Part shown: piece after piece, positions 1 through 64,000 of the stretch | Position numbering within the stretch: position 1 is the first letter of the stretch | Layout of the letters: every line of letters starts with the position of its first letter | Assembly: GCA_002787775.1 (NCBI GenBank) | Contig: PCUW01000054.1 | Coordinates: 67,099-131,098, forward strand | DNA: 64,000 bases | Reading direction: 5' to 3' | DNA from: Bdellovibrionales bacterium CG12_big_fil_rev_8_21_14_0_65_38_15 | GTDB taxonomy: Bacteria; Bdellovibrionota; Bacteriovoracia; Bacteriovoracales; Bacteriovoracaceae | Program-made: the position numbers and the translations under genes | The notes under the pieces: generated by a model | Databases searched by the model: none | Told to the model about the DNA's origin: nothing | What the model saw: the letters and a program-made list of their open reading frames with translations, nothing else

Positions 1-1001
1 CATCTAATGAAATTCAAGGTGCCCTGGCAGAGTTTTCAAACTCTTCAGGTATTGCAAAGGCCTTCGCTGACTATGAAGACGAAGTTGTCTTCGGTGGAAA
101 TCGTGGTGTAGCGTTTAACCAATTTGTACGAGAAGCTACGATTGAAGCTGGTGCCCTTGCTTCATCTTTTCCAGAAAAAATCTGGAGTGGACCTCTTAAA
201 GAAAGAGTTACCCTGCTTCAGCAAAAATTTCCACAAATGATGAAGAAAATGGAAGGCGTATCTTTTTCTTACAATAACTCTAGTGGTGGAAGTAGAGACA
301 TCTTCGTTGTAAGTCTTAAAGATCTATCACAACAACAAAAAGAAGCTTTCTTTAAAGAGTATTATGAAGCTGTATCTGAAAATACTGTTTCATTTCCTCT
401 TTCAAGTGGTGCAGGTCACCTTTACACAAGACTTGGAAATAAGACCTATGACTTCCTTTCAGGCTTAAGTGCTAGGGCTTATCCATTACCAAGCTCGAAG
501 CGTCTTGAAACATTCATGGAGCTTGAACCTGATGAATTTATGCGTCTTCGCCTTTATGTAGAAAACGGAACCGAAAACTCTCAAAAAACAATTGGTGGCT
601 TTGGCTACCAAGGTGTAGAGCGTGAAACGGTTGGTATGCTTAACGATAACCGTCCAGGTAGCGTTAATCCAAATCCGCCAAATCGCTTTCAACAAATTAT
701 CAATCGCGTACTTAATAGAGGTGATGGAACTTATACACCAACTGGCGAAGCTCATAACTGTACAAGTTGGCTTTGTACCGCTCCTATTGGCGACAATGGT
801 GAAGCCATTCACGATTTGGCTGGCGCGCCTAGATCACACCGCATACACACTAACCCAGGTTGGTGGACAAGCTGGCTAGTGAACTATGGAAAACGTGATC
901 GTATGCCATTTGCTTTTTACTTTACTGATGAAGGCTTAGAAGAAGCAACATCAAGTATTGGACAAGCTGGTAAGTTAGATTGGAATTTTGATACTCACTA
1001 A
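1..1001 (+). CDS. C-terminal part of an exported protein with a permuted papain-like domain (5' end outside window)
   Basis: The reading frame is open from base 3, so this is the 3' part of a longer gene. It aligns along its whole visible length with the last third of the next gene, including the AEFxN and KIWSGP segments near the start, so it is a tandem paralogue. The visible domain carries a GHLYTRLG block and, about 110 residues later, HNCTSW and an IHTNPGWWTSW block. A His-strand followed much later by an N-C-T/S motif is the order seen in circularly permuted NlpC/P60 (LRAT/DUF4105-like) cysteine hydrolases; that assignment is my inference from motif order. The ATG at 237 is internal and not a start. 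The stop at 999-1001 touches the ribosome binding site of the next gene, so the two are probably cotranscribed. Confidence 0.6.
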   Translation, partial: SNEIQGALAEFSNSSGIAKAFADYEDEVVFGGNRGVAFNQFVREATIEAGALASSFPEKIWSGPLKERVTLLQQKFPQMMKKMEGVSFSYNNSSGGSRDIFVVSLKDLSQQQKEAFFKEYYEAVSENTVSFPLSSGAGHLYTRLGNKTYDFLSGLSARAYPLPSSKRLETFMELEPDEFMRLRLYVENGTENSQKTIGGFGYQGVERETVGMLNDNRPGSVNPNPPNRFQQIINRVLNRGDGTYTPTGEAHNCTSWLCTAPIGDNGEAIHDLAGAPRSHRIHTNPGWWTSWLVNYGKRDRMPFAFYFTDEGLEEATSSIGQAGKLDWNFDTH

Positions 1002-1019
1002 TTGCTAGGGAGAATGCCC

Positions 1020-3302
1020 GTGAGGCTTATAGAAATATCACTTTTTTCGTTTTTGCTTATCTTTCCAAGCATAGTTTTTTGGAACGATAGTCAAATACAC
1101 TCAAGTCGTAATCCGGCAAACTTTGCAAGTTCAAGCTGTAAGGATCTAATTGAATCACTTTCAGACATTAATGTCAGTGGATCAAAAAAGATTGTTAGAG
1201 CTTCTTTTGGATTTGATAGTGCAGCCATCTCTGAAGGCAAGCATCTTCAATTTGGCTTCGAAGCTGAGTACACCCTTCAAGAAATTGATAAGATTGTTAC
1301 CATATACGGCCCAAAGCCTGGCTTTGGTATGTCAAAAGATCGTTGGTTTACACTTTCAGTAAAAGATAGAGCTGATTGGGTTAGAAATAATATTGAACGA
1401 TTATTTCCAGAACCAAGAAAGCCAGGTGGACTGGTTAAATTAAAAGATCAAGCTGGTTATAAATTCCTTCCAGAATCACTCATTCAAGATGATACAGGAA
1501 ATCTTGAATTCGTTTTAGATCCATTTAATAGTTATGAAGAATGGTATCGTTCGATCAAGAAACTTAATACTAAGTTTGGAGAGGGGTCGATGCAGGCAAC
1601 GATTTCGGTGCCTCCTGAAAGCTTCTTTGGCCAGGCCGCAAATATTTCAGAAGATCTTGCTGTTAAAGAAAAAATCGGCTTGTTTAATTTTTACTCTGAA
1701 TACGACATCCTTCAAAAACTAAATGCAGGTCACCTTCGCTACGAACAAGATCCTGAGCGCTTAGTTGCAAGAAACTTTGAGCATCCTTTTTTAGGACCAA
1801 TGACTTCAGCGAAACAACGCCAACTTAATCAAATGCTTAGAGCAAATGCTCATGGCGATAAGTTTGATGACGCTTCTTTAGAAGTCATCTCAGGTTTAGA
1901 AAATTCATTTAAATACACTGGTGGAACAGTTTACCGTCCAGATATTTTAGGACAAGAACGAATTGTTCTTGAAGTGCGCGATGCTCACAAGAACTTCACC
2001 CTTCTATCAGATCGTCTGCTACGTTCTCTATATTTCATGCAACATGGAACAGGTGGACTTGATGAACTTGCTTCGCTTAAAAGCTTTCATCTAGATAATG
2101 ATTTTGCCAAGCTACCAAAAAATGTTCGCGATGAATTAAAAAGACTTTTCCCAAATAAAGCCAATCCTCAATATACCTATACAGCAGCTGAAAAGAAGGC
2201 TTTGGATATCTTTAAAAACTTTGCCTATCCTATGCGTGACTGGGGTGAACATCTGGAAGCGATCAAGGCAACGAGTATCGCTAATAAAGTTCAACAGGCT
2301 CAAGATGCCTACGTGGCTAAGCTATCTGACATAACTGCGAGAATGCGAAGTGGAGCTATAGACGATCAGCACGCTAAAGCTGAAATCCAAGGTGCTCTTG
2401 CAGAATTTGCTAACAAATCAAAACTTGCCAAAGCTTTTGAGGACTATGAAGAAAATGTTATTTTCACAGCAGAACGTGGCTCCTCAATAGATTCGGTCAT
2501 AAGAGAAATCTCTATTTCTTCTGGTCCACTTAAAGAATCTTTTCCTTCAAAAATTTGGAGTGGCCCTATTAATGAAAGAATGGCGCAGCTTCAGTCTAAG
2601 CATCCAACCATTCTTAAAAAGGTTGAAAAAGTTAAATTCAAATTTAACAATGAACCAGGTGGTCGCCGTGATGTTTATATCGTTAGCCTTAAAGGTTTGA
2701 GCGATAATCAAAAGAAAGCTTTTTTTGATGATTACTTTGCAGCTACTTCTGAAAATACAGTTTCGTTTCCAATGTCTAGCGGCGGTGGACATCTTTACAC
2801 ACGAGTCGGAGACAAATCATTCAATTTCTACTTCAGTTCTGATGTCGACATGGATGCTTATCCAATCCCAAGTTCGGATCGACTAGAGACATTTCTTGAA
2901 CTTGAATCAGATGAGTTTCTTCGTCTACGTAAGTATGTTGATAACGGAGTTAATGATGGCGATAAATTGTTAGGAGACTCTGGTTATGATGGTGTTACAG
3001 GAAATACCAGAAACACACTAACAAATAACCGTCCAACTTCAAGCTCCCAATCTCACAACTGTACAAGCTGGCTATGTACGGCGCCAGTTGGTGACGGCGG
3101 CGAAGCTATTCACGATATTGCCGGAGCTCCAAGAACTCATAATATTCATACCAATCCAGGTTGGTGGACGAGCTGGTTAGCCAATTACGCTCCGCGTGAG
3201 CGCGTGCCATTTGTTTTCTACTTCACTGAAGACTCAATGGCCCAAGCAACTCAAAAGGTTAGCGGCGCTCAAACGTTTGACTGGAATTTTAGTACCCATT
3301 AA
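1020..3302 (+). CDS. Exported two-domain protein: amidoligase/GCS-like N-terminus plus permuted papain-like C-terminus (tandem paralogue)
   Basis: About 760 residues. The start is taken as GTG 1020, because AGGGAGA at 1007-1013 is well spaced for it; ATG 1014 in the same frame is possible. A hydrophobic N-terminus (RLIEISLFSFLLIFPSIVF) suggests export or a membrane anchor. The N-terminal half has FGFEAEY near residue 80, a NLEFVLDPF strand near 165, QATISVP near 195 and ERIVLEVRDAHKN near 315; this order of acidic strands resembles the carboxylate-amine ligase (glutamine-synthetase/GCS/amidoligase) fold. The C-terminal 180 residues repeat the preceding gene, with GGGHLYTRVG (His near 591) and HNCTSWLC (Cys near 681), fitting a permuted NlpC/P60-like cysteine hydrolase. 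Domain calls are from motif reading only. Exported ATP-dependent ligases are unusual, so the N-terminal domain could be a non-catalytic relative. Confidence 0.6.
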   Translation: MRLIEISLFSFLLIFPSIVFWNDSQIHSSRNPANFASSSCKDLIESLSDINVSGSKKIVRASFGFDSAAISEGKHLQFGFEAEYTLQEIDKIVTIYGPKPGFGMSKDRWFTLSVKDRADWVRNNIERLFPEPRKPGGLVKLKDQAGYKFLPESLIQDDTGNLEFVLDPFNSYEEWYRSIKKLNTKFGEGSMQATISVPPESFFGQAANISEDLAVKEKIGLFNFYSEYDILQKLNAGHLRYEQDPERLVARNFEHPFLGPMTSAKQRQLNQMLRANAHGDKFDDASLEVISGLENSFKYTGGTVYRPDILGQERIVLEVRDAHKNFTLLSDRLLRSLYFMQHGTGGLDELASLKSFHLDNDFAKLPKNVRDELKRLFPNKANPQYTYTAAEKKALDIFKNFAYPMRDWGEHLEAIKATSIANKVQQAQDAYVAKLSDITARMRSGAIDDQHAKAEIQGALAEFANKSKLAKAFEDYEENVIFTAERGSSIDSVIREISISSGPLKESFPSKIWSGPINERMAQLQSKHPTILKKVEKVKFKFNNEPGGRRDVYIVSLKGLSDNQKKAFFDDYFAATSENTVSFPMSSGGGHLYTRVGDKSFNFYFSSDVDMDAYPIPSSDRLETFLELESDEFLRLRKYVDNGVNDGDKLLGDSGYDGVTGNTRNTLTNNRPTSSSQSHNCTSWLCTAPVGDGGEAIHDIAGAPRTHNIHTNPGWWTSWLANYAPRERVPFVFYFTEDSMAQATQKVSGAQTFDWNFSTH

Positions 3303-3383
3303 GTTCGAATTTTGTCTCGTGACGAAAGTCTCCTCGGCCGGTATTAAAGCTTAACTTTAAACCAAACCCCGGGAGGCTTTTCC

Positions 3384-4367
3384 ATGCGCTTGGAAATTTG
3401 CCTTTTCGTGATCTTAGCGTGCTCATGCGCCCTATCCGCGGAAAAGACTATGCTCAAAACAAATTTTGATAACCTTGAAGTTGGTGTTGCCACTGACCCT
3501 GCTGGGCCTACTGGCACAACTGTCATCTACTTTCCAAAAGGTGCTATTGCCGCCATGGATTCACGTGGTGGTGCTGTGGCCGTGCGTGAAGGTTCATCGA
3601 TTGACGAAAATAATACTTGGGGTTGGCTCGATGCTATCACTCTTTCAGGTGGCTCTACATTTGGACTTGAAGCTGCTGATGGCGTAGCCGCAGAAATATT
3701 AAAACTTCGTGGTGGTAAAGTTAAATTTGAAACTATCCCTTCTGTCCCTGCTGCTATTGTTTATGATTTTACCGGTAGAGATACATCTGTTTATCCCGAC
3801 AAAGCTTTAGGCGCGAAAGCCTTCAATGCCAGAGAAAAAAATAAAGTTCCCTACGGCCGCGTTGGTGGTGGAACTCATGTCAGCGTTGGAAAATGGTTCG
3901 ATGAACTTAAACCAGAAAAATCCGGACAAGGTGCTGCCTACTTCGAGAAGAATGGAATTAAAGTTCTAGTTATTACAGTGGTCAACGCTGTCGGCAATAT
4001 TCTTAATGAACAAGGAAAAATTATCAAGGGAAGTCTTGATGAGAAAACAGGTAAACGTATTAATATTTTCGATCGAGTTAAAGAGAAGATCGAAAGTACT
4101 CCAACGAAAGGAAATACTACAATCACTGCTGTCATCACAAATGTTAAGTTTGATCGCCTAGCTCTTAAGAGGCTTGCCATTATGGCCCATACTTCTATGG
4201 CAAGAGTTATTGATCCGTTTCATACACCTTGGGATGGCGATGTTTTATTTGCTGTTTCGACAAGAGAGATGGAAAAACCCGAAAAATTCGAAGAAGCAAA
4301 TTTAGGCGTCATAGCAGCTGATCTATTAAGAACAGCTGTATGGCGTGCTGTTGGCGAAATAGAGTAA
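3384..4367 (+). CDS. P1 family (DmpA/BapA-type, S58) aminopeptidase, exported
   Basis: The 327-residue product has the P1/DmpA hallmarks: GATDP-like VGVATDPAGPTGTTV near the start, SGGSTFGLEAADGV, GRVGGGTHVSVGKW, then NTTITAVITNVKF and HTPWDGDVLFAVST. In this family the protein cleaves itself before a Ser or Thr in the NTT region to expose an N-terminal nucleophile; here Thr in NTT would serve (family knowledge). These enzymes release N-terminal D- or L-amino acids or beta-peptides. The first 19 residues are a signal peptide; ILAC at residues 10-13 also allows a lipoprotein reading. The start ATG 3384 follows GGGAGG at 3371-3376. The gene stands alone, and its stop abuts the stop of the convergent gene. 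Export suggests scavenging of peptides outside the cytoplasm. Confidence 0.85.
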   Translation: MRLEICLFVILACSCALSAEKTMLKTNFDNLEVGVATDPAGPTGTTVIYFPKGAIAAMDSRGGAVAVREGSSIDENNTWGWLDAITLSGGSTFGLEAADGVAAEILKLRGGKVKFETIPSVPAAIVYDFTGRDTSVYPDKALGAKAFNAREKNKVPYGRVGGGTHVSVGKWFDELKPEKSGQGAAYFEKNGIKVLVITVVNAVGNILNEQGKIIKGSLDEKTGKRINIFDRVKEKIESTPTKGNTTITAVITNVKFDRLALKRLAIMAHTSMARVIDPFHTPWDGDVLFAVSTREMEKPEKFEEANLGVIAADLLRTAVWRAVGEIE

Positions 4368-4988
4368 TTAAGTATTTTTATCACAAGCTCGAGCTTTAAT
4401 TAGCTTGAGCTTTTTTTCCATCTCCTCATTTTTTTCAAGACTTTCGACTTGTTTACTACTCAGCTCATGATCAGCTTCAATAATTAATTGATATAACCTT
4501 TTTAAGTTACTTGAAGTATCTTGCACAATAATAATCCCTGAGTGATCGATGTCTACGATTCTTCCATATCGAGATAGGAATGGGCGTAAAGAACGAGACA
4601 AAGAACGAACTGACTCTGGATAACTCGCTTTGTATTTAAGCATTTTATAATCTTCAGTAAAATCTAAAGAAGGAGCACTCTCTTTAGAGGAATTCACCAT
4701 CGGTAAAGCGTTGTATCGAATGTCTCTAGCACTTATTATCTTCCACATATCATCTTTAATTTTAATACGAGCATAGCCATACATATTAAGTAGATGAGAG
4801 ATGACAAAGTCTGCATTTTCCTTATCTAATGAAGGTAATGGCTCTTGTAACTTATCCTTTAAAGTGTCTTTAACGACATAATGTTGTCCAGTGATGGTAC
4901 TCGCTTCACTTAAACACCCTGATAATGTTTCGCACGCGTAGACTGATGTGGACAAAAGTAAAGTTGTCCCTAGTATAAAATATTTCAA
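4368..4988 (-). CDS. Exported secretin N-domain-like (GspD N0/N1) protein
   Basis: I choose the TTG at 4988 because GGAGG lies five bases before it and the product then begins with a clean signal peptide (KYFILGTTLLLSTSVYA); an ATG at 5033 would add 15 residues. The mature protein, about 185 residues, holds two small alpha/beta modules: GQHYVVKDTLKDKL...ISHLLNMYGY, then VRSLSRSLRPFLSRYGRIVDIDHSGIIIVQDTSSNLKRLYQLIIEAD. The second reads like the secretin N1 module of GspD/PilQ proteins. No secretin barrel follows, so this is a stand-alone N-domain protein that could help assemble a secretin or pilus; that role is inference. The C-terminal 35 residues are charged and probably coiled. The SD lies in a hairpin (4995-5016). 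Confidence 0.6.
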   Translation of the reverse strand: MKYFILGTTLLLSTSVYACETLSGCLSEASTITGQHYVVKDTLKDKLQEPLPSLDKENADFVISHLLNMYGYARIKIKDDMWKIISARDIRYNALPMVNSSKESAPSLDFTEDYKMLKYKASYPESVRSLSRSLRPFLSRYGRIVDIDHSGIIIVQDTSSNLKRLYQLIIEADHELSSKQVESLEKNEEMEKKLKLIKARACDKNT

Positions 4989-4994
4989 ATAAAC

Positions 4995-5016
4995 CTCCAG
5001 TTTTTTGCAACTGGAG
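4995..5016 (-). promoter_or_regulatory. Hairpin that pairs with the ribosome binding site of the secretin N-domain gene
   Basis: CTCCAGTT and AACTGGAG form a perfect 8-bp stem with a 6-base loop. In the minus-strand mRNA the 3' arm is AACTGGAG followed by G, so most of the GGAGG used by the TTG start at 4988 is inside the stem. Such a stem would lower translation unless melted or blocked. It is seen directly; the regulatory effect is inference. Confidence 0.4.
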
Positions 5017-5077
5017 TATTTAAGCATGCTCATTAATTTTTATTTGAAAATTTATTGTGAATTTATTGTGAACCGAT

Positions 5078-5464
5078 TTATTTTTTAAGTAGATCTCTAA
5101 TTTCTTCTAATAATATTTCAGACTTAGGTGGAGCTGGTGGATCTACAGGCTTCGCTTCCTCTTTCTTTTCCATGCTCCTAATAGCTTTTACAAGCAGGAA
5201 CACCGAAAAAGCAACGAGGATAAAGTTAATAACAGATTGAATGAACAAACCAATATTCATCGTTACAGCTGCTTCCCCTTCACCGGATAAAACGATCTTC
5301 ATATAGGTAAGATTTACCCCGCCAGTGATTAGGCCCAGAATCGGTCCCAAAATATTATCGACTAATCCTTTTACGATTGATGTAAAAGCAGCTCCGATTA
5401 TCATACCAACTGCTAAATCAAGAACATTCCCTTTCATTGCAAATTGCTTAAATTCCTTAAACAT
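5078..5464 (-). CDS. mscL: Large-conductance mechanosensitive channel MscL
   Basis: The 128-residue length is normal for MscL. The N-terminus MFKEFKQFAMKGNVLDLAVGM with the GxAxG-like TM1 (IIGAAFTSIVKGLVDNILGP) is diagnostic, followed by a periplasmic loop, TM2 (IQSVINFILVAFSVFLLVKAI) and a charged C-terminal helix ending in EILLEEIRDLLKK. It forms a homopentameric inner-membrane pore that opens under high membrane tension to release solutes during osmotic downshock. The gene appears monocistronic, with about 90 bases to the divergent or same-strand neighbours on either side. Confidence 0.97.
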   Translation of the reverse strand: MFKEFKQFAMKGNVLDLAVGMIIGAAFTSIVKGLVDNILGPILGLITGGVNLTYMKIVLSGEGEAAVTMNIGLFIQSVINFILVAFSVFLLVKAIRSMEKKEEAKPVDPPAPPKSEILLEEIRDLLKK

Positions 5465-5573
5465 TGTTATTTCTACTCCTGCTAGATTGGTATTAGGTCA
5501 ATTCATGTCAATTTTCACACGGCCATCTTTAAATTAAAACGAAAATCAGGAATGATCCTTAGATGGAGTACAA

Positions 5574-6050
5574 ATGAATAAAACAATCATTCTCGTCTTT
5601 TTTGCTTTTTGCGCTATTTTACCGGCTATGGCGCAGTCCAGACAAACCAAAGTTAAGCTTAAAGGTGAAATTCCAAGTAAGATTCAACTTCGATTTACCA
5701 AAATGGAATGGGATAGTTTAGATATCATTAACCTCTACACTATTGATGGTAGAGCGCAAGAGCTCATTTGTAGCTTTAATCCATGGTATGGTGATACCAG
5801 AAGTAGGATTGAGTATAAAAACCAGTATAAGATTCGTGTGGCTCAGTTTGCTTTAGATGATCATGCCTGCTTAAAACTCTTTAACTTTGCCAAGATTGCC
5901 TTTGAGGGTGTCAATGAAAAGAACGCTATAATCATTGAAGTCGATACCGAGCAAAACTTCATCACTAATATTGAACTTCCAAGTTTGGATTTCTACGAAA
6001 AAGACTCAAACCTCTTTCCTGATAGTAAAATCATTCCAGCTAATTTTTAA
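5574..6050 (+). CDS. Exported protein of unknown function, 158 aa
   Basis: The product starts with a clear signal peptide (MNKTIILVFFAFCAILPAMA) and a likely cleavage after AMA. The mature part is about 138 residues, mostly beta-rich by composition, with two cysteines (ELICSF and DHACLKL) that could form one disulfide. TGGAGT upstream of the ATG is an acceptable ribosome binding site. I do not recognise a family. It stands alone between mscL on the other strand and an AT-rich membrane-protein gene. Confidence 0.75.
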   Translation: MNKTIILVFFAFCAILPAMAQSRQTKVKLKGEIPSKIQLRFTKMEWDSLDIINLYTIDGRAQELICSFNPWYGDTRSRIEYKNQYKIRVAQFALDDHACLKLFNFAKIAFEGVNEKNAIIIEVDTEQNFITNIELPSLDFYEKDSNLFPDSKIIPANF

Positions 6051-6104
6051 TACTTGAGCTAAATAAGCCCCTTTTCTTTTTAAAAAATTTTTAACTCTAC
6101 ATGA

Positions 6105-6110
6105 TATAAT
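6105..6110 (+). promoter_or_regulatory. Extended -10 promoter element placed for a leaderless transcript
   Basis: TGATATAAT at 6102-6110 is a perfect extended -10 (TGn-TATAAT). The A of the ATG at 6117 lies seven bases after its last T, exactly where transcription would begin. No Shine-Dalgarno sequence or good -35 box is visible. Confidence 0.45.
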
Positions 6111-6116
6111 TAAAAC

Positions 6117-7109
6117 ATGTGGTTTCTAGGAAATATTTGGCAAGAGATGACTAAATTATATGTCATTCCTCTTCTACTCATTTTTCAACTGAATTTTGCT
6201 CAAGACATTGGGCTTAGTTCTTATTTAATTTTTATTATTCTAATTGGAATAGACTCTTCTCATTGTTATTCAACAATTTTTAGAACACTGATGAATAAAC
6301 AAGAAAGATTTCGATTTAAAAAACTCAACACAATTATGCCTCTATTTATCATCTCACTTGTTTTTATATGGTGTTATTTTGGTGTCCCTTATTTTTGGAC
6401 TTTTTTCTTATATATCTCAATCTTTCATTATCTTTTGCAATTTTATAGATATCATAAAATAACACTTAGTATGAATCCTGGTTCCTCATCTTATTCTCTT
6501 GAATTAGTATCTATCAGTTCTTTATCATTTTTGAGTTACCATTTTAGAACATCAAATGGTTATGACGGTTTCTTTTTTGAAGATGATCTTTTTTTATATC
6601 CTTCAAACCCTCTTTACTCCATCATTTTAGGAGTAATGGTTATTATTTTTTTACGATCTTTGGTTAGAATCTTCTTCGATTTTAAAAAGTCTCAAGTCAA
6701 TTTTTGTAGTTTAAGTTCTTATCTCTTTCCCATATTTATCATTATTCATTGTTTCAATATTGCAGACGAATTCTATAAAAGCTTTCTTCCTTTAATTGCC
6801 CTTCATGGATTAACTTACTTCCATATGATTTCAACAGCTAAGGCTAAAATTCAAAAGGGTTTATGGAAGTCAAAACAGAACTTTATGTTGATTGTTATCT
6901 TATTTGTTTCGATGACTTTTGGGATTCTCGAATATTATTTTACAATTAATTTGGTTGATATTTTTAAGTCCGAAGAATATGCAGGACTTGTGTTGCCAAG
7001 CTTGGCAACAGTCGCAGTGACACTCCCCTCTTTTTATCATTATTTAGCTGATTTCGTTTTATGGTCACCACAGGATGCAGAGTATTCTAAACTTATCGAA
7101 GCTAACTAG
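6117..7109 (+). CDS. Polytopic membrane protein with conserved-looking histidine motifs, unknown function
   Basis: The 330-residue product is very hydrophobic, with roughly eight to ten membrane segments, and its gene is clearly more AT-rich than its neighbours. Histidines cluster at membrane edges: DSSHCYST, SIFHYLLQFYRYHK, IHCFNIADEFYK, LHGLTYFHMIS and a C-terminal FYHYLADFVLW. That pattern is typical of membrane proteins binding a metal or cofactor, but I cannot name the family and do not assign a reaction. The start could also be ATG 6147. A leaderless start at 6117 is suggested by the -10 element seven bases upstream. Confidence 0.65.
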   Translation: MWFLGNIWQEMTKLYVIPLLLIFQLNFAQDIGLSSYLIFIILIGIDSSHCYSTIFRTLMNKQERFRFKKLNTIMPLFIISLVFIWCYFGVPYFWTFFLYISIFHYLLQFYRYHKITLSMNPGSSSYSLELVSISSLSFLSYHFRTSNGYDGFFFEDDLFLYPSNPLYSIILGVMVIIFLRSLVRIFFDFKKSQVNFCSLSSYLFPIFIIIHCFNIADEFYKSFLPLIALHGLTYFHMISTAKAKIQKGLWKSKQNFMLIVILFVSMTFGILEYYFTINLVDIFKSEEYAGLVLPSLATVAVTLPSFYHYLADFVLWSPQDAEYSKLIEAN

Positions 7110-7153
7110 ACACATACTAGAGATTTGAGTTAATTATTGATCAAAGGCGAAAC

Positions 7154-8053
7154 ATGAGTTCTAACGATACCAAAAAAGCTTTATCCATTTTAGATGCCGG
7201 TGGCGTCGTAGGAATACCGACTGAAACAGTGTATGGACTAGCGGCTAAAATTGATTCTCCTGAAGGTATTGATAAAATCTTTACAACAAAAGAGCGTCCA
7301 GATTTTGATCCTTTGATTGTCCATGTTGAAAGTATTGAGCAAGCTCTAAAATGCACTAGTTCATGGCCATTACATGCTGAACTACTAGCCAACGCTTTTT
7401 GGCCTGGACCACTAACGATGGTTCTACCTAAAGCGAGTCATATCTCAAGTAAAATTACATCTGGCCTAGAAACGGTTGGGCTTCGTTGCCCAAACCACCC
7501 TTTAACATTAGAACTCATTCATTATAGTGGACCACTCGCTGCACCAAGTGCGAATCGTTTTGGTAAAACTAGTCCGACACAAAAAGCACATGTCGATTCA
7601 GAATTTAATGGTGAAGTCTTCACTATCGATGGCGGAGCTTGTGAAATAGGAATTGAGTCGACTGTCATTGGTATCTTTGAAGATCATATAGAAGTTTATC
7701 GCCCTGGCGCGATAACTCCATCAATGATTAAAAATATAACTGATATAGACGTTGTCGTAAAAGAGAGCCCTGTTTCTCCTGGACACTTGAAACATCATTA
7801 TATGCCTGATCTTCCAATGTATTTAAGCTATGAAGCTCAACCTGAAGAACTTAAAGACATTCACTTTGCACTCATCGAGCTTAGTAGTGATCCCAATATT
7901 GCTGCTAGAGAGCTTTATCAAAAAATGCGAGAAGCCGCACAAAAGCCAAATGCAAAAGCCATAGTTCTTTTGAAAAAACCTGAACAGCAGGGAGAGCTTT
8001 GGGACGGAATTTGGAATCGAGTTAAAAAGGCAATTACAAAAGAGTTTATCTAG
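7154..8053 (+). CDS. tsaC: L-threonylcarbamoyladenylate synthase (Sua5/YrdC/TsaC)
   Basis: This enzyme makes threonylcarbamoyl-AMP from threonine, bicarbonate and ATP, the first step of the universal t6A37 tRNA modification. The YrdC domain fills residues 1-190, with GGVVGIPTETVYGLAA, the KERPDFDPLIVHV block, WPGPLTMVL, GLRCPNHPL and PSANRFGKTSPT. An extra C-terminal 100 residues, starting SPGHLKHHYMPDLP, is the Sua5 domain, so it is the long Sua5-type form rather than short TsaC. Start ATG 7154 follows AAAGGCGA. It shares the CTAG at 8050-8053 with the convergent gene, so the two stops overlap. Confidence 0.93.
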   Translation: MSSNDTKKALSILDAGGVVGIPTETVYGLAAKIDSPEGIDKIFTTKERPDFDPLIVHVESIEQALKCTSSWPLHAELLANAFWPGPLTMVLPKASHISSKITSGLETVGLRCPNHPLTLELIHYSGPLAAPSANRFGKTSPTQKAHVDSEFNGEVFTIDGGACEIGIESTVIGIFEDHIEVYRPGAITPSMIKNITDIDVVVKESPVSPGHLKHHYMPDLPMYLSYEAQPEELKDIHFALIELSSDPNIAARELYQKMREAAQKPNAKAIVLLKKPEQQGELWDGIWNRVKKAITKEFI

Positions 8054-9339
8054 TTTCTTTCAATCCACTTATCCCAAAAAGGTTTTAAGTCTATTTCAAC
8101 GTCAAGTCGATGAAGCAGGCTATAAATTCCGCCAAGTTTTCTATGCAAAAAGATTAAGTGCTTTGGAGGTGGTGAAAATTTCGTCTCTCGAATAAAGTCC
8201 ATTGATACATTTTTTGTTAGTTCTATATAGCTTTCATCTCTAAATTTAAACACGCCATTTTCTAAAAATGGTCTTACAGAAACTTCTACCATTTTAAGGT
8301 ATGTCTCTTTCGCTTTTTCACTTTCACGTCGATCGAGAAGATCAAAATCAATTGATAGTCTAATCACTTCATTGGCGTCGCCTTTTTTTAAGGCCAAAAG
8401 CAATGATCGATATTTCTCAACAAAACCTTGCCCAAACTCCATACTCGCCCCAAAATCGAGTAGGCCCAGACGACCGTCATCTAAGACTAAAAAATTGGCG
8501 AAATTTGGATCTGTTTGCACGATATTCCATTTAAATAATTCACAACAAAATAAATCAATTGCCTTTGCTGCTAACTTTTCTTTTTCAACTTGCGTTGGTG
8601 AATTTTCAATCCACTGTGAAATTGATTTTCCAGAAAGCATCTCCATCGCAATCACTTTTGAGGAACAAAATTCTGGATAAAGAACTGGAACTCTCCACTG
8701 TTTTGAGTCTTGGGCTAAAGTTGAAAAACGAGTTAACATTTTAGCTTCTCGGACATAATCAATTTCTCGATTAAACATCTCTGAGAGTTCATCAAATACA
8801 CCTGTTAAATCAACCTTTTTACCAGTCATCGCTGTGATCAATGGAGTCAGTTTTTTAATAACAAGAAGATCTCCATCAAGAGAGTTTTCAATACCGGGAT
8901 ACTGAATTTTTAGAACAATTGATTTATTATCTTTTGTCTTAGCGCTATAGACCTGTCCAAGACTTGCGCTCGCAATAGGACTCCAATTAATTTCTAGTTC
9001 ATTTACTTTAGAACCAAGTTGATCGTTTAAAACTTTCTTCATAATATCTTGATCAATTGGAGTTGCTTGATTTTGAAGCTTTTCAAAAATTTTTCTAATT
9101 TCATCAGGTAAAATACCTGTGGTATCTAGACTAAGTAGTTGCCCAACTTTTAAGGGAAATCCTTTCAATTGATCCAAGCTTTCAACCAGCTTAGCAGCTC
9201 GCTTAAAGAGGGCTTCGTTTACTCTAGTAGAATGCTCAGTTTTATATTTTTGAGCAATTTCACCTACTGCATAGCGTCCCGCTGCAGATAGGAGTTTTGC
9301 CGAGCGAAGAAATTTACTTTTTGGAGGACTCTTGGCCAT
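8050..9339 (-). CDS. ABC1/ADCK/UbiB-family atypical protein kinase-like protein
   Basis: The 429-residue product has the family signature KVGQ (KxGQ, residues 64-67), an alanine-rich nucleotide loop ASLGQVYSA, the lysine strand VLKIQYPG, QTDPNFANF as catalytic loop and LLDFGAS as metal-binding DFG. Family members (UbiB, COQ8) are ATPases that support ubiquinone or other isoprenoid-lipid metabolism at the membrane. No C-terminal membrane pair is evident, so it may be the soluble AarF type. It is a single gene and overlaps the tsaC stop by four bases. Confidence 0.9.
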   Translation of the reverse strand: MAKSPPKSKFLRSAKLLSAAGRYAVGEIAQKYKTEHSTRVNEALFKRAAKLVESLDQLKGFPLKVGQLLSLDTTGILPDEIRKIFEKLQNQATPIDQDIMKKVLNDQLGSKVNELEINWSPIASASLGQVYSAKTKDNKSIVLKIQYPGIENSLDGDLLVIKKLTPLITAMTGKKVDLTGVFDELSEMFNREIDYVREAKMLTRFSTLAQDSKQWRVPVLYPEFCSSKVIAMEMLSGKSISQWIENSPTQVEKEKLAAKAIDLFCCELFKWNIVQTDPNFANFLVLDDGRLGLLDFGASMEFGQGFVEKYRSLLLALKKGDANEVIRLSIDFDLLDRRESEKAKETYLKMVEVSVRPFLENGVFKFRDESYIELTKNVSMDFIRETKFSPPPKHLIFLHRKLGGIYSLLHRLDVEIDLKPFWDKWIERN

Positions 9340-9409
9340 GAATTATCCTTTCACACATAAAAACAAGAGTCACCAATCGTCTAGTTCATGTTAAGATTAT
9401 GTTCTCATT

Positions 9410-10732
9410 ATGAAGAAAACTAGACTTGCAATAATAGTGGCGACTAACCCTTCCATCTGGCAGAGCTGTCGCATTATTACACCTAATATTGATGCATGTT
9501 ATCGCTCTATTGCTGATCATTCAGATGGCCTGGTTGAAATTGAATATTTTAATTATCATAACAACCAAAGTGAGCTTGATCTCATTGATCAAGTCAAAAA
9601 AACATCTGATTGGAAACCAGATATTGTTGTGTTCATGGATCATCAGCCGCATCCATTACATTTTCTAAAATATTATAAAGAACTTAATCCTAAAAAGTGT
9701 CACTTTATTTTTCATGTTTACGGCGATTTTACTCTCTTTACAGTTGATTGGGTGAGTGCTGGAAGACTTTTAAAGAAAGATCAGTGTCAGTTTATAGCAG
9801 CTTCACATAAACAAGTTGAACTCATTTCTAGTTTCACAGAAAACCCTAAAGCTGTTAATTACTGTCCGTTTCCTGTAGACGATCAACGGTTTTACTTTGA
9901 TCAATCCTTAAGGGAGAAGGCAAGAGAAGAGCTCGGAATTAAGAAAGATGATTTTGTCTTTTTGTATACAGGAAGACTTTCACCTCAAAAAAACACACTA
10001 GAAATGATTAATTTATTTGAACTAGCGTTCAAAGAAACTAAAAAACCTCCATTATTTCTTTTTGCAGGTGCTTTTGATCAGCTTGGAACTCCTTTTATTG
10101 GTAATTACTTATCAAGCAATCAATATCACTCTCATGTAAATTTAAAGCTCCATAACCTTCACGATAATCTTAAAGACAGAATTCATTATGTCGGAAGTTT
10201 AGAGCCAGAAGAATTAGTGAAGTATTACAGAGCCAGCGATACATTCATTTCTTTAAGTCTTCATAATGATGAAGACTATGGAATGTCTCCAATTGAGTCT
10301 CTTTTGTGTGGTACTAAAGCAATACTTACTGACTGGGCCGGCTATAGCTCGTTCGCTCTCAAATCAAAATACTGCGAGCTTATTTCAGTTTCAATGAAGA
10401 ATCATCGCTTAAGCTTTGATGCAGATCAATTTGTTTCAGCCTTGCATTCAGCTTTTCAAAAAGGGAAACTTAAAGAGAGTGAGCGTCAAAAAATTCATGA
10501 TCTTTACGCTAGTAAGTTTTCAATAACTTCAAATATAAAAACGATTGAAAAAATAGTCTTTAAAGGGAATAAAGTCTTTTCTGGTTTTACACCAAAATTA
10601 AAAACGATGTCGGCACTTTTTAAAAGTAATCACTATAGCCCGTTTAGCCACCCCCGAATCCCACTAGCCTACAACGCTTATTACGAGGATATCTATGCCC
10701 CTTACTATAGAAAAACTGAAAGACGAGATTAG
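9410..10732 (+). CDS. GT4-type (GT-B fold) glycosyltransferase
   Basis: The C-terminal half is a standard glycosyl transferase group 1 domain: FLYTGRLSPQKN, a PLFLFAGAF strand, IHYVGSLEPEELVKYYRASDTFISLS, and the EDYGMSPIESLLCG motif (E-x7-E) that binds the nucleotide of the sugar donor. The N-terminal half is a Rossmann-like acceptor domain. Length 440 residues is usual. It is the first gene of a coupled three-gene set; the next gene begins 38 bases before its stop. The product is probably cytoplasmic and acts on a lipid- or protein-linked acceptor, which I cannot specify. Confidence 0.85.
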   Translation: MKKTRLAIIVATNPSIWQSCRIITPNIDACYRSIADHSDGLVEIEYFNYHNNQSELDLIDQVKKTSDWKPDIVVFMDHQPHPLHFLKYYKELNPKKCHFIFHVYGDFTLFTVDWVSAGRLLKKDQCQFIAASHKQVELISSFTENPKAVNYCPFPVDDQRFYFDQSLREKAREELGIKKDDFVFLYTGRLSPQKNTLEMINLFELAFKETKKPPLFLFAGAFDQLGTPFIGNYLSSNQYHSHVNLKLHNLHDNLKDRIHYVGSLEPEELVKYYRASDTFISLSLHNDEDYGMSPIESLLCGTKAILTDWAGYSSFALKSKYCELISVSMKNHRLSFDADQFVSALHSAFQKGKLKESERQKIHDLYASKFSITSNIKTIEKIVFKGNKVFSGFTPKLKTMSALFKSNHYSPFSHPRIPLAYNAYYEDIYAPYYRKTERRD

Positions 10733-11693
10733 TTCAATCCCTAATAATCGTCTGATGGAGCAACTCTATTTAAGTGGCTTTAAAAAAACTGATTGTAATT
10801 ATTCAAACCTACATCTAACTTGGGCGACAGATCCTCTTTCTAAGGATTACTTTAGTCCACTTAATCCATGTTTCACCTATGAGCCCAAGACATTAGAACT
10901 ACTAAATACACATCCGTGTTGGCTCGTTCGAGATGGAGCACTTTCCTTACTGGATGCTCTAAATACAGAAGTGTTCCATGATCTTGAATGCCAACTCATT
11001 TTTAGAAAGGAATTGCAATTTGTCTTACCTGTAGAAAAGCAGATTAGCTCATTATATTTTGATTTGGTTTCAAATCGTCCCTACGTTAAAAATACTAAGA
11101 AAGTTCTAATGTATACTTTAATTAATGGTGCTTTTACTTCACCCGAACATTTTGAAGAGACACTCATTAAGGCAAGAGAGTTTAGAAGTGATCTTAAAGA
11201 TGAAGACTTTGTAGTCTTAATGCTGATGCGAGAAAATCAGTTTTACCAATTACCATCTGAAGAAATTCATCCCGCCTATGAGTTCACACGTATTTTAAAG
11301 CGAATCATTCCTAAAGCTACTGTTATATCGGAGAATGATTTTGATCAAATTCCTTCTTTTAATAATTGGTCTTTTTTAGAAATTCAGGAAAACTTTCTTG
11401 TTATTGGCGATAGCTACTTAAATCATTATCTTCTTTCTTTAAAAGCTCAGCCTCTTTATGAACCAAGCCAAACAAACCAATGCTTTCTTCTTAAGCAGTC
11501 ACCTAACCACTCTATTAGAATTCTTGAGCCAATATTACCCTCACATAAAACAGTCGCTCCATATGCAGAGCCCATATTGAAAGTTTTAGAAAAAAATGAA
11601 GTCAAAATTAAAACTTATTGGGCTCCTCCATACGCCCAGAAAATAACTTTTGGTTGCTTCTATGAATGGCTTAAAAAGAGATTGAATGAGTAG
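10695..11693 (+). CDS. Unknown protein, translationally coupled to the glycosyltransferase
   Basis: The 332-residue product has no signal peptide or membrane segment. It overlaps the preceding glycosyltransferase gene by 38 bases and the following gene by eight, so all three are almost certainly one transcript with coupled translation. A central region (KKVLMYTLINGAFTSP..., then FVVLMLMREN and FLVIGDSYLNHYLLSLKAQPLYE) alternates beta strands and helices in a way that would suit a GT-B-like glycosyltransferase, but no donor-binding motif can be pointed out. I leave the function open. Confidence 0.65.
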   Translation: MPLTIEKLKDEISSIPNNRLMEQLYLSGFKKTDCNYSNLHLTWATDPLSKDYFSPLNPCFTYEPKTLELLNTHPCWLVRDGALSLLDALNTEVFHDLECQLIFRKELQFVLPVEKQISSLYFDLVSNRPYVKNTKKVLMYTLINGAFTSPEHFEETLIKAREFRSDLKDEDFVVLMLMRENQFYQLPSEEIHPAYEFTRILKRIIPKATVISENDFDQIPSFNNWSFLEIQENFLVIGDSYLNHYLLSLKAQPLYEPSQTNQCFLLKQSPNHSIRILEPILPSHKTVAPYAEPILKVLEKNEVKIKTYWAPPYAQKITFGCFYEWLKKRLNE

Positions 11694-12069
11694 CCCCGCT
11701 GCACTGCAATTATTATTTGATCAAGCAAGGCAAATGCTTGAAGAAAAGGGCATGATTCCTATTAAAATTATATCTGGAAGTATGGAGCCTGTTATCAAGG
11801 TTAACCAAACCGTGATTATAACCAAACTCACACGCCCCATTGCTCGCTTTGATATCATAGTGTTCAAAGGAGATAGAGAACTCATTTGCCACTACGTTAG
11901 GCACGTAAACCGCTATGTAACGGACGGAGATAACGATCTTATCCAGACGCGCGGACTAGCTTCTAAGCAAAATGATGTTCCTATCCATCAGGATCAAGTG
12001 CTTGGGATTGTTATATCGCACCGTCTCAATCTGTGGCGAAAACTGCGCTTGATGTGGGCTATTCGCTAG
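11686..12069 (+). CDS. S24/S26 signal-peptidase-like protein, small and without a membrane anchor
   Basis: The 127-residue product has the serine box ISGSMEPVIK (Ser32), the strand FDIIVFKGD, then CHYVRHV and VTDGDNDLIQTRG, and ends with QVLGIVI. These are boxes B-E of the S26 fold. Like the SipW/archaeal branch, a histidine (His69) rather than lysine stands at the general-base position. No transmembrane helix precedes the serine box, unlike true signal peptidases, so it may process a soluble substrate or be regulatory. It is the last gene of the coupled glycosyltransferase cassette and lies 43 bases before metG. Confidence 0.75.
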   Translation: MSSPAALQLLFDQARQMLEEKGMIPIKIISGSMEPVIKVNQTVIITKLTRPIARFDIIVFKGDRELICHYVRHVNRYVTDGDNDLIQTRGLASKQNDVPIHQDQVLGIVISHRLNLWRKLRLMWAIR

Positions 12070-12112
12070 GCTCGTGTTATAAATTCAAATATTTTTATCT
12101 TGGAGATGGCCC

Positions 12113-13588
12113 ATGGCCGAAAAATTCTACATCACAACCGCTATTGATTACCCAAACGGTACTCCTCATATGGGTCATGCCTATGAAAAGGTTGTCACAG
12201 ATTGCTATGCAAGATGGAATCGCTTCTTAGGTAAAGATACCTATTTTCTAACAGGTACAGATGAAAATGGTCAAAAGCTTGTTGAATCAGCAGCTAAAGC
12301 AGGCGTTAACACGAAAGAGTACGTCGATTCTCAAGTAGAGGGTTTTAAGAAACTTTGCCAGGGCCTAAATCTATCAAATGACGATTTTATTCGAACCACT
12401 GAAGATCGCCATGCCAAAGTCGCCTGCGACTTTTGGAGAAAACTTGAAGCTCAAGGCGATATTTATTTTGGGTCTTACTCGGGACAATATTGCTTAGCTT
12501 GTGAAAATTTTTACACCGAACTTCAAGCTCCTGAAGGAATTTGTCCTGATCACAAAACAAAACTAGAGCTTAAAGAAGAAGAAGGTTATTTCTTCAAAAT
12601 GTCTAAATATGAAGAATTCATTTTAGGATTTTTAAGATCGAATCCTCAATTTGTTGTTCCTAAAAATTCTTATAATGAAGTTCTAAGACGTCTAGAAGCT
12701 GAGCCCCTACGTGACCTCGCCATCTCTAGACCAAATAAAGACGCCTGGGGAATCCCTGTTCCGGGTAATGAAAAATTCATCATGTATACATGGTTTGATG
12801 CTCTCATTAATTATTACTCTGCTCTGTCTGAAGAACAGCGTGCTTATTGGCCAGCTGACGTCCATGTTATAGGCAAGGATATTATTTGGTTTCACTGCGT
12901 GATTTGGCCTTGTATGCTGAACGCCTTATCTCTTCCATTACCTAAACAAGTCTACGTTCACGGAATGATCTTAGCTGCTGATGGAAGAAAGATGTCGAAG
13001 TCTCTTGGCAACGGCGTTGATCCCTCTGATATGCTTTCGAAATATCCCGTTGATACTTTTCGCTATTACTTACTTCGAGCCATCTCGGCTCAAAGTGATG
13101 GAAGCTTCTCTGAGCAAGAACTGATTGATAAGCATAATAATGAACTTGGAAATGATTACGGAAATTTGATTATGCGTGTAGTGAAACTTTCACTTAAGCA
13201 TCTTCCAACGCAAATATCAGGTGAAGGCGTCACTAAGGCGTTTGATTTTGGCGATAGCTTTGATCGCATGAAAACATGCATGGATAAAAAAGAGCATAAC
13301 AGGGCCCTTGATATCCTTTGGGAATACGTTAATAAAGCCAATCAGTATGTAAATGACAGTGAGCCATGGAAGCTTAAAACGGATCCAGAAGCTTTAAAGC
13401 CAGTTGTTTATAACTGTCTCTACGCGATTCATGGCCTAGCTTGCTTGATCACTCCATTTTTACCGCAAACAGGACCTGCAACACTCGCTTCTTTAGGCGT
13501 AGAGGTTTCTCGTTTTGATAGTATTAAATTTGGAGAGACCACTTATAATTTAAGTGAGCCACAAGCCTTGTTTCCAAAAATACTTTAA
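12113..13588 (+). CDS. metG: Methionyl-tRNA synthetase
   Basis: Charges tRNA-Met with methionine, needed for initiation and elongation. The HIGH signature appears as HMGH (residues 19-22), the KMSKS loop as GRKMSKSLGNG near residue 293, and a zinc-knuckle-like CLACENF...CPDHK insert lies between. The WFDALINYYSAL and IIWFHCVIWPCML segments are typical. At 491 residues it lacks the C-terminal tRNA-binding dimerisation domain, as in many bacteria with the short form. TTGGAGAT gives a good ribosome binding site. Its stop abuts the convergent nuclease-like gene. Confidence 0.97.
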   Translation: MAEKFYITTAIDYPNGTPHMGHAYEKVVTDCYARWNRFLGKDTYFLTGTDENGQKLVESAAKAGVNTKEYVDSQVEGFKKLCQGLNLSNDDFIRTTEDRHAKVACDFWRKLEAQGDIYFGSYSGQYCLACENFYTELQAPEGICPDHKTKLELKEEEGYFFKMSKYEEFILGFLRSNPQFVVPKNSYNEVLRRLEAEPLRDLAISRPNKDAWGIPVPGNEKFIMYTWFDALINYYSALSEEQRAYWPADVHVIGKDIIWFHCVIWPCMLNALSLPLPKQVYVHGMILAADGRKMSKSLGNGVDPSDMLSKYPVDTFRYYLLRAISAQSDGSFSEQELIDKHNNELGNDYGNLIMRVVKLSLKHLPTQISGEGVTKAFDFGDSFDRMKTCMDKKEHNRALDILWEYVNKANQYVNDSEPWKLKTDPEALKPVVYNCLYAIHGLACLITPFLPQTGPATLASLGVEVSRFDSIKFGETTYNLSEPQALFPKIL

Positions 13589-15118
13589 TTAGTTTTTACA
13601 GGTAATGGAGATTGGAAAGTGATCTGAGATAAGCTCACGATAGAGCTTATAATAGGTAAAATCACTTAATTGCTCGTCAAAAACACGACGTTTGTAAATC
13701 TCTAGTTCTTTTTCTACATCTTCAAATTGAGCAACAATTTTCCCGTCAACAATGATTCGAGATTCTTCTAAGAATTGCCTATGTTCTTGAAGTTTGCGCT
13801 CCATTATCTTTTTTCCTTTCGAAGAAAAGCGATAAGGCTCGTCAGCATCGGAGGTTTCTTCACGTGCAAGGTAATTCTCTCTCATCCACTCGTCGACATG
13901 ATCTTCAAAGTAACTTTGACGAGTAACTTCTATTTTTCCGCTTTTATCTGTGATGCAATTTTTATTAGCTTTATTGTTGTAAATAAAATGATCATAATTA
14001 CTTGAAAAGCCATTTGTTTCGACATCGCCACGACCATAACGATAATTCGTCAAACTGGTTGGAAGCTCGCTGATAAGAGTGAAGCTATTAAAGTCGCCCA
14101 TAAGAGTTTGCCAGTATGAAATCTTACTTTCGAGATTCATATCAGCTGAGAAGAATAAATCCTGCTCTTTATAATTTTTACTAAAGATCTCGAGCATTTC
14201 AAGCGTTAAGCGAACTTCTGCAAATCTTGCATAAGTTTCTTTGGTAACACCCGTGCCAACCTGTGAATAATCATCCACCCCAAAGGCTAAATTAGAAATC
14301 CAGCTCATGGTTTCTTCGTCTTTTGGTGAAGTAAAAATAACGTGAGCATTCATGATGGTGAAATCGTATTCTCCACTTTCAAAACTTGAAACAAACGGCT
14401 TTCGAGAAAAACCATCGGCAGCATCAACTCTAAAGAATGGCGCTCTAAAAAGCGGATAACAAGCAAAGCTTGTATTAGCATCTTCACGATCATTCTTAGT
14501 CGCAAGCTCAGAGCAATGCTCAGTTTCTTTTGGACGCACAATTGAAGCACGATAAAAGAACCCCAACATTTCGTGAACACTTGAAGGAGAAGAAGCCTCT
14601 CCACGTGGACTAGTAATCAAGGCCCAGCTTGGATCTAGTTTTCTTAATTCTTCTAGAATTAAAATATAACCTGGAATTTTATAAAGCTTTTCAAGGTCGT
14701 AATTCTTTGTGTCTTCGATCATATCTACGAGATCATTATTATGTCTCATATCATTGCCAAGTCGTGGAATAAGCTCTTGGGCAGAAACTAAATCGTACTC
14801 ATTAATAATTTGGGCAACGAGTGCAATATCTTTATAAGAGTTTTTATTTGAACCTGGATGCAACAGATTATAGTTTGCAATTTTAATATCGTGGTCTGGA
14901 TTTGAGTTGTAATGATTAAGTGCCGCACGAGAATTATAATGATGGTAGTCGGTATCGCATGTAACGCTATAACGATTCTTAATCACATACTTTGAAACTT
15001 GATCGCAGTAAGCCTTAAACTCTTGATTGAGTTCTTGTTCACGCTCTACAGAAATCGCATGGGCGACAAAACTGTAACTCGTTAAAAACGCTAATATAAT
15101 TATCAGCTTCGAACCCAC
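13589..15118 (-). CDS. Exported endonuclease/exonuclease/phosphatase (DNase I-like) family protein
   Basis: GTG start at 15118 with AAGGAAGG upstream. A signal peptide (SKLIIILAFLTSYSFVAHA) precedes a DNase I-like fold: IKIANYNLLHPG (N metal site), LVSAQELIPR (catalytic Glu), FTIMNAHVIF, LFFSADMNLES (DxN), SNYDHFIYN and the final SDHFPISI (catalytic His). The family cleaves phosphodiesters in nucleic acids or phospholipid headgroups. At 509 residues it is longer than bacterial DNase I homologues, with an inserted charged segment of about 100 residues between the YDHF and SDHFP motifs. In a predator a secreted nuclease could digest prey DNA; that use is inference. Confidence 0.85.
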   Translation of the reverse strand: MGSKLIIILAFLTSYSFVAHAISVEREQELNQEFKAYCDQVSKYVIKNRYSVTCDTDYHHYNSRAALNHYNSNPDHDIKIANYNLLHPGSNKNSYKDIALVAQIINEYDLVSAQELIPRLGNDMRHNNDLVDMIEDTKNYDLEKLYKIPGYILILEELRKLDPSWALITSPRGEASSPSSVHEMLGFFYRASIVRPKETEHCSELATKNDREDANTSFACYPLFRAPFFRVDAADGFSRKPFVSSFESGEYDFTIMNAHVIFTSPKDEETMSWISNLAFGVDDYSQVGTGVTKETYARFAEVRLTLEMLEIFSKNYKEQDLFFSADMNLESKISYWQTLMGDFNSFTLISELPTSLTNYRYGRGDVETNGFSSNYDHFIYNNKANKNCITDKSGKIEVTRQSYFEDHVDEWMRENYLAREETSDADEPYRFSSKGKKIMERKLQEHRQFLEESRIIVDGKIVAQFEDVEKELEIYKRRVFDEQLSDFTYYKLYRELISDHFPISITCKN

Positions 15119-15327
15119 GCTGCCTTCCTTATTAATTCAGTAGGATATTTTGGGCGAAGGGAGAATATCCCGAGCGTTAGGTCGATGCAAATTTGAAAAA
15201 TGTTATAAATAACTGAATTTATTGACTCTATTATGAGGATTTCATTAGGATTTAGAATGATATCGGTAACTTACATGACTCGGTTCATCAATTAGATACA
15301 ATGAATATATAGTATTAGTGTAACCTA

Positions 15328-18300
15328 TCAATTTTCCGATTGGGCTTCGCGTAATAATGCTTCAAATCGAGTTTTATGGATATTTTCTTGGTAACGACTG
15401 ACATTCTTACCCAACATCTTAGGAAGTAATACATATCGACCATAATACTCGATAGCCTTTTTTCCTGAAGGAGTGTCACGTAAAACTTCCCAATCAAAAT
15501 CCCCTGTATCGTAGAACAACCACTTTGTGATTCCCCACTTAGAGCGAGATTGCTTCGTTAAATACTCTTGGGCCATCTCACGGACAAAGCGCTCAGCAAA
15601 TCCTCCAGCGGTATTATCTGCTAAAATTCTTCCAGCGATGGCCTGGTCTACAGCTGCACGGTTAGTTGCTGAAGGAACACGACCAGTCACTCGAGGTAAG
15701 AATTCATTTTGCATAATAAGATCAAGAGCTGCTCTTCCTTCTCTATTATGAACATTAAATATTCTTCTAAAATCATAAGATGAAGTCATGCGATGACTTA
15801 GACTTTTAAGAGAATCATATTTAGCTTCAATTTCGCGTAACTTCGTTTTTTGATCACTTGATAAATAATTTGCATCTCGACCAGTTATCCATGCAAAGAA
15901 GCCTGAGTTACTATCTCTAACCTCTTGCCAAAAATCTGCAACTTCACGGTCGTACATTGATGATAAAAACGCTTTAAAATTCTCATCCGTATTTTTAGCA
16001 ACATGAGCAAGTGCCATATGATCAGCTAGCTGACTCTCACTAAAAAATCGTCCTAATTCTTGAAGCGGAACTGGTTGATCAGAGTCTACAACCCATTGAA
16101 GCGCGTCTTTGAGTTCTTCCTTAAAGACAGCAAGCTCTGTTTTCATACCATCCATATCAAAAACGAAGCCCTGTGAAATATACAGTCCCATACCTTCAAT
16201 GAATCGAGCGAGAGCCTGAACTGTAAACTCTGAAGTCACAATATCGGAACCTGGACCGTCGCCAGCGATAGTGCGATATTCATTTTTTGCTTGAACACTT
16301 AATAATAGTTGCGCAAGTTCAACATCAATAACCTCTTGAAGAATTTGATTTTGAACCGCACTAAGATTTGGACTTAAGCGACTAAATAAATTTGGAACAG
16401 AGGATATTAAGTAAGATCTAAATCCAGTCGCTAGAGTTTGGTTAAAGTTGTTGGCACAACCCCCTAAGTCAGTCATTAAACTATCAAACTTAGCTTCATC
16501 GACTTGACTTAGATCATCAAGATACCCATGAAGAACCGTACGATCAGATTCTTTAAAGCGTTGATCAAAGTTTTCATTAGGGAACATTAGAGAAATTAAA
16601 CTTCCTGCACCAACTAGGGAATTGCTGGCGCTAATAATGTCGTCTAAAGGCCTAGACTGGCCGACTGATGTCACAGCTGAGAATTGGGGTTTAAACCATT
16701 TTACATCTCTGTCACTGACGATGGTCTTGAGTTTATCAGAAAAACAAGCCATCTGAGAATTAAGAGCTGTCTTATCAGAGTTTGTTAAAACCGGATTATA
16801 TTTTTGTTGTAGCTTTTCAAAAAGATTGGAGGCGATATCAATCTTTGTGACTGCAGAACAAGACTTTAACCAAAGTCTATATTCTTCTACAGTCTTGTTT
16901 CCTAAAGCATCACCATCTCTATAACACTTATCAAGATAATAAAGTGGACTTAGGATTTCATTTGCTTCAATAGAAGATAATGGAAATCTTTTTGAAACAA
17001 AGTTTTTCATTTGTTGAAGAACTAATTGGAATTGTTCTTGCGCCAAAGATTCCTTGTCACAATGAATACCAAAATCTAATACGTCGGATGAAGAGTTGGC
17101 ATCATAGTCTTTCCAGCAATCTTCATATTGTTTTGAAATATCAGTAACGACTTGCTCAAATGACTCATCTTTAAAGTCATCTTTTAAGCTTGAAACAAGT
17201 TCGTACATTCTTGGTTGGATATGAGCTCGCATCACGATGTCATTAAAAGCTGTCTTGACACCATCGACACCTCTCGTTGTCAAAGCACGACGTAAATAGG
17301 CAGCACTTCCTTCAAGTAGATCATAAGTCCCTGGTTCAGTAATTGCAGCTAAATTGTCTCTAACTTCCTCATGTGCTGCAACTTCGTAAGCTGGATTTTC
17401 ACCATTCGTTGGGAGTTTAGAGTTAAGACGAGAATCAACGAAGCCAGAAAAAGCTGTTGAGTATGCCATCACTGATGCTTGTTCTACAAATTTTTTGGCA
17501 TCTGCAACGCTCTGTATTTGTGGCACAGAGTTTTGCATAAAACTTTCTACAGTTTCAATAGGCGATGTTAAATGATAGTTCGCCAGCTGGTTCTCATAAA
17601 AATGACTCGTAAGAGAAGAAATCTTTGTTTTAAAATAATCAAAGCTACAACGATATCTCCACTCATCAACACTTGTAAAATTCTGGGTTTCAATGCGTGT
17701 TAGGTTTTCACTTATACATGAATTGACTGAAATATTGTCCTGCTCATTAAAACGAACATCACCAAGACCAGAATCTCTGGCAATTGACTCAAGCATTTTT
17801 GATGGTAAGAGTGATATAGACTTTGAGATCAATTCACGCTGACAAGCTGAAAACTCAGCATCCTCTAAACAATCATCAAAATCTTTAACCAAAGCTTCCC
17901 GTTTAACATTTTGATTAACAATCGAATCATTAAACCATTTAATGTAGTTTAGCTTGTAGATTTCAGCTTTAGCTTTTTGAATTGCAACTAGCTCACAATT
18001 TTCGCTGTCGCAATCACGAAAGGTCTGGATGGCCAGTTCAGTTATTCTTGTACTTATTGGCGCAAAGGATTCATCCTGTCTTAAAAAACTTTGTTGCACT
18101 AATCCCGCTAGTTCAAGGCGAAGTGAATTCTCAATCAACCTTCCTTCACACTGTTTCAATTTTGAGTAGTCGTTAGACGCTATATACTCATCATTAAAGC
18201 TACGTTGTTCAACAGAACCAATAATAGCTCCACTTTCAATGAGACAGCTTCTAAAATCTTTTTGTTTTGTTTCATCTGAAGCGTAAGATAGATCCGCCAT

Positions 18301-19389
18301 TTCAAGACCAGTTCTAAAGAGACAGTTTTGAGTTAGCTGAGAGTCTGAACCAGCAGTTGATAACTCACGTCGAAGAACAAAGGCCTCAGATAGACATGAA
18401 TCGTATACGTTTTGTACTCGCGCATTTAAGGTATTTAATCCAAGGGCTTGATGTCCAAAAGGAAGATCGGTTATTTTTTGCTTTAAAGTTTCTACTTCTA
18501 AAGACGGTATATAAAGATTCATCTGAGCATTTCTAACCACAGGTCTGTGTTCAATAGAGATCGAAGTCAAATGAACAGCTCCAACTCTCTCCCTTGCAAC
18601 TCGATCTGAGCTTGCAATAATAGTAGCTTTTAAGTTTCGGTCCTCAGATCCCAGTTTGATATGAGTTCTTGATTCTGTTTCCAGACCATCGCGACCAAGA
18701 GTGTAAATACTAACGAGCTCGTTTTTCATTCCATGGTTTTTAATTTTTATAATTTGTTTACCGTCATGAGTTGATAAAATAAAAGTGTCATCATTTCTTT
18801 CAACCTTGAAATCTTTTAAACTTCCGCCGCCTTGGGAAAGACTTAATTTAACTGGATGTCCCTGACTATCAATCAAAGCGCGCAGTTGAATTTTTCCAAC
18901 ATTGGGAACAGTGACTTCGAAAAGCTCAACACTTCTTTCAAAATCACCCTCTCCACGAATACCAGCTGATATTCTGTTAAATTCTGAAGCCAGGTCTTCA
19001 ATGACTCTAGTATCCGAACTTAATTCCTCTCCAAGGTGAATAGCCTGACAATTCGTAGTGCTCACAAACTTGAATTCTTCGAAGATTGTAATTACCGATT
19101 CAATATTTTCACTACTTACACCTTGTGCCTGCAATGAAGAAGTCGCTTTGGCGATATGCCCATCTATATTTATTGGGTTTGATAAATCAAATGTTTCTGA
19201 AAAGAATGAACGCCTTTGTCCATTTCGAATCAGTTCGATTTCAATTTTTTTTGCGCCTCTTTTATAATTAAGCTCTAGTTTTTTACCGTCAAAAGGTATT
19301 GATAAAAGCGTATCTTCCGCCCAAGACATGGACGCAAATAAAATAAGACTTAAAATAATAAGTTTCTTTATTGGCTGAATCATCAACAT
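15328..19389 (-). CDS. Giant exported cysteine-containing helical protein, unknown function (1353 aa)
   Basis: The product begins with a signal peptide (PIKKLIILSLILFASMSWA); the start may be the ATG at 19389 or the one at 19383. The first 300 residues look beta-rich, and the rest mostly alpha-helical. Cysteines recur in the middle third in a repeated context: DSCLSEAF, QNCLFRTG, RSCLIESG, KQCEGRLIEN, RDCDSENC, DDCLEDAEFSACQREL, NSCISENL, YRCSFDYF. This looks like a helical repeat array held by disulfides, outside the cytoplasm. No catalytic motif or known domain was recognised, and no membrane segment after the signal. It stands alone, with about 200 bases before the DNase I-like gene start, and the same strand as the next giant gene. 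Confidence 0.75.
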   Translation of the reverse strand: MLMIQPIKKLIILSLILFASMSWAEDTLLSIPFDGKKLELNYKRGAKKIEIELIRNGQRRSFFSETFDLSNPINIDGHIAKATSSLQAQGVSSENIESVITIFEEFKFVSTTNCQAIHLGEELSSDTRVIEDLASEFNRISAGIRGEGDFERSVELFEVTVPNVGKIQLRALIDSQGHPVKLSLSQGGGSLKDFKVERNDDTFILSTHDGKQIIKIKNHGMKNELVSIYTLGRDGLETESRTHIKLGSEDRNLKATIIASSDRVARERVGAVHLTSISIEHRPVVRNAQMNLYIPSLEVETLKQKITDLPFGHQALGLNTLNARVQNVYDSCLSEAFVLRRELSTAGSDSQLTQNCLFRTGLEMADLSYASDETKQKDFRSCLIESGAIIGSVEQRSFNDEYIASNDYSKLKQCEGRLIENSLRLELAGLVQQSFLRQDESFAPISTRITELAIQTFRDCDSENCELVAIQKAKAEIYKLNYIKWFNDSIVNQNVKREALVKDFDDCLEDAEFSACQRELISKSISLLPSKMLESIARDSGLGDVRFNEQDNISVNSCISENLTRIETQNFTSVDEWRYRCSFDYFKTKISSLTSHFYENQLANYHLTSPIETVESFMQNSVPQIQSVADAKKFVEQASVMAYSTAFSGFVDSRLNSKLPTNGENPAYEVAAHEEVRDNLAAITEPGTYDLLEGSAAYLRRALTTRGVDGVKTAFNDIVMRAHIQPRMYELVSSLKDDFKDESFEQVVTDISKQYEDCWKDYDANSSSDVLDFGIHCDKESLAQEQFQLVLQQMKNFVSKRFPLSSIEANEILSPLYYLDKCYRDGDALGNKTVEEYRLWLKSCSAVTKIDIASNLFEKLQQKYNPVLTNSDKTALNSQMACFSDKLKTIVSDRDVKWFKPQFSAVTSVGQSRPLDDIISASNSLVGAGSLISLMFPNENFDQRFKESDRTVLHGYLDDLSQVDEAKFDSLMTDLGGCANNFNQTLATGFRSYLISSVPNLFSRLSPNLSAVQNQILQEVIDVELAQLLLSVQAKNEYRTIAGDGPGSDIVTSEFTVQALARFIEGMGLYISQGFVFDMDGMKTELAVFKEELKDALQWVVDSDQPVPLQELGRFFSESQLADHMALAHVAKNTDENFKAFLSSMYDREVADFWQEVRDSNSGFFAWITGRDANYLSSDQKTKLREIEAKYDSLKSLSHRMTSSYDFRRIFNVHNREGRAALDLIMQNEFLPRVTGRVPSATNRAAVDQAIAGRILADNTAGGFAERFVREMAQEYLTKQSRSKWGITKWLFYDTGDFDWEVLRDTPSGKKAIEYYGRYVLLPKMLGKNVSRYQENIHKTRFEALLREAQSEN

Positions 19390-19539
19390 ATTATCGGCAT
19401 AGTAGTAAGAAGACTTGATAAGTTGATAATTTTACTAGGCTTTTATATTAATTTCTAAAGTTTGACTTAAGTCCTTCGAAGTTAAGTCGATAAGAGTGTG
19501 AAGACATATGAATAAGTTGATCAAACGGGGTCAGGAATT

Positions 19540-20499
19540 ATGCGAATTTCAAAGTTAGCTCTAACACTTCTCTTAAGTGCTACTCTTTCCTTCAATGCTA
19601 CGGCGGCGGGTGGAAAGCTCATAGACTTTCTCTTAAATGGGTCTGGCGCTCTTGAAATGTTAGCCAAGTACAATATTAAGGGTGACGCTGCCAGTGAGAT
19701 TGGACGCTACTTAGAATTATCTCTAAAGTCGCTTAATATTTCAGGCCAGCTTCCTTCAAGACAACAGTTCACTGCGATCATTGATCGTCTAGGTGGATCA
19801 GCTGAAGATCTTCGTTTGAAAAAACAACTTCAAGAACTACTGTCTAAAGATGCAGACAATGTATCTAAAGATGATGTGGTCAGCGCCATTAACAATATTA
19901 TCTACCTTGCCAACAGACACGGTAATACTGCTACTGCAGTTTTAGGTTGCGCACGTTGTGTGAGCGATGAATTATCACTCCACGGATTTAGATTTACGAT
20001 GAGAGAGCTTGCAGACAGTAATGCTCAATCAGTACTAACTCAAATTCTTCCAAAAAATCCGGCTGATATTAGAAAATTTATTTCTAGTAAGTTCCAAGCC
20101 TATGGTCTAGGTGACTTTTCAAGAGTTAACTCAAGATTAGTTGCGCCAGAAGAAGAAAAGGCAATGGCTCTAATGCTTGGCCTATATGAAGCAGGTAGCC
20201 CAAAACAAAAAGAACTTGTTAAGCAAATATTTGAAGCTTCAAAAGATAGTTCAGGACGTATTAAGTTTATGGCCGAAGGCGGAGAAAATAAACTTCACCT
20301 TCTTTTTACTGAAGATATGGATGATGAATATATCGAATATTGGACAAAGACTCTTAAAGGGGTAAGCGCTGAAAGAAAAGAAAGCGGTGACTCAATGAAA
20401 GAAGCTTTCTTTAAATCACTTAAAAAAGAAGCTGGTGACGATCCAGTCGCCTCAGAGCAAATCGAGCTCCTAAGAACTAAAAAATGTTTCTTCCCTTAA
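19540..20499 (+). CDS. Exported helical protein of unknown function, 319 aa
   Basis: Signal peptide (RISKLALTLLLSATLSFNATA) followed by about 295 mostly helical residues. A CARC motif (residues about 137-140) and a cysteine four residues from the C-terminus are the only mature cysteines. CAGGAA at 19531 serves as ribosome binding site, and a strong terminator follows at 20506-20534. The family is not recognised. It lies between, and on the opposite strand to, the two giant exported-protein genes, which share its helical composition; a shared function is possible but not shown. Confidence 0.75.
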   Translation: MRISKLALTLLLSATLSFNATAAGGKLIDFLLNGSGALEMLAKYNIKGDAASEIGRYLELSLKSLNISGQLPSRQQFTAIIDRLGGSAEDLRLKKQLQELLSKDADNVSKDDVVSAINNIIYLANRHGNTATAVLGCARCVSDELSLHGFRFTMRELADSNAQSVLTQILPKNPADIRKFISSKFQAYGLGDFSRVNSRLVAPEEEKAMALMLGLYEAGSPKQKELVKQIFEASKDSSGRIKFMAEGGENKLHLLFTEDMDDEYIEYWTKTLKGVSAERKESGDSMKEAFFKSLKKEAGDDPVASEQIELLRTKKCFFP

Positions 20500-20505
20500 A
20501 TAAAT

Positions 20506-20534
20506 AAAGCCCCTGAAAAGGGGCTTTTTTTTTT
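20506..20534 (+). terminator. Intrinsic terminator between convergent genes
   Basis: AAAGCCCC and GGGGCTTT form an 8-bp stem with a TGAAAA loop, followed by ten T in a row. It ends the 319-aa gene. Reading on the minus strand, the A-rich left flank gives a weaker T tract, so it may also act on the 1546-aa gene, whose stop lies at 20542. Confidence 0.9.
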
Positions 20535-20541
20535 ACCTTAA

Positions 20542-23500
20542 TTAGAATATTTGAATGACACCTGGATCTCTTTTAATCGTTAGAACCTTTAGAGCCGCTA
20601 AGTATCGATCAAAATCATCCGCATCGCTATAGTTAGAAAGCTGAATCGCTACTTTATGAGCAAATTCACCAAGCTCACTTAACTTAAAGACCTCTTCAGT
20701 TTTTAATGCTTCCCAAAGAACACTTCCTAGAGCTTCCTCGTCAACATTTGCTGGTGCGAAGATAATACGTTCTAACGTCGCTTTGTCGAAGTTCGTAGCA
20801 GCTGAAAGTTGGTGACGGAATTTATAAGAACGAATACCACCCTCTCTTAGCTTTTCTTCGAGAGTCTGTACGATCTTAGTACGAACACCAGTCAACTCTT
20901 GAGTTAGTCTAGTCGCTTCACTACTAGATGCTTTATCAATAGCGTGAGCAACAGATTGCTCAAACCCTCTAAATACATTAAGTGAAGTCTCGGCAGCAAC
21001 GTAAGGAGTTATTCCAAGTGCTACTCGAGCTTCAGCTCTTAAGCTTTCATAAACAAGACGTGCTCTTGCATTAAATAATTGTTTTAAAATCATCCCATCA
21101 CTAACTGCACCAATAAATGGTAGTCTTCTTGTTACATATGGCATTAGGTAATGGTATCCACCTTCTAAGAAGAATAGGTATGGAAGTTCACGTTTTCTCA
21201 TTGGAACCTTAATTAGAACTTCTGTAAGATCTTCCATATTGGCCTTAACAAATTGTTCAAGGTCTCCACCATTTTTAACGATTTGTTCAAGACCTTCTTC
21301 AAGACCACGGATTCTTGTCGCATTGGCAGCTAAATGGGCCACACGCATTTTCTTAATACCGTTAACCATTTTTCCCACAAGTGGAATTCTGGCAACAAAC
21401 CCCTTACCTGCTTCAATACGCTCCATTGAACGAACAGCATTAGTAAGACGACGACCTGAATAACTCTTAATCAGTCGTAATAAGCCGTTAGGGTTATGAC
21501 CAAAGTATTGTGAAACCATTTTCGCCGTTTGATTATCAATCTGCCCCTTAGTTTCACTTACTACTACTCTGCCCATAGCACCATCAGCTGCTTCTAAAGC
21601 ATTGCCGAGCATTGACTTAAATTTACCTAAAATCTCACTAACTTTCTTGGCCATAAGGCTTGCTGAGATTTTTCCACGGCGATGAAGGAATGTAACTTTA
21701 CGAATATCGTCAACACCTGTTTTTAATTGTGCTGGAGTAACTCCGCGCTTTAAAAGATCATCAGTTAATTCACTAAGTTCACGAGCACCAGATTGAGCTA
21801 GCTCATCAACGCTTCTTAGGCCTGCATCTCTAAGACGACCAAAGCCTAGAACGTATTTAGCAAGACGAACATCAGCTTCTTGGACTGCTGTTTTAGCAGC
21901 TTGTCTAAAGGCAATTTTACCTGTTCCTCTAACAATATGTTTGGCTGAAGTTAAAACAAGTTTCGATCCTAATCCAACAGATCGCCCAACAATACCTATT
22001 AAAGGAAAGACACTGATTGCTTCAATCGCCGTCCATGCCCAACCACGAGAAACAGAATCATTACTACCGTAGTCAGCAAAACCTAGATCTTCCATTAGTT
22101 TGACTTGTCTTTGATATTCATTAGCATCTTGTTTTCTATCGTATTCACGTTTGATCAATGTTACTTGCATGCCCATGGCCGAAGTACCGGCAGCAATCAT
22201 GGCAACACCAAGTGGAGCACACAAACCGCCAGTGATACCAGTACAAGCGGCACCAATCATAATGGCTGCCATACCAAGAAGACCCGCACCAAGACCAAGC
22301 CATAGGTCTTTCCACTCGTCATCTGACATACTATTAATTTTATCAAGAACGTTTTCTGGAACTCCAGGCAAGCCCCCAAGTGCATTAACTTGGTTTTGAG
22401 CTTTTGTCGTTGCATAGAATAACGCTTTCATATCTTCGTGCTTATTTGGTTCCATATTACAGAACTCTTGCATACGTGTTTTTACTTCACGAGCACGTGT
22501 TCTTGCGGCTTCTCTAACCATTGATTTATAGATTGGACGCTTAAGTTCATTATCAAGTGATAAGAAATTAAGCTTTGCCATAAAAGTATTATCAATACCT
22601 TCAGCGGCTGAGAAATCATTAAAGAGTGCTTGCTGTTCTTGAGGCTTACCTTTTAATTCGTAAAGGCGCATAAAGAATTCGCCAAGTTTAGCCTCATCAC
22701 TTTCAAAAACTGAATCAATTTGTTTTTCAGCGCGATCATCAATACGGTGCCCCGAGCGATCAACAAAGTTATCCACGCCATCACGGCTAAGAAGTGTTTG
22801 ATAAGAAACGCCTTGCAGCTTTGAGTAAAGATCTTTTCCGCCAGTCTTAACACTAAAGAGCTGAGAGTTTCCTTCATCAGCTGTTTGTACAACACTTTGC
22901 CAGAAAGATTCTTTTTCAGATGTAGAAAGAACTGAGTTTCCAAAGTTAGGAGATAATGAACGATTTAAACCAAGTGTCTTAGAAGCCTTGTCGAATTTAC
23001 CAATAATTGTATCGACATTGCTGTAGAAACATTGGCTTCTTGAGCTGTATGGAGACATTCTATCGCGAGCAGAATAATACACTTGGTATTCTGGCTCATG
23101 ACCTTCTCTATAAGCATTCAGTTCTTCTTTAGCTACAAGATAGCTTAAACGAAGTTTGGCCCATGGATTAAGCGCTTCCATTTGATCTGAAATAAAGTCG
23201 TATTCATTAGTTTTAGCTTCACTTAAAAGATCCGTTCTTGAAAGTAGGCCACTCCAAAGTGATTTTAAAAGAGGGTAAACTTCAGCAAGTTTAGATTCTT
23301 CTAATCTTCTTAAAGGAACATACTCACCGTCTTGATCGAACTCAGAAAGGTAATCAAGTAAGTTTTGAACAGTCTTTTTAGCATCATTTCTAACGCAAAC
23401 TTTTGCTTTTGATGATTCAAGAGCGATTTCATTGATACCTGGAATATGGTGCTGAGAATAGTTTACACTTCTAGCACAACGATCAAGAATCATGCTTTCA

Positions 23501-25182
23501 AATGCTTGACCCTGGCCTGCTTTTAAAGCATTTGATAATTGTTTTAATCCCCACTGTCTCCAAACACTGGCACCATAAAGATTTGGAAGTGGCAGCTGAA
23601 TTTTAGTTGCCTTAAGTTTAGTTTCTAATGACTTTGAGATGATTTCTTGAAAGTGAGTTGCACCTTTCTTTTGCATAAGTTCTGCAAGATAAAGACTCAA
23701 ATTTTGACGTTGTGGCTCCAATGGAATTTTCTCTCCATTAACTTCAACTTCATAAAGCTCATACGGACTTGGATCAGCAACGATTTTTTCAAAAAGTTGT
23801 TTACCGTTATAAGTATATGAACGGGAGTCGCGAAGTCCAAACCATGAGAATGTGCTGCCGTGGAATTCATCCATTGCCTCTGGAAGCTTAAACTGCATCA
23901 CTCTTTCAAAATGAGTAATATCATCGATATCTGGAGTTAAGCCACTGACACGACTTTGTTCTAAACCTTTTTGTGCGTAAAGAACTTCTTCAAATGGCAT
24001 AAGACCAGAGTAGCCGCTCTTTGTCGGATCCTTAGAAGCATTCTCCATATAGTATTCAATAAACTGATAGTTTGATGGCGAGAATGTTAAGCCATGATTT
24101 GCTAACATATTATCAAGAAACTCTTCGCCTTGACCTTCAACAAAGTCAAACTTCATTTCTGAGGGAAGATCTCCATTGAAATGATTTTGACATGAGCGTG
24201 GAATCTCAATACTTTTAGATCCACTTTCTTGCATACTTTCATATACGTATAATTGAGACATCATCATATGTAGAGTCATCAGTTTTAATGCTCTTACATA
24301 GTTTAGAGTTGATGGTGCTTTCATTAGTGTTAAAACATCACGAGAAAGAACTGAGTTCATATCAATGCGAACTTGAGAGCGACCAAAAGAGCGATCTTCA
24401 ATTGAAAAATGATATGGATCAACTGATGGGTTTGGCCCAAGTTTTAAGCGCTCACGACCTTGAAGATCATCTCCAGGAAATAAACGTGTCGGAAATTCCG
24501 GTAGTAGCGATTGATAAAACCATGCGCCGTCATATTCACCTGGGAAGTAAGCACGACGAGCAACGACTAGGTCGCGCATTGGAAGAGTTACACTTCCAAG
24601 GAAAGTAATAAGCATCTCTTGTAGTTCTTCTTCATCAGCATCGCGATCAACTAACCACTTGCGAACTTCACGCATTAGAAATTCGGCTTCTTGGTGAGTT
24701 TTTCTAAGTTCTACATCATCAAGGCGAAGAACTGGACGTCGACGTTCATCACGTTCGCGCTTCATAATATCTTCAGCTAGCTTATCAAGCATACCTGGAG
24801 TTTTCTTTGGTAAACATTCTTCGTCATTAGAAGCTGCAGGAGCTGTTGCATCCCACTGTCTTGCATATTGTCCACAACTATTCGTTTTCATCTCTGAAAG
24901 AAGCTCATCAAAATCTCTTAGACCAGTATTTTCTGCTGCAGAAGTAAAAGGACGATCACTTTCAAAAAGAGCTGGCTCATTATCAGGACAATGTGATGTA
25001 TCTTCTTTACCTTTAATTTTAACTTTAAATGCTTCGATACGATCACGAAGCTGCTCGAGGTTTAGCTCATGAATTTCAGCTGGGTAGCGTGAAATATTCT
25101 GCGCAGTCTCAGCAAAAGCCAGCTGAAAGCTCGCAATGAAGATGATGAATGCGGTTAATACTCTTTTCAGACCCATGGTCAT
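20542..25182 (-). CDS. Giant exported protein with internal hydrophobic hairpin, unknown function (1546 aa)
   Basis: Start ATG 25182 follows AGGGGAG. A signal peptide (LKRVLTAFIIFIASFQLAFA) is followed by about 900 charged, largely helical residues. Around residues 955-1010 a strongly hydrophobic Gly/Ala-rich stretch (LWLGLGAGLLGMAAIMIG, then GLCAPLGVAMIAAGTSAMGM) looks like a membrane-inserting hairpin, with a further hydrophobic segment (AIEAISVFPLIGIVGRSVGLG) about 60 residues later. The last 450 residues are basic, helical and may be a separate domain. No enzymatic motif was recognised. The plan of signal peptide, long helical body, amphipathic hairpin and C-terminal domain resembles toxin-like proteins that insert into membranes, but this is only an analogy. 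Confidence 0.75.
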   Translation of the reverse strand: MTMGLKRVLTAFIIFIASFQLAFAETAQNISRYPAEIHELNLEQLRDRIEAFKVKIKGKEDTSHCPDNEPALFESDRPFTSAAENTGLRDFDELLSEMKTNSCGQYARQWDATAPAASNDEECLPKKTPGMLDKLAEDIMKRERDERRRPVLRLDDVELRKTHQEAEFLMREVRKWLVDRDADEEELQEMLITFLGSVTLPMRDLVVARRAYFPGEYDGAWFYQSLLPEFPTRLFPGDDLQGRERLKLGPNPSVDPYHFSIEDRSFGRSQVRIDMNSVLSRDVLTLMKAPSTLNYVRALKLMTLHMMMSQLYVYESMQESGSKSIEIPRSCQNHFNGDLPSEMKFDFVEGQGEEFLDNMLANHGLTFSPSNYQFIEYYMENASKDPTKSGYSGLMPFEEVLYAQKGLEQSRVSGLTPDIDDITHFERVMQFKLPEAMDEFHGSTFSWFGLRDSRSYTYNGKQLFEKIVADPSPYELYEVEVNGEKIPLEPQRQNLSLYLAELMQKKGATHFQEIISKSLETKLKATKIQLPLPNLYGASVWRQWGLKQLSNALKAGQGQAFESMILDRCARSVNYSQHHIPGINEIALESSKAKVCVRNDAKKTVQNLLDYLSEFDQDGEYVPLRRLEESKLAEVYPLLKSLWSGLLSRTDLLSEAKTNEYDFISDQMEALNPWAKLRLSYLVAKEELNAYREGHEPEYQVYYSARDRMSPYSSRSQCFYSNVDTIIGKFDKASKTLGLNRSLSPNFGNSVLSTSEKESFWQSVVQTADEGNSQLFSVKTGGKDLYSKLQGVSYQTLLSRDGVDNFVDRSGHRIDDRAEKQIDSVFESDEAKLGEFFMRLYELKGKPQEQQALFNDFSAAEGIDNTFMAKLNFLSLDNELKRPIYKSMVREAARTRAREVKTRMQEFCNMEPNKHEDMKALFYATTKAQNQVNALGGLPGVPENVLDKINSMSDDEWKDLWLGLGAGLLGMAAIMIGAACTGITGGLCAPLGVAMIAAGTSAMGMQVTLIKREYDRKQDANEYQRQVKLMEDLGFADYGSNDSVSRGWAWTAIEAISVFPLIGIVGRSVGLGSKLVLTSAKHIVRGTGKIAFRQAAKTAVQEADVRLAKYVLGFGRLRDAGLRSVDELAQSGARELSELTDDLLKRGVTPAQLKTGVDDIRKVTFLHRRGKISASLMAKKVSEILGKFKSMLGNALEAADGAMGRVVVSETKGQIDNQTAKMVSQYFGHNPNGLLRLIKSYSGRRLTNAVRSMERIEAGKGFVARIPLVGKMVNGIKKMRVAHLAANATRIRGLEEGLEQIVKNGGDLEQFVKANMEDLTEVLIKVPMRKRELPYLFFLEGGYHYLMPYVTRRLPFIGAVSDGMILKQLFNARARLVYESLRAEARVALGITPYVAAETSLNVFRGFEQSVAHAIDKASSSEATRLTQELTGVRTKIVQTLEEKLREGGIRSYKFRHQLSAATNFDKATLERIIFAPANVDEEALGSVLWEALKTEEVFKLSELGEFAHKVAIQLSNYSDADDFDRYLAALKVLTIKRDPGVIQIF

Positions 25183-25276
25183 GAAAAACTCCCCTGAACG
25201 TTAGAATTCAAGGAATTAAAGAGCAAAAGTCATACCAATTGAAAGGAAGCTAAGGAGTTGTATTTAGATAAGTAGA

Positions 25277-25297
25277 GGTGTCTAAACTTTAGACACC
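25277..25297. repeat. Perfect 10-bp inverted repeat between fadD and the 1546-aa gene
   Basis: GGTGTCTAAA and TTTAGACACC are separated by one base. Neither strand has a T tract after the stem, so it is a poor intrinsic terminator. It lies in the 132 bases between the fadD stop and the start of the downstream minus-strand gene, where an operator or an mRNA-processing hairpin is also possible. Confidence 0.5.
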
Positions 25298-25314
25298 CCT
25301 ATAAAAAAGAACAA

Positions 25315-26991
25315 TTAGGCTTGAGCAGCAGGTGGATCTCTGAGCTCTTTTCTGAGGATCTTACCAACGTTCGACTTTGGTAGTTCCGTTCTAAATTCAT
25401 AATGCTTTGGACATTTATAGCCAGTAAGACCTTCTTTACAGAAAGCTTTTAGCTCTTCAACAGTTAAAGATTCGTCTTTTTTAACTACGAAAACTTTCAC
25501 TGCTTCACCAGATTTGTCATCAGGTACCCCAATAGCAGCAGCTTCAAAAACTTTTGGGTGAGTAACGACAACATCTTCAACTTCGTTTGGATAAACGTTA
25601 AAGCCTGAAACAAGAATCATATCTTTTTTACGATCTACGATTTTGAAATAACCCTTTTCATCCATAACACCGATATCACCAGTTCTAAAGAACCCATCAT
25701 CAGTCATCACTTGAGCTGTTTCATCTGGGCGATTCCAGTAACCACGCATAACCTGTGGTCCCTTGATACAAATCTCTCCAGTTTCACCTGTCGCAACATT
25801 TTTGCCATCATCATCTTTAATCACAACATCTGTTGAAGAAAGAGGAATTCCAATTGTCCCGTTATAATCTTTTAACGTCATTGGATTGATACAAGCCGCC
25901 GGTGAAGTTTCAGTAAGACCGTAAGCTTCAATAAGTGGACAACCTGTAACTTTTTTCCAACGTTCAGCTACTGCACGTTGAACGGCCATCCCACCACCAA
26001 GAGAAACTTTTAAGTGACTAAAATCAACTGAAGCAAATTCTTCATTATTTAACAGACCGTTAAATAAAGTATTAACTCCTGTAAAGGCAGTGAACTTCCA
26101 CTTTTTAAGTTCTTTAATAAACCCAGGCATATCACGTGGGTTTGTAATAAGAACGTTTAGAGCGCCAACAGAACTAAAGATAAAGCAGTTCGCTGTAAGT
26201 GAGAAGATATGATAAAGCGGAAGAGGAGTAATGATAATTTCCTGACCATCTTTAATTAAATTCTTAATCCAAGCTCTAGCTTGAACCATATTGGCAACGA
26301 TATTTCCGTGAGTAAGATCTGCACCTTTAGAAACACCAGTAGTACCACCAGTGTATTGAAGGAATGCAGTATCGTTTAACGATAGAGTTGGTTTTTTATA
26401 CTGACTTTCGTCTGCACCAAAAACAACATCTTTAAATGAAACAGCAGAAGAGATGCTCCAGTTTGGAACCATCTTCTTCACTTTCTTAATAACAAAATTT
26501 ACAAGCAGAGATTTTGGAAAACTTAAGAAGTCTCCAATCTGTGTTGTAATAACATGCTTAACAGGAGTTTTTGAAAGGACTTGCTCTAAAATATGGGCAG
26601 AGTTTTCAAAGATTACTATAGCTTTAGATCCAGAATCTTTTAACTGATGTTCAAGCTCACGTGCTGTATAAAGAGGATTAACGTTAACAGCAATAAGACC
26701 TGCTCTTAATACACCAAATAAAGCGACTGGGTATTGCAAAATATTTGGCATCATCAAGGCAACACGATCACCCTTTTGAAGTTTCAAATCATTTTGAAGA
26801 TAGCTTGCGAACTTTTTTGAAAGTAGATCCATTTCACGATACGTATAAGATTTCCCCATACAATGAAATGAAGGCAAAGTTGAATATTTTGCAAACCCTT
26901 CTTCTAGAATTTCAACAATTGAAGAATAAGATGTCACATCAATTTCATGTGGGACTCCAGATTCATAACTGCTATACCAAGGTTTAGACAC
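25315..26991 (-). CDS. fadD: Long-chain acyl-CoA synthetase (AMP-binding)
   Basis: Activates fatty acids to acyl-CoA through an acyl-adenylate, feeding beta-oxidation or lipid synthesis. The product (558 residues) carries the AMP-binding signature LQYTGGTTGVSKGADLTHGN, the EAYGLTETSPAA adenine motif, FRTGDIGVMDEKGYFKIVDRKKDMI hinge elements (quoted in parts: RTGDIG, VDRKKDMI) and the C-terminal catalytic lysine in NVGKILRKELRD. A predator would use it on prey fatty acids, an inference. GTG start at 26991 with AGAGAGG upstream. It is followed by an inverted repeat. Confidence 0.93.
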   Translation of the reverse strand: MSKPWYSSYESGVPHEIDVTSYSSIVEILEEGFAKYSTLPSFHCMGKSYTYREMDLLSKKFASYLQNDLKLQKGDRVALMMPNILQYPVALFGVLRAGLIAVNVNPLYTARELEHQLKDSGSKAIVIFENSAHILEQVLSKTPVKHVITTQIGDFLSFPKSLLVNFVIKKVKKMVPNWSISSAVSFKDVVFGADESQYKKPTLSLNDTAFLQYTGGTTGVSKGADLTHGNIVANMVQARAWIKNLIKDGQEIIITPLPLYHIFSLTANCFIFSSVGALNVLITNPRDMPGFIKELKKWKFTAFTGVNTLFNGLLNNEEFASVDFSHLKVSLGGGMAVQRAVAERWKKVTGCPLIEAYGLTETSPAACINPMTLKDYNGTIGIPLSSTDVVIKDDDGKNVATGETGEICIKGPQVMRGYWNRPDETAQVMTDDGFFRTGDIGVMDEKGYFKIVDRKKDMILVSGFNVYPNEVEDVVVTHPKVFEAAAIGVPDDKSGEAVKVFVVKKDESLTVEELKAFCKEGLTGYKCPKHYEFRTELPKSNVGKILRKELRDPPAAQA

Positions 26992-27309
26992 GGACGACCT
27001 CTCTTCATAAGGGATAAATAAAAAATTTGAACTTCAATCTTATTTATTTTTACTGATACATACAAGAAAGACCGTACTTGCCTCTCTACACGCACCTCGT
27101 TAGCGAGTTGCGGCAAGCGTATGAAATCTCTCAAGTATATGTAAAAACAAACTTATTTCCTAGAAGAGACGTCGGGTTTGTGGTACTTACCCCTCACTTT
27201 AAAAAATCAAAATCGGACATCTGGTCACACACACACCTAATGTCTTCTGTACGAAAAGGCCTCCAGAATTGGAGGCCTTTTTGTTTTAAATACTGCAAAA
27301 TACTTATCT
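26992..27309. other. 318-base intergenic region with structured segment; candidate small RNA on the plus strand
   Basis: No credible protein gene was found. On the plus strand the segment 27077-27117 folds into nested stems (CTTGCC with GGCAAG, and CGCAcCTCG with CGAGtTGCG around TTAG). A classic terminator ends at about 27286, yet no plus-strand gene lies upstream that would need one. Together these suggest an independent transcript of about 200-230 bases. A near-direct repeat, GTACTTGCC and GTACTTACC, occurs at 27074 and 27184. The minus-strand leader and promoter of fadD must also lie in the left part. Confidence 0.3.
27254..27286 (+). terminator. Intrinsic terminator without an upstream plus-strand gene
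   Basis: AAAAGGCCTCC and GGAGGCCTTTT form an 11-bp stem around AGAATT, followed by TTTTTGTTTT. It is orientated to end plus-strand transcription just before the DUF5522 gene. Confidence 0.85.
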
Positions 27310-27546
27310 ATGGCATTTCTTGAGGGCGAAGACTTTTACTACGATGACGAAGGACTAATGGTTCTCACTGCATCATATTTAAGAAAGCGAGGGCATTGCT
27401 GTCATAGTGATTGTCGCCACTGTCCTTATAACGAAAATTCAGCCAGTGATATTCCGCTAGAATTTAAAATTCAAAGCGAAGAAGATCCCTATGAAAAATA
27501 TATTGAAATGGCAGATCAAGATAATAAAGATAAAGAGAATTCCTGA
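27310..27546 (+). CDS. DUF5522 small cysteine-motif protein
   Basis: The 78-residue product carries the family signature in which a LTASYLRKRGHCCHSDCRHC-type block (residues about 21-40) is followed by PY; the four cysteines and two histidines could bind a metal. The reading frame ends in a charged tail. No clear ribosome binding site precedes ATG 27310. Its last 31 bases overlap the 3' end of the convergent GIY-YIG gene. The family has no assigned function that I know of. Confidence 0.75.
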   Translation: MAFLEGEDFYYDDEGLMVLTASYLRKRGHCCHSDCRHCPYNENSASDIPLEFKIQSEEDPYEKYIEMADQDNKDKENS

Positions 27547-27782
27547 ACTAATTGCTCTTTTTGTTTTCTCTTTAATTTTTTAATTTCATACTCGCGCTGT
27601 GAAGCATCACTTCTATCCCTCGCCTCTTCGACGTAGACAAGTTCTTCGGCCGGGTCACCCTTAAGTGCTTTAGCTCCACCAAAACCAGTCAGATGTTCCA
27701 TAAAACGTCTCTCAACATCTGTAGAAATTCCTGTATAGAATTTTCCTTTCGTTGTTCGAACTATATAGACATACCAATTCAT
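27516..27782 (-). CDS. GIY-YIG domain protein (YhbQ/UPF0213 type)
   Basis: At 88 residues it is a stand-alone GIY-YIG module: WYVYIVRTTKGKFYTGIST holds the two strands (VYIV, FYTGIS), followed by the catalytic Arg in DVERRFMEH. The small YhbQ/UPF0213-type proteins are predicted nucleases, with few characterised. It overlaps the DUF5522 gene by 31 bases in convergent orientation. Confidence 0.88.
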   Translation of the reverse strand: MNWYVYIVRTTKGKFYTGISTDVERRFMEHLTGFGGAKALKGDPAEELVYVEEARDRSDASQREYEIKKLKRKQKEQLVQEFSLSLLS

Positions 27783-27862
27783 AAAACTATTGTAGCTTGT
27801 TAGGGCATTTAGTCATCATGGACTTTTATTTTCCTATCACTTAATATTCTTTTTCTTAATGT

Positions 27863-27939
<77 letters not shown>

Positions 27940-27945
27940 TTGAAT

Positions 27946-28788
27946 TTAATTGAATAATTTACCACAAACGCGATCAGCGAAATCTTTAGCAGCCCCACCA
28001 CAGACGTGAATATTATCGTTACTGCTAGCTCCAGTACATCCACCCAAGCCTTCAATTTTCACTCTCTTTAATAGCTTCTTATGAACATCAAAATAAGGAG
28101 ATCTTTTCATTAACTCTAGACTATCAATAACTCTACACTTGCCTGCCGCTGCAAACTTTAGTGCACGAATAATCTTTTGAGTATTTTCTAGGTTTTTTGC
28201 CGAGACACTTCTTCGAGATGTGACTTGCATCTCATAGGTGGGAGTAATCATTGTGCATTTGCTTGAACCAACTTGAGCAAGTAATTGTTTGAACTGACTT
28301 TTTGCTCCTGCTTCACTTGAGCCCATTAAATTATCGCCCAAAAAGATAACAACTTCTTTGGGCTTATGTGCTTCAACGATGGATCCCAATCTTTTTTGAC
28401 ACTTTAAGAGTTCTTGAGGCTTAACTTCCTGATGTGAATGTGACCTATCTCTTATAATAGTGTTAATACGATCGTTGCCACCATTGTTAACCCAATGAAT
28501 AGGCACACTGCCACCCCTAGCGTAACTGACAAAAGACTCTTGGTGTTCACTTAGGCAGCGTTGAAAGAAATTGCCAAAATAACTTTTTGACCAAGTCGCA
28601 CCATTTTGAGAGTCGCCAATAATAACTCGATCAACTTTTGGCAAACTTTCACAGCTCGAAGCTTCGGCCACATTTTCAACATTAGATAAATTTTCAGATG
28701 ATAATGTGTTTAGCTCAGCATCTACACAATGCTCACAATCCATTGCTATTACTGAAAAAGAAAAAAGAAGAAGAGTTAACCATTTCAT
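27946..28788 (-). CDS. Exported SGNH/GDSL-type hydrolase
   Basis: The product starts with a short signal peptide (KWLTLLLFSFSVIA). SGNH blocks are visible: VIIGDSQ with Ser60 in GDS, a block-II-like RGGS (91-94), FLGDN (149-153) with the Asn of the GxN block, and DNIHVC with Asp258 and His261 as the D-x-x-H end of the triad. The family removes acyl or acetyl esters from lipids or polysaccharides, including peptidoglycan. Cysteines at 18, 21, 46, 78, 130, 178, 218, 251 and 263 suggest disulfides in the periplasm. It ends seven bases from the tRNA. Confidence 0.7.
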   Translation of the reverse strand: MKWLTLLLFSFSVIAMDCEHCVDAELNTLSSENLSNVENVAEASSCESLPKVDRVIIGDSQNGATWSKSYFGNFFQRCLSEHQESFVSYARGGSVPIHWVNNGGNDRINTIIRDRSHSHQEVKPQELLKCQKRLGSIVEAHKPKEVVIFLGDNLMGSSEAGAKSQFKQLLAQVGSSKCTMITPTYEMQVTSRRSVSAKNLENTQKIIRALKFAAAGKCRVIDSLELMKRSPYFDVHKKLLKRVKIEGLGGCTGASSNDNIHVCGGAAKDFADRVCGKLFN

Positions 28789-28832
28789 AAATCTTTATCG
28801 GTTAGGCAAAAGATTAATTAAATGCTGTGTAT

Positions 28833-28871
28833 TTACATGAAAGTAGACTCAAATGATCTACTTTCATGTAA
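28833..28871. repeat. 15-bp perfect inverted repeat downstream of tpx
   Basis: TTACATGAAAGTAGA and TCTACTTTCATGTAA flank a nine-base loop. It lies between the tpx stop and the next minus-strand gene. A T-run is lacking on either side (AATTTT follows on the plus strand), so it may be a weak terminator, an mRNA-stabilising hairpin or a protein-binding palindrome. Confidence 0.55.
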
Positions 28872-28886
28872 TTTTAGCGATTTGAA

Positions 28887-29384
28887 CTATTTTAAAACAG
28901 CTAATGCTTTATCGTAATTAGGCTCATTAACAATATCAGAAACTAATTCGCTATAAAGCACCTTATTTTCTATATCTAGAACAATGACTGCACGAGCATA
29001 AAGACCTGCCAAAGGTGAATCTTTAAGCGTTACACCCCATTTAGAGCCAAAATCTGAACGAAAACCCGATAGTGTTTCAACATTCTTAATACCCTCTGCT
29101 CCACAAAAACGTGCCATAGCAAAAGGAAGGTCCATTGAAACATTTAGAACAACAGTATTATTTAGTGAAGCTGCACTTTGATTAAAATGGCGAACAGATG
29201 TTGCACATACACCAGTGTCTACGCTTGGAAAAATACTTATGATTTTATTTTTACCAGCATAATCAGATAATGATGAAGGCTTTAAATCGTTTGTAACAAG
29301 ATTTTGAAAATCAACGACACTTCCGATGCTTGGTAGCTCTCCTACTGTATTAGCAGCAGTATTTTTAAAAAGTAATGAAGCCAT
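28887..29384 (-). CDS. tpx: Thiol peroxidase (Tpx)
   Basis: Reduces hydrogen and alkyl hydroperoxides with thioredoxin as electron donor. The 165-residue product has PSVDTGVCATSVRHFN with peroxidatic Cys60, an SMDLPFAMARFC segment with resolving Cys94, and the conserved Arg in ARAVIVLD. AAGGAGAATAT before ATG 29384 is a strong ribosome binding site. It is probably monocistronic, ending in the 28833-28871 hairpin. Confidence 0.96.
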   Translation of the reverse strand: MASLLFKNTAANTVGELPSIGSVVDFQNLVTNDLKPSSLSDYAGKNKIISIFPSVDTGVCATSVRHFNQSAASLNNTVVLNVSMDLPFAMARFCGAEGIKNVETLSGFRSDFGSKWGVTLKDSPLAGLYARAVIVLDIENKVLYSELVSDIVNEPNYDKALAVLK

Positions 29385-29471
29385 ATATTCTCCTTAGATA
29401 TATTCAATTCTTGTTGAAGGAACTTTATATTAACTTTTGAATTAGTCAAAGGAGTGTCTTAGTTTAGTTAG

Positions 29472-29813
29472 TCATTTATTGATGATATTTTTGATTTCAT
29501 CGGATAAAACCATCTTTTTGAACATTGAGACATTACTTCCCCCCGTATTGCCCATTGGTACTTTCCCAACAAGTGAGCCAATAATTCCAAGAGGTATTCT
29601 TACTAACTGTCCGATAATTTCCTTGAAATCTTTTCTAAGAAAGCCAATCTTTAGCATATAATAATGAGTGGTAGTATGTTGAACTACATAAAGCTGTCCG
29701 ATCACATGAGCTTTTTCTAACAATAAAAAGGCAGCATCATATTCGCCTAAAGAAATGTTATCTTTGGCATCGATTATGATTTGATTAAAGATTCTTTCCA
29801 GTTTTTTATTCAT
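29472..29813 (-). CDS. DUF3703 family protein
   Basis: The 113-residue product matches the DUF3703 pattern: an amphipathic repeat with AFLLLEKAHVIGQ, HTTTHYYML, GQLVRIPLGIIGSL and VPMGNTGGSNV near the end. The family is uncharacterised; conserved histidines hint at metal binding. Its start overlaps the stop of the upstream trypsin-fold gene by four bases (ATGA), so the two are cotranscribed. Confidence 0.8.
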   Translation of the reverse strand: MNKKLERIFNQIIIDAKDNISLGEYDAAFLLLEKAHVIGQLYVVQHTTTHYYMLKIGFLRKDFKEIIGQLVRIPLGIIGSLVGKVPMGNTGGSNVSMFKKMVLSDEIKNIINK

Positions 29814-30640
29814 TCAAAAATGACACTACTTTTAATTCCTAGTTCTTTAGCTTCACTCATCGGGTATGTTAAGGCTCGCTTACAGCCTGATCTTGAAACT
29901 TCAAAGTCTTTTGAACCTGAAATTAGCATGCCTTCAAGCTCATAAGTTTCCAGATTAAAAACGGCACTTCCCTTTGATGCTCCTCCAATATCGGAGTTCA
30001 CTAGAAAATGATTTTTATTTTCATCTGTTACAAAAGCGTCACGAGCAATTTTTTGTGGAAGACCATTTGGGTGACCAACAACTAAAAGTTCCGTCTCGTT
30101 ACCAATATTTATATTCTTGGAAATGTTAACAGGCTTAATGCCTTTAACTTCACGATTAAGTTCAATCAAAGCAAAGCTGACAGCTGTACTTGGATCGTAA
30201 ACTCGCTTGATTACCTTTTCGCATTTATAAAAGTTATCCTTATGTCTTTCCAGATTTAAAGCAGACCCATCTTCTTGATGGTAGTTAAACATGAAGTAAA
30301 ATAAATCATTCCAACAATAATGTTCAGTAATACAATGACCAGGCATCAGTAACGTTTTTGGCCCGACCAAAATACCTGAGCAATCGTTTCTCATCGTCGG
30401 TTGGTCTGCAAAGCGTTCATTTTCACAAACACCACGAGCACTAAGAGGACGTGTGACAATGGTCCAGTAACGCTGAAAGGTCCAGCCTCGAAGTTCATCT
30501 TTATAAATCTGAAAGGCGACAGCCTTAGAAAGTTGTCTAAGCTTTGAATCATTAAGTTTATAAAGATCCACACGGTCGTCTTGGTCATAGATGGCCATCG
30601 CTTGAGAGGATAAGAGAATAAGCAGTATAAAAATCTTCAT
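29810..30640 (-). CDS. Exported trypsin-fold (S1) protein with apparently incomplete catalytic triad
   Basis: Signal peptide KIFILLILLSSQAMA. The S1 fold is recognisable from CSGILVGPKTLLMPGHC (His102 of the H box), the strand SFALIELN, LLVVGHPNGLP and the region VNSDIGGASKGSAVFN. In usual members the strand is D-x-A-L; here Ser155 stands at the Asp position. Aligning the last block with the common GG-N-S-GSPVF form without a gap puts Lys223 at the nucleophile. The protein may therefore be a pseudoprotease, or use a shifted Ser222/Ser225. Cysteines at 72/87, 103/109 and elsewhere fit disulfides. Cotranscribed with DUF3703. Confidence 0.75.
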   Translation of the reverse strand: MKIFILLILLSSQAMAIYDQDDRVDLYKLNDSKLRQLSKAVAFQIYKDELRGWTFQRYWTIVTRPLSARGVCENERFADQPTMRNDCSGILVGPKTLLMPGHCITEHYCWNDLFYFMFNYHQEDGSALNLERHKDNFYKCEKVIKRVYDPSTAVSFALIELNREVKGIKPVNISKNINIGNETELLVVGHPNGLPQKIARDAFVTDENKNHFLVNSDIGGASKGSAVFNLETYELEGMLISGSKDFEVSRSGCKRALTYPMSEAKELGIKSSVIFE

Positions 30641-30714
30641 CCTAAAACTCTATTTCAAACGATTCAAGATGAAAAATCAGCAACATAGGTACTCAATATT
30701 AAGGAAGCCTATAA

Positions 30715-32918
30715 ATGTTACAAAAGACCAATAACAGCTTAATTTTACTGTATTATAACGCTATACAAGACACAAATCGCTCTTTATTTCATACTGCGAC
30801 TAAGCGCACTTTAAGTGTCATTGCCTTCTTGTTCATCCTGCTTTTTCAATCATTTTCACTTCATGCTCTAGAGATTGAGAATCATGAAGTCTTAAGAACA
30901 CTACTAAAAGAAATGAGACAACTTGGTTCCGCTCCAGAGGTTTACCCGCTATCAGAGAAGTACCGCCTAGATCTATCTTTGGTTGATCTTGTTGATCAGG
31001 CCACAGTTATCGCTGATAAATATGATGGTCTTAATGATATTTTAAAAGAAGCTTACGCGGATCAAAACTTTCCTAAATGGCTTGAAGTTTTAAATTTGCA
31101 GGCAGATCAAAATGAAAAACTTAAAGCTGAACTTGATAAAAAACTCTATATGCAATTCTATTCTCCAGCCGGAATCGCATTGCTACCAGATTATAAGTAT
31201 ATAGATTTTCAAAAAATAAAAGATAATGCAAAACTCGTTAATATAAGAAAATACAATCGTTTTGCGAACGATCCTGAAGCCAGTGGTATATTATCTCTTT
31301 TTGAATCACGTGAGTGGAAAGGTTTTTATACTAAGCCGCTTTCAGTTTCAAAAGTCAGAGAGCTTAAGTTTAAGCATCTCAAACAACTTAGAAGATCTTA
31401 TTATAATGCTATTATTAAACTCTATGAAGCCCAAGACCAATTTGCTGTTTTTACTTCTAATAGACACGGGTTAAAAGCACTTTCAAACGAAAAGATGAAC
31501 TCTAAAAGCCTTAGGCTTTTTAATAAGCTTCAAGAGCTTCCTAATAAGCATGAGATATTTCTCCTTCTTTCACAAAGTATCGAAAACATTCCATACCGTG
31601 AAGGAATGTTTATTGTTTCTCCTACATTTATTCACAGAAATTATGCTTCAATTGTTGAAGCTCTTAAAGAGCTAACCCTCAATCAAATCATTCACTCGCA
31701 TGATGATCAATACCTTTTGAGTGTTAGAAAGTATCTTCGCAATAATATTGATCAAATTGAAAGTGATATAAAAAAATATAATCAAGATAATCAGACCGAT
31801 CTTAAAATCCTCTATGTCGAGAGAGCTAAAAAACCTCGAAGGCTTGAAGCCATTGCAAACCTTGATAACCTCATCACTCTTTATCCAGACTCACCTTGGA
31901 TGAAAACTGATCGTGGCGTGATATTTGATCGTCAAGGCAAAGAAATTTACGTCGAAAAAAGGGCTAAACACTTTTTTTTAAAATATTTAAAAATCTTGTA
32001 CAAACAGAAACTTATCTATCCATTCTTGCTGGTAGTGTGACATTAGTATCAACCAATGGAAATATTCCAATCGCTATTGGAACACAAAAACTCGTTAAAG
32101 AACTGATCAAAACAAAACGTTATGATAAAGAATGGGAAGATTTCTTAAAAGAAGCACCGAAAGATATTATTGATGCTCTACTTCTTGGTTCAGGTGTTGG
32201 TGTCGGAAGATTCTACAAAATAATTGCATTAGGTGCAGGGCAAGGATTTCTACAAAGCCTTTTAACAGGACAAGATCTAAGAACGGGAGCCGCTGTAGGC
32301 GCAGGTTTAAATCTTATTCAGTATTATATTCTCCCTCGAAATATTGGTCGACCAATGACAGATGGTTTTGATGCCAAGTCTTTGGCCATTAATCGCAGGC
32401 TTGAACTTCTTGAAAAGACTATTAAAGGAACAATTCAAGGCTCAGTTGTAGCTGCACTTGACGGCGAGAGTATCATTGGAGGAGCACTAAAGGGTTCGAT
32501 TTACGGACTTGTTTCCACTCAACTGCTTATTTGGTTTGTTGGAACTCGATATAATCCTTTTAAAGATTACTCTGATGCTGATGTGGATGAAATGATTGAA
32601 CTTGAAAATGAATATCAAAACTTAGTTGGCCGAGGTGGTGAATACGCTATTGATCGCCAACTAATCCTTGATGCGAATTATCGTGTTGGTGGTGTTCTTA
32701 CCGATATGATTAGTGCATCTATAACACTACCAGGTAACGTCTCTATGTCTGATCAAGGCTTTAAAAGACTAACGACTATGACTCACGAAGCTCATCATTT
32801 AATGCAGCAGCATCAATCAGGTGTCTTTGGCTTCTACCTCTTTAGATATATTCCTACAGGACTTAGAACGGGTTACGCAGGTCATCCTGATGAGAACTTC
32901 TTAAAGACAATTCTTTAA
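30715..32918 (+). pseudogene. Exported protein with C-terminal HExxH metallopeptidase-like domain, split by a frame change at a T8 tract
   Basis: The N-terminal part runs 30715-32040 (441 residues) and the C-terminal part is open from 31968 to 32918. The two frames join at T8 at 31972-31979. A -1 change there gives KIFKNLVQTETYLSILAG and a single 734-residue protein, whereas the unshifted end (FLKYLKILYKQKLIYPF) is Lys-rich and unlike the rest. The N-terminus has a long signal peptide (hydrophobic TLSVIAFLFILLFQSFSLHA around residue 41). The C-terminal part holds Gly-rich membrane-like helices (GAGQGFLQSLL, GSGVGVGRFY) and THEAHHLMQQHQSG, an HExxH zinc motif resembling DUF4157-like metallopeptidases. 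It is either an inactivated gene, a sequencing indel, or a -1 frameshifted gene (slippery U UUU UUA). Confidence 0.65.
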
Positions 32919-32963
32919 GACGAAGACTTTACATCTATAAACTCTCTCAATTATCTTAAGTAG

Positions 32964-34229
32964 ATGAAATACTTATTTTTAATCCTACTCACTGCCTGCT
33001 CAACTACCCCTCCCGCTTCAAAGAGCTCTAAGCTTGTTTGTAGTGATTTAAATCAAGGCGCTAATTTTAAATACCTTAATCATTACTCAAATGATTTTCA
33101 AAAGGCGTTACCTGTAGAACAAATGGCAGAAATCTTTGCTCAAGTTCAAGGCAAGTATGGCGACTGTGTTGACGTCGTTGACTTCAAGCCATCTCTTAAC
33201 GGCGATAAATTTTCAACAAAGCATAAGAATGGTCAACTCATCGACTTCACTCTTGTTGAAAAGAATTCAAAGATTACAGGCTTATGGATTTTAGGCGAAA
33301 GAGCAAAGGCTGTTGAGTATAAGAATTTTGAAGAGGCTCAAAATGACTTCAATACTCTTTCAAGGCCAAGTTTTCTATTACTCAAAAACGATAAAGACAT
33401 TATCTCAGTTAACGAAAACAAAAGAACGCCTCTTGGATCTACCTTTAAGCTTTTTGTTCTAGACGCCTTACAGCAGCAAATAAAAGAGAAAAAGTTATCA
33501 TGGGAAAATGAACTTAAAATTTCAAACTCTTTAAAATCACTTCCATCTGGAGTTTTTCAAACCAAAGAAGAAGGTGAGGAATTTTCTTTATATGAGTACG
33601 CTTTAAAGATGATCTCTATCAGCGATAATACAGCGACTGATCATTTAATCGATAAACTTGGACGAACAAGTGTTGAGCGTCAAATTAAGAAAAGAGGACT
33701 TAAGTTAAGCTATGGATGGAATCGTCCCTTCCTTTCGACAAAGGAGCTTTTCCAAGTCAGAGCAAGATTTGAGGCCGAAGATTATAAAAAATACGCTAGC
33801 AATACGACAACTGGTCGCCTCGTCCAACTCCAAAAAGTCGCTAAGCTTAAAAATGATCAAGTGATGAATGAACTTTCAAAATGGCAAACACCTAGAGGTG
33901 TTCTTGATACTGAATGGTTTTCAACACCGAAAGATATCTGTGCGCTCTTACAAACCTTTGATCAAGACAATGATGAAAAGATCAATTCCATCCTTTCGAG
34001 CAATACACCATTTGCTGAAAAAGACCTATTTGATCAAATCTACTATAAAGGTGGAAGTGAGCCAGGAGTATTACAAATGGCCTACTACTTTAAAAAGGAT
34101 CAAGATCGCTATTGTCTCTATCTTGGAAGTCATGATCTTCAAAACGCGATAGATGAAGCAGTCTTTTTTGAAAAGGTAAAAGGAGTGATCAAGCTTATTG
34201 AAGCTGATCTACCTCAACCACAAAGCTAA
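32964..34229 (+). CDS. Class A beta-lactamase-like serine hydrolase, lipoprotein
   Basis: Lipobox LLTAC near residue 12 anchors it to a membrane. An N-terminal 140-residue part (DUF-like accessory region) precedes the serine-hydrolase domain, with the nucleophile in STFK near residue 160, SDN near 219 and YKGG near 362 in place of KTG. This is the beta-lactamase/transpeptidase fold. True class A enzymes are about 290 residues and carry KTG or KSG and an Omega-loop ExxLN, which I do not see, so resistance activity is not claimed; a role in peptidoglycan metabolism is equally likely. Weak ribosome binding site. Confidence 0.8.
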   Translation: MKYLFLILLTACSTTPPASKSSKLVCSDLNQGANFKYLNHYSNDFQKALPVEQMAEIFAQVQGKYGDCVDVVDFKPSLNGDKFSTKHKNGQLIDFTLVEKNSKITGLWILGERAKAVEYKNFEEAQNDFNTLSRPSFLLLKNDKDIISVNENKRTPLGSTFKLFVLDALQQQIKEKKLSWENELKISNSLKSLPSGVFQTKEEGEEFSLYEYALKMISISDNTATDHLIDKLGRTSVERQIKKRGLKLSYGWNRPFLSTKELFQVRARFEAEDYKKYASNTTTGRLVQLQKVAKLKNDQVMNELSKWQTPRGVLDTEWFSTPKDICALLQTFDQDNDEKINSILSSNTPFAEKDLFDQIYYKGGSEPGVLQMAYYFKKDQDRYCLYLGSHDLQNAIDEAVFFEKVKGVIKLIEADLPQPQS

Positions 34230-34362
34230 TTTAAACTGTTTAAGATTTAGCCACTGCCCAAAATCTATTCATTATAGATTCCTATCCTATTATTATTAGG
34301 TCGAAATTCTCGGCATAGCTCTTGCTACATAAACCTTATAATTATTTAACCAAGAGCTTATT

Positions 34363-34998
34363 ATGAAAATCATTATGCTGTTCTCTTTACTTATCTCTTC
34401 AATCATAACTTCTGCTTTTGCAGTCGAAAATCTTGTCGGTGCTTGCTCATTAGGTGCATCTCAATTGATTAATAGAGATCTTTTGGCACAACTTGAGCAA
34501 CTCAGCCAAGTTGCTGAAGCCAGTAAAGAGCGCGTTGATCTTGTTGAAGCCTCGGTTAGCTATGGCTTTCTTGGAATAGGCGTCGGAAAGGCAAAAATCT
34601 ATTTAACAATCAGCGAAGGCAAGATAGTTGATTTAAACGTTGATGCAAAAGTAGGCATCCTTGGGATCAACTCAGATATTAAGCAAAAAGTGACTATTGA
34701 TAGGCTTAAGCGTGGTCAACCTCTAGAGTTTTTCCTCGAAGGGGCTAGACAACCAAGTCTTCGAATTCGTCCAGGTACTGGTTTTTCTGAAACTGGCGGT
34801 ACTGCAACGATAGAAATTTGGGATGGTGAAGAATACAAAAAAGAAACAATTAGTATCTCAAGCTCGCTTGGTAATAAATATAAAGTTTATCAAGGAAATG
34901 TTGCACGAACTAACGAAGTTACTGGAGTAAAGATCAATATGCGCGGAATGAATATATCAGATATGTATGTAGGTAGCTACAAAATCGAAACGCGCTAA
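34363..34998 (+). CDS. Exported protein of unknown function, 211 aa
   Basis: Signal peptide (MKIIMLFSLLISSIITSAFA), then about 190 residues with an amphipathic helical start (LLAQLEQLSQVAEASKERVD) and a long beta-rich part with alternating short strands (YGFLGIGVGKAKIYLTI, VDAKVGILGINSDIK). One cysteine at the mature N-terminus region (GACSLG) was noted, but no lipobox. The gene ends at a strong terminator. I do not recognise a family. Confidence 0.75.
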   Translation: MKIIMLFSLLISSIITSAFAVENLVGACSLGASQLINRDLLAQLEQLSQVAEASKERVDLVEASVSYGFLGIGVGKAKIYLTISEGKIVDLNVDAKVGILGINSDIKQKVTIDRLKRGQPLEFFLEGARQPSLRIRPGTGFSETGGTATIEIWDGEEYKKETISISSSLGNKYKVYQGNVARTNEVTGVKINMRGMNISDMYVGSYKIETR

Positions 34999-35031
34999 TT
35001 CTGTCAAAGAACAAAATTACCGTAAGAAATC

Positions 35032-35057
35032 AGACTCATAGGATGAGTCTTTTTTTT
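35032..35057 (+). terminator. Intrinsic terminator
   Basis: AGACTCAT and ATGAGTCT form an 8-bp stem around AGG, followed by eight T. It ends the 211-aa gene. Confidence 0.92.
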
Positions 35058-35178
35058 GTCCAAAGTTTATACGGCCAAGAATTGAATAGACACTAAGTCT
35101 CGCTAAACAGCTGAAATAATAACAAGAAAGATGGCATGAGTGTTGCTTATTAATAAGTGTAAACAATACGGAGAATAT

Positions 35179-35547
35179 ATGAAAACTCTACTAGCAACTT
35201 TAATCACTCTTTTAAGCTTAAGCTCATTTGCAGCGGTGTCACCATCATCGGCGAAGATGATTTGCCACACACCAAGACTTGATAAGGCTTTTATTGTTGG
35301 AGCGACACAAGTGACTTTTCTTGATGAATCACAACAAGAAGCGGATCGTAATCTAGCTTCAGTTGAAGGAATTAGAACGAAGATTTCCGGTTCTGGTTTT
35401 ACAAAGATCATGGACTTTGAAGGACAAAAACATACAATTCACGTTGATGATGTAAATAGCCCTTCACAAGTTAATGACTACCTCGTTATTAAATCTAGAG
35501 AAGGTCACGAGCTAACTTATCCCCTTGATTGCTCATCAGTTAACTAA
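35179..35547 (+). CDS. Small exported protein of unknown function, 122 aa
   Basis: The start is ATG 35179, after GGAGA; an upstream ATG at 35140 would place 13 extra residues before the signal peptide and has no ribosome binding site. Signal peptide KTLLATLITLLSLSSFA, mature part about 104 residues and soluble. Two cysteines (MICHT, PLDCSS) could form a disulfide. It shares CTAA at its stop with the convergent lipoprotein gene. No family recognised. Confidence 0.75.
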   Translation: MKTLLATLITLLSLSSFAAVSPSSAKMICHTPRLDKAFIVGATQVTFLDESQQEADRNLASVEGIRTKISGSGFTKIMDFEGQKHTIHVDDVNSPSQVNDYLVIKSREGHELTYPLDCSSVN

Positions 35548-36341
35548 CGACCAAATTTAAAGTCTTTAATACTACCTGGGCCGCCTTTGTTAAGAGGCGG
35601 AGTTTCTAGGTTTTCGCATCCTTTAATCGATTGAATATTCTCACTGCCAAGAACGATCACTTGAGGCGCTATGACCTGATTTGATAGAACGCGCTTTTCT
35701 TTATAATTAAAAAATGAAAATAAAAGCTGATACTCACCGACGATATTTTTACCAAGATTAATAACATTTCGTTGAAAATCTAATTTTTCAACTTTACCTA
35801 AATAGTTATATTGCTCCATACCACTTAAAATGAATAGCTGTCGCTTTTGCGGAATATCTCGCACACTAACGTCTTCCAAAAGATAGCGGTGTTCAAGCCC
35901 AGGGCATTCAAGGTCTCTTAAGCGCATCGAGATGGAAGCTGCCGAATAAAACAGATCAAGATACCCACTTTCAATACTGCTAATACCTACAGCTCCAGAG
36001 CGACCTGATTTTTTAAAGAGAGGTATATAAAATGAAGCTAAACGCTCTTTTCTTCCAACTCCAGATACCATCAAAGTCACAAGCCAAGAATCAACATCAT
36101 ATTTGTCTGCTAACTTTTCAATATCGTCTTCTTTAAGTGGAGGAACAGAAAACTTTACTCTAGCCCCCATGCTTAATAATTGATCGCGCTTTGGACCTAC
36201 TTTCCAAGGAGTAACTTTAACAGAGTCCACACCACCGCTAAACCATTCAACACTTGCACCTTGATTATCAACACTCACTTCAGAATAATCACGGCATGCA
36301 CCTACGAACAATAGGCTAATAAAAAAAAGGAGTTTAATCAT
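35544..36341 (-). CDS. Lipoprotein of unknown function, 265 aa
   Basis: The N-terminus FFISLLFVGAC carries a lipobox (VGAC), so the mature protein starts with a lipid-modified cysteine. About 245 residues follow, beta-rich, with a conserved-looking LKEDDIEKLADKYDVDSWLV segment and several strands (YLGKVEKLDFQRNVINLGK). A pair of cysteines (CPGLE, IKGCENLE) may form a disulfide. It overlaps the start of manA by four bases on the minus strand, downstream of it, so the two are coupled. Confidence 0.75.
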   Translation of the reverse strand: MIKLLFFISLLFVGACRDYSEVSVDNQGASVEWFSGGVDSVKVTPWKVGPKRDQLLSMGARVKFSVPPLKEDDIEKLADKYDVDSWLVTLMVSGVGRKERLASFYIPLFKKSGRSGAVGISSIESGYLDLFYSAASISMRLRDLECPGLEHRYLLEDVSVRDIPQKRQLFILSGMEQYNYLGKVEKLDFQRNVINLGKNIVGEYQLLFSFFNYKEKRVLSNQVIAPQVIVLGSENIQSIKGCENLETPPLNKGGPGSIKDFKFGR

Positions 36342-37252
36342 TCGATCACCAAAAACTTACCACCTTGAATATCTAAGCTTGAACCATTTTTAACTAGGCA
36401 GCACTCGTAAGGAGCTAGTTGAATTTCGCTATCATCATTCTTTATTCTTATAGGTTTATCTAAATTCATGACTGACGTTACTCGTTGTTCAATGCCTACT
36501 CGATCAATAGAGCATGAAAAATTGTAGTAACTGACACAAAACTGAGGATGGTTAATCACCTCTTTTTCACCAGTCATAAAAATATTTTTTAATTGAAATT
36601 TCTCTGGCGAGTTACCATCAGGAGAAAAGTTTAAAACTGCTTTAGCCTGCTCAATGTGAAGCTCACGTGATCGACCTTGTTCATCAACACGATTCCAATC
36701 CCAAACTCGATAAGTCACACCCGAGCTTTGTTGAATCTCAGCAAGAGTGATATCAGCTCCAATAGCGTGAACGGAGCCGGCTGGCACGAAAAAGAAATCA
36801 CCTGCTTTGACTTGATGAAACTGTAGATACTTGGTGAGGTCAGCTCCACTTGCAACATCTCTAAAAAAATCCTCTTCTGTTACATCAGGCTTAAATCCAA
36901 GATAAATTCCCGCCCCTTCTTTAGAATCAAGAATCACCCAGCACTCGGTTTTGCCTTGAGAGTTTTCATAGCGAGCAGCATATTTGTCATGAGGATGAAC
37001 TTGAACAGAAAGTGGTAACTGCGTATCAATAAACTTCACTAAATAGGGCAATTCTTCTTGAGTAAAATAACTTAAGGAATTCTTATTTTGATCAAGACTG
37101 AGGCCTTCTTCAAGTCTTGAAACTTCCCAGGTTTCACCTAATTTTTCATCATTCTTTGATTCATTAATTCCTTTAAGCTTGGCCAAACGTGAGCCGCCCC
37201 AAGGTTTATAAACTGCATGAGGAATAAGCGGTGAAAGGTAGTTAATGCTCAA
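36338..37252 (-). CDS. manA: Mannose-6-phosphate isomerase, class I
   Basis: Interconverts mannose-6-phosphate and fructose-6-phosphate, the entry to mannose and GDP-sugar synthesis for surface glycans. The 304-residue cupin protein has AVYKPWGGSRL, the zinc-binding QVHPHDKYA, GKTECWVIL and PAGSVHAIG motifs. TTG start at 37252 with GGAG seven bases upstream. The class I enzyme normally has about 300-390 residues; this is a short form. It overlaps the downstream lipoprotein gene by four bases. Confidence 0.9.
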   Translation of the reverse strand: MSINYLSPLIPHAVYKPWGGSRLAKLKGINESKNDEKLGETWEVSRLEEGLSLDQNKNSLSYFTQEELPYLVKFIDTQLPLSVQVHPHDKYAARYENSQGKTECWVILDSKEGAGIYLGFKPDVTEEDFFRDVASGADLTKYLQFHQVKAGDFFFVPAGSVHAIGADITLAEIQQSSGVTYRVWDWNRVDEQGRSRELHIEQAKAVLNFSPDGNSPEKFQLKNIFMTGEKEVINHPQFCVSYYNFSCSIDRVGIEQRVTSVMNLDKPIRIKNDDSEIQLAPYECCLVKNGSSLDIQGGKFLVIE

Positions 37253-37373
37253 AAATTCTCCAAATGGTGATCAAACGCCTTTGATTTCAGGCAGCTGTAT
37301 AAAGATTCGCACTGTTAGGAGTGTAATTCAAGAGCTGTAAGTCATCGATTTCATGAAATTTACTAACTATAGG

Positions 37374-37379
37374 TATAAT
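37374..37379 (+). promoter_or_regulatory. Perfect -10 element before the LON-domain gene
   Basis: TATAAT at 37374-37379 lies 20 bases before ATG 37399, with GAGGGG between as ribosome binding site. A recognisable -35 box is not seen. Confidence 0.4.
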
Positions 37380-37398
37380 ACAAAGTCTGAGGGGAATT

Positions 37399-38094
37399 AT
37401 GGGTCATCAAAGCTTTATCAACGTCGCGGTTTTACCAATTCCAAATCTTGTGTTCTATCCCAACACAAGCTTACCGCTTTATATTATTGATCCTAGGCAC
37501 GTCAAAATGGTTCATGACTGTATTGCTACATGTAGATTACTAGCGGTCAGCTTAATGGATACTAAAGGTTCTATTGGCTCCGGTAAGAGTTCACCAAGAG
37601 TTATATGTACTGCCGGCACACCTCAAATTATGGAAACCATGGAAGATGGATCTGTTAAAGTACTTCTTGTAGGTGAGTCTCGAATTAAACTTATCTCTCT
37701 CAAGCAAAGTCTTCCATATACCATTTATTCTGCTGAAGAAATTCCTGATATTTATGAAGATTCTGATCTTCACGAAGATTTTGGTATAACTCGACTACTT
37801 GTCATTTTAAAGAAGTGGGCCAAAGAAAATATTGAAGACTCCAATGAGCGTGAACGCTTTATTAGTTCTGCCTGCAACCCAAAAAACATCGTAGATGCCG
37901 TTAGTATGTATATGATTGCAGATTCTGAAATCAGGCAACTCTTACTTGAAAACGTCCATCTTATTGAACGTATTCAAATGTTGACGTCTCTTTTTAAAAA
38001 CAATGTTCACATTGAAGACGCCAAGACAGCTGAGGCCATTAAGTTTTATGAGAAAATGGATCTTACAGATCTAGATCGTAAAATTGCTCACTAA
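37399..38094 (+). CDS. LON substrate-binding-domain protein, without ATPase or protease domain
   Basis: The 231-residue product is the N-terminal LON domain only: NVAVLPIPNLVFYPNTSLPLYIIDPR, RVICTAGTPQIMETMEDGSVKVLLVGESR-like middle strands, and helical C-terminus. Stand-alone LON-domain proteins are common and may bind substrates, but a reaction is not known. GAGGGGAAT precedes ATG 37399. Its stop shares CTAA at 38091-38094 with the convergent kinase gene. Confidence 0.88.
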   Translation: MGHQSFINVAVLPIPNLVFYPNTSLPLYIIDPRHVKMVHDCIATCRLLAVSLMDTKGSIGSGKSSPRVICTAGTPQIMETMEDGSVKVLLVGESRIKLISLKQSLPYTIYSAEEIPDIYEDSDLHEDFGITRLLVILKKWAKENIEDSNERERFISSACNPKNIVDAVSMYMIADSEIRQLLLENVHLIERIQMLTSLFKNNVHIEDAKTAEAIKFYEKMDLTDLDRKIAH

Positions 38095-38732
38095 GAAAAA
38101 ATTGGAATAATTGCATTGAGAATTGTTAATCCTGCCCCGCTGACCAGTGGAATAGTCAGATTATCGTCGGCAAAGACTGACATCAACTCACTTATTGATC
38201 CGATTAATCCGGCAAAAATACAAAACAACACAACCTGTGGACCTGTTAAAGCAGTTTGTGATGCTATCCATACAAACGTTAAAAGATAACAAGTCACAAA
38301 ACCTGCCATGCTACCCTCAAGTGATTTACCAGGTATTAATTTATTTTGCCCATAGAGAATTCCAAATAACGATGAAATTGGGTCGGCAAAAATTAAAAAG
38401 AAAATTCCAAGTAAAGCGACTTCTTTTTCAAATAAAAGAAGAGACGCACCTACACCTAGTGCATAGAACGGAAGACCCGAGCATGAATTCTTCTCATGCT
38501 TTCGCATCAACGGGCCCATAAACTTAAGAACCAGGGTGTTAATTTTGTCGTTTCTTAAACGAATGATTTCAAACAAGAAACCACTTAAAGCAAAAGCAAT
38601 TAGAGCAAAACCGACAAAGTGTTCTGTAAGATTAAACAGGTGATAAACGGCTAAACCAAGGCATCCTGAAGACATATGCCAGGCTTTACGAATGAGATGA
38701 AGGTCATGTCTTGCACGAAGTGTGTTTTGCAT
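38091..38732 (-). CDS. SEC59/DGK1/VTE5-family membrane kinase
   Basis: The product (214 residues from ATG 38732, which has AAAGGAGCC upstream) has about seven membrane helices. Family landmarks are RKAWHMSSG, LRNDKINTLVLKFMG-like turn, FADPISSLFG and GKSLEGSMAGF, which in this family bind CTP. Relatives phosphorylate dolichol, phytol or diacylglycerol using CTP. Which lipid is used here is unknown. A start at 38804 is less likely because it would add 24 hydrophilic residues without a ribosome binding site. Confidence 0.8.
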   Translation of the reverse strand: MQNTLRARHDLHLIRKAWHMSSGCLGLAVYHLFNLTEHFVGFALIAFALSGFLFEIIRLRNDKINTLVLKFMGPLMRKHEKNSCSGLPFYALGVGASLLLFEKEVALLGIFFLIFADPISSLFGILYGQNKLIPGKSLEGSMAGFVTCYLLTFVWIASQTALTGPQVVLFCIFAGLIGSISELMSVFADDNLTIPLVSGAGLTILNAIIPIFS

Positions 38733-38929
38733 AAGGCTCCTTTCTTGAGTGGATTCTAGACTAATATACTCGGGGGATCTAGAAACTGCGCAATATTTAC
38801 GCAACTCAGCAAGTTTTAAGTCCCTAAAAAAACAGTCATTTAAAGCGAAAACCTTGCTTAACTGCCTAAGGAATGGTTTTCTTAACTGTCTCCATCAATG
38901 AAGATGGCTTTACTAGCAAGGAAAGCGAC

Positions 38930-39889
38930 GTGTCCCGTCCAGGTGGATCACTCTTTTCTCATAATGAAAACGATATGAGCTCTCATATAAAGGGCTCACG
39001 TAACGCTAAAATCTGGGCCATTGGTGGCGGTAAAGGCGGCGTTGGTAAGTCCTTAGTGACCGCAAACGTTTCCATTTGCTTGGCGTTAATGGGTTATAGA
39101 GTTGTAGCAGTGGATCTCGATCTAGGTGGCGCCAACCTTCACACCTGCTTAGGCGTTCCCATTCCAGATAAAACGCTTTCAGATTATCTCACTAAAAAAG
39201 TTTCTTCCCTCAATGATCTGATTACTCCGACTGCGATTGATAATCTTGCCATTATAAGTGGTGCTCAAGATGATGTTGGAATCGCAAACCTTCGCCAAAT
39301 GCATAAAGCAAAAATTCTTGCTCGCCTTGGTGAACTGGATGCTGATTACGTTATCTTGGATTTGGGTGCTGGTACTTCATACAATACGTTGGATTTCTTT
39401 ATCTCTGCTGATCAAGGAATTCTAACTGCCCTGCCAGAACCAACGTCCATTGAAAATACTTATAGATTTATTAAGTCTGTCTATCACCGCAAACTTAAAA
39501 TGGCAGAAGATCTCTTAGAGATTGGGCCTTTAATTGATCAAGCAATGAATGCCAAAATTCATCAAAACTCAACACCTGCTGATCTAATGGCAAGAGTGAT
39601 TGAGATTAATCCTCAGATGGGACATAAGCTCAAAGCTGAAATTGCTAAGCTTCAACCAAAGCTTGTCATCAATCAAGTTCGTACACAAGCCGATGTTGAC
39701 ATTGGTTTTTCGATGAAAATTATTTGTCGTAAATATTTTGGAATGAATCTCGATTATGTTGGTTACCTTGAGTATGACGCCACTGTATGGCAGTCGGTCA
39801 AAAAGCGTAAACCTTTGTTAATGGAATTTCCAAATTCTGCGCTTGTTTCTAATTTTGATCGAATTGTTCATCGATTACTGAATATATAG
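38930..39889 (+). CDS. MinD/ParA (FlhG-like) P-loop ATPase
   Basis: Deviant Walker A GGGKGGVGKS with the signature lysine, AVDLDLGGANLHTCLGV as switch/Walker A' region, and VILDLGAGTSYNTLDFF as Walker B place it in the MinD/ParA group, closest to the FlhG/MinD2-like branch because of the LGGANLHTCLG motif. Such ATPases position flagella, pili or protein complexes at poles. Start is uncertain: GTG 38930 has AAGGA at good distance; ATG 38873 has AAGGA touching it. It heads an operon with the J-domain/HTH gene 14 bases downstream. Confidence 0.88.
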   Translation: MSRPGGSLFSHNENDMSSHIKGSRNAKIWAIGGGKGGVGKSLVTANVSICLALMGYRVVAVDLDLGGANLHTCLGVPIPDKTLSDYLTKKVSSLNDLITPTAIDNLAIISGAQDDVGIANLRQMHKAKILARLGELDADYVILDLGAGTSYNTLDFFISADQGILTALPEPTSIENTYRFIKSVYHRKLKMAEDLLEIGPLIDQAMNAKIHQNSTPADLMARVIEINPQMGHKLKAEIAKLQPKLVINQVRTQADVDIGFSMKIICRKYFGMNLDYVGYLEYDATVWQSVKKRKPLLMEFPNSALVSNFDRIVHRLLNI

Positions 39890-39903
39890 GTTTAGGGAGA
39901 ATC

Positions 39904-40575
39904 ATGGAGTCAGGAAGTAAGAATTATTACGAAGTTCTGGAAGTTCCAACAGATGCTTCTACTGATGATTTGCATAAGGGTTACGTCAGAGCAAAAAACG
40001 CTTACTCACAAGACAGCCTAGCTCTATACTCGTTAATGACTAAGGATGAATGCGATCAAATAATCGATCTTATCGATGAAGCCTATTCTATTTTAAGTGA
40101 TCCGGATAAGCGCAGACTTTATGATCAAGCTCGCGGAATCAATCAAGATCTTAATTATAAAAATTCTGCGCCAGCAAGAAACCAAGATCCAGATGCACAA
40201 CATAATCTTCGTGGCGCCCCACAGACAACTCAGCATAATAATATGTCTAAGATTGTAGCTAAGAAAAGATTTGATCTTAGCTACAGTATTAATGAAGATT
40301 TTGAAAAGAAGATTGAAAGCTGTACTGAATTTTCTGGTAAGTTCCTAAAAGAAGTCAGAGAGTATAAGGCGGTTGATATTCCACGTATGGCCGACATGAC
40401 AAAAGTCTCTAAGACTTATATTCGCCATATAGAAGAAGAGGAGTTTGATAAACTTCCAGCCCCTGCCTATGTACGCGGCTTCGTTTATCAATATGCAAAA
40501 TGCTTAAAGCTAAATCCTGATTTAGTAGCTAATTCATATTTATTCATCATGAAGAATGCTCGCGGCGAGCAATAA
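39904..40575 (+). CDS. J-domain-like plus RodZ-type helix-turn-helix protein
   Basis: Residues 5-75 form a DnaJ-like domain (YYEVLEVPTDASTDDLHKGY ... LIDEAYSILSDPDKRRLYDQA), but the HPD motif needed to stimulate Hsp70 is absent; SQDSLALYSL stands there. After a linker, residues about 135-220 hold a HTH_25/RodZ-like domain (FLKEVREYKAVDIPRMADMT, KTYIRHIEEEEFDKLPAPAYVRGFVYQYAKCL). RodZ-like HTH domains bind MreB or DNA in other proteins. The next gene overlaps by one base (TAATG). Its position behind the MinD-like ATPase suggests a shared role in cell-pole or shape organisation, an inference. Confidence 0.85.
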   Translation: MESGSKNYYEVLEVPTDASTDDLHKGYVRAKNAYSQDSLALYSLMTKDECDQIIDLIDEAYSILSDPDKRRLYDQARGINQDLNYKNSAPARNQDPDAQHNLRGAPQTTQHNNMSKIVAKKRFDLSYSINEDFEKKIESCTEFSGKFLKEVREYKAVDIPRMADMTKVSKTYIRHIEEEEFDKLPAPAYVRGFVYQYAKCLKLNPDLVANSYLFIMKNARGEQ

Positions 40576-41567
40576 TGAATGATGAGTCGAAGAAGCCTTT
40601 AGACTCTGCTGATCAAATTGAAGACATTGAACTTCCCATTTCTGAAGATGATCGCACAACTTTTAAACGTCTCGATCAATTCCTGGCCGAAAAAACTCAC
40701 TTTTCTCGAACCTTTCTAAAAAAGTTGTTTGAAGCGGGAAATATATCTAGTGAAACAAAGCTAAGTCTCAATAAAATGCCTGCCACTGGTACAATTGTTT
40801 CAATTGATGTTCCCCCACCAGTTAATTTAGAAGCCATTCCTCAAAACATTCCTCTCGATATTTTATTTGAAGATGAACATCTCGTTATCGTCAATAAACA
40901 GGCGGGTCTTGTTGTTCACCCTGCTCCAGGAAATCCCGACGGAACTTTGGTGAATGCTATTTTATATCATTGCCCAGATCTAAGCGGTGTTGGTGGAGTT
41001 ATTCGTCCAGGAATCGTTCATAGACTTGATAAAGGTACTAGTGGAGTAATGGTCGTTGCGAAAAACCAAGCTGCCCATGAAGGACTCGTACTTCTTTTTT
41101 CTAAGCATGATATCGATCGTGAATATGAAGCCATTATTCTATGTGATAATGCCAAGATTTCATCTTCTGGAAAACTTGAGTCAACCATTGGCAGAGATCC
41201 AAAAAATCGTCAAAAAATGGCTGCTAATGTTCGTGGAAAAAAAGCAGTGACTCACTATAACGTCATCTCTTTTAAAAAAGATTTTGCCCATGTGAAGTGC
41301 AAACTTGAAACTGGCCGAACTCACCAAATTAGAGTGCATATGTCTGGGCTACTACAGTGTCCAATTCTCAATGATCCAACTTACGGCGATCAAGCCAGAC
41401 ATAGAAAAAGACTGCCTCCATTTTTAGCTGAAATAGTTAAACCATATGAACATCCCTTTCTTCATGCCAAAAAGTTAGGTTTTATTCATCCTGTGACAAA
41501 GCAAGCTTTAAGCTTTGAAGTTGAACCTCCTGAGATTTTCAAACAAGTTCTAGAAGGTCTTGAGTGA
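40575..41567 (+). CDS. rluD: RluA/RluD-family pseudouridine synthase
   Basis: Converts uridine to pseudouridine in 23S rRNA (RluD modifies helix 69). An S4 RNA-binding domain (FKRLDQFLAEKTHFSRTFLK) is at residues about 27-85, followed by the catalytic domain with GIVHRLDKGTSGVMVVAKN, the HRLD aspartate being catalytic, and RTHQIRVHMSGLLQCPILNDPTYG. The 330-residue length is normal. Assignment to RluD over RluA/C is by domain layout. Coupled to both neighbours by 1- and 4-base overlaps. Confidence 0.93.
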   Translation: MNDESKKPLDSADQIEDIELPISEDDRTTFKRLDQFLAEKTHFSRTFLKKLFEAGNISSETKLSLNKMPATGTIVSIDVPPPVNLEAIPQNIPLDILFEDEHLVIVNKQAGLVVHPAPGNPDGTLVNAILYHCPDLSGVGGVIRPGIVHRLDKGTSGVMVVAKNQAAHEGLVLLFSKHDIDREYEAIILCDNAKISSSGKLESTIGRDPKNRQKMAANVRGKKAVTHYNVISFKKDFAHVKCKLETGRTHQIRVHMSGLLQCPILNDPTYGDQARHRKRLPPFLAEIVKPYEHPFLHAKKLGFIHPVTKQALSFEVEPPEIFKQVLEGLE

Positions 41568-42151
41568 GCCAATGTCTTTTTCAAAAAGAATTTGATTTTG
41601 GTATCTTTCAAACTTTTGACTCAAAACCTGAGTTCGAGTGCTTTCGTGTTCATCAAGTTCACGGTGTCGATTTTAACCACGAAAATGAAGACAAAAAAGC
41701 TGATGGTATTTACGGCAAACAAACTAAAGCTTGGGCCATCATTACCGCAGATTGTTTGCCTGTCGTTATTCATGGAAAAAATGGAAATGTTTTTTTCCAT
41801 GCAGGGTGGAGAGGTTTAGCGGACAAAATTTATCTTGAGCCTCAAGTCAAAGCCATTGAGCCTATCTATGCATTTATCGGTCCCCATATCTGTGCGGATA
41901 AATTCGAAGTTCAAAAGGACTTTTACCAGCATTTCCCAAATTCAAGCTCCTTTTTGCAACATCTCGATGGGAAAATCACTTTTGACCTCTTAAAAGAATT
42001 AACATCAGGCCTACAAAGTGCTTACACCGGTATCCAGATTGATGATGCTAAACTATGTACTTATAAAAATGACCAGTTTCATAGCTTTCGTTTAGATAAA
42101 ACGTCGAAACGTAATTGGAACGTGTTCACAAGTAAGACAATTAATATATAA
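41564..42151 (+). CDS. pgeF: Peptidoglycan editing factor PgeF (YfiH, DUF152)
   Basis: PgeF removes wrongly incorporated residues from UDP-MurNAc peptides, a cytoplasmic quality step. VHQVHGVDF, ITADCLPVVIH and FFHAGWRG supply the His, Cys and His metal/catalytic residues, and AFIGPHICADKFEV is a family block. The 195 residues are shorter than the usual 240; the N-terminus before the VHQVHG motif is reduced. GTG start at 41564 overlaps the rluD stop by four bases. Confidence 0.9.
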   Translation: MSQCLFQKEFDFGIFQTFDSKPEFECFRVHQVHGVDFNHENEDKKADGIYGKQTKAWAIITADCLPVVIHGKNGNVFFHAGWRGLADKIYLEPQVKAIEPIYAFIGPHICADKFEVQKDFYQHFPNSSSFLQHLDGKITFDLLKELTSGLQSAYTGIQIDDAKLCTYKNDQFHSFRLDKTSKRNWNVFTSKTINI

Positions 42152-42178
42152 TAAATAAAATATCATTCAGGAGTAGTA

Positions 42179-43321
42179 ATGCAATCCGTCTATCGTTCAA
42201 ACAAAACACTGACTCATGCTCTCATTGTCACTCTTGGCATAGCAATTATCGCTACAACGGCTTATTTAACTAATCATTATTTTGCTATTAAGTTTCCAGA
42301 TGGACTTGGCTCAGCTTCTGCCCTTTGTGATATCAGTGGCTTTTTAAACTGTGATGCCGCTACACATTCACCCATTTCAAATATTGCAGGTATTCCAATT
42401 TCTATTTTTGGATTTTTAATTGGGATTTTATTATTAGCTGGATATTTATTTAATAGCCCTGGTTATGAAAGCACGATGAAATTTATTTTAACCGTCAATC
42501 TTATTGGGTGTGTTGTTTTATTTATTTATTCGGTTGCTTCACTTGGCTCTCTTTGCCCAATGTGTACTCTTTATTATCTACTCTCTTTTGGTGCTTTCTT
42601 TATCTTTAATCAAAACATCAAATCATTTAGACCAACCATTGTTCCAATAATAAGCGTTGGTGTTTTATTTGCGGCAACTTCTGTTGGTGCCTATATGTAC
42701 ACTGCTGAAAAGGCGCAAAAGAATGAAGCTCTTGCAACAAGCCTGATTCAACAATTTGATTCACTACCTGATCTTGGTGCCCCGGCAGAACAATCAATGT
42801 TTAGACTGGTTAGCTCAACTGAAGATTTCCAAGCAGCACCAATTCAAGTCACTAAGTTTTCTGATTTCCAATGTCCTGCTTGTAAGGCCATGTCTGAGCA
42901 ACTTCACAAAGCTGCCCGTCAGTATAAAGGTCAAATCAATATTCAATATATGTTCTACCCGCTAGATCCAGCTTGTAATGCAACCATGGAGAGAAGTCTT
43001 CACCCATTTGCTTGTAAAGCGGCTTACCTTGCTTATTGCCTACCAGAAAAATTCCCTGAAATTGAAAATGAGCTCTTTTCTAATCAAGACTCATTATCAG
43101 ATTCATTTATTGAAGGAATTGCAAAAAGAGAAAATGTTGTTGATTGCTATAAGGCTGAAGATACAAAAGAAAAAGTTAAGGCTATCGTTAGCAGTGCAGC
43201 CCCTTTTAATATTAGATCAACACCAACTGTTCTTTTAAACGGTGTTAAAATTGAAGGCGTTCTACCATTTAATCAACTACAGGTTCTAATGGATGAATTA
43301 GTCACGAGATCTACAAAGTAA
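42179..43321 (+). CDS. VKOR-DsbA fusion disulfide-forming protein
   Basis: Residues 1-165 are a vitamin K epoxide reductase-like membrane domain with four to five helices; the CPMC redox pair lies in the last, and the loop cysteines are in SALCDISGFLNC. A DsbA/thioredoxin-like periplasmic domain follows, with FSDFQCPACKAM as active site and the cis-Pro in RSTPTVLLNG. Together they oxidise cysteines in exported proteins and pass electrons to quinone. Such fusions are known in several bacterial groups. AGGAGTAGTA precedes ATG 42179. Its stop overlaps the next start by one base. Confidence 0.93.
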   Translation: MQSVYRSNKTLTHALIVTLGIAIIATTAYLTNHYFAIKFPDGLGSASALCDISGFLNCDAATHSPISNIAGIPISIFGFLIGILLLAGYLFNSPGYESTMKFILTVNLIGCVVLFIYSVASLGSLCPMCTLYYLLSFGAFFIFNQNIKSFRPTIVPIISVGVLFAATSVGAYMYTAEKAQKNEALATSLIQQFDSLPDLGAPAEQSMFRLVSSTEDFQAAPIQVTKFSDFQCPACKAMSEQLHKAARQYKGQINIQYMFYPLDPACNATMERSLHPFACKAAYLAYCLPEKFPEIENELFSNQDSLSDSFIEGIAKRENVVDCYKAEDTKEKVKAIVSSAAPFNIRSTPTVLLNGVKIEGVLPFNQLQVLMDELVTRSTK

Positions 43322-44082
43322 TGATTGAGACGCATTGCCATTTAGACTACTTAAAAGACAGGCCATTGGCCGAAACTTTAATATTGTCTAAACAGGCAGG
43401 TGTTGAAAAAATAATCACGATTGCCGTCTCCCCTGATAATCTGGATTCTGTCTTAGGCATTGCTGCCAATAATCCAGATATTTTCTGTACTCAGGGGATT
43501 CATCCACATGATGCTTCAAAATATAATGATGAAGTTGAGGCAAAAATAATATTTAATCTTACTCAACAAAAAGTTGTCGCCGTAGGTGAAATTGGACTTG
43601 ATTATCACTATGATAATTCACCAAGACAACTTCAGATGGATGCTTTTAAACGCCAGCTCATCATTGCCATCAATCATCAAAAACCAGTTGTGATTCATAC
43701 TCGAGAAGCTGAAGATGATACGGTACAGATTTTAAATGAACTCGCACCCAAGCTAGCTAGAAAAGGAGTCATACACTCTTTTACGTCTACTCCAGAGCTT
43801 GCAAAAACGGTGCTCGCTCTTGGGTTTCATATTGGTTTTAACGGCATTATCACGTTTAAAAATGCACAAAACGTTAGAGACATTGTTGAGTTAACGCCAC
43901 TTGATAGAATTTTAATTGAAACAGACTCACCCTTTCTTGCGCCTATACCCCACCGTGGTAAAGAGAACGCACCATTTAATTTACCATTTGTCGCCGCCAA
44001 GATAGCAGAGATCAAAAATATTAGTGTTGATGAAGTTCTTCGAGTCACAACTGAAAATGCAAAAAATTTATTCTTATTGTAG
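43321..44082 (+). CDS. TatD family metal-dependent hydrolase
   Basis: ETHCHLDYL at the start, AVGEIGLDYHY in the middle, PVVIHTREAEDD, GVIHSFTSTPE and ILIETDSPFLAP near the end are TatD landmarks with the metal-binding His, Glu and Asp. Relatives are 3'-5' DNases or D-aminoacyl-tRNA deacylase-like enzymes; the exact substrate is not known here. The last 9 bases overlap the convergent alpha/beta hydrolase gene. Confidence 0.92.
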   Translation: MIETHCHLDYLKDRPLAETLILSKQAGVEKIITIAVSPDNLDSVLGIAANNPDIFCTQGIHPHDASKYNDEVEAKIIFNLTQQKVVAVGEIGLDYHYDNSPRQLQMDAFKRQLIIAINHQKPVVIHTREAEDDTVQILNELAPKLARKGVIHSFTSTPELAKTVLALGFHIGFNGIITFKNAQNVRDIVELTPLDRILIETDSPFLAPIPHRGKENAPFNLPFVAAKIAEIKNISVDEVLRVTTENAKNLFLL

Positions 44083-45003
44083 AGAGTGACCTTTAAGGTC
44101 TTTATGGGCTTCTATTGATAATTTCGTCGACATTTTTTGAGCGACTGCTCCTTTTAATAAAGCATCGATTCTTTCAAAAACTTTAAGCTGAACTTCTTCA
44201 CTATTTTCAATACCACGGTGAGTATCACCACGAAGTTCATTAATTACATTGGTATAGTCAGTATTTCTTGCGATATTTGGGGAATCATTAATGCCGTACC
44301 AATCATCGCCAATGAAATTCAAATTGGTTTTTACATTTTGAGAAATAATATCGTTATTAAAACCCACTGAATCAAGAGTGACTAGTAAATCGACTTTTCT
44401 AAAACCATATTCAATTTTATTTAATTCTTGTGCCACTTCAACGGCTGTATCCGATCCAAGACTATGACCGATTAAAATCACAGGTTGAGTGCGTGGACGC
44501 TTAAGAATTGATTCTACCACTTCATCTTTTTCTGACCATGAATAGACTTCTGATTTAGGAATGGCGCTGGCCATATCTTCAAGTCCATCACCGCTTGAAC
44601 TCGAAAGGCTTAAGCCTTTAATAAAAATGATAGCAGGTCGGTCTTTAATGGTTTCTTTTCTCTCAATTTTTTCAACTGGTTTTTCTTCAATCACTTCTGC
44701 CACTTCTTCGACTTTTTCTTCACTAGCGATATCCGGAATTAAATCTGGAACTAAATCAGTCACAACAGAAAGTGGTGGAGTTGGTGGAAGCTTGGCCGCC
44801 GCATCGACAACTTTTTTTGCTGTATCCTTGGCTTGTTCTGAAAGACTCGTTTTCGTCGCCGTTTTATCAATTGGCACTAAATCTGGTTTTGGGATAGTCG
44901 TCGAAGTCGGCGTATTGGGCAGCGCAGCTTTAGGCAAAGCCGGCTTTTTGGCCAGGTAATCAGTCTTATTTTTGTATTGAATCAAGCCAGTTTCGCTTCC
45001 CAT
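44074..45003 (-). CDS. Alpha/beta-hydrolase with Pro/Ala-rich, Val/Glu-rich N-terminus
   Basis: The N-terminal 110 residues are low complexity: an Ala-Pro/Thr-Pro stretch, then a Glu-Val run (EEKVEEVAEVIEEKPVEKIE). The C-terminal part is an alpha/beta hydrolase, with AIIFIKGLSLSSSSGDG, nucleophile elbow ILIGHSLGSDTA (GHSLG), acid in LVTLDSVG and a putative His in RGDTHRGIENS. Closest in style to lipases and lysophospholipases of unknown substrate. No signal peptide is visible. AGGAG lies just before ATG 45003. Confidence 0.8.
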   Translation of the reverse strand: MGSETGLIQYKNKTDYLAKKPALPKAALPNTPTSTTIPKPDLVPIDKTATKTSLSEQAKDTAKKVVDAAAKLPPTPPLSVVTDLVPDLIPDIASEEKVEEVAEVIEEKPVEKIERKETIKDRPAIIFIKGLSLSSSSGDGLEDMASAIPKSEVYSWSEKDEVVESILKRPRTQPVILIGHSLGSDTAVEVAQELNKIEYGFRKVDLLVTLDSVGFNNDIISQNVKTNLNFIGDDWYGINDSPNIARNTDYTNVINELRGDTHRGIENSEEVQLKVFERIDALLKGAVAQKMSTKLSIEAHKDLKGHSLQ

Positions 45004-45122
45004 ACTCCTATTTTAGACAACTTATGGGTATATAAGCTATCCGTTACATTTTTCCGCTATTTGTGGCATAGTGGCCGCAACTTATCCTTAAAAATTCACT
45101 GACTTAGCAACGGAGCTTTATC

Positions 45123-46136
45123 ATGACAAAAATTAAAATCGGCATTAATGGTATGGGACGAATTGGTCGCACCATTTTTCGTGAAATTTATAATCAAAAT
45201 TTAGCCGATATCGAGATCGTAGCAGTGAACTCTCCGGGTAAACCTGAAGAATACACTCACCTATTAAGATACGATTCTGTTCATGGCCCATTCAAAGCTG
45301 ACGTATCACTCGACGGTCAAACCCTTTCAGTCAATGGTGATAAAATTAAGTTCTACGATTTAAAAGATCCAACTGAAATTGATTGGAACTCTCATGGTGC
45401 TCAAATCGTTATCGATGCAACTGGAGTCTTTAAAGATAAAAAAGGACTTGGCCAACACTTAGGCGGCACAGTTAAAAAAGTTATTATGTGTGCACCAGGA
45501 AAAGATCTTGATGGCACATTCGTCATGGGCATTAACGATGATACTTACGATTCAAATACTCAACACATTATTTCAAATGCGAGCTGTACAACAAACTGCC
45601 TTGCACCTGTAGCTAAAGTTCTTCATGAAGCTTTTGGTATTGAATCTGGTTTCATGACAACTGTTCATGCTTACACAAGTGATCAGCGTCTTCTTGATTC
45701 AAGTCATGATGATATGAGAAGAGCAAGATCAGCGGCAATGTCGATGATTCCTACTACAACTGGTGCAGCTAAAACTGTAGGGGTTGTTATCCCGGAACTA
45801 AAAGGCAAACTTGACGGCTTCTCTGTGCGTGTTCCTACTCCAAACGTTTCTATGGTTGATTTTAACGTCGTTCTTAAAGAGTCAGTCACCATAGAAAAAG
45901 TTAACTTAGCGATGAAAAAAGCTGCTGAAACAAAACTTAAAGGCATTCTTAAGTATACGGAAGAAGAACTTGTTTCGATTGATTACCAAGGAATGAAAGA
46001 GAGCTCATGTTTTGATGCTCCTCTGACAAACGTTATCAACGGGAATATGGTTAAAGTTGTTGCTTGGTATGATAACGAGTGCGGCTTTTCTAACAGAGTG
46101 ATTGATCTTGCTCGCTTTATTGGTGGAAAACTCTAA
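45123..46136 (+). CDS. gap: Glyceraldehyde-3-phosphate dehydrogenase, type I
   Basis: Oxidises glyceraldehyde-3-phosphate to 1,3-bisphosphoglycerate with NAD. N-terminal GMGRIGR nucleotide loop, ASCTTNCLAPVAK with catalytic Cys near residue 155, and WYDNECGFSNRVIDL at the end are standard. The 337-residue length is normal. GGAG lies upstream of ATG 45123. It heads gap-pgk-tpiA-secG; the pgk start overlaps its stop by one base. Confidence 0.98.
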   Translation: MTKIKIGINGMGRIGRTIFREIYNQNLADIEIVAVNSPGKPEEYTHLLRYDSVHGPFKADVSLDGQTLSVNGDKIKFYDLKDPTEIDWNSHGAQIVIDATGVFKDKKGLGQHLGGTVKKVIMCAPGKDLDGTFVMGINDDTYDSNTQHIISNASCTTNCLAPVAKVLHEAFGIESGFMTTVHAYTSDQRLLDSSHDDMRRARSAAMSMIPTTTGAAKTVGVVIPELKGKLDGFSVRVPTPNVSMVDFNVVLKESVTIEKVNLAMKKAAETKLKGILKYTEEELVSIDYQGMKESSCFDAPLTNVINGNMVKVVAWYDNECGFSNRVIDLARFIGGKL

Positions 46137-47323
46137 TGGCGATTCAATATATTAATAATTTTGAATTCGAAGGCAAAAAAGTTATTTGTCGCTTCGACTT
46201 CAATGTTCCTTTAGATAAAGATGGAAAAATCACCGATCCAACTCGAATCGATTCTTCTTTAGAAACGATTCGCTTTATCCTTGAAAAAGGTGCCAGCAAA
46301 TTAGTTTTGATGAGCCATCTTGGTCGTCCTAAAGGTGCGCCGGAGAAAAAGTATTCTCTTGAGCCTGTAGCTTCATATCTTGCTGACAAGCTTGGACAAG
46401 AAGTTGTTTTAACAGAGAGCTGTCTTGATCGCGGTATCAAAACATTAATGTCTCTTCCAGAAACAAAAATTATTCTTTTAGAAAATCTTCGTTTTCATAA
46501 AGAAGAAGAAGCTAATGATCATGAATTTGCTAAACGTCTTGCAAGCTACGGCGATGTTTATGTGAATGATGCTTTTGGTACCGCTCACAGAAAGCACGCT
46601 TCAACTTATGGTATTAATGCCTTCTTCAAAGGCAGAGCACTTGCTGGCTTTCTTTTACAAAAAGAAATTGTTGCCCTTGATAAGATCGTTAACAACCCTG
46701 CCAAACCATTTGTTGCTGTTGTTGGTGGTGCAAAAGTCGCTGACAAGATTAAAATCATCGAAGAGCTTCTTCGCTCTGTTGATTCCCTTCTTATTGGTGG
46801 CGCAATGGCCTACCCATTTCTTAAAGCTAAGGGTATTGAAGTCGGTAAATCACTATGCGGTGATGATGATGTTAAGCTTGCTAAGAATATCCTTTCAAAA
46901 GGTGTTGCCAGTAAGATTAAACTGCCAATGGATCATATCGTAGCTGAGAATCCTGATGCAGCTTCAAACACAACGACTGGTACAAGTATCGATGAAACTA
47001 TGATGGGCCTTGATATTGGTCCAGCAACTCTTGATTCATACTCTTCAATCGTAACTAATGCCTCTACAGTTCTTTGGAACGGTCCAATGGGCTTGTTTGA
47101 AAAAGAAGCTTTCAATAAAGGTACGTTTGGACTTGCAAAAGCCATTGCAAATTCAAAAGCCTTTAGTGTTGTTGGCGGTGGTGATTCAGTTGCTGCCGTT
47201 AATGAAGCTGGCTTGGGTGAAAAAATGAACCACGTTTCAACAGGTGGCGGAGCAAGTCTTGAATACATTGAAAATGGTGGAAGTCTGCCAGGAATTCAAG
47301 CCTTGAAGTTTGGAATTAATTAG
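46136..47323 (+). CDS. pgk: Phosphoglycerate kinase
   Basis: Transfers the phosphate of 1,3-bisphosphoglycerate to ADP. RFDFNVPLD, LVLMSHLGRPKG, ENLRFHKEEEAND and VGGAKVADKI are classical blocks, with the C-terminal GGGDSVAA nucleotide loop. At 395 residues it is a normal single-chain enzyme. It overlaps gap by one base and precedes tpiA by ten bases. Confidence 0.98.
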   Translation: MAIQYINNFEFEGKKVICRFDFNVPLDKDGKITDPTRIDSSLETIRFILEKGASKLVLMSHLGRPKGAPEKKYSLEPVASYLADKLGQEVVLTESCLDRGIKTLMSLPETKIILLENLRFHKEEEANDHEFAKRLASYGDVYVNDAFGTAHRKHASTYGINAFFKGRALAGFLLQKEIVALDKIVNNPAKPFVAVVGGAKVADKIKIIEELLRSVDSLLIGGAMAYPFLKAKGIEVGKSLCGDDDVKLAKNILSKGVASKIKLPMDHIVAENPDAASNTTTGTSIDETMMGLDIGPATLDSYSSIVTNASTVLWNGPMGLFEKEAFNKGTFGLAKAIANSKAFSVVGGGDSVAAVNEAGLGEKMNHVSTGGGASLEYIENGGSLPGIQALKFGIN

Positions 47324-47333
47324 GAGTTAAACA

Positions 47334-48083
47334 ATGCGTACGATCTATATGCTCGGCAATTGGAAGATGAACCAAAGTCTCAGCGATATTAATTCTTTTA
47401 GCGAAGAATTAGCAGTGGCCTGGACTAATATGCCAAAGATTGCTCAATGTGGAATTGCTCCACAAGCGATGCACTTAAGCTTACTTAGAGAAAAACTTCC
47501 AACTGATCTAATGGTTGGTGCGCAAACTTGCTCTGAACATCTAAGTGGAGCCTTTACAGGTGAGCTTTCACCGGAAGCTTTAAGTGAACTTAATATGAGC
47601 TTCACCTTAGTTGGTCACTCTGAACGTCGACACCTTTACGGCGAAACCGACGGGCAGATCAACGCTAAAATCAAAACAGCGTTAACAAAAAATCTTCGAG
47701 TGATTTTCTGTATCGGTGAACAACTTGAGGAGCGCGAAGCTGGTAACACTGAAAGCGTCTTAAAAACTCAAATCACAAACGGCCTTAAAGATATTAAACC
47801 CTCAACTCATATCGTCATTGCTTACGAGCCAGTTTGGGCGATTGGTACAGGTAAAACTGCGACACCAGAAATGGCACAAGAAACCCACGCTTATGTGCGC
47901 AGTGTCTTAAAAGAGATCGGTTTTGACGCAGACTCAACTTCTATCCTTTATGGTGGAAGTGTTAAGCCAGATAACGTCGAAGGACTGCTTAAGTGTAAGG
48001 ATATCGATGGTGGCTTAGTTGGTGGAGCAAGTCTTAAGGCCAAGGATTTTTTAGCTCTGTGTTACGCAGCAAACAATGCTTAA
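47334..48083 (+). CDS. tpiA: Triosephosphate isomerase
   Basis: Interconverts dihydroxyacetone phosphate and glyceraldehyde-3-phosphate. MLGNWKMNQS holds the catalytic lysine, LVGHSERR the catalytic His, IAYEPVWAIGTGKTATPE the catalytic Glu and flexible loop, and YGGSVKPDNV the phosphate-binding region. Full-length at 249 residues, in the middle of the glycolytic operon. Confidence 0.98.
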   Translation: MRTIYMLGNWKMNQSLSDINSFSEELAVAWTNMPKIAQCGIAPQAMHLSLLREKLPTDLMVGAQTCSEHLSGAFTGELSPEALSELNMSFTLVGHSERRHLYGETDGQINAKIKTALTKNLRVIFCIGEQLEEREAGNTESVLKTQITNGLKDIKPSTHIVIAYEPVWAIGTGKTATPEMAQETHAYVRSVLKEIGFDADSTSILYGGSVKPDNVEGLLKCKDIDGGLVGGASLKAKDFLALCYAANNA

Positions 48084-48151
48084 CTAGATAGTTGTCACCC
48101 CTAGCGTTATCTAGTACTTATAATGCTTCAAATGTTTTTTTAGGATGGTTC

Positions 48152-48514
48152 ATGAGCACTACATTAATGATTTTCCAAGCGGTTGTTTCAGTTCTTCTTA
48201 TCGTTGTTGTTCTTCTTCAGTTTGGTAAAGGTGCTGAAGCTGGAATTATGGGCGGCGGAGCATCTGACGCTGTATTTTCTGGCTCACAAAAAGGAAATAT
48301 CATGACTAAAATCACTGCGGTTTTAGCCATTCTTTTTCTTGGTAACTCAATTCTCTTAGCAAAAATTCAAACTTCTAAAGGTGATTCTTCTCTTTTAGAT
48401 TCTGAAGCTCCAGTTGCTCGCCCACTTAATAGTGATGCCGATCAAGCAGAGACTCCAGTTTCTGTTGAGCCTGCGAATCAAGTTCAAGAAGGCAAAGTAC
48501 CTGCTAAAAACTAA
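48152..48514 (+). CDS. secG: Preprotein translocase subunit SecG
   Basis: SecG helps the SecYEG channel in protein export. Two membrane helices with the conserved loop between them, LLQFGKGAEAGIMGGGASDAVFS, are diagnostic. The start is set at ATG 48152, after AGGATGG, instead of a further upstream in-frame codon (48092) that would give a hydrophilic leader. A Ser/Ala/Glu-rich tail of about 45 residues follows. Placement after tpiA is common in bacteria. Confidence 0.95.
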   Translation: MSTTLMIFQAVVSVLLIVVVLLQFGKGAEAGIMGGGASDAVFSGSQKGNIMTKITAVLAILFLGNSILLAKIQTSKGDSSLLDSEAPVARPLNSDADQAETPVSVEPANQVQEGKVPAKN

Positions 48515-48529
48515 TTAGGAGCGTTCCCT

Positions 48530-49687
48530 GTGAGCGACGTCTTAAGACCTGAAGCGGTGGAATTTATCCGTAAGGAATTCCACCATCTCGATACGACTTA
48601 TTTCAACACGGCTTATTTTGGCCCTTCCCCCTATAGTGCCAAACAAAAAGTTTCTCGTGCTCTTCAAAAAGAACTTGATCCTTCTTTTCATAGCTATGCC
48701 AACTGGATTGGTATACCTGAAAGACTAAGACTTGATCTGGCCGGACTGGTAGGTTGCTCGGAAGACCAGATCTTTCACTCAACGAGTTCTTCTGATGTTT
48801 TTAATATTGTTGCAAACGGCTACCCTTTTAAATCAGGTGATGTCGTTTGTTCTATCGATAAAGATTATCCTTCAAACGTTCTGCCTTGGATGAGAGCAGT
48901 TGAAACAAGAGGGATTAATTTTAAACTGCTTGAACTTGGAAAAGAAATTGTTCCAACGGCTAAGTGGCTTGCACAAGTTCTTCCTAAAGAATGTAAAATC
49001 TTTGATTGCTCGTGGATTAGTTTTGATACAGGGAAGCGAATTAATATTATTGAAATTGGAAAACTGTGTCGCGAGCGTGGCATTCTTTTTTTATTAGATG
49101 CGACTCAAGCTTTTGGCGGTATGCCGATTACTACAGAAGAGCTCTCTTATGTTGATATCATGGCGTGCTCATCTTATAAGTGGATGCTTGGTCCTTACGG
49201 CCATGCTTTTGGTTATCTTTCAAAAGAAGCGATTGATCTAATTCAACATACTTCAGGAAACTGGATTGTGAGCCCAAACTCAAAGGTTGTTTATAATCTT
49301 CTTGATTACACTACTGAGACTCTGCCAGGGGCTAGAAAGTTTGATCGTGGGCAAGCGCCTAATATGCTTACCAATAGTGCTTTAGAAGCTGGTGTTGAGT
49401 TCTTACAAGAAGTCGGTCTTGATAATGTTAAAGAGCATAACGAATCACTTCGAAACCGCTTTTTAGAAAACTACCCTAAAAAGAAATTTCAACTCATTAC
49501 ACCAACTGATCATATGGGAAATATTCTTGCTCTAAAAGCAGTTGCTGCTGATCCGATCGATCTTGAGCGTGAATTAAAATATAGAAATATTGATGTGAGT
49601 GTTAGGCAAGGTAATGTCCGCCTATCTTTTCATATCTTCAACACACCAGCACAAGTTGATAAACTTGTTGAGGGCTTAGATCTTTAA
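48530..49687 (+). CDS. Class V PLP-dependent aminotransferase/cysteine-desulfurase-like enzyme
   Basis: PLP fold type I: TTYFNTAYFGPSP at the start, FHSTSSSDVFNIVANG, FLLDATQAFGGMP with the PLP-binding Asp, and CSSYKWMLGPYGHAFG with the Schiff-base lysine. The family includes cysteine desulfurases, kynureninases and isopenicillin epimerases; the substrate cannot be given. GTG start at 48530 with TTAGGAG. Likely in the same operon as secG, 15 bases after its stop. Its stop overlaps the convergent gene (TTAA). Confidence 0.9.
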   Translation: MSDVLRPEAVEFIRKEFHHLDTTYFNTAYFGPSPYSAKQKVSRALQKELDPSFHSYANWIGIPERLRLDLAGLVGCSEDQIFHSTSSSDVFNIVANGYPFKSGDVVCSIDKDYPSNVLPWMRAVETRGINFKLLELGKEIVPTAKWLAQVLPKECKIFDCSWISFDTGKRINIIEIGKLCRERGILFLLDATQAFGGMPITTEELSYVDIMACSSYKWMLGPYGHAFGYLSKEAIDLIQHTSGNWIVSPNSKVVYNLLDYTTETLPGARKFDRGQAPNMLTNSALEAGVEFLQEVGLDNVKEHNESLRNRFLENYPKKKFQLITPTDHMGNILALKAVAADPIDLERELKYRNIDVSVRQGNVRLSFHIFNTPAQVDKLVEGLDL

Positions 49688-50865
49688 GCTGCTTTTTTCT
49701 TATTTTTCTTTTTTGATTTATCTTGAGTTTTGACTTTACCAAAGTCTGCTTGCTCTTTAGCAAACAGATCATTGCGTTTGACTTCAGCCTTAACCGCTTG
49801 AAAGGGAAGGACGTCATGGGGCTGACATGGATCAAAGTCTACTGGTAACTCACGATTAGTTTTGCCGAGAAATTTCAGTTTATTAACGTTCTCACTGAAG
49901 ATTTCAAAAAGTTCAGGATCAATTTTTTTACCAACAGATCTCGCCATCACCGCAAGTGCATCTTCCACTTTTAAGGCTTCGTGATAACTTCTTTTAGTTG
50001 TAATAGCGTCAAAGAAATCAGCAATCGCTGTCACTCTGGCTAGCTCATGAATATCCACACCCTCTAAACCTTGAGGATAACCTGTGCCATTAAAGTTTTC
50101 ATGGTGTTCATAAACAATACGACGAATAACTTCAAAGTCCACACCTTCACAAGCGCAGTGACTTTCTTGTATAAGAGAATTGCCATAACCAGGATGTTTT
50201 TTGATGACTAAAAAATCTTCATCAGAAAGTTTACCAGGGTTATTAATAATAGCAGTTGGAATTTTAATTTTTCCAAGATCATGAAGAAGTCCACCAAGAC
50301 CTGCCATCACAATTTCATTTCTAGGCGCTTTCGGCTTCCATGCTTTATATAGTGAGATACAATACATCGAAACATTGATGGAGTGATCATAAGTATAGAA
50401 ATCATGAAAACTTAAATCTGCTATTAGTTTTTGAACTTTCGAAATATCATAGTCTTCAAGCACATCAATCATGCTCTCTACTGATTCGCGACAACCATCA
50501 ATACTCTCCGCTAAGATTTCAGTGGTATATTCTTTATCGGGAGAAAAGAGTCCATTCAAATAATGAATGGCTGAATCTTTAATGACCTTTGTTTTTTCAA
50601 CATCATCAAGCAAATCATTTTTGGCCAAACTTCTAAGATAGGAATCTCGTTGAGATTCATGAACATAGAGTTGGTGATATTTCTTTTTAAATTCTTTTAG
50701 ATCTTCATTAGATAAAAGTCCGCCTAGCGGAAAAATTCGTACAAATTTTTCTCTTTGAGCGAGAGCCGATGAATTAATATACAAATCATAAGGAATCGGT
50801 AGATCCCTTAAAATTAATTCAAAGCCGACAGAAAAAAAGTTTTGTGTTGTTTGCATTTCACCCAA
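49684..50865 (-). CDS. HD-GYP domain protein (predicted cyclic-di-GMP phosphodiesterase)
   Basis: Residues about 150-340 form an HD-GYP domain with GGLLHDLGKIKIP (HD), KKHPGYG, HHENFNGTGYPQGLEG (GYP) and ITTKRSYHEAL. HD-GYP proteins hydrolyse cyclic-di-GMP, the second messenger for surface versus motile states. The N-terminal 120 residues resemble no receiver domain I can name. The tail is a Lys-rich stretch (KKKNKKKAA). Start codon is TTG 50865 or ATG 50856. Convergent with the aminotransferase. Confidence 0.92.
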   Translation of the reverse strand: MGEMQTTQNFFSVGFELILRDLPIPYDLYINSSALAQREKFVRIFPLGGLLSNEDLKEFKKKYHQLYVHESQRDSYLRSLAKNDLLDDVEKTKVIKDSAIHYLNGLFSPDKEYTTEILAESIDGCRESVESMIDVLEDYDISKVQKLIADLSFHDFYTYDHSINVSMYCISLYKAWKPKAPRNEIVMAGLGGLLHDLGKIKIPTAIINNPGKLSDEDFLVIKKHPGYGNSLIQESHCACEGVDFEVIRRIVYEHHENFNGTGYPQGLEGVDIHELARVTAIADFFDAITTKRSYHEALKVEDALAVMARSVGKKIDPELFEIFSENVNKLKFLGKTNRELPVDFDPCQPHDVLPFQAVKAEVKRNDLFAKEQADFGKVKTQDKSKKKNKKKAA

Positions 50866-50935
50866 TGGTTAAAACCTACAAACTTATCGGATTTTCTTTA
50901 ACTTATTTGAGAGTTTCAAACTGCTAATTTTAGAC

Positions 50936-50963
50936 AAAAAAGCCCTCTAAACAAGAGGGCTTT
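50936..50963 (-). terminator. Intrinsic terminator of ssb
   Basis: On the minus strand AAAGCCCTCT and AGAGGGCTTT form a 10-bp stem around a five-base loop, followed by TTTTTT. It lies 28 bases after the ssb stop. Confidence 0.9.
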
Positions 50964-50990
50964 GATTACTTGAGTAATTTAATTAAAGGT

Positions 50991-51458
50991 CTAGAATGGG
51001 ATATCATCAGCAGTGAAGTTAGTATCTGTTGGGATATCATAATCACTAGCTTGGTAATTATTTGGGCCATCATTATCATTTTGATTGCTCATATTATTAC
51101 TTCTTGGCTGTGAGTCCCCTCTTTCAGCAGATGGGCCACCAACAAACTGAACAGACTTAGCGTTGATTTCAGTTGTGTAGCGTTTTTGACCTTGCTTATC
51201 GTCCCATGAACGAGTTTGAAGAGTACCTTCGATAAAAGCCTGACGACCTTTTGCTAGGTATTGATTACAAAGTTCACCTAGTTTTCCCCAAACAACAATT
51301 CTATGCCATTCAGTACGTTCTTGTTTTTGACCGCTTTTGTCTGACCAGCTTTCAGTCGTAGCAATAGAAAAGTTACAAACTGAAGTACCAGATGGTGTGT
51401 ACTTAAGTTCAGGATCTTGTCCAAGACGACCTAGTAAAATGACTTTGTTAACACTCAT
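50991..51458 (-). CDS. ssb: Single-stranded DNA-binding protein
   Basis: The start is set to ATG 51458, with CGAGGAG upstream and a product starting [18 protein letters not shown]; an ORF start at 51503 would add 15 odd residues. OB-fold residues: [48 protein letters not shown] flexible Asn/Asp-rich linker leads to the acidic tip DDIPF that recruits replication and repair proteins. 155 residues, normal. Confidence 0.97.
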
Positions 51459-51632
51459 GAAATCTCCTCGTATAAGTTGCTTAGCGTTACGCCATGCACA
51501 CAAACAGTAAAGTTAAACTGGAGCTTTACTTTACCGATTGACCGACCTTTTTAATATAAAAAAAATCAGACATGACATGACTTTTACTAAGCAAAAAGGA
51601 GGCTTAAAACACTTGAATATAAGTGATTGAAA

Positions 51633-52034
51633 TTAGAGATTAGGTTGTTGAGCTTCTGGCGTTTTGTCCGTAGGAGAATTCTTTTTTTGCCAGAATTCAT
51701 CTACTAAGCGGCGTGCAACTTTTACATCACGCTTATACCATGACGCATCAAAACCACAGTAGGGACACTCAATTTCTGAACGAAAAACCAGCCTTCTGGC
51801 GATTTCATAGGCTGCCCAATAAAGAACGCCAAAAACGACACTTCTAAAGCCAAAATAATCATAAAGAGCAAAAGTTGTAACGCCGGTTAGGACTGCAATT
51901 TGTATATATTGCTTATAGGACATTCGATGAGAAGAGGTGAGATATCTTTCACTGGCACATAAAGGACAATGAAACTTTTTAGTCGCATTCTTAAAACGAA
52001 ATGGTCTAGTTTCTAAAGGCCTAATTTTTGGCAT
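51633..52034 (-). CDS. Small zinc-ribbon membrane protein, unknown function
   Basis: Start at ATG 52034 with GGGAG at good distance, giving 134 residues. Two Cys pairs, KFHCPLCASE and IECPYCGFDAS, bracket two membrane helices (YIQIAVLTGVTTFALYDYF and SVVFGVLYWAAYEIA-like). This looks like a zinc ribbon with membrane anchor. The C-terminus is charged. Its 5' leader is GC-rich and structured (see 52035-52203). No family recognised. Confidence 0.7.
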   Translation of the reverse strand: MPKIRPLETRPFRFKNATKKFHCPLCASERYLTSSHRMSYKQYIQIAVLTGVTTFALYDYFGFRSVVFGVLYWAAYEIARRLVFRSEIECPYCGFDASWYKRDVKVARRLVDEFWQKKNSPTDKTPEAQQPNL

Positions 52035-52203
52035 TAACATCTCCCTACTCTTTCTATCATACACCCGCAGGGGCGGGACCCTCTAGCCTGCAAACTTATC
52101 CCTTCTTGAGGATAAAAAAGAACCCGGGGGAACCCGCGCCCCCCCAGGTTTTAAGGCGTGCACATCCGTGGCATCCCCATATTAATTAGGGAAGAAAAAA
52201 GGT
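52035..52203. other. GC-rich structured intergenic region
   Basis: Much richer in G and C than its surroundings. A hairpin at 52121-52150 pairs AACC-GGGGG with CCCCC-GGTT; on the minus strand it is followed by TTCTTTTTTAT, a good terminator tail, so it could attenuate transcription into the zinc-ribbon gene. On the plus strand TTTT follows. A second stem, GCAGG with CCTGC, lies at 52067-52091. No gene was seen here. Confidence 0.5.
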
Positions 52204-52404
52204 GTGGCAATCGAGGGACTGATCGAAACTGACGTTCCACATCTCGAGACCGATCATTTCCCGAGAACATTAGATATAAATACAATTCTCATACCAAAGC
52301 GCCCCTACCGTTGCCCCGACAGTAACCGCCCGATTTTTAACAAGAATAGTCGAGATTCATTGACGGTACTGACTGACCCCAGTAGCATTGAGGCACTGAT
52401 ATGA
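52204..52404 (+). CDS. Possible small leader ORF, 66 aa, coupled to the TadG-like gene
   Basis: GTG 52204 is preceded by GGGAAGAAAAAAGG. The frame ends in ATATGA, whose ATGA overlaps the start of the next gene, the usual mark of translational coupling. The product is hydrophilic (LETDHFPRTLDIN, KRPYRCPDSNRP) and unlike anything I know. Codon use is richer in C and G than in neighbouring genes. It may be a real small protein, a leader peptide, or chance. Confidence 0.35.
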   Translation: MAIEGLIETDVPHLETDHFPRTLDINTILIPKRPYRCPDSNRPIFNKNSRDSLTVLTDPSSIEALI

Positions 52405-55064
52405 ACGTCAAACTAGCCCTAAAAATACCTAAAAAATTAGTTAGAAACCAAAATGGTCAGCTAACAGTTTTTCTCGCCATAGGTTTAACAATTTTTTTAA
52501 CGATGACCGCGTTCATCATTAATGTTGGGTTGTTTGTTAAAGCAAAAATCAATTTGCAAAATGCCACTGACGCCGCAGCTTGGTCTGGCGCTGCCGTTCA
52601 AGCAAGACAACTCACACAAATTGGTTATCTCAATTTCGAACTTCGAAACGTCTATAAAGAATGGCTTTTTAAATATTATATTTTAGGAAATCTTGGACAC
52701 ACGCAAAGAATTAATGATGCTGATTTTAGATTAAGACCCGCGGGTGGTTTGAGCATGGGCTCAAACTACGATCGCTTTAATGTTCCATCTGTTTGCGTTC
52801 ACGCTGGGACTGGCACAAATGATATTTGCCTCTCTTCTTTTGTTCCGGGTCTGCCACGTTTTGAAACAATTGATCTACCAAATATTACATCCGAGTCTCA
52901 AGAGTTTATTGATAAAATTGCTAGTAAAAAAGGTGATGACTGCTCTTTTAGATCGGCGATCAATTACGCAACAACATTAATTTGGACTTATGGCACTGGT
53001 GCCTCGCTCTCTGCTTCTTCAGATCTTCCGGCTTTAACAAGTGGAAGAATTGGAGCTTGGCCTGCGGCCTTTTTATTGGGAGCTCGTGTACGAACTCTTG
53101 AAGCAATGGTGAATCGCCCACCAGAAAATGATCTGTGTTATACAGGAGGCGATTGCACCCTTATCACAAGTCTAAATACTGCTCATGTTGCTAACGAACG
53201 ACCTATAAAAGCATTCTTTGCTGGTCTTAGAAATTATTCCGGTGGCGCTTTTAAACAAACGAATGGAGCCATGGATGAAACACTCTCATCTTTTAGGCTT
53301 GAAGAACTTGCGCCTCAAGAATTTGATGCCACTCCGGATTCTTTAAGCGGCATGCTTATTCCAACAGAAAGTCCGACCTGGAATCCAAGTCTTTTAAAGA
53401 AAAGATATCTTGATCTTCAAGCTATTCCAGTTAACTACACTATTTTTTACACAAGTTTTTCAGCACGAAGCCAAGATTTAAATATTGGCGGACAAGTCCT
53501 TCCATCCGATGCTGAATGTACGACAGTGAAAACAGCAATGCCTGTCCCGGCTTATCTAACAGGTTTTCAAAAAAATCCAGAAGTCCTAACCTACTACGCA
53601 GTCAGAACGAGGGTTAAATTCTCAGGTTTATTTTTTCCATTTTCAGAGGCTTTAGAGTTAACAGCTGTGGCAGCGGCCAAACCCTTTGGCGGTCGAATTG
53701 GACCCAAACTTTTTCAAGTTATAAATAATAGTGAAATTCGCCCAAGGACATCTGGGGTTGAAACAAAAAGTGCTCCAAATCTTTCTGGACTTGAGGTCAT
53801 TTCAGGAGAAAGTGTACTTAACCCTGGAACACCTATTCCAACAGGACAAGACTTTTGGATTGCCGATACAGGTAGTACGATTGGTGGTGTTCCAAATGCA
53901 GGAATTGAACCACGCTTTTCTATTCCAAATATGGTTTATAATTTCAGCTCTGCTGAAAATGGTGATTCCGAAATTTTATTTGGCGGATCAGCTTCTGGTG
54001 AACCATTTGAAAAACTTAAACGTTATAGTTCAGCAACTGACTCGAAACGTGAAAGTTTCGGACTCTATCATGCTCCTCAATTTCAAAGACTTAAAACTAA
54101 TCTCATAGACTCTAATAACAACGGAATATTGGATACTGCTGAATTAACAGCATCCATAGCAGCTGTAAGAGAGCCGACTTATTACGATGCTATGAACTAT
54201 ATGATTCCTACAATCAGCGACAACGTGAATTTAGGAACTAAGGCATCAACCTCTAGTTTTAGCGACAATTCGAATAACCCAAGTCTTAAAATTTATGCTC
54301 CCCTCATTGATGATCAAGGGGAAAACTCAATCTATCAAACAGCAGATTCTCTTCGAATTATTGCTCAAAATTTTATTACAAGTAACAACGAATCTATTGT
54401 TAAGTTTTTAACAGCATTAAGAGAAGTTGCTTTGGCCATCAAAGGATCTGGTATAGGTGATCTCTACGATAAAGCGGCTAATATTATTTATCCCCTTTCA
54501 AGAAATTTGCAGCCAACAGATAAGGCGGGATTTGAACAAGAAATGAGAGAATCATCCATCTGCGGTGGAGCTAATACAAACGTAAGTGTTGCTTCAAGAT
54601 TTTCATCTTTTTTTCAAGCTCTTGCACCAACTTGCCCGAATGCTAGACCCTTGGCAGTTCTGATTGGTGAGTACATCGCAGGATTGATAACGGCTAATGA
54701 TGGCTCAACTCTTTTTCATGTTGATACTTGGTTTGATGAGTCAGCTGGAACACGCCACGTTAGCAATATGAAAGATTTAATGACTGGATACAGACCGGGT
54801 GTTACACAGGGAGCAACTGATGACGGACAGCTCCAAAACCCTATAGCTAACGGTAATTTAAACAATCGAAATTATTATTCAACCAAGTTTATTCAATTCG
54901 ATATAATCAGTAACAACTCTAGAACTAAGCTAATTGGTGGAAAAGCCGCCTCAATGATGGAAGAAAACGACGGCAGTATTTTCGTCATCAATACTGATGT
55001 TAAAAATCAAATATCAGGGGACTATCTAAATAAGTTAATTGATACTGTTGATGTTGGTTGGTAA
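52401..55064 (+). CDS. TadG/TadE-like pilus assembly surface protein, 887 aa
   Basis: The N-terminus NQNGQLTVFLAIGLTIFLTMTAFIINVGLFV followed by NLQNATDAAAWSGAA is the TadG-like N-terminal domain: one membrane helix, then the periplasmic/extracellular part. (The motifs are given in parts: QLTVFLAIGLTIFL; NATDAAAWSGA.) The long 800-residue exported part has strand-rich, Asn/Ser/Thr-rich sequence and several cysteines. TadG proteins are parts of Flp-type pilus systems for adhesion or motility. Other tad genes are absent from the window, so this one is isolated. Downstream lies the Lys-rich protein gene. Confidence 0.8.
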   Translation: MNVKLALKIPKKLVRNQNGQLTVFLAIGLTIFLTMTAFIINVGLFVKAKINLQNATDAAAWSGAAVQARQLTQIGYLNFELRNVYKEWLFKYYILGNLGHTQRINDADFRLRPAGGLSMGSNYDRFNVPSVCVHAGTGTNDICLSSFVPGLPRFETIDLPNITSESQEFIDKIASKKGDDCSFRSAINYATTLIWTYGTGASLSASSDLPALTSGRIGAWPAAFLLGARVRTLEAMVNRPPENDLCYTGGDCTLITSLNTAHVANERPIKAFFAGLRNYSGGAFKQTNGAMDETLSSFRLEELAPQEFDATPDSLSGMLIPTESPTWNPSLLKKRYLDLQAIPVNYTIFYTSFSARSQDLNIGGQVLPSDAECTTVKTAMPVPAYLTGFQKNPEVLTYYAVRTRVKFSGLFFPFSEALELTAVAAAKPFGGRIGPKLFQVINNSEIRPRTSGVETKSAPNLSGLEVISGESVLNPGTPIPTGQDFWIADTGSTIGGVPNAGIEPRFSIPNMVYNFSSAENGDSEILFGGSASGEPFEKLKRYSSATDSKRESFGLYHAPQFQRLKTNLIDSNNNGILDTAELTASIAAVREPTYYDAMNYMIPTISDNVNLGTKASTSSFSDNSNNPSLKIYAPLIDDQGENSIYQTADSLRIIAQNFITSNNESIVKFLTALREVALAIKGSGIGDLYDKAANIIYPLSRNLQPTDKAGFEQEMRESSICGGANTNVSVASRFSSFFQALAPTCPNARPLAVLIGEYIAGLITANDGSTLFHVDTWFDESAGTRHVSNMKDLMTGYRPGVTQGATDDGQLQNPIANGNLNNRNYYSTKFIQFDIISNNSRTKLIGGKAASMMEENDGSIFVINTDVKNQISGDYLNKLIDTVDVGW

Positions 55065-55107
55065 TGCTTGATTTTGCCACAACGCACTAGATATACTGGA
55101 TTCAATT

Positions 55108-55875
55108 ATGGGTATAATCGACTTCTTAATGGGTAAAGGTAAAAAGGGTAAAAACGTGGCTAAAAAAGTTGCTAAAAAAACGGCTAAGAAAACTGCGAAG
55201 AAAACTGCGAAGAAAACTGCGAAGAAAACTGCAAAAAGAGTCTCGACTAAGAAGAAAGCTGCTGCAAAGAAAAAATCAACAGCTAAAAAAGTTGCTAAAA
55301 AAACGACAGCAAAAAAAGCAGTAAAAAAGACAGCTAAAAAAGTTGCTAAAAAAACAGCAAAGAAAGTTGCAGCTAAGAAAACTGCGAAGAAAGTTGCTAA
55401 AAAAACAGCAAAGAAAGTTGCAGCTAAAAAAACTGAAAAGAAATCAAAAACCCCAGAAAAAAAGATATCAAAAGCCGAAGCTTTAAGACTTTCTAAAGAA
55501 GAAGCGATTGCAAGATATAAAGAAAAATCAACCAATGAACTCGATCAGCAGCTCTTAAAACAACTTAAAGATAGCGCTATTGATGACGAAGTTCCTGAAA
55601 CTGAAGTCGTTCAAATTTCAGAAGATGATTTGGAGCCAGAAACAGCTGAAACAATTTCAATTGATGAAGTTGATGAAGATGAAGAAGGTTTTGAAGCAGA
55701 CAGCGGCAAAGCAACTAATGACGAAGAAGAAGACACTGAAGAAGGCGAAGGTAAATACGGTTACGGATGGGGTTATGAAGATGCCTTTGATGATCCTGAA
55801 GACGAAGAAGAAGATCAAGAAATCCTAGATGAAGATGAACTTTATGCTAAAGGCTTCGACAAGGATGAAGATTAA
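55108..55875 (+). CDS. Histone H1-like lysine-rich protein with acidic C-terminus
   Basis: Residues 10-115 are nearly all KK/KT/KA/KV repeats such as KKTAKKTAKKTAKK and KKVAKKTAKKVAAKK, as in bacterial histone H1-like (Hc/AlgP) proteins that bind DNA by charge. A short helical junction (KAEALRLSKEEAIARYKEKS) follows, then an acidic tail of about 100 residues rich in Glu and Asp (DEDEEGFEAD, DDPEDEEEDQE) with a GYGWGYEDA patch. The opposite charges could fold back or link nucleic acid to a basic partner. The 12-bp DNA repeats in the 5' part are expected to expand or contract. Confidence 0.85.
   Translation: MGIIDFLMGKGKKGKNVAKKVAKKTAKKTAKKTAKKTAKKTAKRVSTKKKAAAKKKSTAKKVAKKTTAKKAVKKTAKKVAKKTAKKVAAKKTAKKVAKKTAKKVAAKKTEKKSKTPEKKISKAEALRLSKEEAIARYKEKSTNELDQQLLKQLKDSAIDDEVPETEVVQISEDDLEPETAETISIDEVDEDEEGFEADSGKATNDEEEDTEEGEGKYGYGWGYEDAFDDPEDEEEDQEILDEDELYAKGFDKDED
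55187..55233 (+). repeat. 12-bp tandem repeats inside the lysine-rich gene
   Basis: The unit AAGAAAACTGCG recurs about four times in tandem, coding KKTA each time. Similar degenerate units continue to about 55430. A slippage-prone stretch in frame, so length variants keep the reading frame. Confidence 0.85.
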
Positions 55876-55878
55876 TTT

Positions 55879-56139
55879 GTGAGTCAACCTAACCTTGCTC
55901 TCTATTTTTACGAAGCTTGCCCCTACTGTCAGTTCGTTCTTGAAGCGATTGATGATCTTGATGTTAAAGTCGAGTATTGCAATACAAGAGAAGATAGAAA
56001 TCATTATAATAAATTAGTCCAAGATACAGGCAGGGGAACAGTTCCTTGTCTGTATATTGATGGTCAACCAATGCATGAAAGTGCAGATATTGTACGCTGG
56101 TTGAAGGCCAATGCCGCCAAGCTGACAAAAAACGGCTAA
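55879..56139 (+). CDS. Glutaredoxin-like protein
   Basis: 86 residues with FYEACPYCQFV (CPYC redox site), the cis-Pro in GTVPCLYIDG and a GSxDI-like ESADIVRWL end: a glutaredoxin or GST-N domain protein that reduces disulfides with glutathione or a similar thiol. GTG start at 55879, three bases after the stop of the Lys-rich gene. The HD gene follows ten bases downstream, so these are probably one operon. Confidence 0.92.
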   Translation: MSQPNLALYFYEACPYCQFVLEAIDDLDVKVEYCNTREDRNHYNKLVQDTGRGTVPCLYIDGQPMHESADIVRWLKANAAKLTKNG

Positions 56140-56149
56140 GGAGACTTTG

Positions 56150-57448
56150 GTGGAAATTCGCGATCCTGTTCACGGCTCAATTCATATTAGCGAAGAGATC
56201 GCTCCAATTATTAGGCATCCATTTTTTCAGCGTTTGCGTAATATTAAACAGCTTGGTCTTACTGAATATATTTTTCCAGGTGCCACTCACACACGCTTTA
56301 TTCATTCTATTGGTGTGATGCATATTGGGAGCAAAGTTTTTGATAAACTGTTTGCTCAAAAATTAAGCAATCCTGATATTGTTAGATTGAAAGAGACATT
56401 TAAACTTGGATGTCTTTTGCACGATATCGGACATGCTCCGTTATCTCACTCGACAGAATCAGTTATGCCAACATTAGCCGAGCTTAAAATTCCAAAAGAG
56501 TTTTTAGATAAAGTTGATTTTGGGGGCGAACGCCAAGCCACTCATGAAGACTATACAATTAAATCAATTGCCGATAGTAGCTTTTCAGAAAGCTTTAAAG
56601 ACGTCGAGGCAAAGTACGGTGTGCTTCGTTCATGTATTGCAGATGTCATTCGTGGCTCAACTCATAACGACGAGTACTTTACAGTAGAAGGTGTGAATTG
56701 GTTTCCCATTTTACATCAACTCGTTTCAAGCGAACTTGATTGTGATCGTATGGACTATCTACTACGTGATAGTTATTTTTGCGGTGTCAGTTACGGCTCA
56801 TACGATCTTGATTGGCTTATAGACAATTTAGAACCATGTTTTATCGATGGTAAGGCCGTACTTGGTATTTCTGAGCGAGCGGTTGTGACTTTCGATGATT
56901 TTTTACTTTCACGCTACCATATGTTTGTCATGGTTTATTTCCACTACCGTGCCGTTTGTCTTGAGCAATTACTACTTCGTTATTTTCAAACGAGTGATGA
57001 GTACAGAATTCCTGCTGACATTGAAGAGTATCAAGAGCATGACGATCACTATCTTATGAAGTTCTTAAGAAAGTCTTCGAACAAGTATGCTAAGTCGATA
57101 GTTTTAAACGAAATACCTAAAAAAGTTTATGAAAGTTTTAATCAGCCTCAACTTAATACCTTGGAGCAAATTCAAACTTACCTTGAACAGCAAAAGATTG
57201 AATTTATTCGTTGTAGCTCTAAAGGTAGACTTTCAAAGTACTATCAAAATGAACTTATTGATAAATCATTTTCACTTAGAGTTGTAAGAAAAACAATTTA
57301 TGGTGATACGACATTTACCAGTATTGATACTGCAACTGATCTGTATAAAAAGTTTAGTACTAGTCATGCCGTTAATCGTTTGCATTTTAACCTTAAAGAC
57401 TTAACTAAAGATCAACTCAGCCATGTTCAAGGACTCATTAAAGAATGA
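56150..57448 (+). CDS. HD-domain phosphohydrolase (dGTPase/SAMHD1-like, YdhJ type)
   Basis: GTG start at 56150, six bases after AAGGAG. Metal-binding motifs are RFIHSIGVMH (H), GCLLHDIGHAPLSHS (HD) and SSELDCDRMDYLLRDS (D), all standard for the dGTPase-like HD family; RDPVHGSIHIS at the N-terminus is the family opening. These enzymes hydrolyse (d)NTPs to nucleosides and triphosphate, and some act in phage defence, which the sequence alone cannot show. 432 residues. The next gene overlaps the stop by four bases. Confidence 0.9.
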   Translation: MEIRDPVHGSIHISEEIAPIIRHPFFQRLRNIKQLGLTEYIFPGATHTRFIHSIGVMHIGSKVFDKLFAQKLSNPDIVRLKETFKLGCLLHDIGHAPLSHSTESVMPTLAELKIPKEFLDKVDFGGERQATHEDYTIKSIADSSFSESFKDVEAKYGVLRSCIADVIRGSTHNDEYFTVEGVNWFPILHQLVSSELDCDRMDYLLRDSYFCGVSYGSYDLDWLIDNLEPCFIDGKAVLGISERAVVTFDDFLLSRYHMFVMVYFHYRAVCLEQLLLRYFQTSDEYRIPADIEEYQEHDDHYLMKFLRKSSNKYAKSIVLNEIPKKVYESFNQPQLNTLEQIQTYLEQQKIEFIRCSSKGRLSKYYQNELIDKSFSLRVVRKTIYGDTTFTSIDTATDLYKKFSTSHAVNRLHFNLKDLTKDQLSHVQGLIKE

Positions 57449-58143
57449 ATAGGCTATCTCTTTTCATTCTCTTAGTGCTTGTTTATCTAGGGTTATCAAA
57501 AAGTTTTGCCCCTTCAGAAAGAAGTACTCCTTATCTCGTCAATGAACAGGTTTTTTCTAGCTTTTTTCAAGGAGCTCCTCTTTCTGTCATTTTAACCGAT
57601 CGACTTCAAACTGGTTTTTTGATTAAAACTTATTTTTTACAGCTTAGAGTCGTTCAAGGATTCAAACTTCCTGAAACGATTCTAGTTCGAACGTCTTATG
57701 ATTTTTGGCAAAAAAATCAACATAATCTCGGCATGTCTTTATTTCGTCGTGATGAAAAAGATGGTCAATCAAGTGCTGTCGCCCAACCGGCTGGTGCTAT
57801 TTTTCTAGCTGATCCTTCCTATGGTTATTGGGAACTCGCCTCTTCTGGGGAGCGTGAATGGCATTTTCACAATGCTTATAAATATTTTCCTGAGTACCTA
57901 GGTTGGGGTGAATATAAGCCAACGGAGACCTTTTCCAAGGAGCTTAAGCTTCACCTTGCCAATGCTGAAACTTACTATGGCGATAAGAAACAATTTGGAA
58001 CTGATGGAACTGTTACTGCAAATATTTTTCAAAAACGTATCTATAAAATAATCGATACTGATGTTGATTTTAAAAGACATCTTAAAAAGTTCTTCCAAGT
58101 CAAAATGGCTAACGACAAGACTAGGGATCAGGTTCAACCATGA
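57445..58143 (+). CDS. Exported protein of unknown function, 232 aa
   Basis: A signal-like N-terminus (RLSLFILLVLVYLGLSKSFA) is followed by a soluble part with several aromatic clusters: VLTDRLQTGFLIKTYFL-like strands, TSYDFWQKNQHNLG, AIFLADPSYGYWEL, GEREWHFHNAYKYFPEYLGWGEY. The cluster of Trp, Tyr and His could bind a ligand. No family recognised. It is coupled to the HD gene (4-base overlap) and to the next membrane gene (58140, ATGA overlap). Confidence 0.75.
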   Translation: MNRLSLFILLVLVYLGLSKSFAPSERSTPYLVNEQVFSSFFQGAPLSVILTDRLQTGFLIKTYFLQLRVVQGFKLPETILVRTSYDFWQKNQHNLGMSLFRRDEKDGQSSAVAQPAGAIFLADPSYGYWELASSGEREWHFHNAYKYFPEYLGWGEYKPTETFSKELKLHLANAETYYGDKKQFGTDGTVTANIFQKRIYKIIDTDVDFKRHLKKFFQVKMANDKTRDQVQP

Positions 58144-59033
58144 ATGAGTTATTTGATAAATTGATTTTAAGAATCGTTTTTACCGTCGTAGTTTGCGGTA
58201 TGCTTTTCTTTTATAAATATGCTCACATGATGCTTCACCCATCATCGCGCAAACAGATTTTCAGAGAATTTCATCCAACTAAAAACGCTGCTGACACGCT
58301 CCACTTCTTTGCTCGATTGATTGGTATTGGAATTCTTTTTAGCGAGTTCCGCTTTGACCTCTCAGATGGTTTCTTTTTGGCCATGCTGGATTTTGCCGTT
58401 CAAGGATTCTTTGCGGCAGGACTCTATCTCTTATCTGTCTACACTTTAGAAAGTATTGTTCTTTATAATTTTGAATACACTGATGAAATCGTTAAAAAGA
58501 GAAATATGGCTTATGCTTTCGTAGGATTTGTTAACTCTATCGCGCTAGCCACCCTTTTAAAGACATGTCTTGAAGTTGGTGAGCAATCCCTGGTCATGCT
58601 TTTCTTTTTATGGCTTTTTTCGATGGTCCTTTTAGGTTTTGCTTATAAAGCCTATAGCATTTTTTCCAAGATGCCTTTTGCAAGACTTTTAATGCAACAA
58701 AATCTGGGTGCTTCTATTTCATATGCTGGCTACACTTTAGGCTGGACCATGCTGATTACAGGAGCGATTGATCAATCACTTACTGATATTAAGTGGTATA
58801 GCGTTCAAGTCCTTCTAAGACTTCTTTTATCCTTGATCATTTTTCCTATATTTAGAAAAGGCATCATGATTATTTTTAGAGTCGACAAAAACTACGCTAC
58901 AGATAAAGAGCCAACAGCTGAAGGCTCTCTAGGTTATGGAATTTTTGAAGGTTGTCTCTTCTTCACCTCTGCCTTTTTAACCACTGTGATTACTGAACAT
59001 ATTCACTTCGGTACCTTTTACCCGGTCTCATAG
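58140..59033 (+). CDS. DUF350-like polytopic membrane protein
   Basis: The 297 residues form about eight membrane helices in two related halves. The first ends in FEYTDEIVKKRNMAYAFVGF, the DUF350-like block, and the second has EGSLGYGIFEGCLFFTSAFL. DUF350 proteins are uncharacterised, often next to stress genes. It is the last of the coupled set HD phosphohydrolase, unknown exported protein, membrane protein. Confidence 0.7.
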   Translation: MNELFDKLILRIVFTVVVCGMLFFYKYAHMMLHPSSRKQIFREFHPTKNAADTLHFFARLIGIGILFSEFRFDLSDGFFLAMLDFAVQGFFAAGLYLLSVYTLESIVLYNFEYTDEIVKKRNMAYAFVGFVNSIALATLLKTCLEVGEQSLVMLFFLWLFSMVLLGFAYKAYSIFSKMPFARLLMQQNLGASISYAGYTLGWTMLITGAIDQSLTDIKWYSVQVLLRLLLSLIIFPIFRKGIMIIFRVDKNYATDKEPTAEGSLGYGIFEGCLFFTSAFLTTVITEHIHFGTFYPVS

Positions 59034-59070
59034 CAACGCCTCCCAAGCTATAATGGGCTTTGGAGGTTGT

Positions 59071-59589
59071 ATGGATTTAAAGTTTTTTCAACTCTTAGAA
59101 CTGATCAATAGTCGTTTAACGAATATTGAAAAAAATATCGCAAGAATTGATGAGAAGATCGACTTTTCAATCCAGTTGCAACGAAACCATCTCATACGAG
59201 TTAAGAACGGCGCCATGATCGATGATCACATGATTTTAATGGGCGCTCCTTATAATGATCTCTCTCCACAACAAGCGCTCTCTGTGCTTAATAATCCAGA
59301 TATGGATTACACTGTGTTGGATATCACGGCCAAAGGCTTTAAACCTCAAGGCGGAAGCTTAGAGGGTGCGATTAGAATTCCTTATGAGGATTTAGATCAT
59401 CGCTGGGCAGAGATTCAAAGTCGTACGACTCCTCTACTTGTCATTTGTGAAGATGGACTCAAGAGTATTCGAGCATGCGAATTATTGGTCAAAAAAGGTT
59501 ATCTTAACCTCAATAATGTCTCAGGCGGATATCGCTTTTTAAATCGTGATCAGTCAGACTCTAGTCCAACGCCTTCGAACTCACTATAA
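59071..59589 (+). CDS. Rhodanese-like protein with coiled N-terminus
   Basis: ATG 59071 follows TTGGAGG; a start at 59053 is less likely. Residues 1-45 form a heptad-like coil (LELINSRLTNIEKNIARIDEK). The rest is a rhodanese fold with VICEDGLKSIRA carrying a Cys-containing loop (CEDGLKS) in the active-site position, and GYLNLNNVSGGYRFLN as the final strand. Rhodaneses move sulfur or act as phosphatase-like sensors. Its stop overlaps the convergent MarR gene by six bases. Confidence 0.85.
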   Translation: MDLKFFQLLELINSRLTNIEKNIARIDEKIDFSIQLQRNHLIRVKNGAMIDDHMILMGAPYNDLSPQQALSVLNNPDMDYTVLDITAKGFKPQGGSLEGAIRIPYEDLDHRWAEIQSRTTPLLVICEDGLKSIRACELLVKKGYLNLNNVSGGYRFLNRDQSDSSPTPSNSL

Positions 59590-60054
59590 GATCGATAGCT
59601 GTTCTCCCTCTGAAAAATCCTCACTAATGCCGGTTTTTTCAAAGAAATGTCTTAACAAATGCTCCACCCTATCAAGCTCTACGTCACCAAGACGTTCAGA
59701 GTATGTACGCTCAAGTTCGCTGATAGATTCCATCAGAGATAACTTAAATCGCTCTCCATAGGCGGTTAGAAAGATATTTTGCTCGCGCTTATCTTTCTCA
59801 TTCACGTGGCGTTGCAGGTAACCACGTTTTTCTAATTCATTAAGATGACTTGTCATTGTTTGCTTTTTTAAACCGCAAGCAACACCGATTTCTTTAATCG
59901 AAGGGCCATCAGACTCACAAACAAAGAGAAGAACTTCTAGGAAGCTTGGACGTAGATCTGTAAAACCCTTGCGCTGAAGAGTTGATAACAATTCATTTGA
60001 ATATTGTCGGTAGATCTTTTTAAGTAAACTGCCAATGGCTGAAATCCGTTTCAA
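59584..60054 (-). CDS. MarR-family transcriptional regulator
   Basis: Winged HTH with SIKEIGVACGLKKQTMTSHLNELEKRGYLQRH (given in parts: IGVACGLKKQTMTSHL as recognition region) and DKREQNIFLTAYG as wing. 156 residues, normal for MarR. TTG start at 60054 with GGGAG upstream. MarR proteins repress neighbouring genes in response to phenolics, antibiotics or oxidants; the target is not clear because the upstream neighbour in this direction is separate. Confidence 0.9.
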   Translation of the reverse strand: MKRISAIGSLLKKIYRQYSNELLSTLQRKGFTDLRPSFLEVLLFVCESDGPSIKEIGVACGLKKQTMTSHLNELEKRGYLQRHVNEKDKREQNIFLTAYGERFKLSLMESISELERTYSERLGDVELDRVEHLLRHFFEKTGISEDFSEGEQLSIL

Positions 60055-60121
60055 CTGGCGACTCCCTTCCTGAGTAGTCTGTATATAATACTTTAAGCGA
60101 GAAAGAGGTTCGAATCAAGTA

Positions 60122-60373
60122 CTATTTTTGAGCCAACCATAGGTTTAGGCCGACTTCTAGCTCTTCTGGAACATCATTTTGGATTGCTTGATCAAAGCTC
60201 TCAAGTGCATTTAGACTAATGGCTTGCTCAGGATAATACTGAGCCTGCACTCCAAGTGCACTTTCGCCTTTAAGCCAAAGCTCTTCTTTAATTGAATCAA
60301 ATGAACCTTTCGCCATTGCCTGAGATGAGACTAAAAGTAGTGCAACCGACCAAAGTTTAAGCAATTTCATCAT
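60122..60373 (-). CDS. Small exported protein of unknown function, 83 aa
   Basis: Signal peptide (LLKLWSVALLLVSSQAMA) and about 62 mature residues, acidic and helical (KEELWLKGESALGVQAQYYPEQAISLNALESFD, cited in parts as EELWLKGESALG and PEQAISLNALESFD). No cysteine. Possibly a short periplasmic protein. It lies on the minus strand, 54 bases after the rodA-direction start side, with its own start region. Confidence 0.65.
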   Translation of the reverse strand: MMKLLKLWSVALLLVSSQAMAKGSFDSIKEELWLKGESALGVQAQYYPEQAISLNALESFDQAIQNDVPEELEVGLNLWLAQK

Positions 60374-60427
60374 TTAATCCTTAACTATAAGTAGTATTAA
60401 GGACTTTAAAAGCAAACTTTGGGCCAA

Positions 60428-61537
60428 TTAAAACAGATTTCTGGCGTTTGAAATAGATGTAGCTATCCCGCAACATATTCCAAAGGTCATCAAGCTTGTT
60501 CCGCCGTAAGACATAAAAGGAAGAGGCAAACCAACAATTGGAAGTAATCCCATCACCATGCCCATGTTAACAAAAGTATGCCAAAACAAGATCGACATAA
60601 TTCCGATGGAGACAATAGAGTCAAACATCCTGGGTACCGAAGACGCTAACCAAATAAAACGAAAGAATAGAATTATATAAAGAGCTATTAAGAACATACT
60701 GCCAAAGAAGCCATGCTCTTCATTAAAAATAGAAAAAACAAAGTCGGTGTGATTTTCAGGAAGATAGCTTAGTGAAGCCTGTGATGATTTTTTAAAACCT
60801 TTACCTAAAAAACGACCTGAGCCAATAGCAATTTTAGATTGGACAGCATTATAACCAGAGCCTCGAAGATCCGCTTCGGGATTTAAGAAAGTTACGACTC
60901 TCTTCTTTTGATATTCTTTTAAGCCAAAATTATACATGACCATACCGCTGATCACGCCAAGCACAGCAAGAATAGCAATCGTTTTCCACTTCAGCTTTCG
61001 GTAGAAACATACAGAGAAGAAAACAAGAAGAACTAATAAACCTGTTCCAAGATCCGGTTCAAGGGCAATAAGGATAGTCGGTATAAAAGCAATGATGGCA
61101 GGAACGATAAGTTGAGGAAATCCAAGCTCACGATCTGAGTCGGATTTAGCAAACCATCTGGCAAGACCTAATACGACTGCAATCTTTGCTAGCTCTGAGG
61201 GTTGATAGCGAAGCGGACCTAAAGTGATCCAGCGCCTTGCACCCATTCCCATATCACCCATCACCAAAACTAATGCGAGCTGAATGATGAACATTATATA
61301 GATGAACCAAGAAAATCGAAAAAAGTTTTTAGGACTGATGAAACTCACACCAATCCCCATGATCATGGCAAGACCAAACCATCCAAGTTGTCTGATATAA
61401 AGTTCAGACATATCGTCTGATGCGTGAGTCGCCGAATATAAATTAATTACGCCAATAAAGAAAATAGCTGAACTGATACCAAAAAAACTAAAGTCATATT
61501 TTTTTAAAGCTTCAACAAATGCGGAAGTACTAATCAT
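60428..61537 (-). CDS. rodA: Rod shape-determining protein RodA (SEDS glycosyltransferase)
   Basis: RodA polymerises peptidoglycan glycan strands with PBP2 during elongation. The 369-residue product has ten membrane helices, IIGVINLYSATHAS-like TM1, the AEPDLGTG-type loop (LEPDLGTGLL) with the catalytic Asp, and NHTDFVFSIFNEEHG and PLPFMSYGGTSLM motifs. ATG 61537 overlaps the mrdA stop by four bases, so mreD-mrdA-rodA is an operon. Confidence 0.96.
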   Translation of the reverse strand: MISTSAFVEALKKYDFSFFGISSAIFFIGVINLYSATHASDDMSELYIRQLGWFGLAMIMGIGVSFISPKNFFRFSWFIYIMFIIQLALVLVMGDMGMGARRWITLGPLRYQPSELAKIAVVLGLARWFAKSDSDRELGFPQLIVPAIIAFIPTILIALEPDLGTGLLVLLVFFSVCFYRKLKWKTIAILAVLGVISGMVMYNFGLKEYQKKRVVTFLNPEADLRGSGYNAVQSKIAIGSGRFLGKGFKKSSQASLSYLPENHTDFVFSIFNEEHGFFGSMFLIALYIILFFRFIWLASSVPRMFDSIVSIGIMSILFWHTFVNMGMVMGLLPIVGLPLPFMSYGGTSLMTFGICCGIATSISNARNLF

Positions 61538-63522
61538 TCTTCACTCCCTTCAGTTGGCTCAACTCTATTTTCTTCATCAGCCGCTTGAGCTTCGATACGT
61601 TTTCTTTCTCGTAAAATACGAAGATATTCTTGTCGTTGAACTTCTATATTTCTTGCCATTTTTTCAGGTTCATATTTTTTCATGAACGCAGTAACGATTT
61701 CTTTTGCAACTGGAGCAGCGGCGCCAGAGCCACTACATCCGTGTTCAACAATAACGCTAACAGCAATCCTAGGATCATCGTAAGGAGCATAAGCTGCAAA
61801 GACGCCGTGGTGTCTAAAACGATATTCCTTATCCTGACACTTCATAAATAATTTTTCGGCCGACATACTAATAACTTGAGATGTTCCGGTTTTACCTGAC
61901 ATGGCAATCCCCTGACCTCTATTCCACCAAGAAGTTCCTTTCGGATTATTAACAACCTGCTTAAGACCTTCTCTAACAAGAGCAAGTGTCTCAGGCTTAA
62001 GTTTTATTTCAGAAATCAATTCTGGCTCAGGTGAGCGAATAACCTTACCTGAATTTGAAAAGACTTCTTTGACTAGTCTTGGCCTAAAAATCTTTCCACC
62101 GTTGGCTATTCCAGCATATGCCATCGCTAACTGAAGTGGAGTTGAAAGAACGAAGGACTGACCAATAACACAAGAAAGGGTTTCACCTTTTTGCCATTCA
62201 GTGCCTCGAAGTTTTTTCTTCCATTCTTTAGTTGGGATTAACCCTGGAGTTTCTCTGGGGAGAGAAATCCCACTTTTATTACCAAAGCCCAGAGCCTTAG
62301 CGTATTTTGCTAGGGTATCAATATCTATTTGAGTTCCAATTTTATAATAATAAACATCACAACTTTCTCTCAAACTTTTAATAAGGTTTACTTTACCGTG
62401 ACCATATTGCTTCCAGCAGTGAAAACGTCTTCTTCCTAGTTGAAAATAACCTGGGCAGTTCACTTCTGTTTTTGCGTCAACGATTCCTTCCTCAAGTGCA
62501 GCAATCGCTGTGATCGCTTTGAAAGTTGATCCCGGTGAGTAATGCTCTTGAACAGTTCTATCACGCATTGGATTTCGCTCATCATTACTTAAATCAGACC
62601 AATAAGCTGAACTGATCCCACGACTAAATTGACCTGGATCAAATGATGGGTGGGAAACCATGGCCATGACTTCGCCAGTTTTAACATCAATAGCAACAGC
62701 ACTTCCGACTTTTCCTTCAAGCGCTTTGTAAGCAGCTTGTTGCATATCGCGATCAATAGTTAAGCGAATATTATCTCCAGGAACTGGAGCCTTACCTTCA
62801 ATTCCTTCGAATAACTTATTAGCACCTAAGTAGCGCTTCCTTCTTCCTAAAGCATCAACTTCAATAAACTCGTGTCCGTCCTCACCACGAAGCTCTAGAT
62901 CACGCTCTTCTTCTAGTCCTGCTTGGCCGATAAAGTCCCCTAACTTATAGTCATAATTATCGCGCTCTCTTAACTTTGGCAGCTGACTTTGTGAGATCTC
63001 TGAAATATATCCAAGAATATGACCGCCAACTTCCTTATCTTGATATTCGCGAGAAATAAATGTCATGACACTTACACCGGGCATTTTAGAGTTCTCAGTC
63101 TCAATGACAGCAACTTCGCGCCTCGATATATTTTTTTTAATAATGACTGGTTGATATCGTGGCTGACGTAAGTTCTTCTTTAATGTCTTATCGATATCTT
63201 CAGAAGTTAAATCTAAAACTTGTCCAAGCTTTTCTAAAACTTGCTTTCGTCCACTCAAATACTGAGGAACAATGACAGCATCAAAACGAGGAATATTGTG
63301 CACCAAAAGTTGATTATTTCGACTGTAGATCATTCCTCTGGGCGCGAGAAGGACTTCTTTTCTAAGACGGTTTTCCATTGAGTAGCGATGGAGCTCATCG
63401 CCTTTATAAATTTGCAGATACCAAAGTCTGGCAAAAATAATCGCAAAAAATAAGACAATGAAGTTTCCAAGCGTTTCAGCTCGACCTTTATGGCTTCGAA
63501 CAACATTATCTTCGCTAAACAT
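61534..63522 (-). CDS. mrdA: Penicillin-binding protein 2 (MrdA)
   Basis: Class B PBP that cross-links peptidoglycan for elongation. One N-terminal membrane helix, a dimerisation domain with LAPRGMIYSRN, then the transpeptidase domain: nucleophile in SPGSTFKAI (SxxK), RESCDVYYY in the SxN position and SGKTGTSQV (KTG). 662 residues, normal. A charged Glu/Arg-rich C-terminal tail. Coupled to mreD (overlap of one base at 63522) and rodA. Confidence 0.97.
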   Translation of the reverse strand: MFSEDNVVRSHKGRAETLGNFIVLFFAIIFARLWYLQIYKGDELHRYSMENRLRKEVLLAPRGMIYSRNNQLLVHNIPRFDAVIVPQYLSGRKQVLEKLGQVLDLTSEDIDKTLKKNLRQPRYQPVIIKKNISRREVAVIETENSKMPGVSVMTFISREYQDKEVGGHILGYISEISQSQLPKLRERDNYDYKLGDFIGQAGLEEERDLELRGEDGHEFIEVDALGRRKRYLGANKLFEGIEGKAPVPGDNIRLTIDRDMQQAAYKALEGKVGSAVAIDVKTGEVMAMVSHPSFDPGQFSRGISSAYWSDLSNDERNPMRDRTVQEHYSPGSTFKAITAIAALEEGIVDAKTEVNCPGYFQLGRRRFHCWKQYGHGKVNLIKSLRESCDVYYYKIGTQIDIDTLAKYAKALGFGNKSGISLPRETPGLIPTKEWKKKLRGTEWQKGETLSCVIGQSFVLSTPLQLAMAYAGIANGGKIFRPRLVKEVFSNSGKVIRSPEPELISEIKLKPETLALVREGLKQVVNNPKGTSWWNRGQGIAMSGKTGTSQVISMSAEKLFMKCQDKEYRFRHHGVFAAYAPYDDPRIAVSVIVEHGCSGSGAAAPVAKEIVTAFMKKYEPEKMARNIEVQRQEYLRILRERKRIEAQAADEENRVEPTEGSEE

Positions 63523-64000
63523 TAGCCCTCATCCCCAAGCATTCCACGCTCATTGGAGGCCCAAATTTTATCCAAGATAGAAAATAAGAACGGAGATAAA
63601 AGAGAAATAATAAGACTTTCAGGAATAAAGCGCCAAAATTTATCAACAAGATAAAAATTCTCTGCGCCTTTGAGAGCGAGCAAGCCAATAACAATAGCTA
63701 GCCATACGCACTGAAAAAGTTGAGTTAAGAAGATCGTGATGGCACTTGAGGAAAAATGCATAAGATCTTTAACATAAGAAACAACAATTGCTACGAATAC
63801 GCCAGCAATCGTACCTATTTCCCAGCCTTCAACAGTATAAAAAGAGTGAATCCATTGAATGGTCAAAACCATTACTGGGATCCAAGGCGTTCTTAATTTA
63901 AACGTTATGTATAAAACAATAAGAACGTTAAAAGGGACACGGTATCTAATCATGCCAAACATGGGAAACAAAGAACTTGCGAGTGTTTCTAAAACGATTA
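63522..64000 (-). CDS. mreD: Rod shape-determining membrane protein MreD (5' end outside window)
   Basis: MreD is an inner-membrane part of the elongation complex with MreBC. The 149 residues from a TTG at 63971 and the open frame to the window edge hold five hydrophobic segments: PFNVLIVLYITFKL, IPVMVLTIQWIHSFY, IGTIAGVFVAIVVSYVKDL, AITIFLTQLFQCVWLAIVIGLLAL and ESLIISLLSPFLFSIL. The frame is open to base 64000 with no stop and upstream codons (VETLASSL) read like protein, so the start is probably outside. First gene of the operon with mrdA and rodA. Confidence 0.9.
   Translation of the reverse strand, partial: IVLETLASSLFPMFGMIRYRVPFNVLIVLYITFKLRTPWIPVMVLTIQWIHSFYTVEGWEIGTIAGVFVAIVVSYVKDLMHFSSSAITIFLTQLFQCVWLAIVIGLLALKGAENFYLVDKFWRFIPESLIISLLSPFLFSILDKIWASNERGMLGDEG

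Follow-up and report, generated by a model that had tools for sequence, protein, structure and literature searches.

What can a bacterium do with a protein that joins a domain of amide-bond-making type to one of amide-bond-breaking type? This question is raised by two tandem genes at the start of the window analysed here (64,000 nucleotides of contig PCUW01000054.1 from Bdellovibrionales bacterium CG12_big_fil_rev_8_21_14_0_65_38_15), in a member of the Bdellovibrionota, a phylum known for bacteria that prey on others.

The second gene (copy 2) is complete within the window. Its true start is most likely the GTG at 1020, as judged from the sequence; this codon was preferred because both it and its ribosome-binding site are conserved in a congener (L016). 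The first in-frame start, TTG 1002, which lies six residues upstream, was dropped in its favour. In the resulting 760-aa protein, all of the motifs and catalytic candidates quoted in a first-pass annotation of this DNA were found in place: FGFEAEY, NLEFVLDPF, QATISVP and ERIVLEVRDAHKN start at residues 78, 161, 192 and 313, respectively, and His591 and Cys681 are also where they had been reported (Table 1).

The window edge truncates the first gene (copy 1). The full gene (L001:10734-13100) begins 1366 bases before the window, and its 788-aa product carries the N-terminal domain (N-domain) as well as the C-terminal domain (C-domain), so its architecture is the same as that of copy 2. This agrees with the earlier suggestion that the two proteins share their second domain, since copy 1 has the equivalent residues His595 and Cys709. 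The two copies are 58% identical overall, compared with 80-85% for orthologues, and the congener retains both of them, together with the S58 peptidase gene that follows the pair. The dN values relative to the congener are only 0.11 and 0.15 for the two copies, with dS saturated. Moreover, in a tree of fusions with the same type of C-domain (type A, see below) the single protein of genome G081 groups with copy 1, and the duplication therefore predates that split. The duplication is thus old, and both active sites have been retained in both copies, whose roles may have diverged, as was suggested earlier.

Table 1. Features of the tandem genes and the adjoining peptidase gene, in window coordinates
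Feature	Position	Strand	Remark
Copy 1, C-terminal 332 residues inside the window	3..1001	+	window edge cuts gene
Copy 1, C-terminal His-box/NC domain, type A (predicted)	78..998	+	
Copy 1, His595 codon (GAGHLYTRLG)	417..419	+	
Copy 1, Cys709 codon (HNCTSW)	759..761	+	
Copy 2, ribosome-binding site GGGAG (Shine-Dalgarno)	1008..1012	+	ggag...GTG kept in congener L016
Copy 2, two-domain protein, 760 aa, GTG start	1020..3302	+	enclosing ORF 1002-3302
Copy 2, N-terminal hydrophobic segment (signal peptide or anchor), MRLIEISLFSFLLIFPSIVFWN	1020..1085	+	hydropathy 2.51
Copy 2, N-domain, predicted glutamine-synthetase/GCS-like carboxylate-amine ligase fold	1230..2450 (residues 71-477)	+	
Copy 2, E81-x-E83 motif (ExE)	1260..1268	+	both glutamates in 39/39 sequences covering the motif
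Copy 2, E163 of GNLEFVLDP	1506..1508	+	41/41 aligned sequences; on GCS2 E by hhalign
Copy 2, Q192 of SMQATIS, place of GCS HVHVG motif	1593..1595	+	41/41; aligned to GCS2
Copy 2, R306 of YRPD	1935..1937	+	41/41
Copy 2, E318-x-R320 of LEVRDAH	1971..1979	+	41/41; aligned to GCS2
Copy 2, C-domain, predicted His-box/NC domain of permuted NlpC/P60 kind	2451..3299	+	residues 478-760; C-domain model fold search negative
Copy 2, His591 codon (GGGHLYTRVG)	2790..2792	+	
Copy 2, Cys681 codon (HNCTSW)	3060..3062	+	just ahead of predicted helix
Peptidase_S58 (DmpA-like) gene, hydrophobic N-terminus	3384..4367	+	Pfam E 4e-27

Neither the N-domain nor the C-domain is covered by a model in Pfam or NCBIfam. 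A profile built from five N-domains was used to search 369 Bdellovibrionota genomes, and the family was found in about 42 of them (43 matched; the G140 sequence, which resembles a RelA/SpoT-type protein, is probably a false match and was set aside). A search of phage and plasmid records revealed no N-domain homologue.

The alignment of 41 N-domain sequences revealed, in addition to the invariant residues listed in Table 1, a lysine or arginine at residue 298, so that the GS/GCS-type set is complete in this family and occurs in the family order (ExE, E, Q, K/R, R, ExR). The invariant residues follow the active-site order of GCS and glutamine synthetase, and presumably have the metal- and ATP-binding roles known from those families. 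In an hhalign comparison of the N-domain with the GCS2 proteins that related genomes encode, E163, Q192 and E318-x-R320 fell on the GCS2 motifs LEIE, HVHV and EVR. These shallow alignments were scored by column shuffles and the hhalign percentages were set aside, because the positive controls themselves scored low. The N-domain-GCS2 comparison gave a z of 6.5 above the shuffles, yet an hhalign probability of only 5.6-5.9%; the positive control pair (Amidoligase_2-GCS2) gave a z of 9.9, and the negative pair a z of 0.5.

An AlphaFold2 model built from ten sequences had a pLDDT of 70.8, the N-domain being its best part. The top PDB matches of this model in Foldseek were two hits to GshF (E 0.031 and 0.062), followed lower in the list by E. 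coli GCS, McsB and arginine kinase, which belong to one fold superfamily with GshF. The E values ranged from 0.03 to 2, the structures superposed poorly, and none of the N-domain matches was significant (E < 0.001). PDB sequence searches with N-domain profiles gave chance matches only, and a search with PF12224 (Amidoligase_2) found no match in the source genome or in the fusion protein. The proposal of a ligase-like domain is thus borne out by the invariant residues in GCS order and by the alignment of the GCS2 motifs, but not by a proven fold. We consider it highly probable that the N-domain is of the GCS type, with a fold that is supported rather than proven.

The N-domain resembles glutamate-cysteine ligases (GCS2) and GshF in the order of the ExE, E, HVHV-like strand and ExR elements, as well as in its best Foldseek matches; it differs from them in that no family model matches it, and in its glutamine in place of histidine, its predicted export and its fusion to a cysteine domain. 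With the Amidoligase_2 family (PF12224; one of the amidoligases of Iyer et al. 2009) it shares an FGxExE motif, and true Amidoligase_2 genes adjoin the family member of G158, whereas the profile similarity is weak (z 4.8) and PF12224 leaves the source genome without a match. PafA and Dop are alike in the GS fold (predicted in our case), a likeness by fold and not by sequence comparison, and they differ in being cytoplasmic and in acting on Pup.

In the C-domain of the window proteins, a His motif is followed by an NC motif, whose cysteine precedes helix 207-214 of the C-domain model. Three C-domain subfamilies were found in association with the N-domain. Type A, to which the window copies belong, is fused to it in eight genomes and has its own gene beside that of the N-domain in G311; fusions of type B occur in ten genomes and adjacent genes in five; and type C genes, which are longer and show the same motif order (HTPxQGTL, SCTHW), lie at most 6 kb from the N-domain in five genomes. 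The profiles of types A and C match each other (hhalign 97%, P 1.6e-11), and in types A and B, which retrieve each other, it is the His box that matches (P 4e-4 to 1e-3, z 8.4). The type B profile, in turn, matched picornaviral H-box/NC 2A proteins in the PDB (7zua, 8a2g and 8a2f; E 8.4e-4), and the alignment brings the two motifs together in the same order. The type A profile of the window had no direct match among solved structures and is linked to them only via types B and C.

Another link is provided by N-domain homologues that are fused, on either side, to Pfam Lnb_N (G344, E 5.9e-6; G189, E 2.6e-4, below the cut-off). This family (Lnb_N/DUF4105, PF13387) has the motif order FGHxxLR then NC, and DUF4105 is listed among papain-like families (PMC10318531); the window copies score below any Pfam threshold for it. 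LRAT/H-rev107 and the H-box/NC 2A proteins share with the C-domain the His box followed by the NC motif, but the matches come from the sister type B and not from type A of the window, and the fusion partners differ.

For the C-domain model, type B rows were trimmed to their His half, because whole-domain alignment of types A and B misplaced the Cys segment. The AlphaFold2 model obtained (pTM 0.81, with a low-confidence Cys segment of pLDDT below 62) was compared by Foldseek with the PDB and BFVD. No papain fold was retrieved, and the earlier expectation that structure prediction and fold search would reveal one in the window C-domain was not confirmed. The idea of a permuted papain-like domain is nevertheless favoured by the type B matches and the Lnb_N fusions, and the assignment is held as likely, through relatives, but not more firmly, because the model of the window domain matches no papain fold.

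The pairing of the two domains recurs across the Bdellovibrionota, as far as can be judged from their sequences: about 30 of 42 genomes have the N-domain and the cysteine domain either in one gene or in genes that adjoin or lie close together, and in about 12 N-domain genomes the partner was not detected. Strong type A matches occur in nine genomes, in all of which the N-domain is fused or adjacent (Fisher P 2e-9, with related genomes treated as independent); for type B this is the case in 15 of 18 genomes (Fisher P 8e-13, with the same treatment of related genomes as independent). The fused cysteine domain of G351 has lost both His and Cys (its motifs are ERNLALRLG and HNGTTW), while the ligase-type motifs are kept, and two intact type C genes adjoin the fused gene. 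This loss beside intact genes is in keeping with a common function that another gene can provide in trans, and the two domains are probably functionally coupled. The two-domain architecture appears to be undescribed in the literature searched, which did not include the Iyer 2009 amidoligase survey.

Two other gene arrangements were also observed: four tandem type C genes followed by a ligase gene and a nitrilase gene (L072:64-5587), and a row of three genes, for an N-domain protein, a type B protein and a GCS2-looking ligase (L224:1-2978, G074).

In a hydropathy scan, about 39 of 44 N-domain ORFs, like most of their partners, had a hydrophobic N-terminus, and several carried a lipobox. G311 differs: no signal segment is present in its ligase, its cysteine protein or the ATP-grasp-like neighbour. 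The claim that both domains reside in a single exported chain is upheld to this extent, by hydropathy, for most family members, and the tandem proteins are very probably carried across the inner membrane.

The neighbouring genes encode mostly exported amide-bond enzymes (S58 peptidases, nitrilases, Amidoligase_2 and an ATP-grasp-like protein). Within about 6 kb, S58 peptidases recur at 8 loci and two nitrilase groups at 7 and 5 loci, and the S58 gene beside the fused gene is conserved in G001 and G081. In G158, four same-strand genes overlap or abut: an ATP-grasp-like gene (identified by weak Pfam matches), an Amidoligase_2 gene (E 1.4e-17), the fused ligase-cysteine gene and a gene for an 817-aa protein without a family.

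Several further genes were noted during this survey. A conserved exported protein of 817-819 aa, of no known family, overlaps or abuts the fused gene at L063:2700-5153 and L064:8016-10475. A CN_hydrolase nitrilase with a signal segment is encoded 8 kb upstream of copy 1 (L001:2448-3338), and in other genomes nitrilases of its group come immediately after the ligase gene. Elsewhere in the Bdellovibrionota (L133, L139, L141), apparently exported proteins of ~750 aa consist of Amidoligase_2 fused to an R2K-type ATP-grasp, and Amidoligase_2 proteins with lipoprotein-like N-termini occur at L138, L151, L153 and L154. The window itself also encodes proteins of 1353 and 1546 aa (at 15328-19389 and 20542-25182, respectively), both very large and with no Pfam match.

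Our analysis has demonstrated, at the level of sequence, the two-domain chain, its conserved residue sets, the recurrent pairing and the neighbourhood. The explanation that in our opinion best accounts for them is that each protein brings two amide-bond active sites, in one chain, across the inner membrane; as a whole, this reading of a paired amide-bond enzyme outside the cytoplasm is plausible, but falls somewhat short of probable. The cysteine domain (Cys-His, H-box/NC) would act on a substrate of the cell envelope or of prey and cleave in it a peptide, isopeptide or similar amide. On the same substrate the N-domain, of predicted GS/GCS fold and with its metal- and phosphate-binding residues intact, would make a second amide or, like Dop, break it with nucleotide help. 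The S58 peptidase and nitrilases encoded nearby may process the products. This specific amide-editing mechanism is put forward tentatively.

An ordinary ligase would need ATP, which is not expected outside the cytoplasm, and the missing ATP is the main difficulty for a ligase-like enzyme in this location. Two ways round it can be envisaged. Dop, a GS-fold enzyme turned hydrolase, cuts an amide using ADP and phosphate that are reused over many cycles (PMC7947786), which makes a nucleotide-assisted hydrolase one of them; delivery into prey is the other.

The latter leads to an alternative in which the N-domain is a true ATP-dependent amidoligase that works where ATP is present, e.g. in the prey cytoplasm or a lysing prey cell, and tags or cross-links prey molecules that the cysteine domain trims. 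The invariance of all ligase-type residues, the exported Amidoligase_2 and ATP-grasp-like genes of the G158 operon, the exported Amidoligase_2-R2K fusions and the G311 proteins without a signal segment are consistent with such a role. The lipobox of several family members, however, suggests anchoring in the predator's own envelope, and both predation by these organisms and delivery into prey are assumed; we regard this alternative as unlikely. Somewhat less likely still is that the GCS-like domain is a substrate-binding relic, the cysteine domain alone acting as an envelope amidase or transamidase. The unexpectedness of ATP, the precedent of Dop and the glutamine in place of the usual histidine of the HVHV-like motif would suit a relic, but in 41 sequences the acidic and basic residues of the active site are fully conserved, which exceeds what binding requires, and in G351 it is the cysteine domain that is dead and the ligase-like residues that are kept. 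Finally, it is improbable that the C-domain is not papain-like and that its His and Cys form a disulfide, a metal site or part of a different fold: cysteines of exported proteins often serve disulfides and the C-domain model (pTM 0.81) yielded no papain-like structure, but the H-box/NC matches of the type B relative, the Lnb_N fusions of N-domain homologues, the disappearance of His together with Cys in G351 and the position of Cys at the beginning of a model helix argue against it.

To conclude, a paired amide-bond enzyme acting outside the cytoplasm remains our preferred reading. It is conceivable, though rather doubtful, that the Bdellovibrionota run an extracytoplasmic amide-ligation system acting on prey or surface molecules, in which unrelated ATP-dependent ligase folds (the GCS-like family, Amidoligase_2 and ATP-grasp) are exported with amide-cleaving cysteine, S58 and nitrilase enzymes. 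If the N-domain is active outside the cytoplasm, the source of ATP or other energy becomes the question, and the present gene family is one in which it can be tested. That a fold for making bonds and one for breaking them share a single chain directs attention to substrates in the envelope or in prey.

Follow-up and report, generated by a model that had tools for sequence, protein, structure and literature searches.

The window, that is the whole stretch of 64,000 nucleotides that was analysed, contains three overlapping genes on its plus strand. The first (9410..10732) encodes GTx, a GT4-family glycosyltransferase of 440 residues, the second (10695..11693) P2, a protein of 332 residues that belongs to no known family, and the third (11686..12069) a soluble-looking S24/S26-fold peptidase-like protein of 127 residues (the S26-like protein). 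ORFs were recovered at exactly these bounds, which agrees with the three overlapping genes described in an earlier note on this DNA. GTx and P2 overlap by 38 bases (10695..10732) and P2 and the S26-like gene by 8 (11686..11693), the letters ATGAGTAG being common to the stop of P2 and the start of its neighbour; the start codon of P2 is preceded by GAGGA at a distance of 5 nt. The same gene order is present in the sister genome (G001) with overlaps of 32 and 8 bases. Protein identity between the two genomes was 63.9% for GTx, 52.4% for P2 and 49.6% for the S26-like protein, and the differences peaked at the third codon position (0.57-0.61, versus 0.29-0.45 at the first and 0.19-0.27 at the second). 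Spurious ORFs that overlap by chance are ruled out by this codon-position pattern and the conservation in the sister genome. The trio is flanked by ubiB, which ends at 9339, and metG, which starts at 12113; outside the trio this interval has no space for another gene. Among the loci fetched, only the window and the sister genome have ubiB and metG around the trio, and a mere linkage of the S26-like gene to metG was rejected for that reason. Scanning of 9250-12150 for promoters and terminators gave no signals above those of shuffled sequences.

GTx matched Pfam Glycos_transf_1 (PF00534) with E 3e-17 and 63 bits (cut-off 26.4), and E288-x7-E296 and G188-R189...K194 are present in invariant columns of an alignment of 12 sequences. 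By domain score and EX7E motif it belongs to the GT4 glycosyltransferases, among which it is a distinct subfamily that occurs with P2, and judged from these residues it looks catalytically intact. For P2, searches of Pfam, NCBIfam and PDB sequences gave no significant match: the sole match to PDB sequences was an antibody (E 0.32), and seven Pfam families were each matched by one of the 46 family members at E 0.009 or worse. The residues P47, R79-D80-G81, P112, D239, S269 and H272 are conserved in these 46 sequences, the last three in the second half of the protein. The structure model of P2 (pLDDT 86.3, pTM 0.88) had SenB as top fold match (Z 6.5, rmsd 5.5, 199 aligned), which is under the safe level of the tool and is tied by the unrelated 2rbg (Z 6.4) and YjeQ (Z 6.1), and the best Foldseek match had E 0.035. 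Of the 50 weak fold matches listed, roughly one in two was to a GT-B enzyme. This hints that P2 may consist of two alpha/beta domains in a GT-B-like arrangement. No support was obtained for homology between P2 and GTx (a profile comparison with the GTx alignment gave a probability of 2.5), nor between P2 and its nucleotidyltransferase-like neighbour.

The S26-like protein matched Peptidase_S26 with E 9e-5. Against PF10502 (cut-off 22.9 bits) it scored 23.0 bits in one search and 21.4 in another, and against TIGR02228 41.4 bits (E 1e-10), under the NCBIfam equivalog cut-off of 51.85. The fold matches (VIA) of its model (pLDDT 93.7) included SipA (Z 9.7), SpsB (8.9), LexA (8.9) and SEC11C (8.2), with UmuD within 8-9.7, and SEC11C was the best match in Foldseek (E 1.1e-3, probability 1.00). 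The model has an S24/S26 fold. Ser32 (in GSMEP) and His69 (in LICHY) were confirmed as the serine and the histidine in the lysine position, and a profile search aligned the region around them with SEC11A/C. This histidine is no oddity; it is a known variant, because the SEC11-type Ser/His pair has it. As claimed before, a membrane anchor was not obvious on inspection of the sequence and the model, the N-terminus having a predicted helix (H4-21) with several charged residues, and the protein looks soluble. It shares the S24/S26 fold and the replacement of Ser/Lys by Ser/His with the S26B (archaeal/ER-type) signal peptidases, SEC11 and SipW, and differs from these in its size (~125 residues), the lack of an evident anchor, scores below the NCBIfam cut-offs and its occurrence in biosynthetic clusters.

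Related loci were collected with two peptide patterns, and because both come from this clade the scan misses relatives that lack them; 41 of the 49 named GTx loci carry Bdellovibrionota-type titles. An archaeal match (L121), judged to be an unrelated GT4, was excluded from the counts. GTx is followed by P2 in 46 of the 49 loci, the remaining three ending at contig edges. The S26-like gene lies inside the fetched flanks in 37 of these 46 and is absent from the fetched stretch in nine, including L076, L080, L092 and L112, where that stretch is ~21 kb long. Strong matches to P2 (best match E 5e-29 or better) and to S26 (6e-21 or better) were found in one and the same set of 25 genomes out of 97, and GTx was found in those 25 and one contig-edge case, a co-occurrence that is partly circular since the P2, S26 and S74 profiles were made from copies near GTx, and whose statistics ignore kinship among the genomes. 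The less biased single-sequence searches detected P2 in 15 of the 25 trio genomes and in G038 (E 4e-4), and S26 in 24 of the 25 and marginally in G007 and G013 (E 6e-4 to 9e-4). P2 and the S26-like gene are at most 10 kb apart on the same contig in 20 of the 25 genomes and on different contigs in five. In relatives the latter gene is often on the opposite strand or some kb off; overlap lengths there were taken from the longest ORF and are hence overstated. The linkage of the three genes is thus conserved, their tandem order being confined to the window's genus among the loci fetched. These results support the view that GTx, P2 and the S26-like protein form a conserved module common to many Bdellovibrio-like predatory bacteria. 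That the three do not usually travel together, as had been stated, is wrong for this clade, and because they form a conserved module they are not scattered in relatives with the S26-like gene near metG only: the linkage holds across genera away from metG. P2 would represent a previously undescribed protein family tied to one pathway by this strong linkage, and the S26-like protein a small, soluble-looking subfamily tied in the same way to the same pathway.

The larger clusters of the relatives encode radical SAM/SPASM proteins, PqqD, an ABC-2 permease with its ATPase, a carbamoyltransferase, DegT and extra GT4s. PqqD was present in 23 of the 25 trio genomes (G026 and G042 lack it) versus 13 of the 72 others (Fisher 4e-11, kinship ignored). 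A further cluster protein, A4, was read as nucleotidyltransferase-like from an RxS...SDLDLT motif, and one of its eight members matched Polbeta (E 0.005). Two more, without a family match, are c7, which we take to be a GT-C-like membrane protein, and c10, presumably HPr-kinase-like.

A Peptidase_S74 protein of ~150 residues (mini-S74) was found in 16 of the 49 named loci, usually adjoining radical SAM or PqqD genes; in nine of the 16 a radical SAM gene on the same strand overlaps it or lies within about 64 bases. The order PqqD-S74-radical SAM is consecutive in L092 and L094 (profile matches, with the families verified on representatives), and in L084 a single ORF fuses PqqD and S74. All four mini-S74 proteins examined scored 52.6-65.7 bits against PF13884 (cut-off 22). 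The protein has a conserved N-terminus of ~45 residues and the Peptidase_S74 domain at its C-terminal end; S46 and K51, which are the same in all 11 aligned sequences, match the Ser/Lys self-cleaving dyad of Peptidase_S74 described in the excerpted text of PMC3742440. The full-length form occurred in 12 of the 97 genomes, all 12 of them within the 25 trio genomes (Fisher 7e-9, kinship ignored), and was absent in 13 of these 25. By its sequence and position mini-S74 is a candidate precursor in the clusters of the relatives. A pilin-like (N_methyl) fibre protein, present in just 13 of the 49 named loci, was rejected as a general substrate.

The relatives' large clusters thus combine the genetic hallmarks of a RiPP pathway, i.e. 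a PqqD-type chaperone, a radical SAM maturase and a small conserved candidate substrate. At the window trio no precursor peptide gene lies beside the modifying genes. A gene for a peptide or exported substrate is likewise absent from the trio's immediate surroundings in the window, and neither the window's genome (G000, 92.7% complete) nor the sister genome yielded a mini-S74. The idea of a modification-and-processing cassette consequently survives in part: it is favoured by the conserved module and by the PqqD, radical SAM/SPASM and candidate precursor of the relatives, and weakened by the missing substrate gene in the window. Known radical SAM/PqqD RiPP pathways are those of PQQ, mycofactocin, lasso and related. 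The relatives' clusters likewise have PqqD, radical SAM/SPASM, a small precursor-like protein, a peptidase-like protein and glycosyltransferases; they differ in a candidate precursor that ends in Peptidase_S74, in Wzm/Wzt-like export and in an S26-type peptidase. Among the literature matches listed, no description of a radical SAM/PqqD cluster with a Peptidase_S74 candidate was met. RiPP and saccharide clusters are mentioned in general terms in the excerpts of PMC8067016, and S26, S24, signal peptidase and LexA are absent from the main text of PMC10885120.

Our preferred explanation, tentative and as a whole somewhat short of an even chance, is that the trio is the core of a Bdellovibrionota system that glycosylates and trims a ribosomal peptide or small protein. 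Its observed basis is the gene linkage, the co-occurrence, the S24/S26 fold of the model and the conserved residues. GTx and P2 would form a two-protein glycosyltransferase with GTx as the catalytic member; P2 would serve either as a GT-B-like partner, for acceptor binding or for stabilising GTx, or as another enzyme. A precedent is Gtf1/Gtf2 (GtfA/GtfB), the two-protein glycosyltransferase of serine-rich-repeat adhesins (excerpts of PMC5207161); GTx and P2 are likewise encoded as a pair and, by analogy, would act jointly on a polypeptide, with the difference that no PDB chain was found to be related to P2 in sequence. The S26-like protein may cleave the substrate after its modification, as a Ser/His peptidase of the cytosol. 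In relatives with large clusters this substrate is probably mini-S74, on which the neighbouring radical SAM/SPASM enzyme would act while PqqD binds the peptide as a chaperone, and the modified product would leave through a Wzm/Wzt-like ABC transporter; the order of these steps, like the peptide nature of the substrate, is presumptive. In the window's genus the core would be detached, with similar kinds of parts elsewhere in the genome. A further GTx of the window's genome, whose C-terminal part is weakly P2-like (E 1.4e-5, search of four sequences), adjoins PqqD and a nucleotidyltransferase.

Besides the missing substrate gene, it counts against the peptide reading that PqqD also occurs in 13 genomes without the trio and that the Wzm/Wzt-like exporter, DegT and carbamoyltransferase would equally fit a surface-glycan cluster. 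It is possible, if unlikely, that the module makes and exports a surface glycan or glycolipid, with GTx and P2 glycosylating a lipid-linked acceptor, Wzm/Wzt exporting it and the S26-like protein regulating or maturing an enzyme. Wzm/Wzt polysaccharide export clusters resemble those of the relatives in their ABC-2 permease and ATPase, several glycosyltransferases (here GT4s) and sugar-modifying enzymes, and the one cluster permease examined resembled Wzm/KpsM models, scoring under their cut-offs. Of the radical SAM proteins in L064, three in number, two matched the twitch-domain subfamily (best match for one, second for the other), which occurs in polysaccharide loci, and the window has no substrate gene. 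However, such export clusters would not be expected to contain PqqD, S26 or S74 proteins, and the PqqD association, the PqqD-S74-radical SAM order, the PqqD-S74 ORF and the conserved peptidase fit no obvious step of glycan synthesis.

The explanation of a glycosylated and trimmed peptide can be extended, for predatory bacteria, to a novel class of ribosomal natural products, which we consider doubtful. The N-terminus of mini-S74 (~45 residues) would be modified by radical SAM chemistry and sugar transfer, the C-terminal S74, a self-cleaving trimerising chaperone, would fold and release it, an intact S26-like protein, sometimes with a dead copy, would finish it, and a polysaccharide-type ABC exporter would display the glycopeptide; the window trio would be a detached core re-used on another substrate.

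It is fairly improbable that P2 represents a new GT-B family with glycosyltransferase activity of its own and that the pair makes a disaccharide in two steps, not as one complex. The GT-B enzymes among its fold matches and the conserved D239, S269 and H272 would suit such an enzyme, but the matches are weak and shared with unrelated proteins, the comparison with GTx gave next to no probability, and the position directly behind a GT4 suits a dedicated partner. Still less probable is that the S26-like protein, instead of working as a peptidase, acts by binding or self-cleavage in the manner of LexA/SipA. SipA and LexA are among its best fold matches, and at each of the eight loci with two copies one copy lacks the His, in six of the eight together with the Ser. 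However, Ser and His are retained in 38 of 47 aligned copies, which would be needless in a pure binding protein. That three unrelated genes merely happen to be packed into a tight operon between ubiB and metG, as the genus-restricted tandem order would allow and overlapping genes being common in general, is hardly credible, for it is contradicted by linkage and co-occurrence over many genera away from metG.

Found in relatives of predatory bacteria, the cluster suggests a radical SAM/PqqD system that is undescribed in the searches made. Should its product be a glycopeptide that is secreted or placed on the surface, it could matter for prey recognition or killing by predators, and with mini-S74 as candidate precursor the system is directly testable by mass spectrometry. 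A role in anti-phage defence was rejected, as PADLOC gave no match for five of six proteins (three of the window and three of the relatives); the sixth, a radical SAM protein, was similar to the viperin model.

The window's contig is C21 of a 3.3-Mb genome in 68 contigs, 92.7% complete. The earlier note had described three open reading frames overlapping by 38 and 8 bases, and their coordinates were borne out by ORF calls: a GT4 glycosyltransferase (GTx, 9410-10732), its 332-aa partner protein P2 (10695-11693) and a 127-aa S26-like protein (11686-12069). The sister genome has overlaps of 32 and 8 bases, and its proteins share 63.9% (GTx), 52.4% (P2) and 49.6% (S26-like) identity with those of the window. 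Differences between the two genomes were highest at the third codon position (0.57-0.61), compared with 0.29-0.45 at the first and 0.19-0.27 at the second. Judged by this conservation and the third-position excess, the trio is three real genes, closely packed. The nearest titled locus, from the MAG Halobacteriovorax sp. SP4097 (GT identity 64%), has in common with the window the trio and its neighbours, Sua5 and ubiB through metG.

Linkage and co-occurrence of the trio were strong. Profile searches of 97 genomes, including the window's own, found P2 in 25 (best matches E 5e-29 or better) and S26 in exactly those 25 (E 6e-21 or better). Left out were a short P2 fragment with stops in G041 (E 4e-4, from a list of 26) and eight more of the 33 genomes listed for S26 (E 1e-13 to 7e-4). 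GTx (E<=1e-60) was present in the same 25 genomes and in G078, where the gene runs past the contig end. S26 was located at most 10 kb from P2 on the same contig in 20 of the 25, and on a different contig in G026, G034, G042, G047 and G084; in G034 a contig end cuts P2. The GT alignment, run against genome contigs, matched 50 loci, or 49 after removal of an archaeal one with an unrelated GT4 (L121). Their titles are of Bdellovibrionota type in 41 cases (Bacteriovoracaceae, Halobacteriovorax, Bdellovibrio and similar) and general only in eight. GTx is followed by same-strand P2 in 46 of the 49 loci; in L096, L113 and L116 the contig stops within or just past GTx. By the longest-ORF rule the two genes overlap in 40/46, and S26 lies inside the fetched stretch in 37/46; of the nine other stretches, five are below 17 kb and four about 21 kb.

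The GTx-P2 pair is constant and its setting variable (arrangements A-E: ARRANGEMENTS). Arrangement A, whose families were named from representative members, consists of large clusters with GTx-P2, a Wzm/Wzt-like ABC transporter, S26, radical SAM/SPASM, PqqD, a carbamoyltransferase, DegT and more GT4s, often with a nucleotidyltransferase-like protein and sometimes with a pilin-like fibre protein and a DsbA-like protein. Over the 49 loci, profiles matched radical SAM 24 times, Wzm and the nucleotidyltransferase-like protein 22 times each, carbamoyltransferase 17, PqqD 16 and DegT 11. In B, GTx-P2 is convergent with S26 and a GT2, followed by c10 and c7, two families without a match; in C, S26 is immediately upstream of GTx-P2 (L106, L111, L115); D, the tandem GTx-P2-S26, was seen only in the window's genus; and in E, GTx-P2 is convergent with S26-Wzt-Wzm (L056, L057, L126). 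Long pilin-like (N_methyl) fibre proteins occur near the module in 13 of the 49 loci (e.g. L064:1311-3722), and in L106 and L111 such a gene is directly downstream of S26-GTx-P2.

By domain search GTx is a GT4 enzyme, and the EX7E residues are present. The window's P2 had no significant match in Pfam or NCBIfam; among 46 relatives no Pfam family matched more than one, and the P2 profile retrieved a single antibody from PDB sequences (E 0.32). AlphaFold modelled P2 well (pLDDT 86.3, pTM 0.88). Foldseek gave a top match of E 0.035, and in a second structure comparison GT-B glycosyltransferases made up about half of the 50 matches listed, with SenB at Z 6.5 (199 residues, rmsd 5.5) besides VldE, OtsA, TarM, MshA and Asp1. 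Unrelated chains scored level over about 100 residues (2rbg, Z 6.4; YjeQ, Z 6.1). Because the tool warns that Z below 8 may reflect a common arrangement, GT-B is a possible reading of the modelled fold only. D80, G81 and P112 are invariant in the 46 sequences, and R79 (44/46), P47 (43/46), S269 (41/46), D239 and H272 (39/46 each) nearly so.

The S26-like protein matched Peptidase_S26 marginally (23.0 bits against a cut-off of 22.9 in one search, 21.4 in another) and the model of archaeal-type signal peptidases at a score under the cut-off. Its structural model matched SipA, SpsB, LexA, UmuD and SEC11C with Z 8-9.7; the best Foldseek E was 1.1e-3. S32 is the serine of GSMEP and H69 lies in LICHY. 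As LICHY aligns to the His region of SEC11, the replacement of Lys by His corresponds to the variant known from ER and archaeal signal peptidases. Both residues are kept in 38 of 47 aligned copies. His is missing in eight, six of which also lack Ser, and in the one row left, L115, the Ser position is gapped. All eight His-less copies, on the minus strand at L079:18438-18839, L082:9081-9503, L087:17844-18236, L091:18215-18595, L095:19411-19803, L097:10319-10699, L103:14125-14523 and L110:13217-13642, occur as the second copy of a locus whose other copy is intact. Possibly, intact and degenerate copies form an active/inactive pair.

The context points to a peptide as the candidate substrate. PqqD, a family of peptide-binding chaperones, is present in 23 of 25 trio genomes versus 13 of 72 others (Fisher 4e-11). 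A Peptidase_S74 protein of about 150 aa (mini-S74), the candidate precursor, occurs in 16 of the 49 loci; all four copies tested matched the S74 domain (52.6-65.7 bits, cut-off 22), and ahead of this domain lies a segment of strong conservation with YLDVFAGSD at its end. S74 domains are described as cleaving themselves at Ser via a Ser-Lys dyad and as trimerising (PMC3742440). In mini-S74, S46 and K51 are invariant in 11/11 aligned sequences. In 9 of the 16 loci a radical SAM gene on the same strand overlaps the mini-S74 gene or is no more than about 64 bases away. L092 and L094 have PqqD, S74 and radical SAM in direct succession, and in another of the 16 a single longer ORF (L084:9182-9982, minus strand) fuses a PqqD domain to a Peptidase_S74 protein. 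The mini-S74 alignment matched somewhere in 42 of the 97 genomes. Full-length matches (>=183 bits) were confined to 12, all of them trio genomes (Fisher 7e-9); the others cover mainly the S74 domain, mostly within longer proteins. This layout in relatives resembles the established one of radical SAM peptide pathways, with an unusual precursor candidate. We favour, at somewhat less than even chances, a trio that would glycosylate and trim a ribosomal peptide or small protein; the main rival to peptide glycosylation, a surface-glycan pathway, is rather unlikely.

Mini-S74 was not found in the incomplete assemblies of the window's genome and the sister genome. The window's genome has two extra GTx-P2 pairs (contigs C33 and C40), three PqqD genes, five SPASM matches and, on C14, a second S26 adjoining a nucleotidyltransferase, a GT4 and an ABC transporter with a permease that scores under the Pfam cut-off. 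On C40 a 641-aa ORF (L123:6565-8490, minus strand) joins GTx to a weakly P2-like C-terminus; PqqD and a Polbeta-type nucleotidyltransferase adjoin it, and a radical SAM protein is encoded about 3 kb off. From the extra GTx-P2, S26, PqqD and SPASM copies, the same kinds of parts seem to be dispersed through this genome. Also on C40, another GTx-P2 pair and the gene of a 1611-aa protein with a weak radical SAM match below cut-off (L122:3116-7951, plus strand) adjoin by their 3' ends. C58 carries four consecutive radical SAM-like genes (L146:7539-12250) and a fifth nearby (16383-17840), which match the radical SAM profile of relatives' clusters. On C33 a divergent GTx-P2 pair, its GTx without the second Glu of EX7E, is followed by a pyridoxal-dependent decarboxylase (L053:7317-11003, plus strand).
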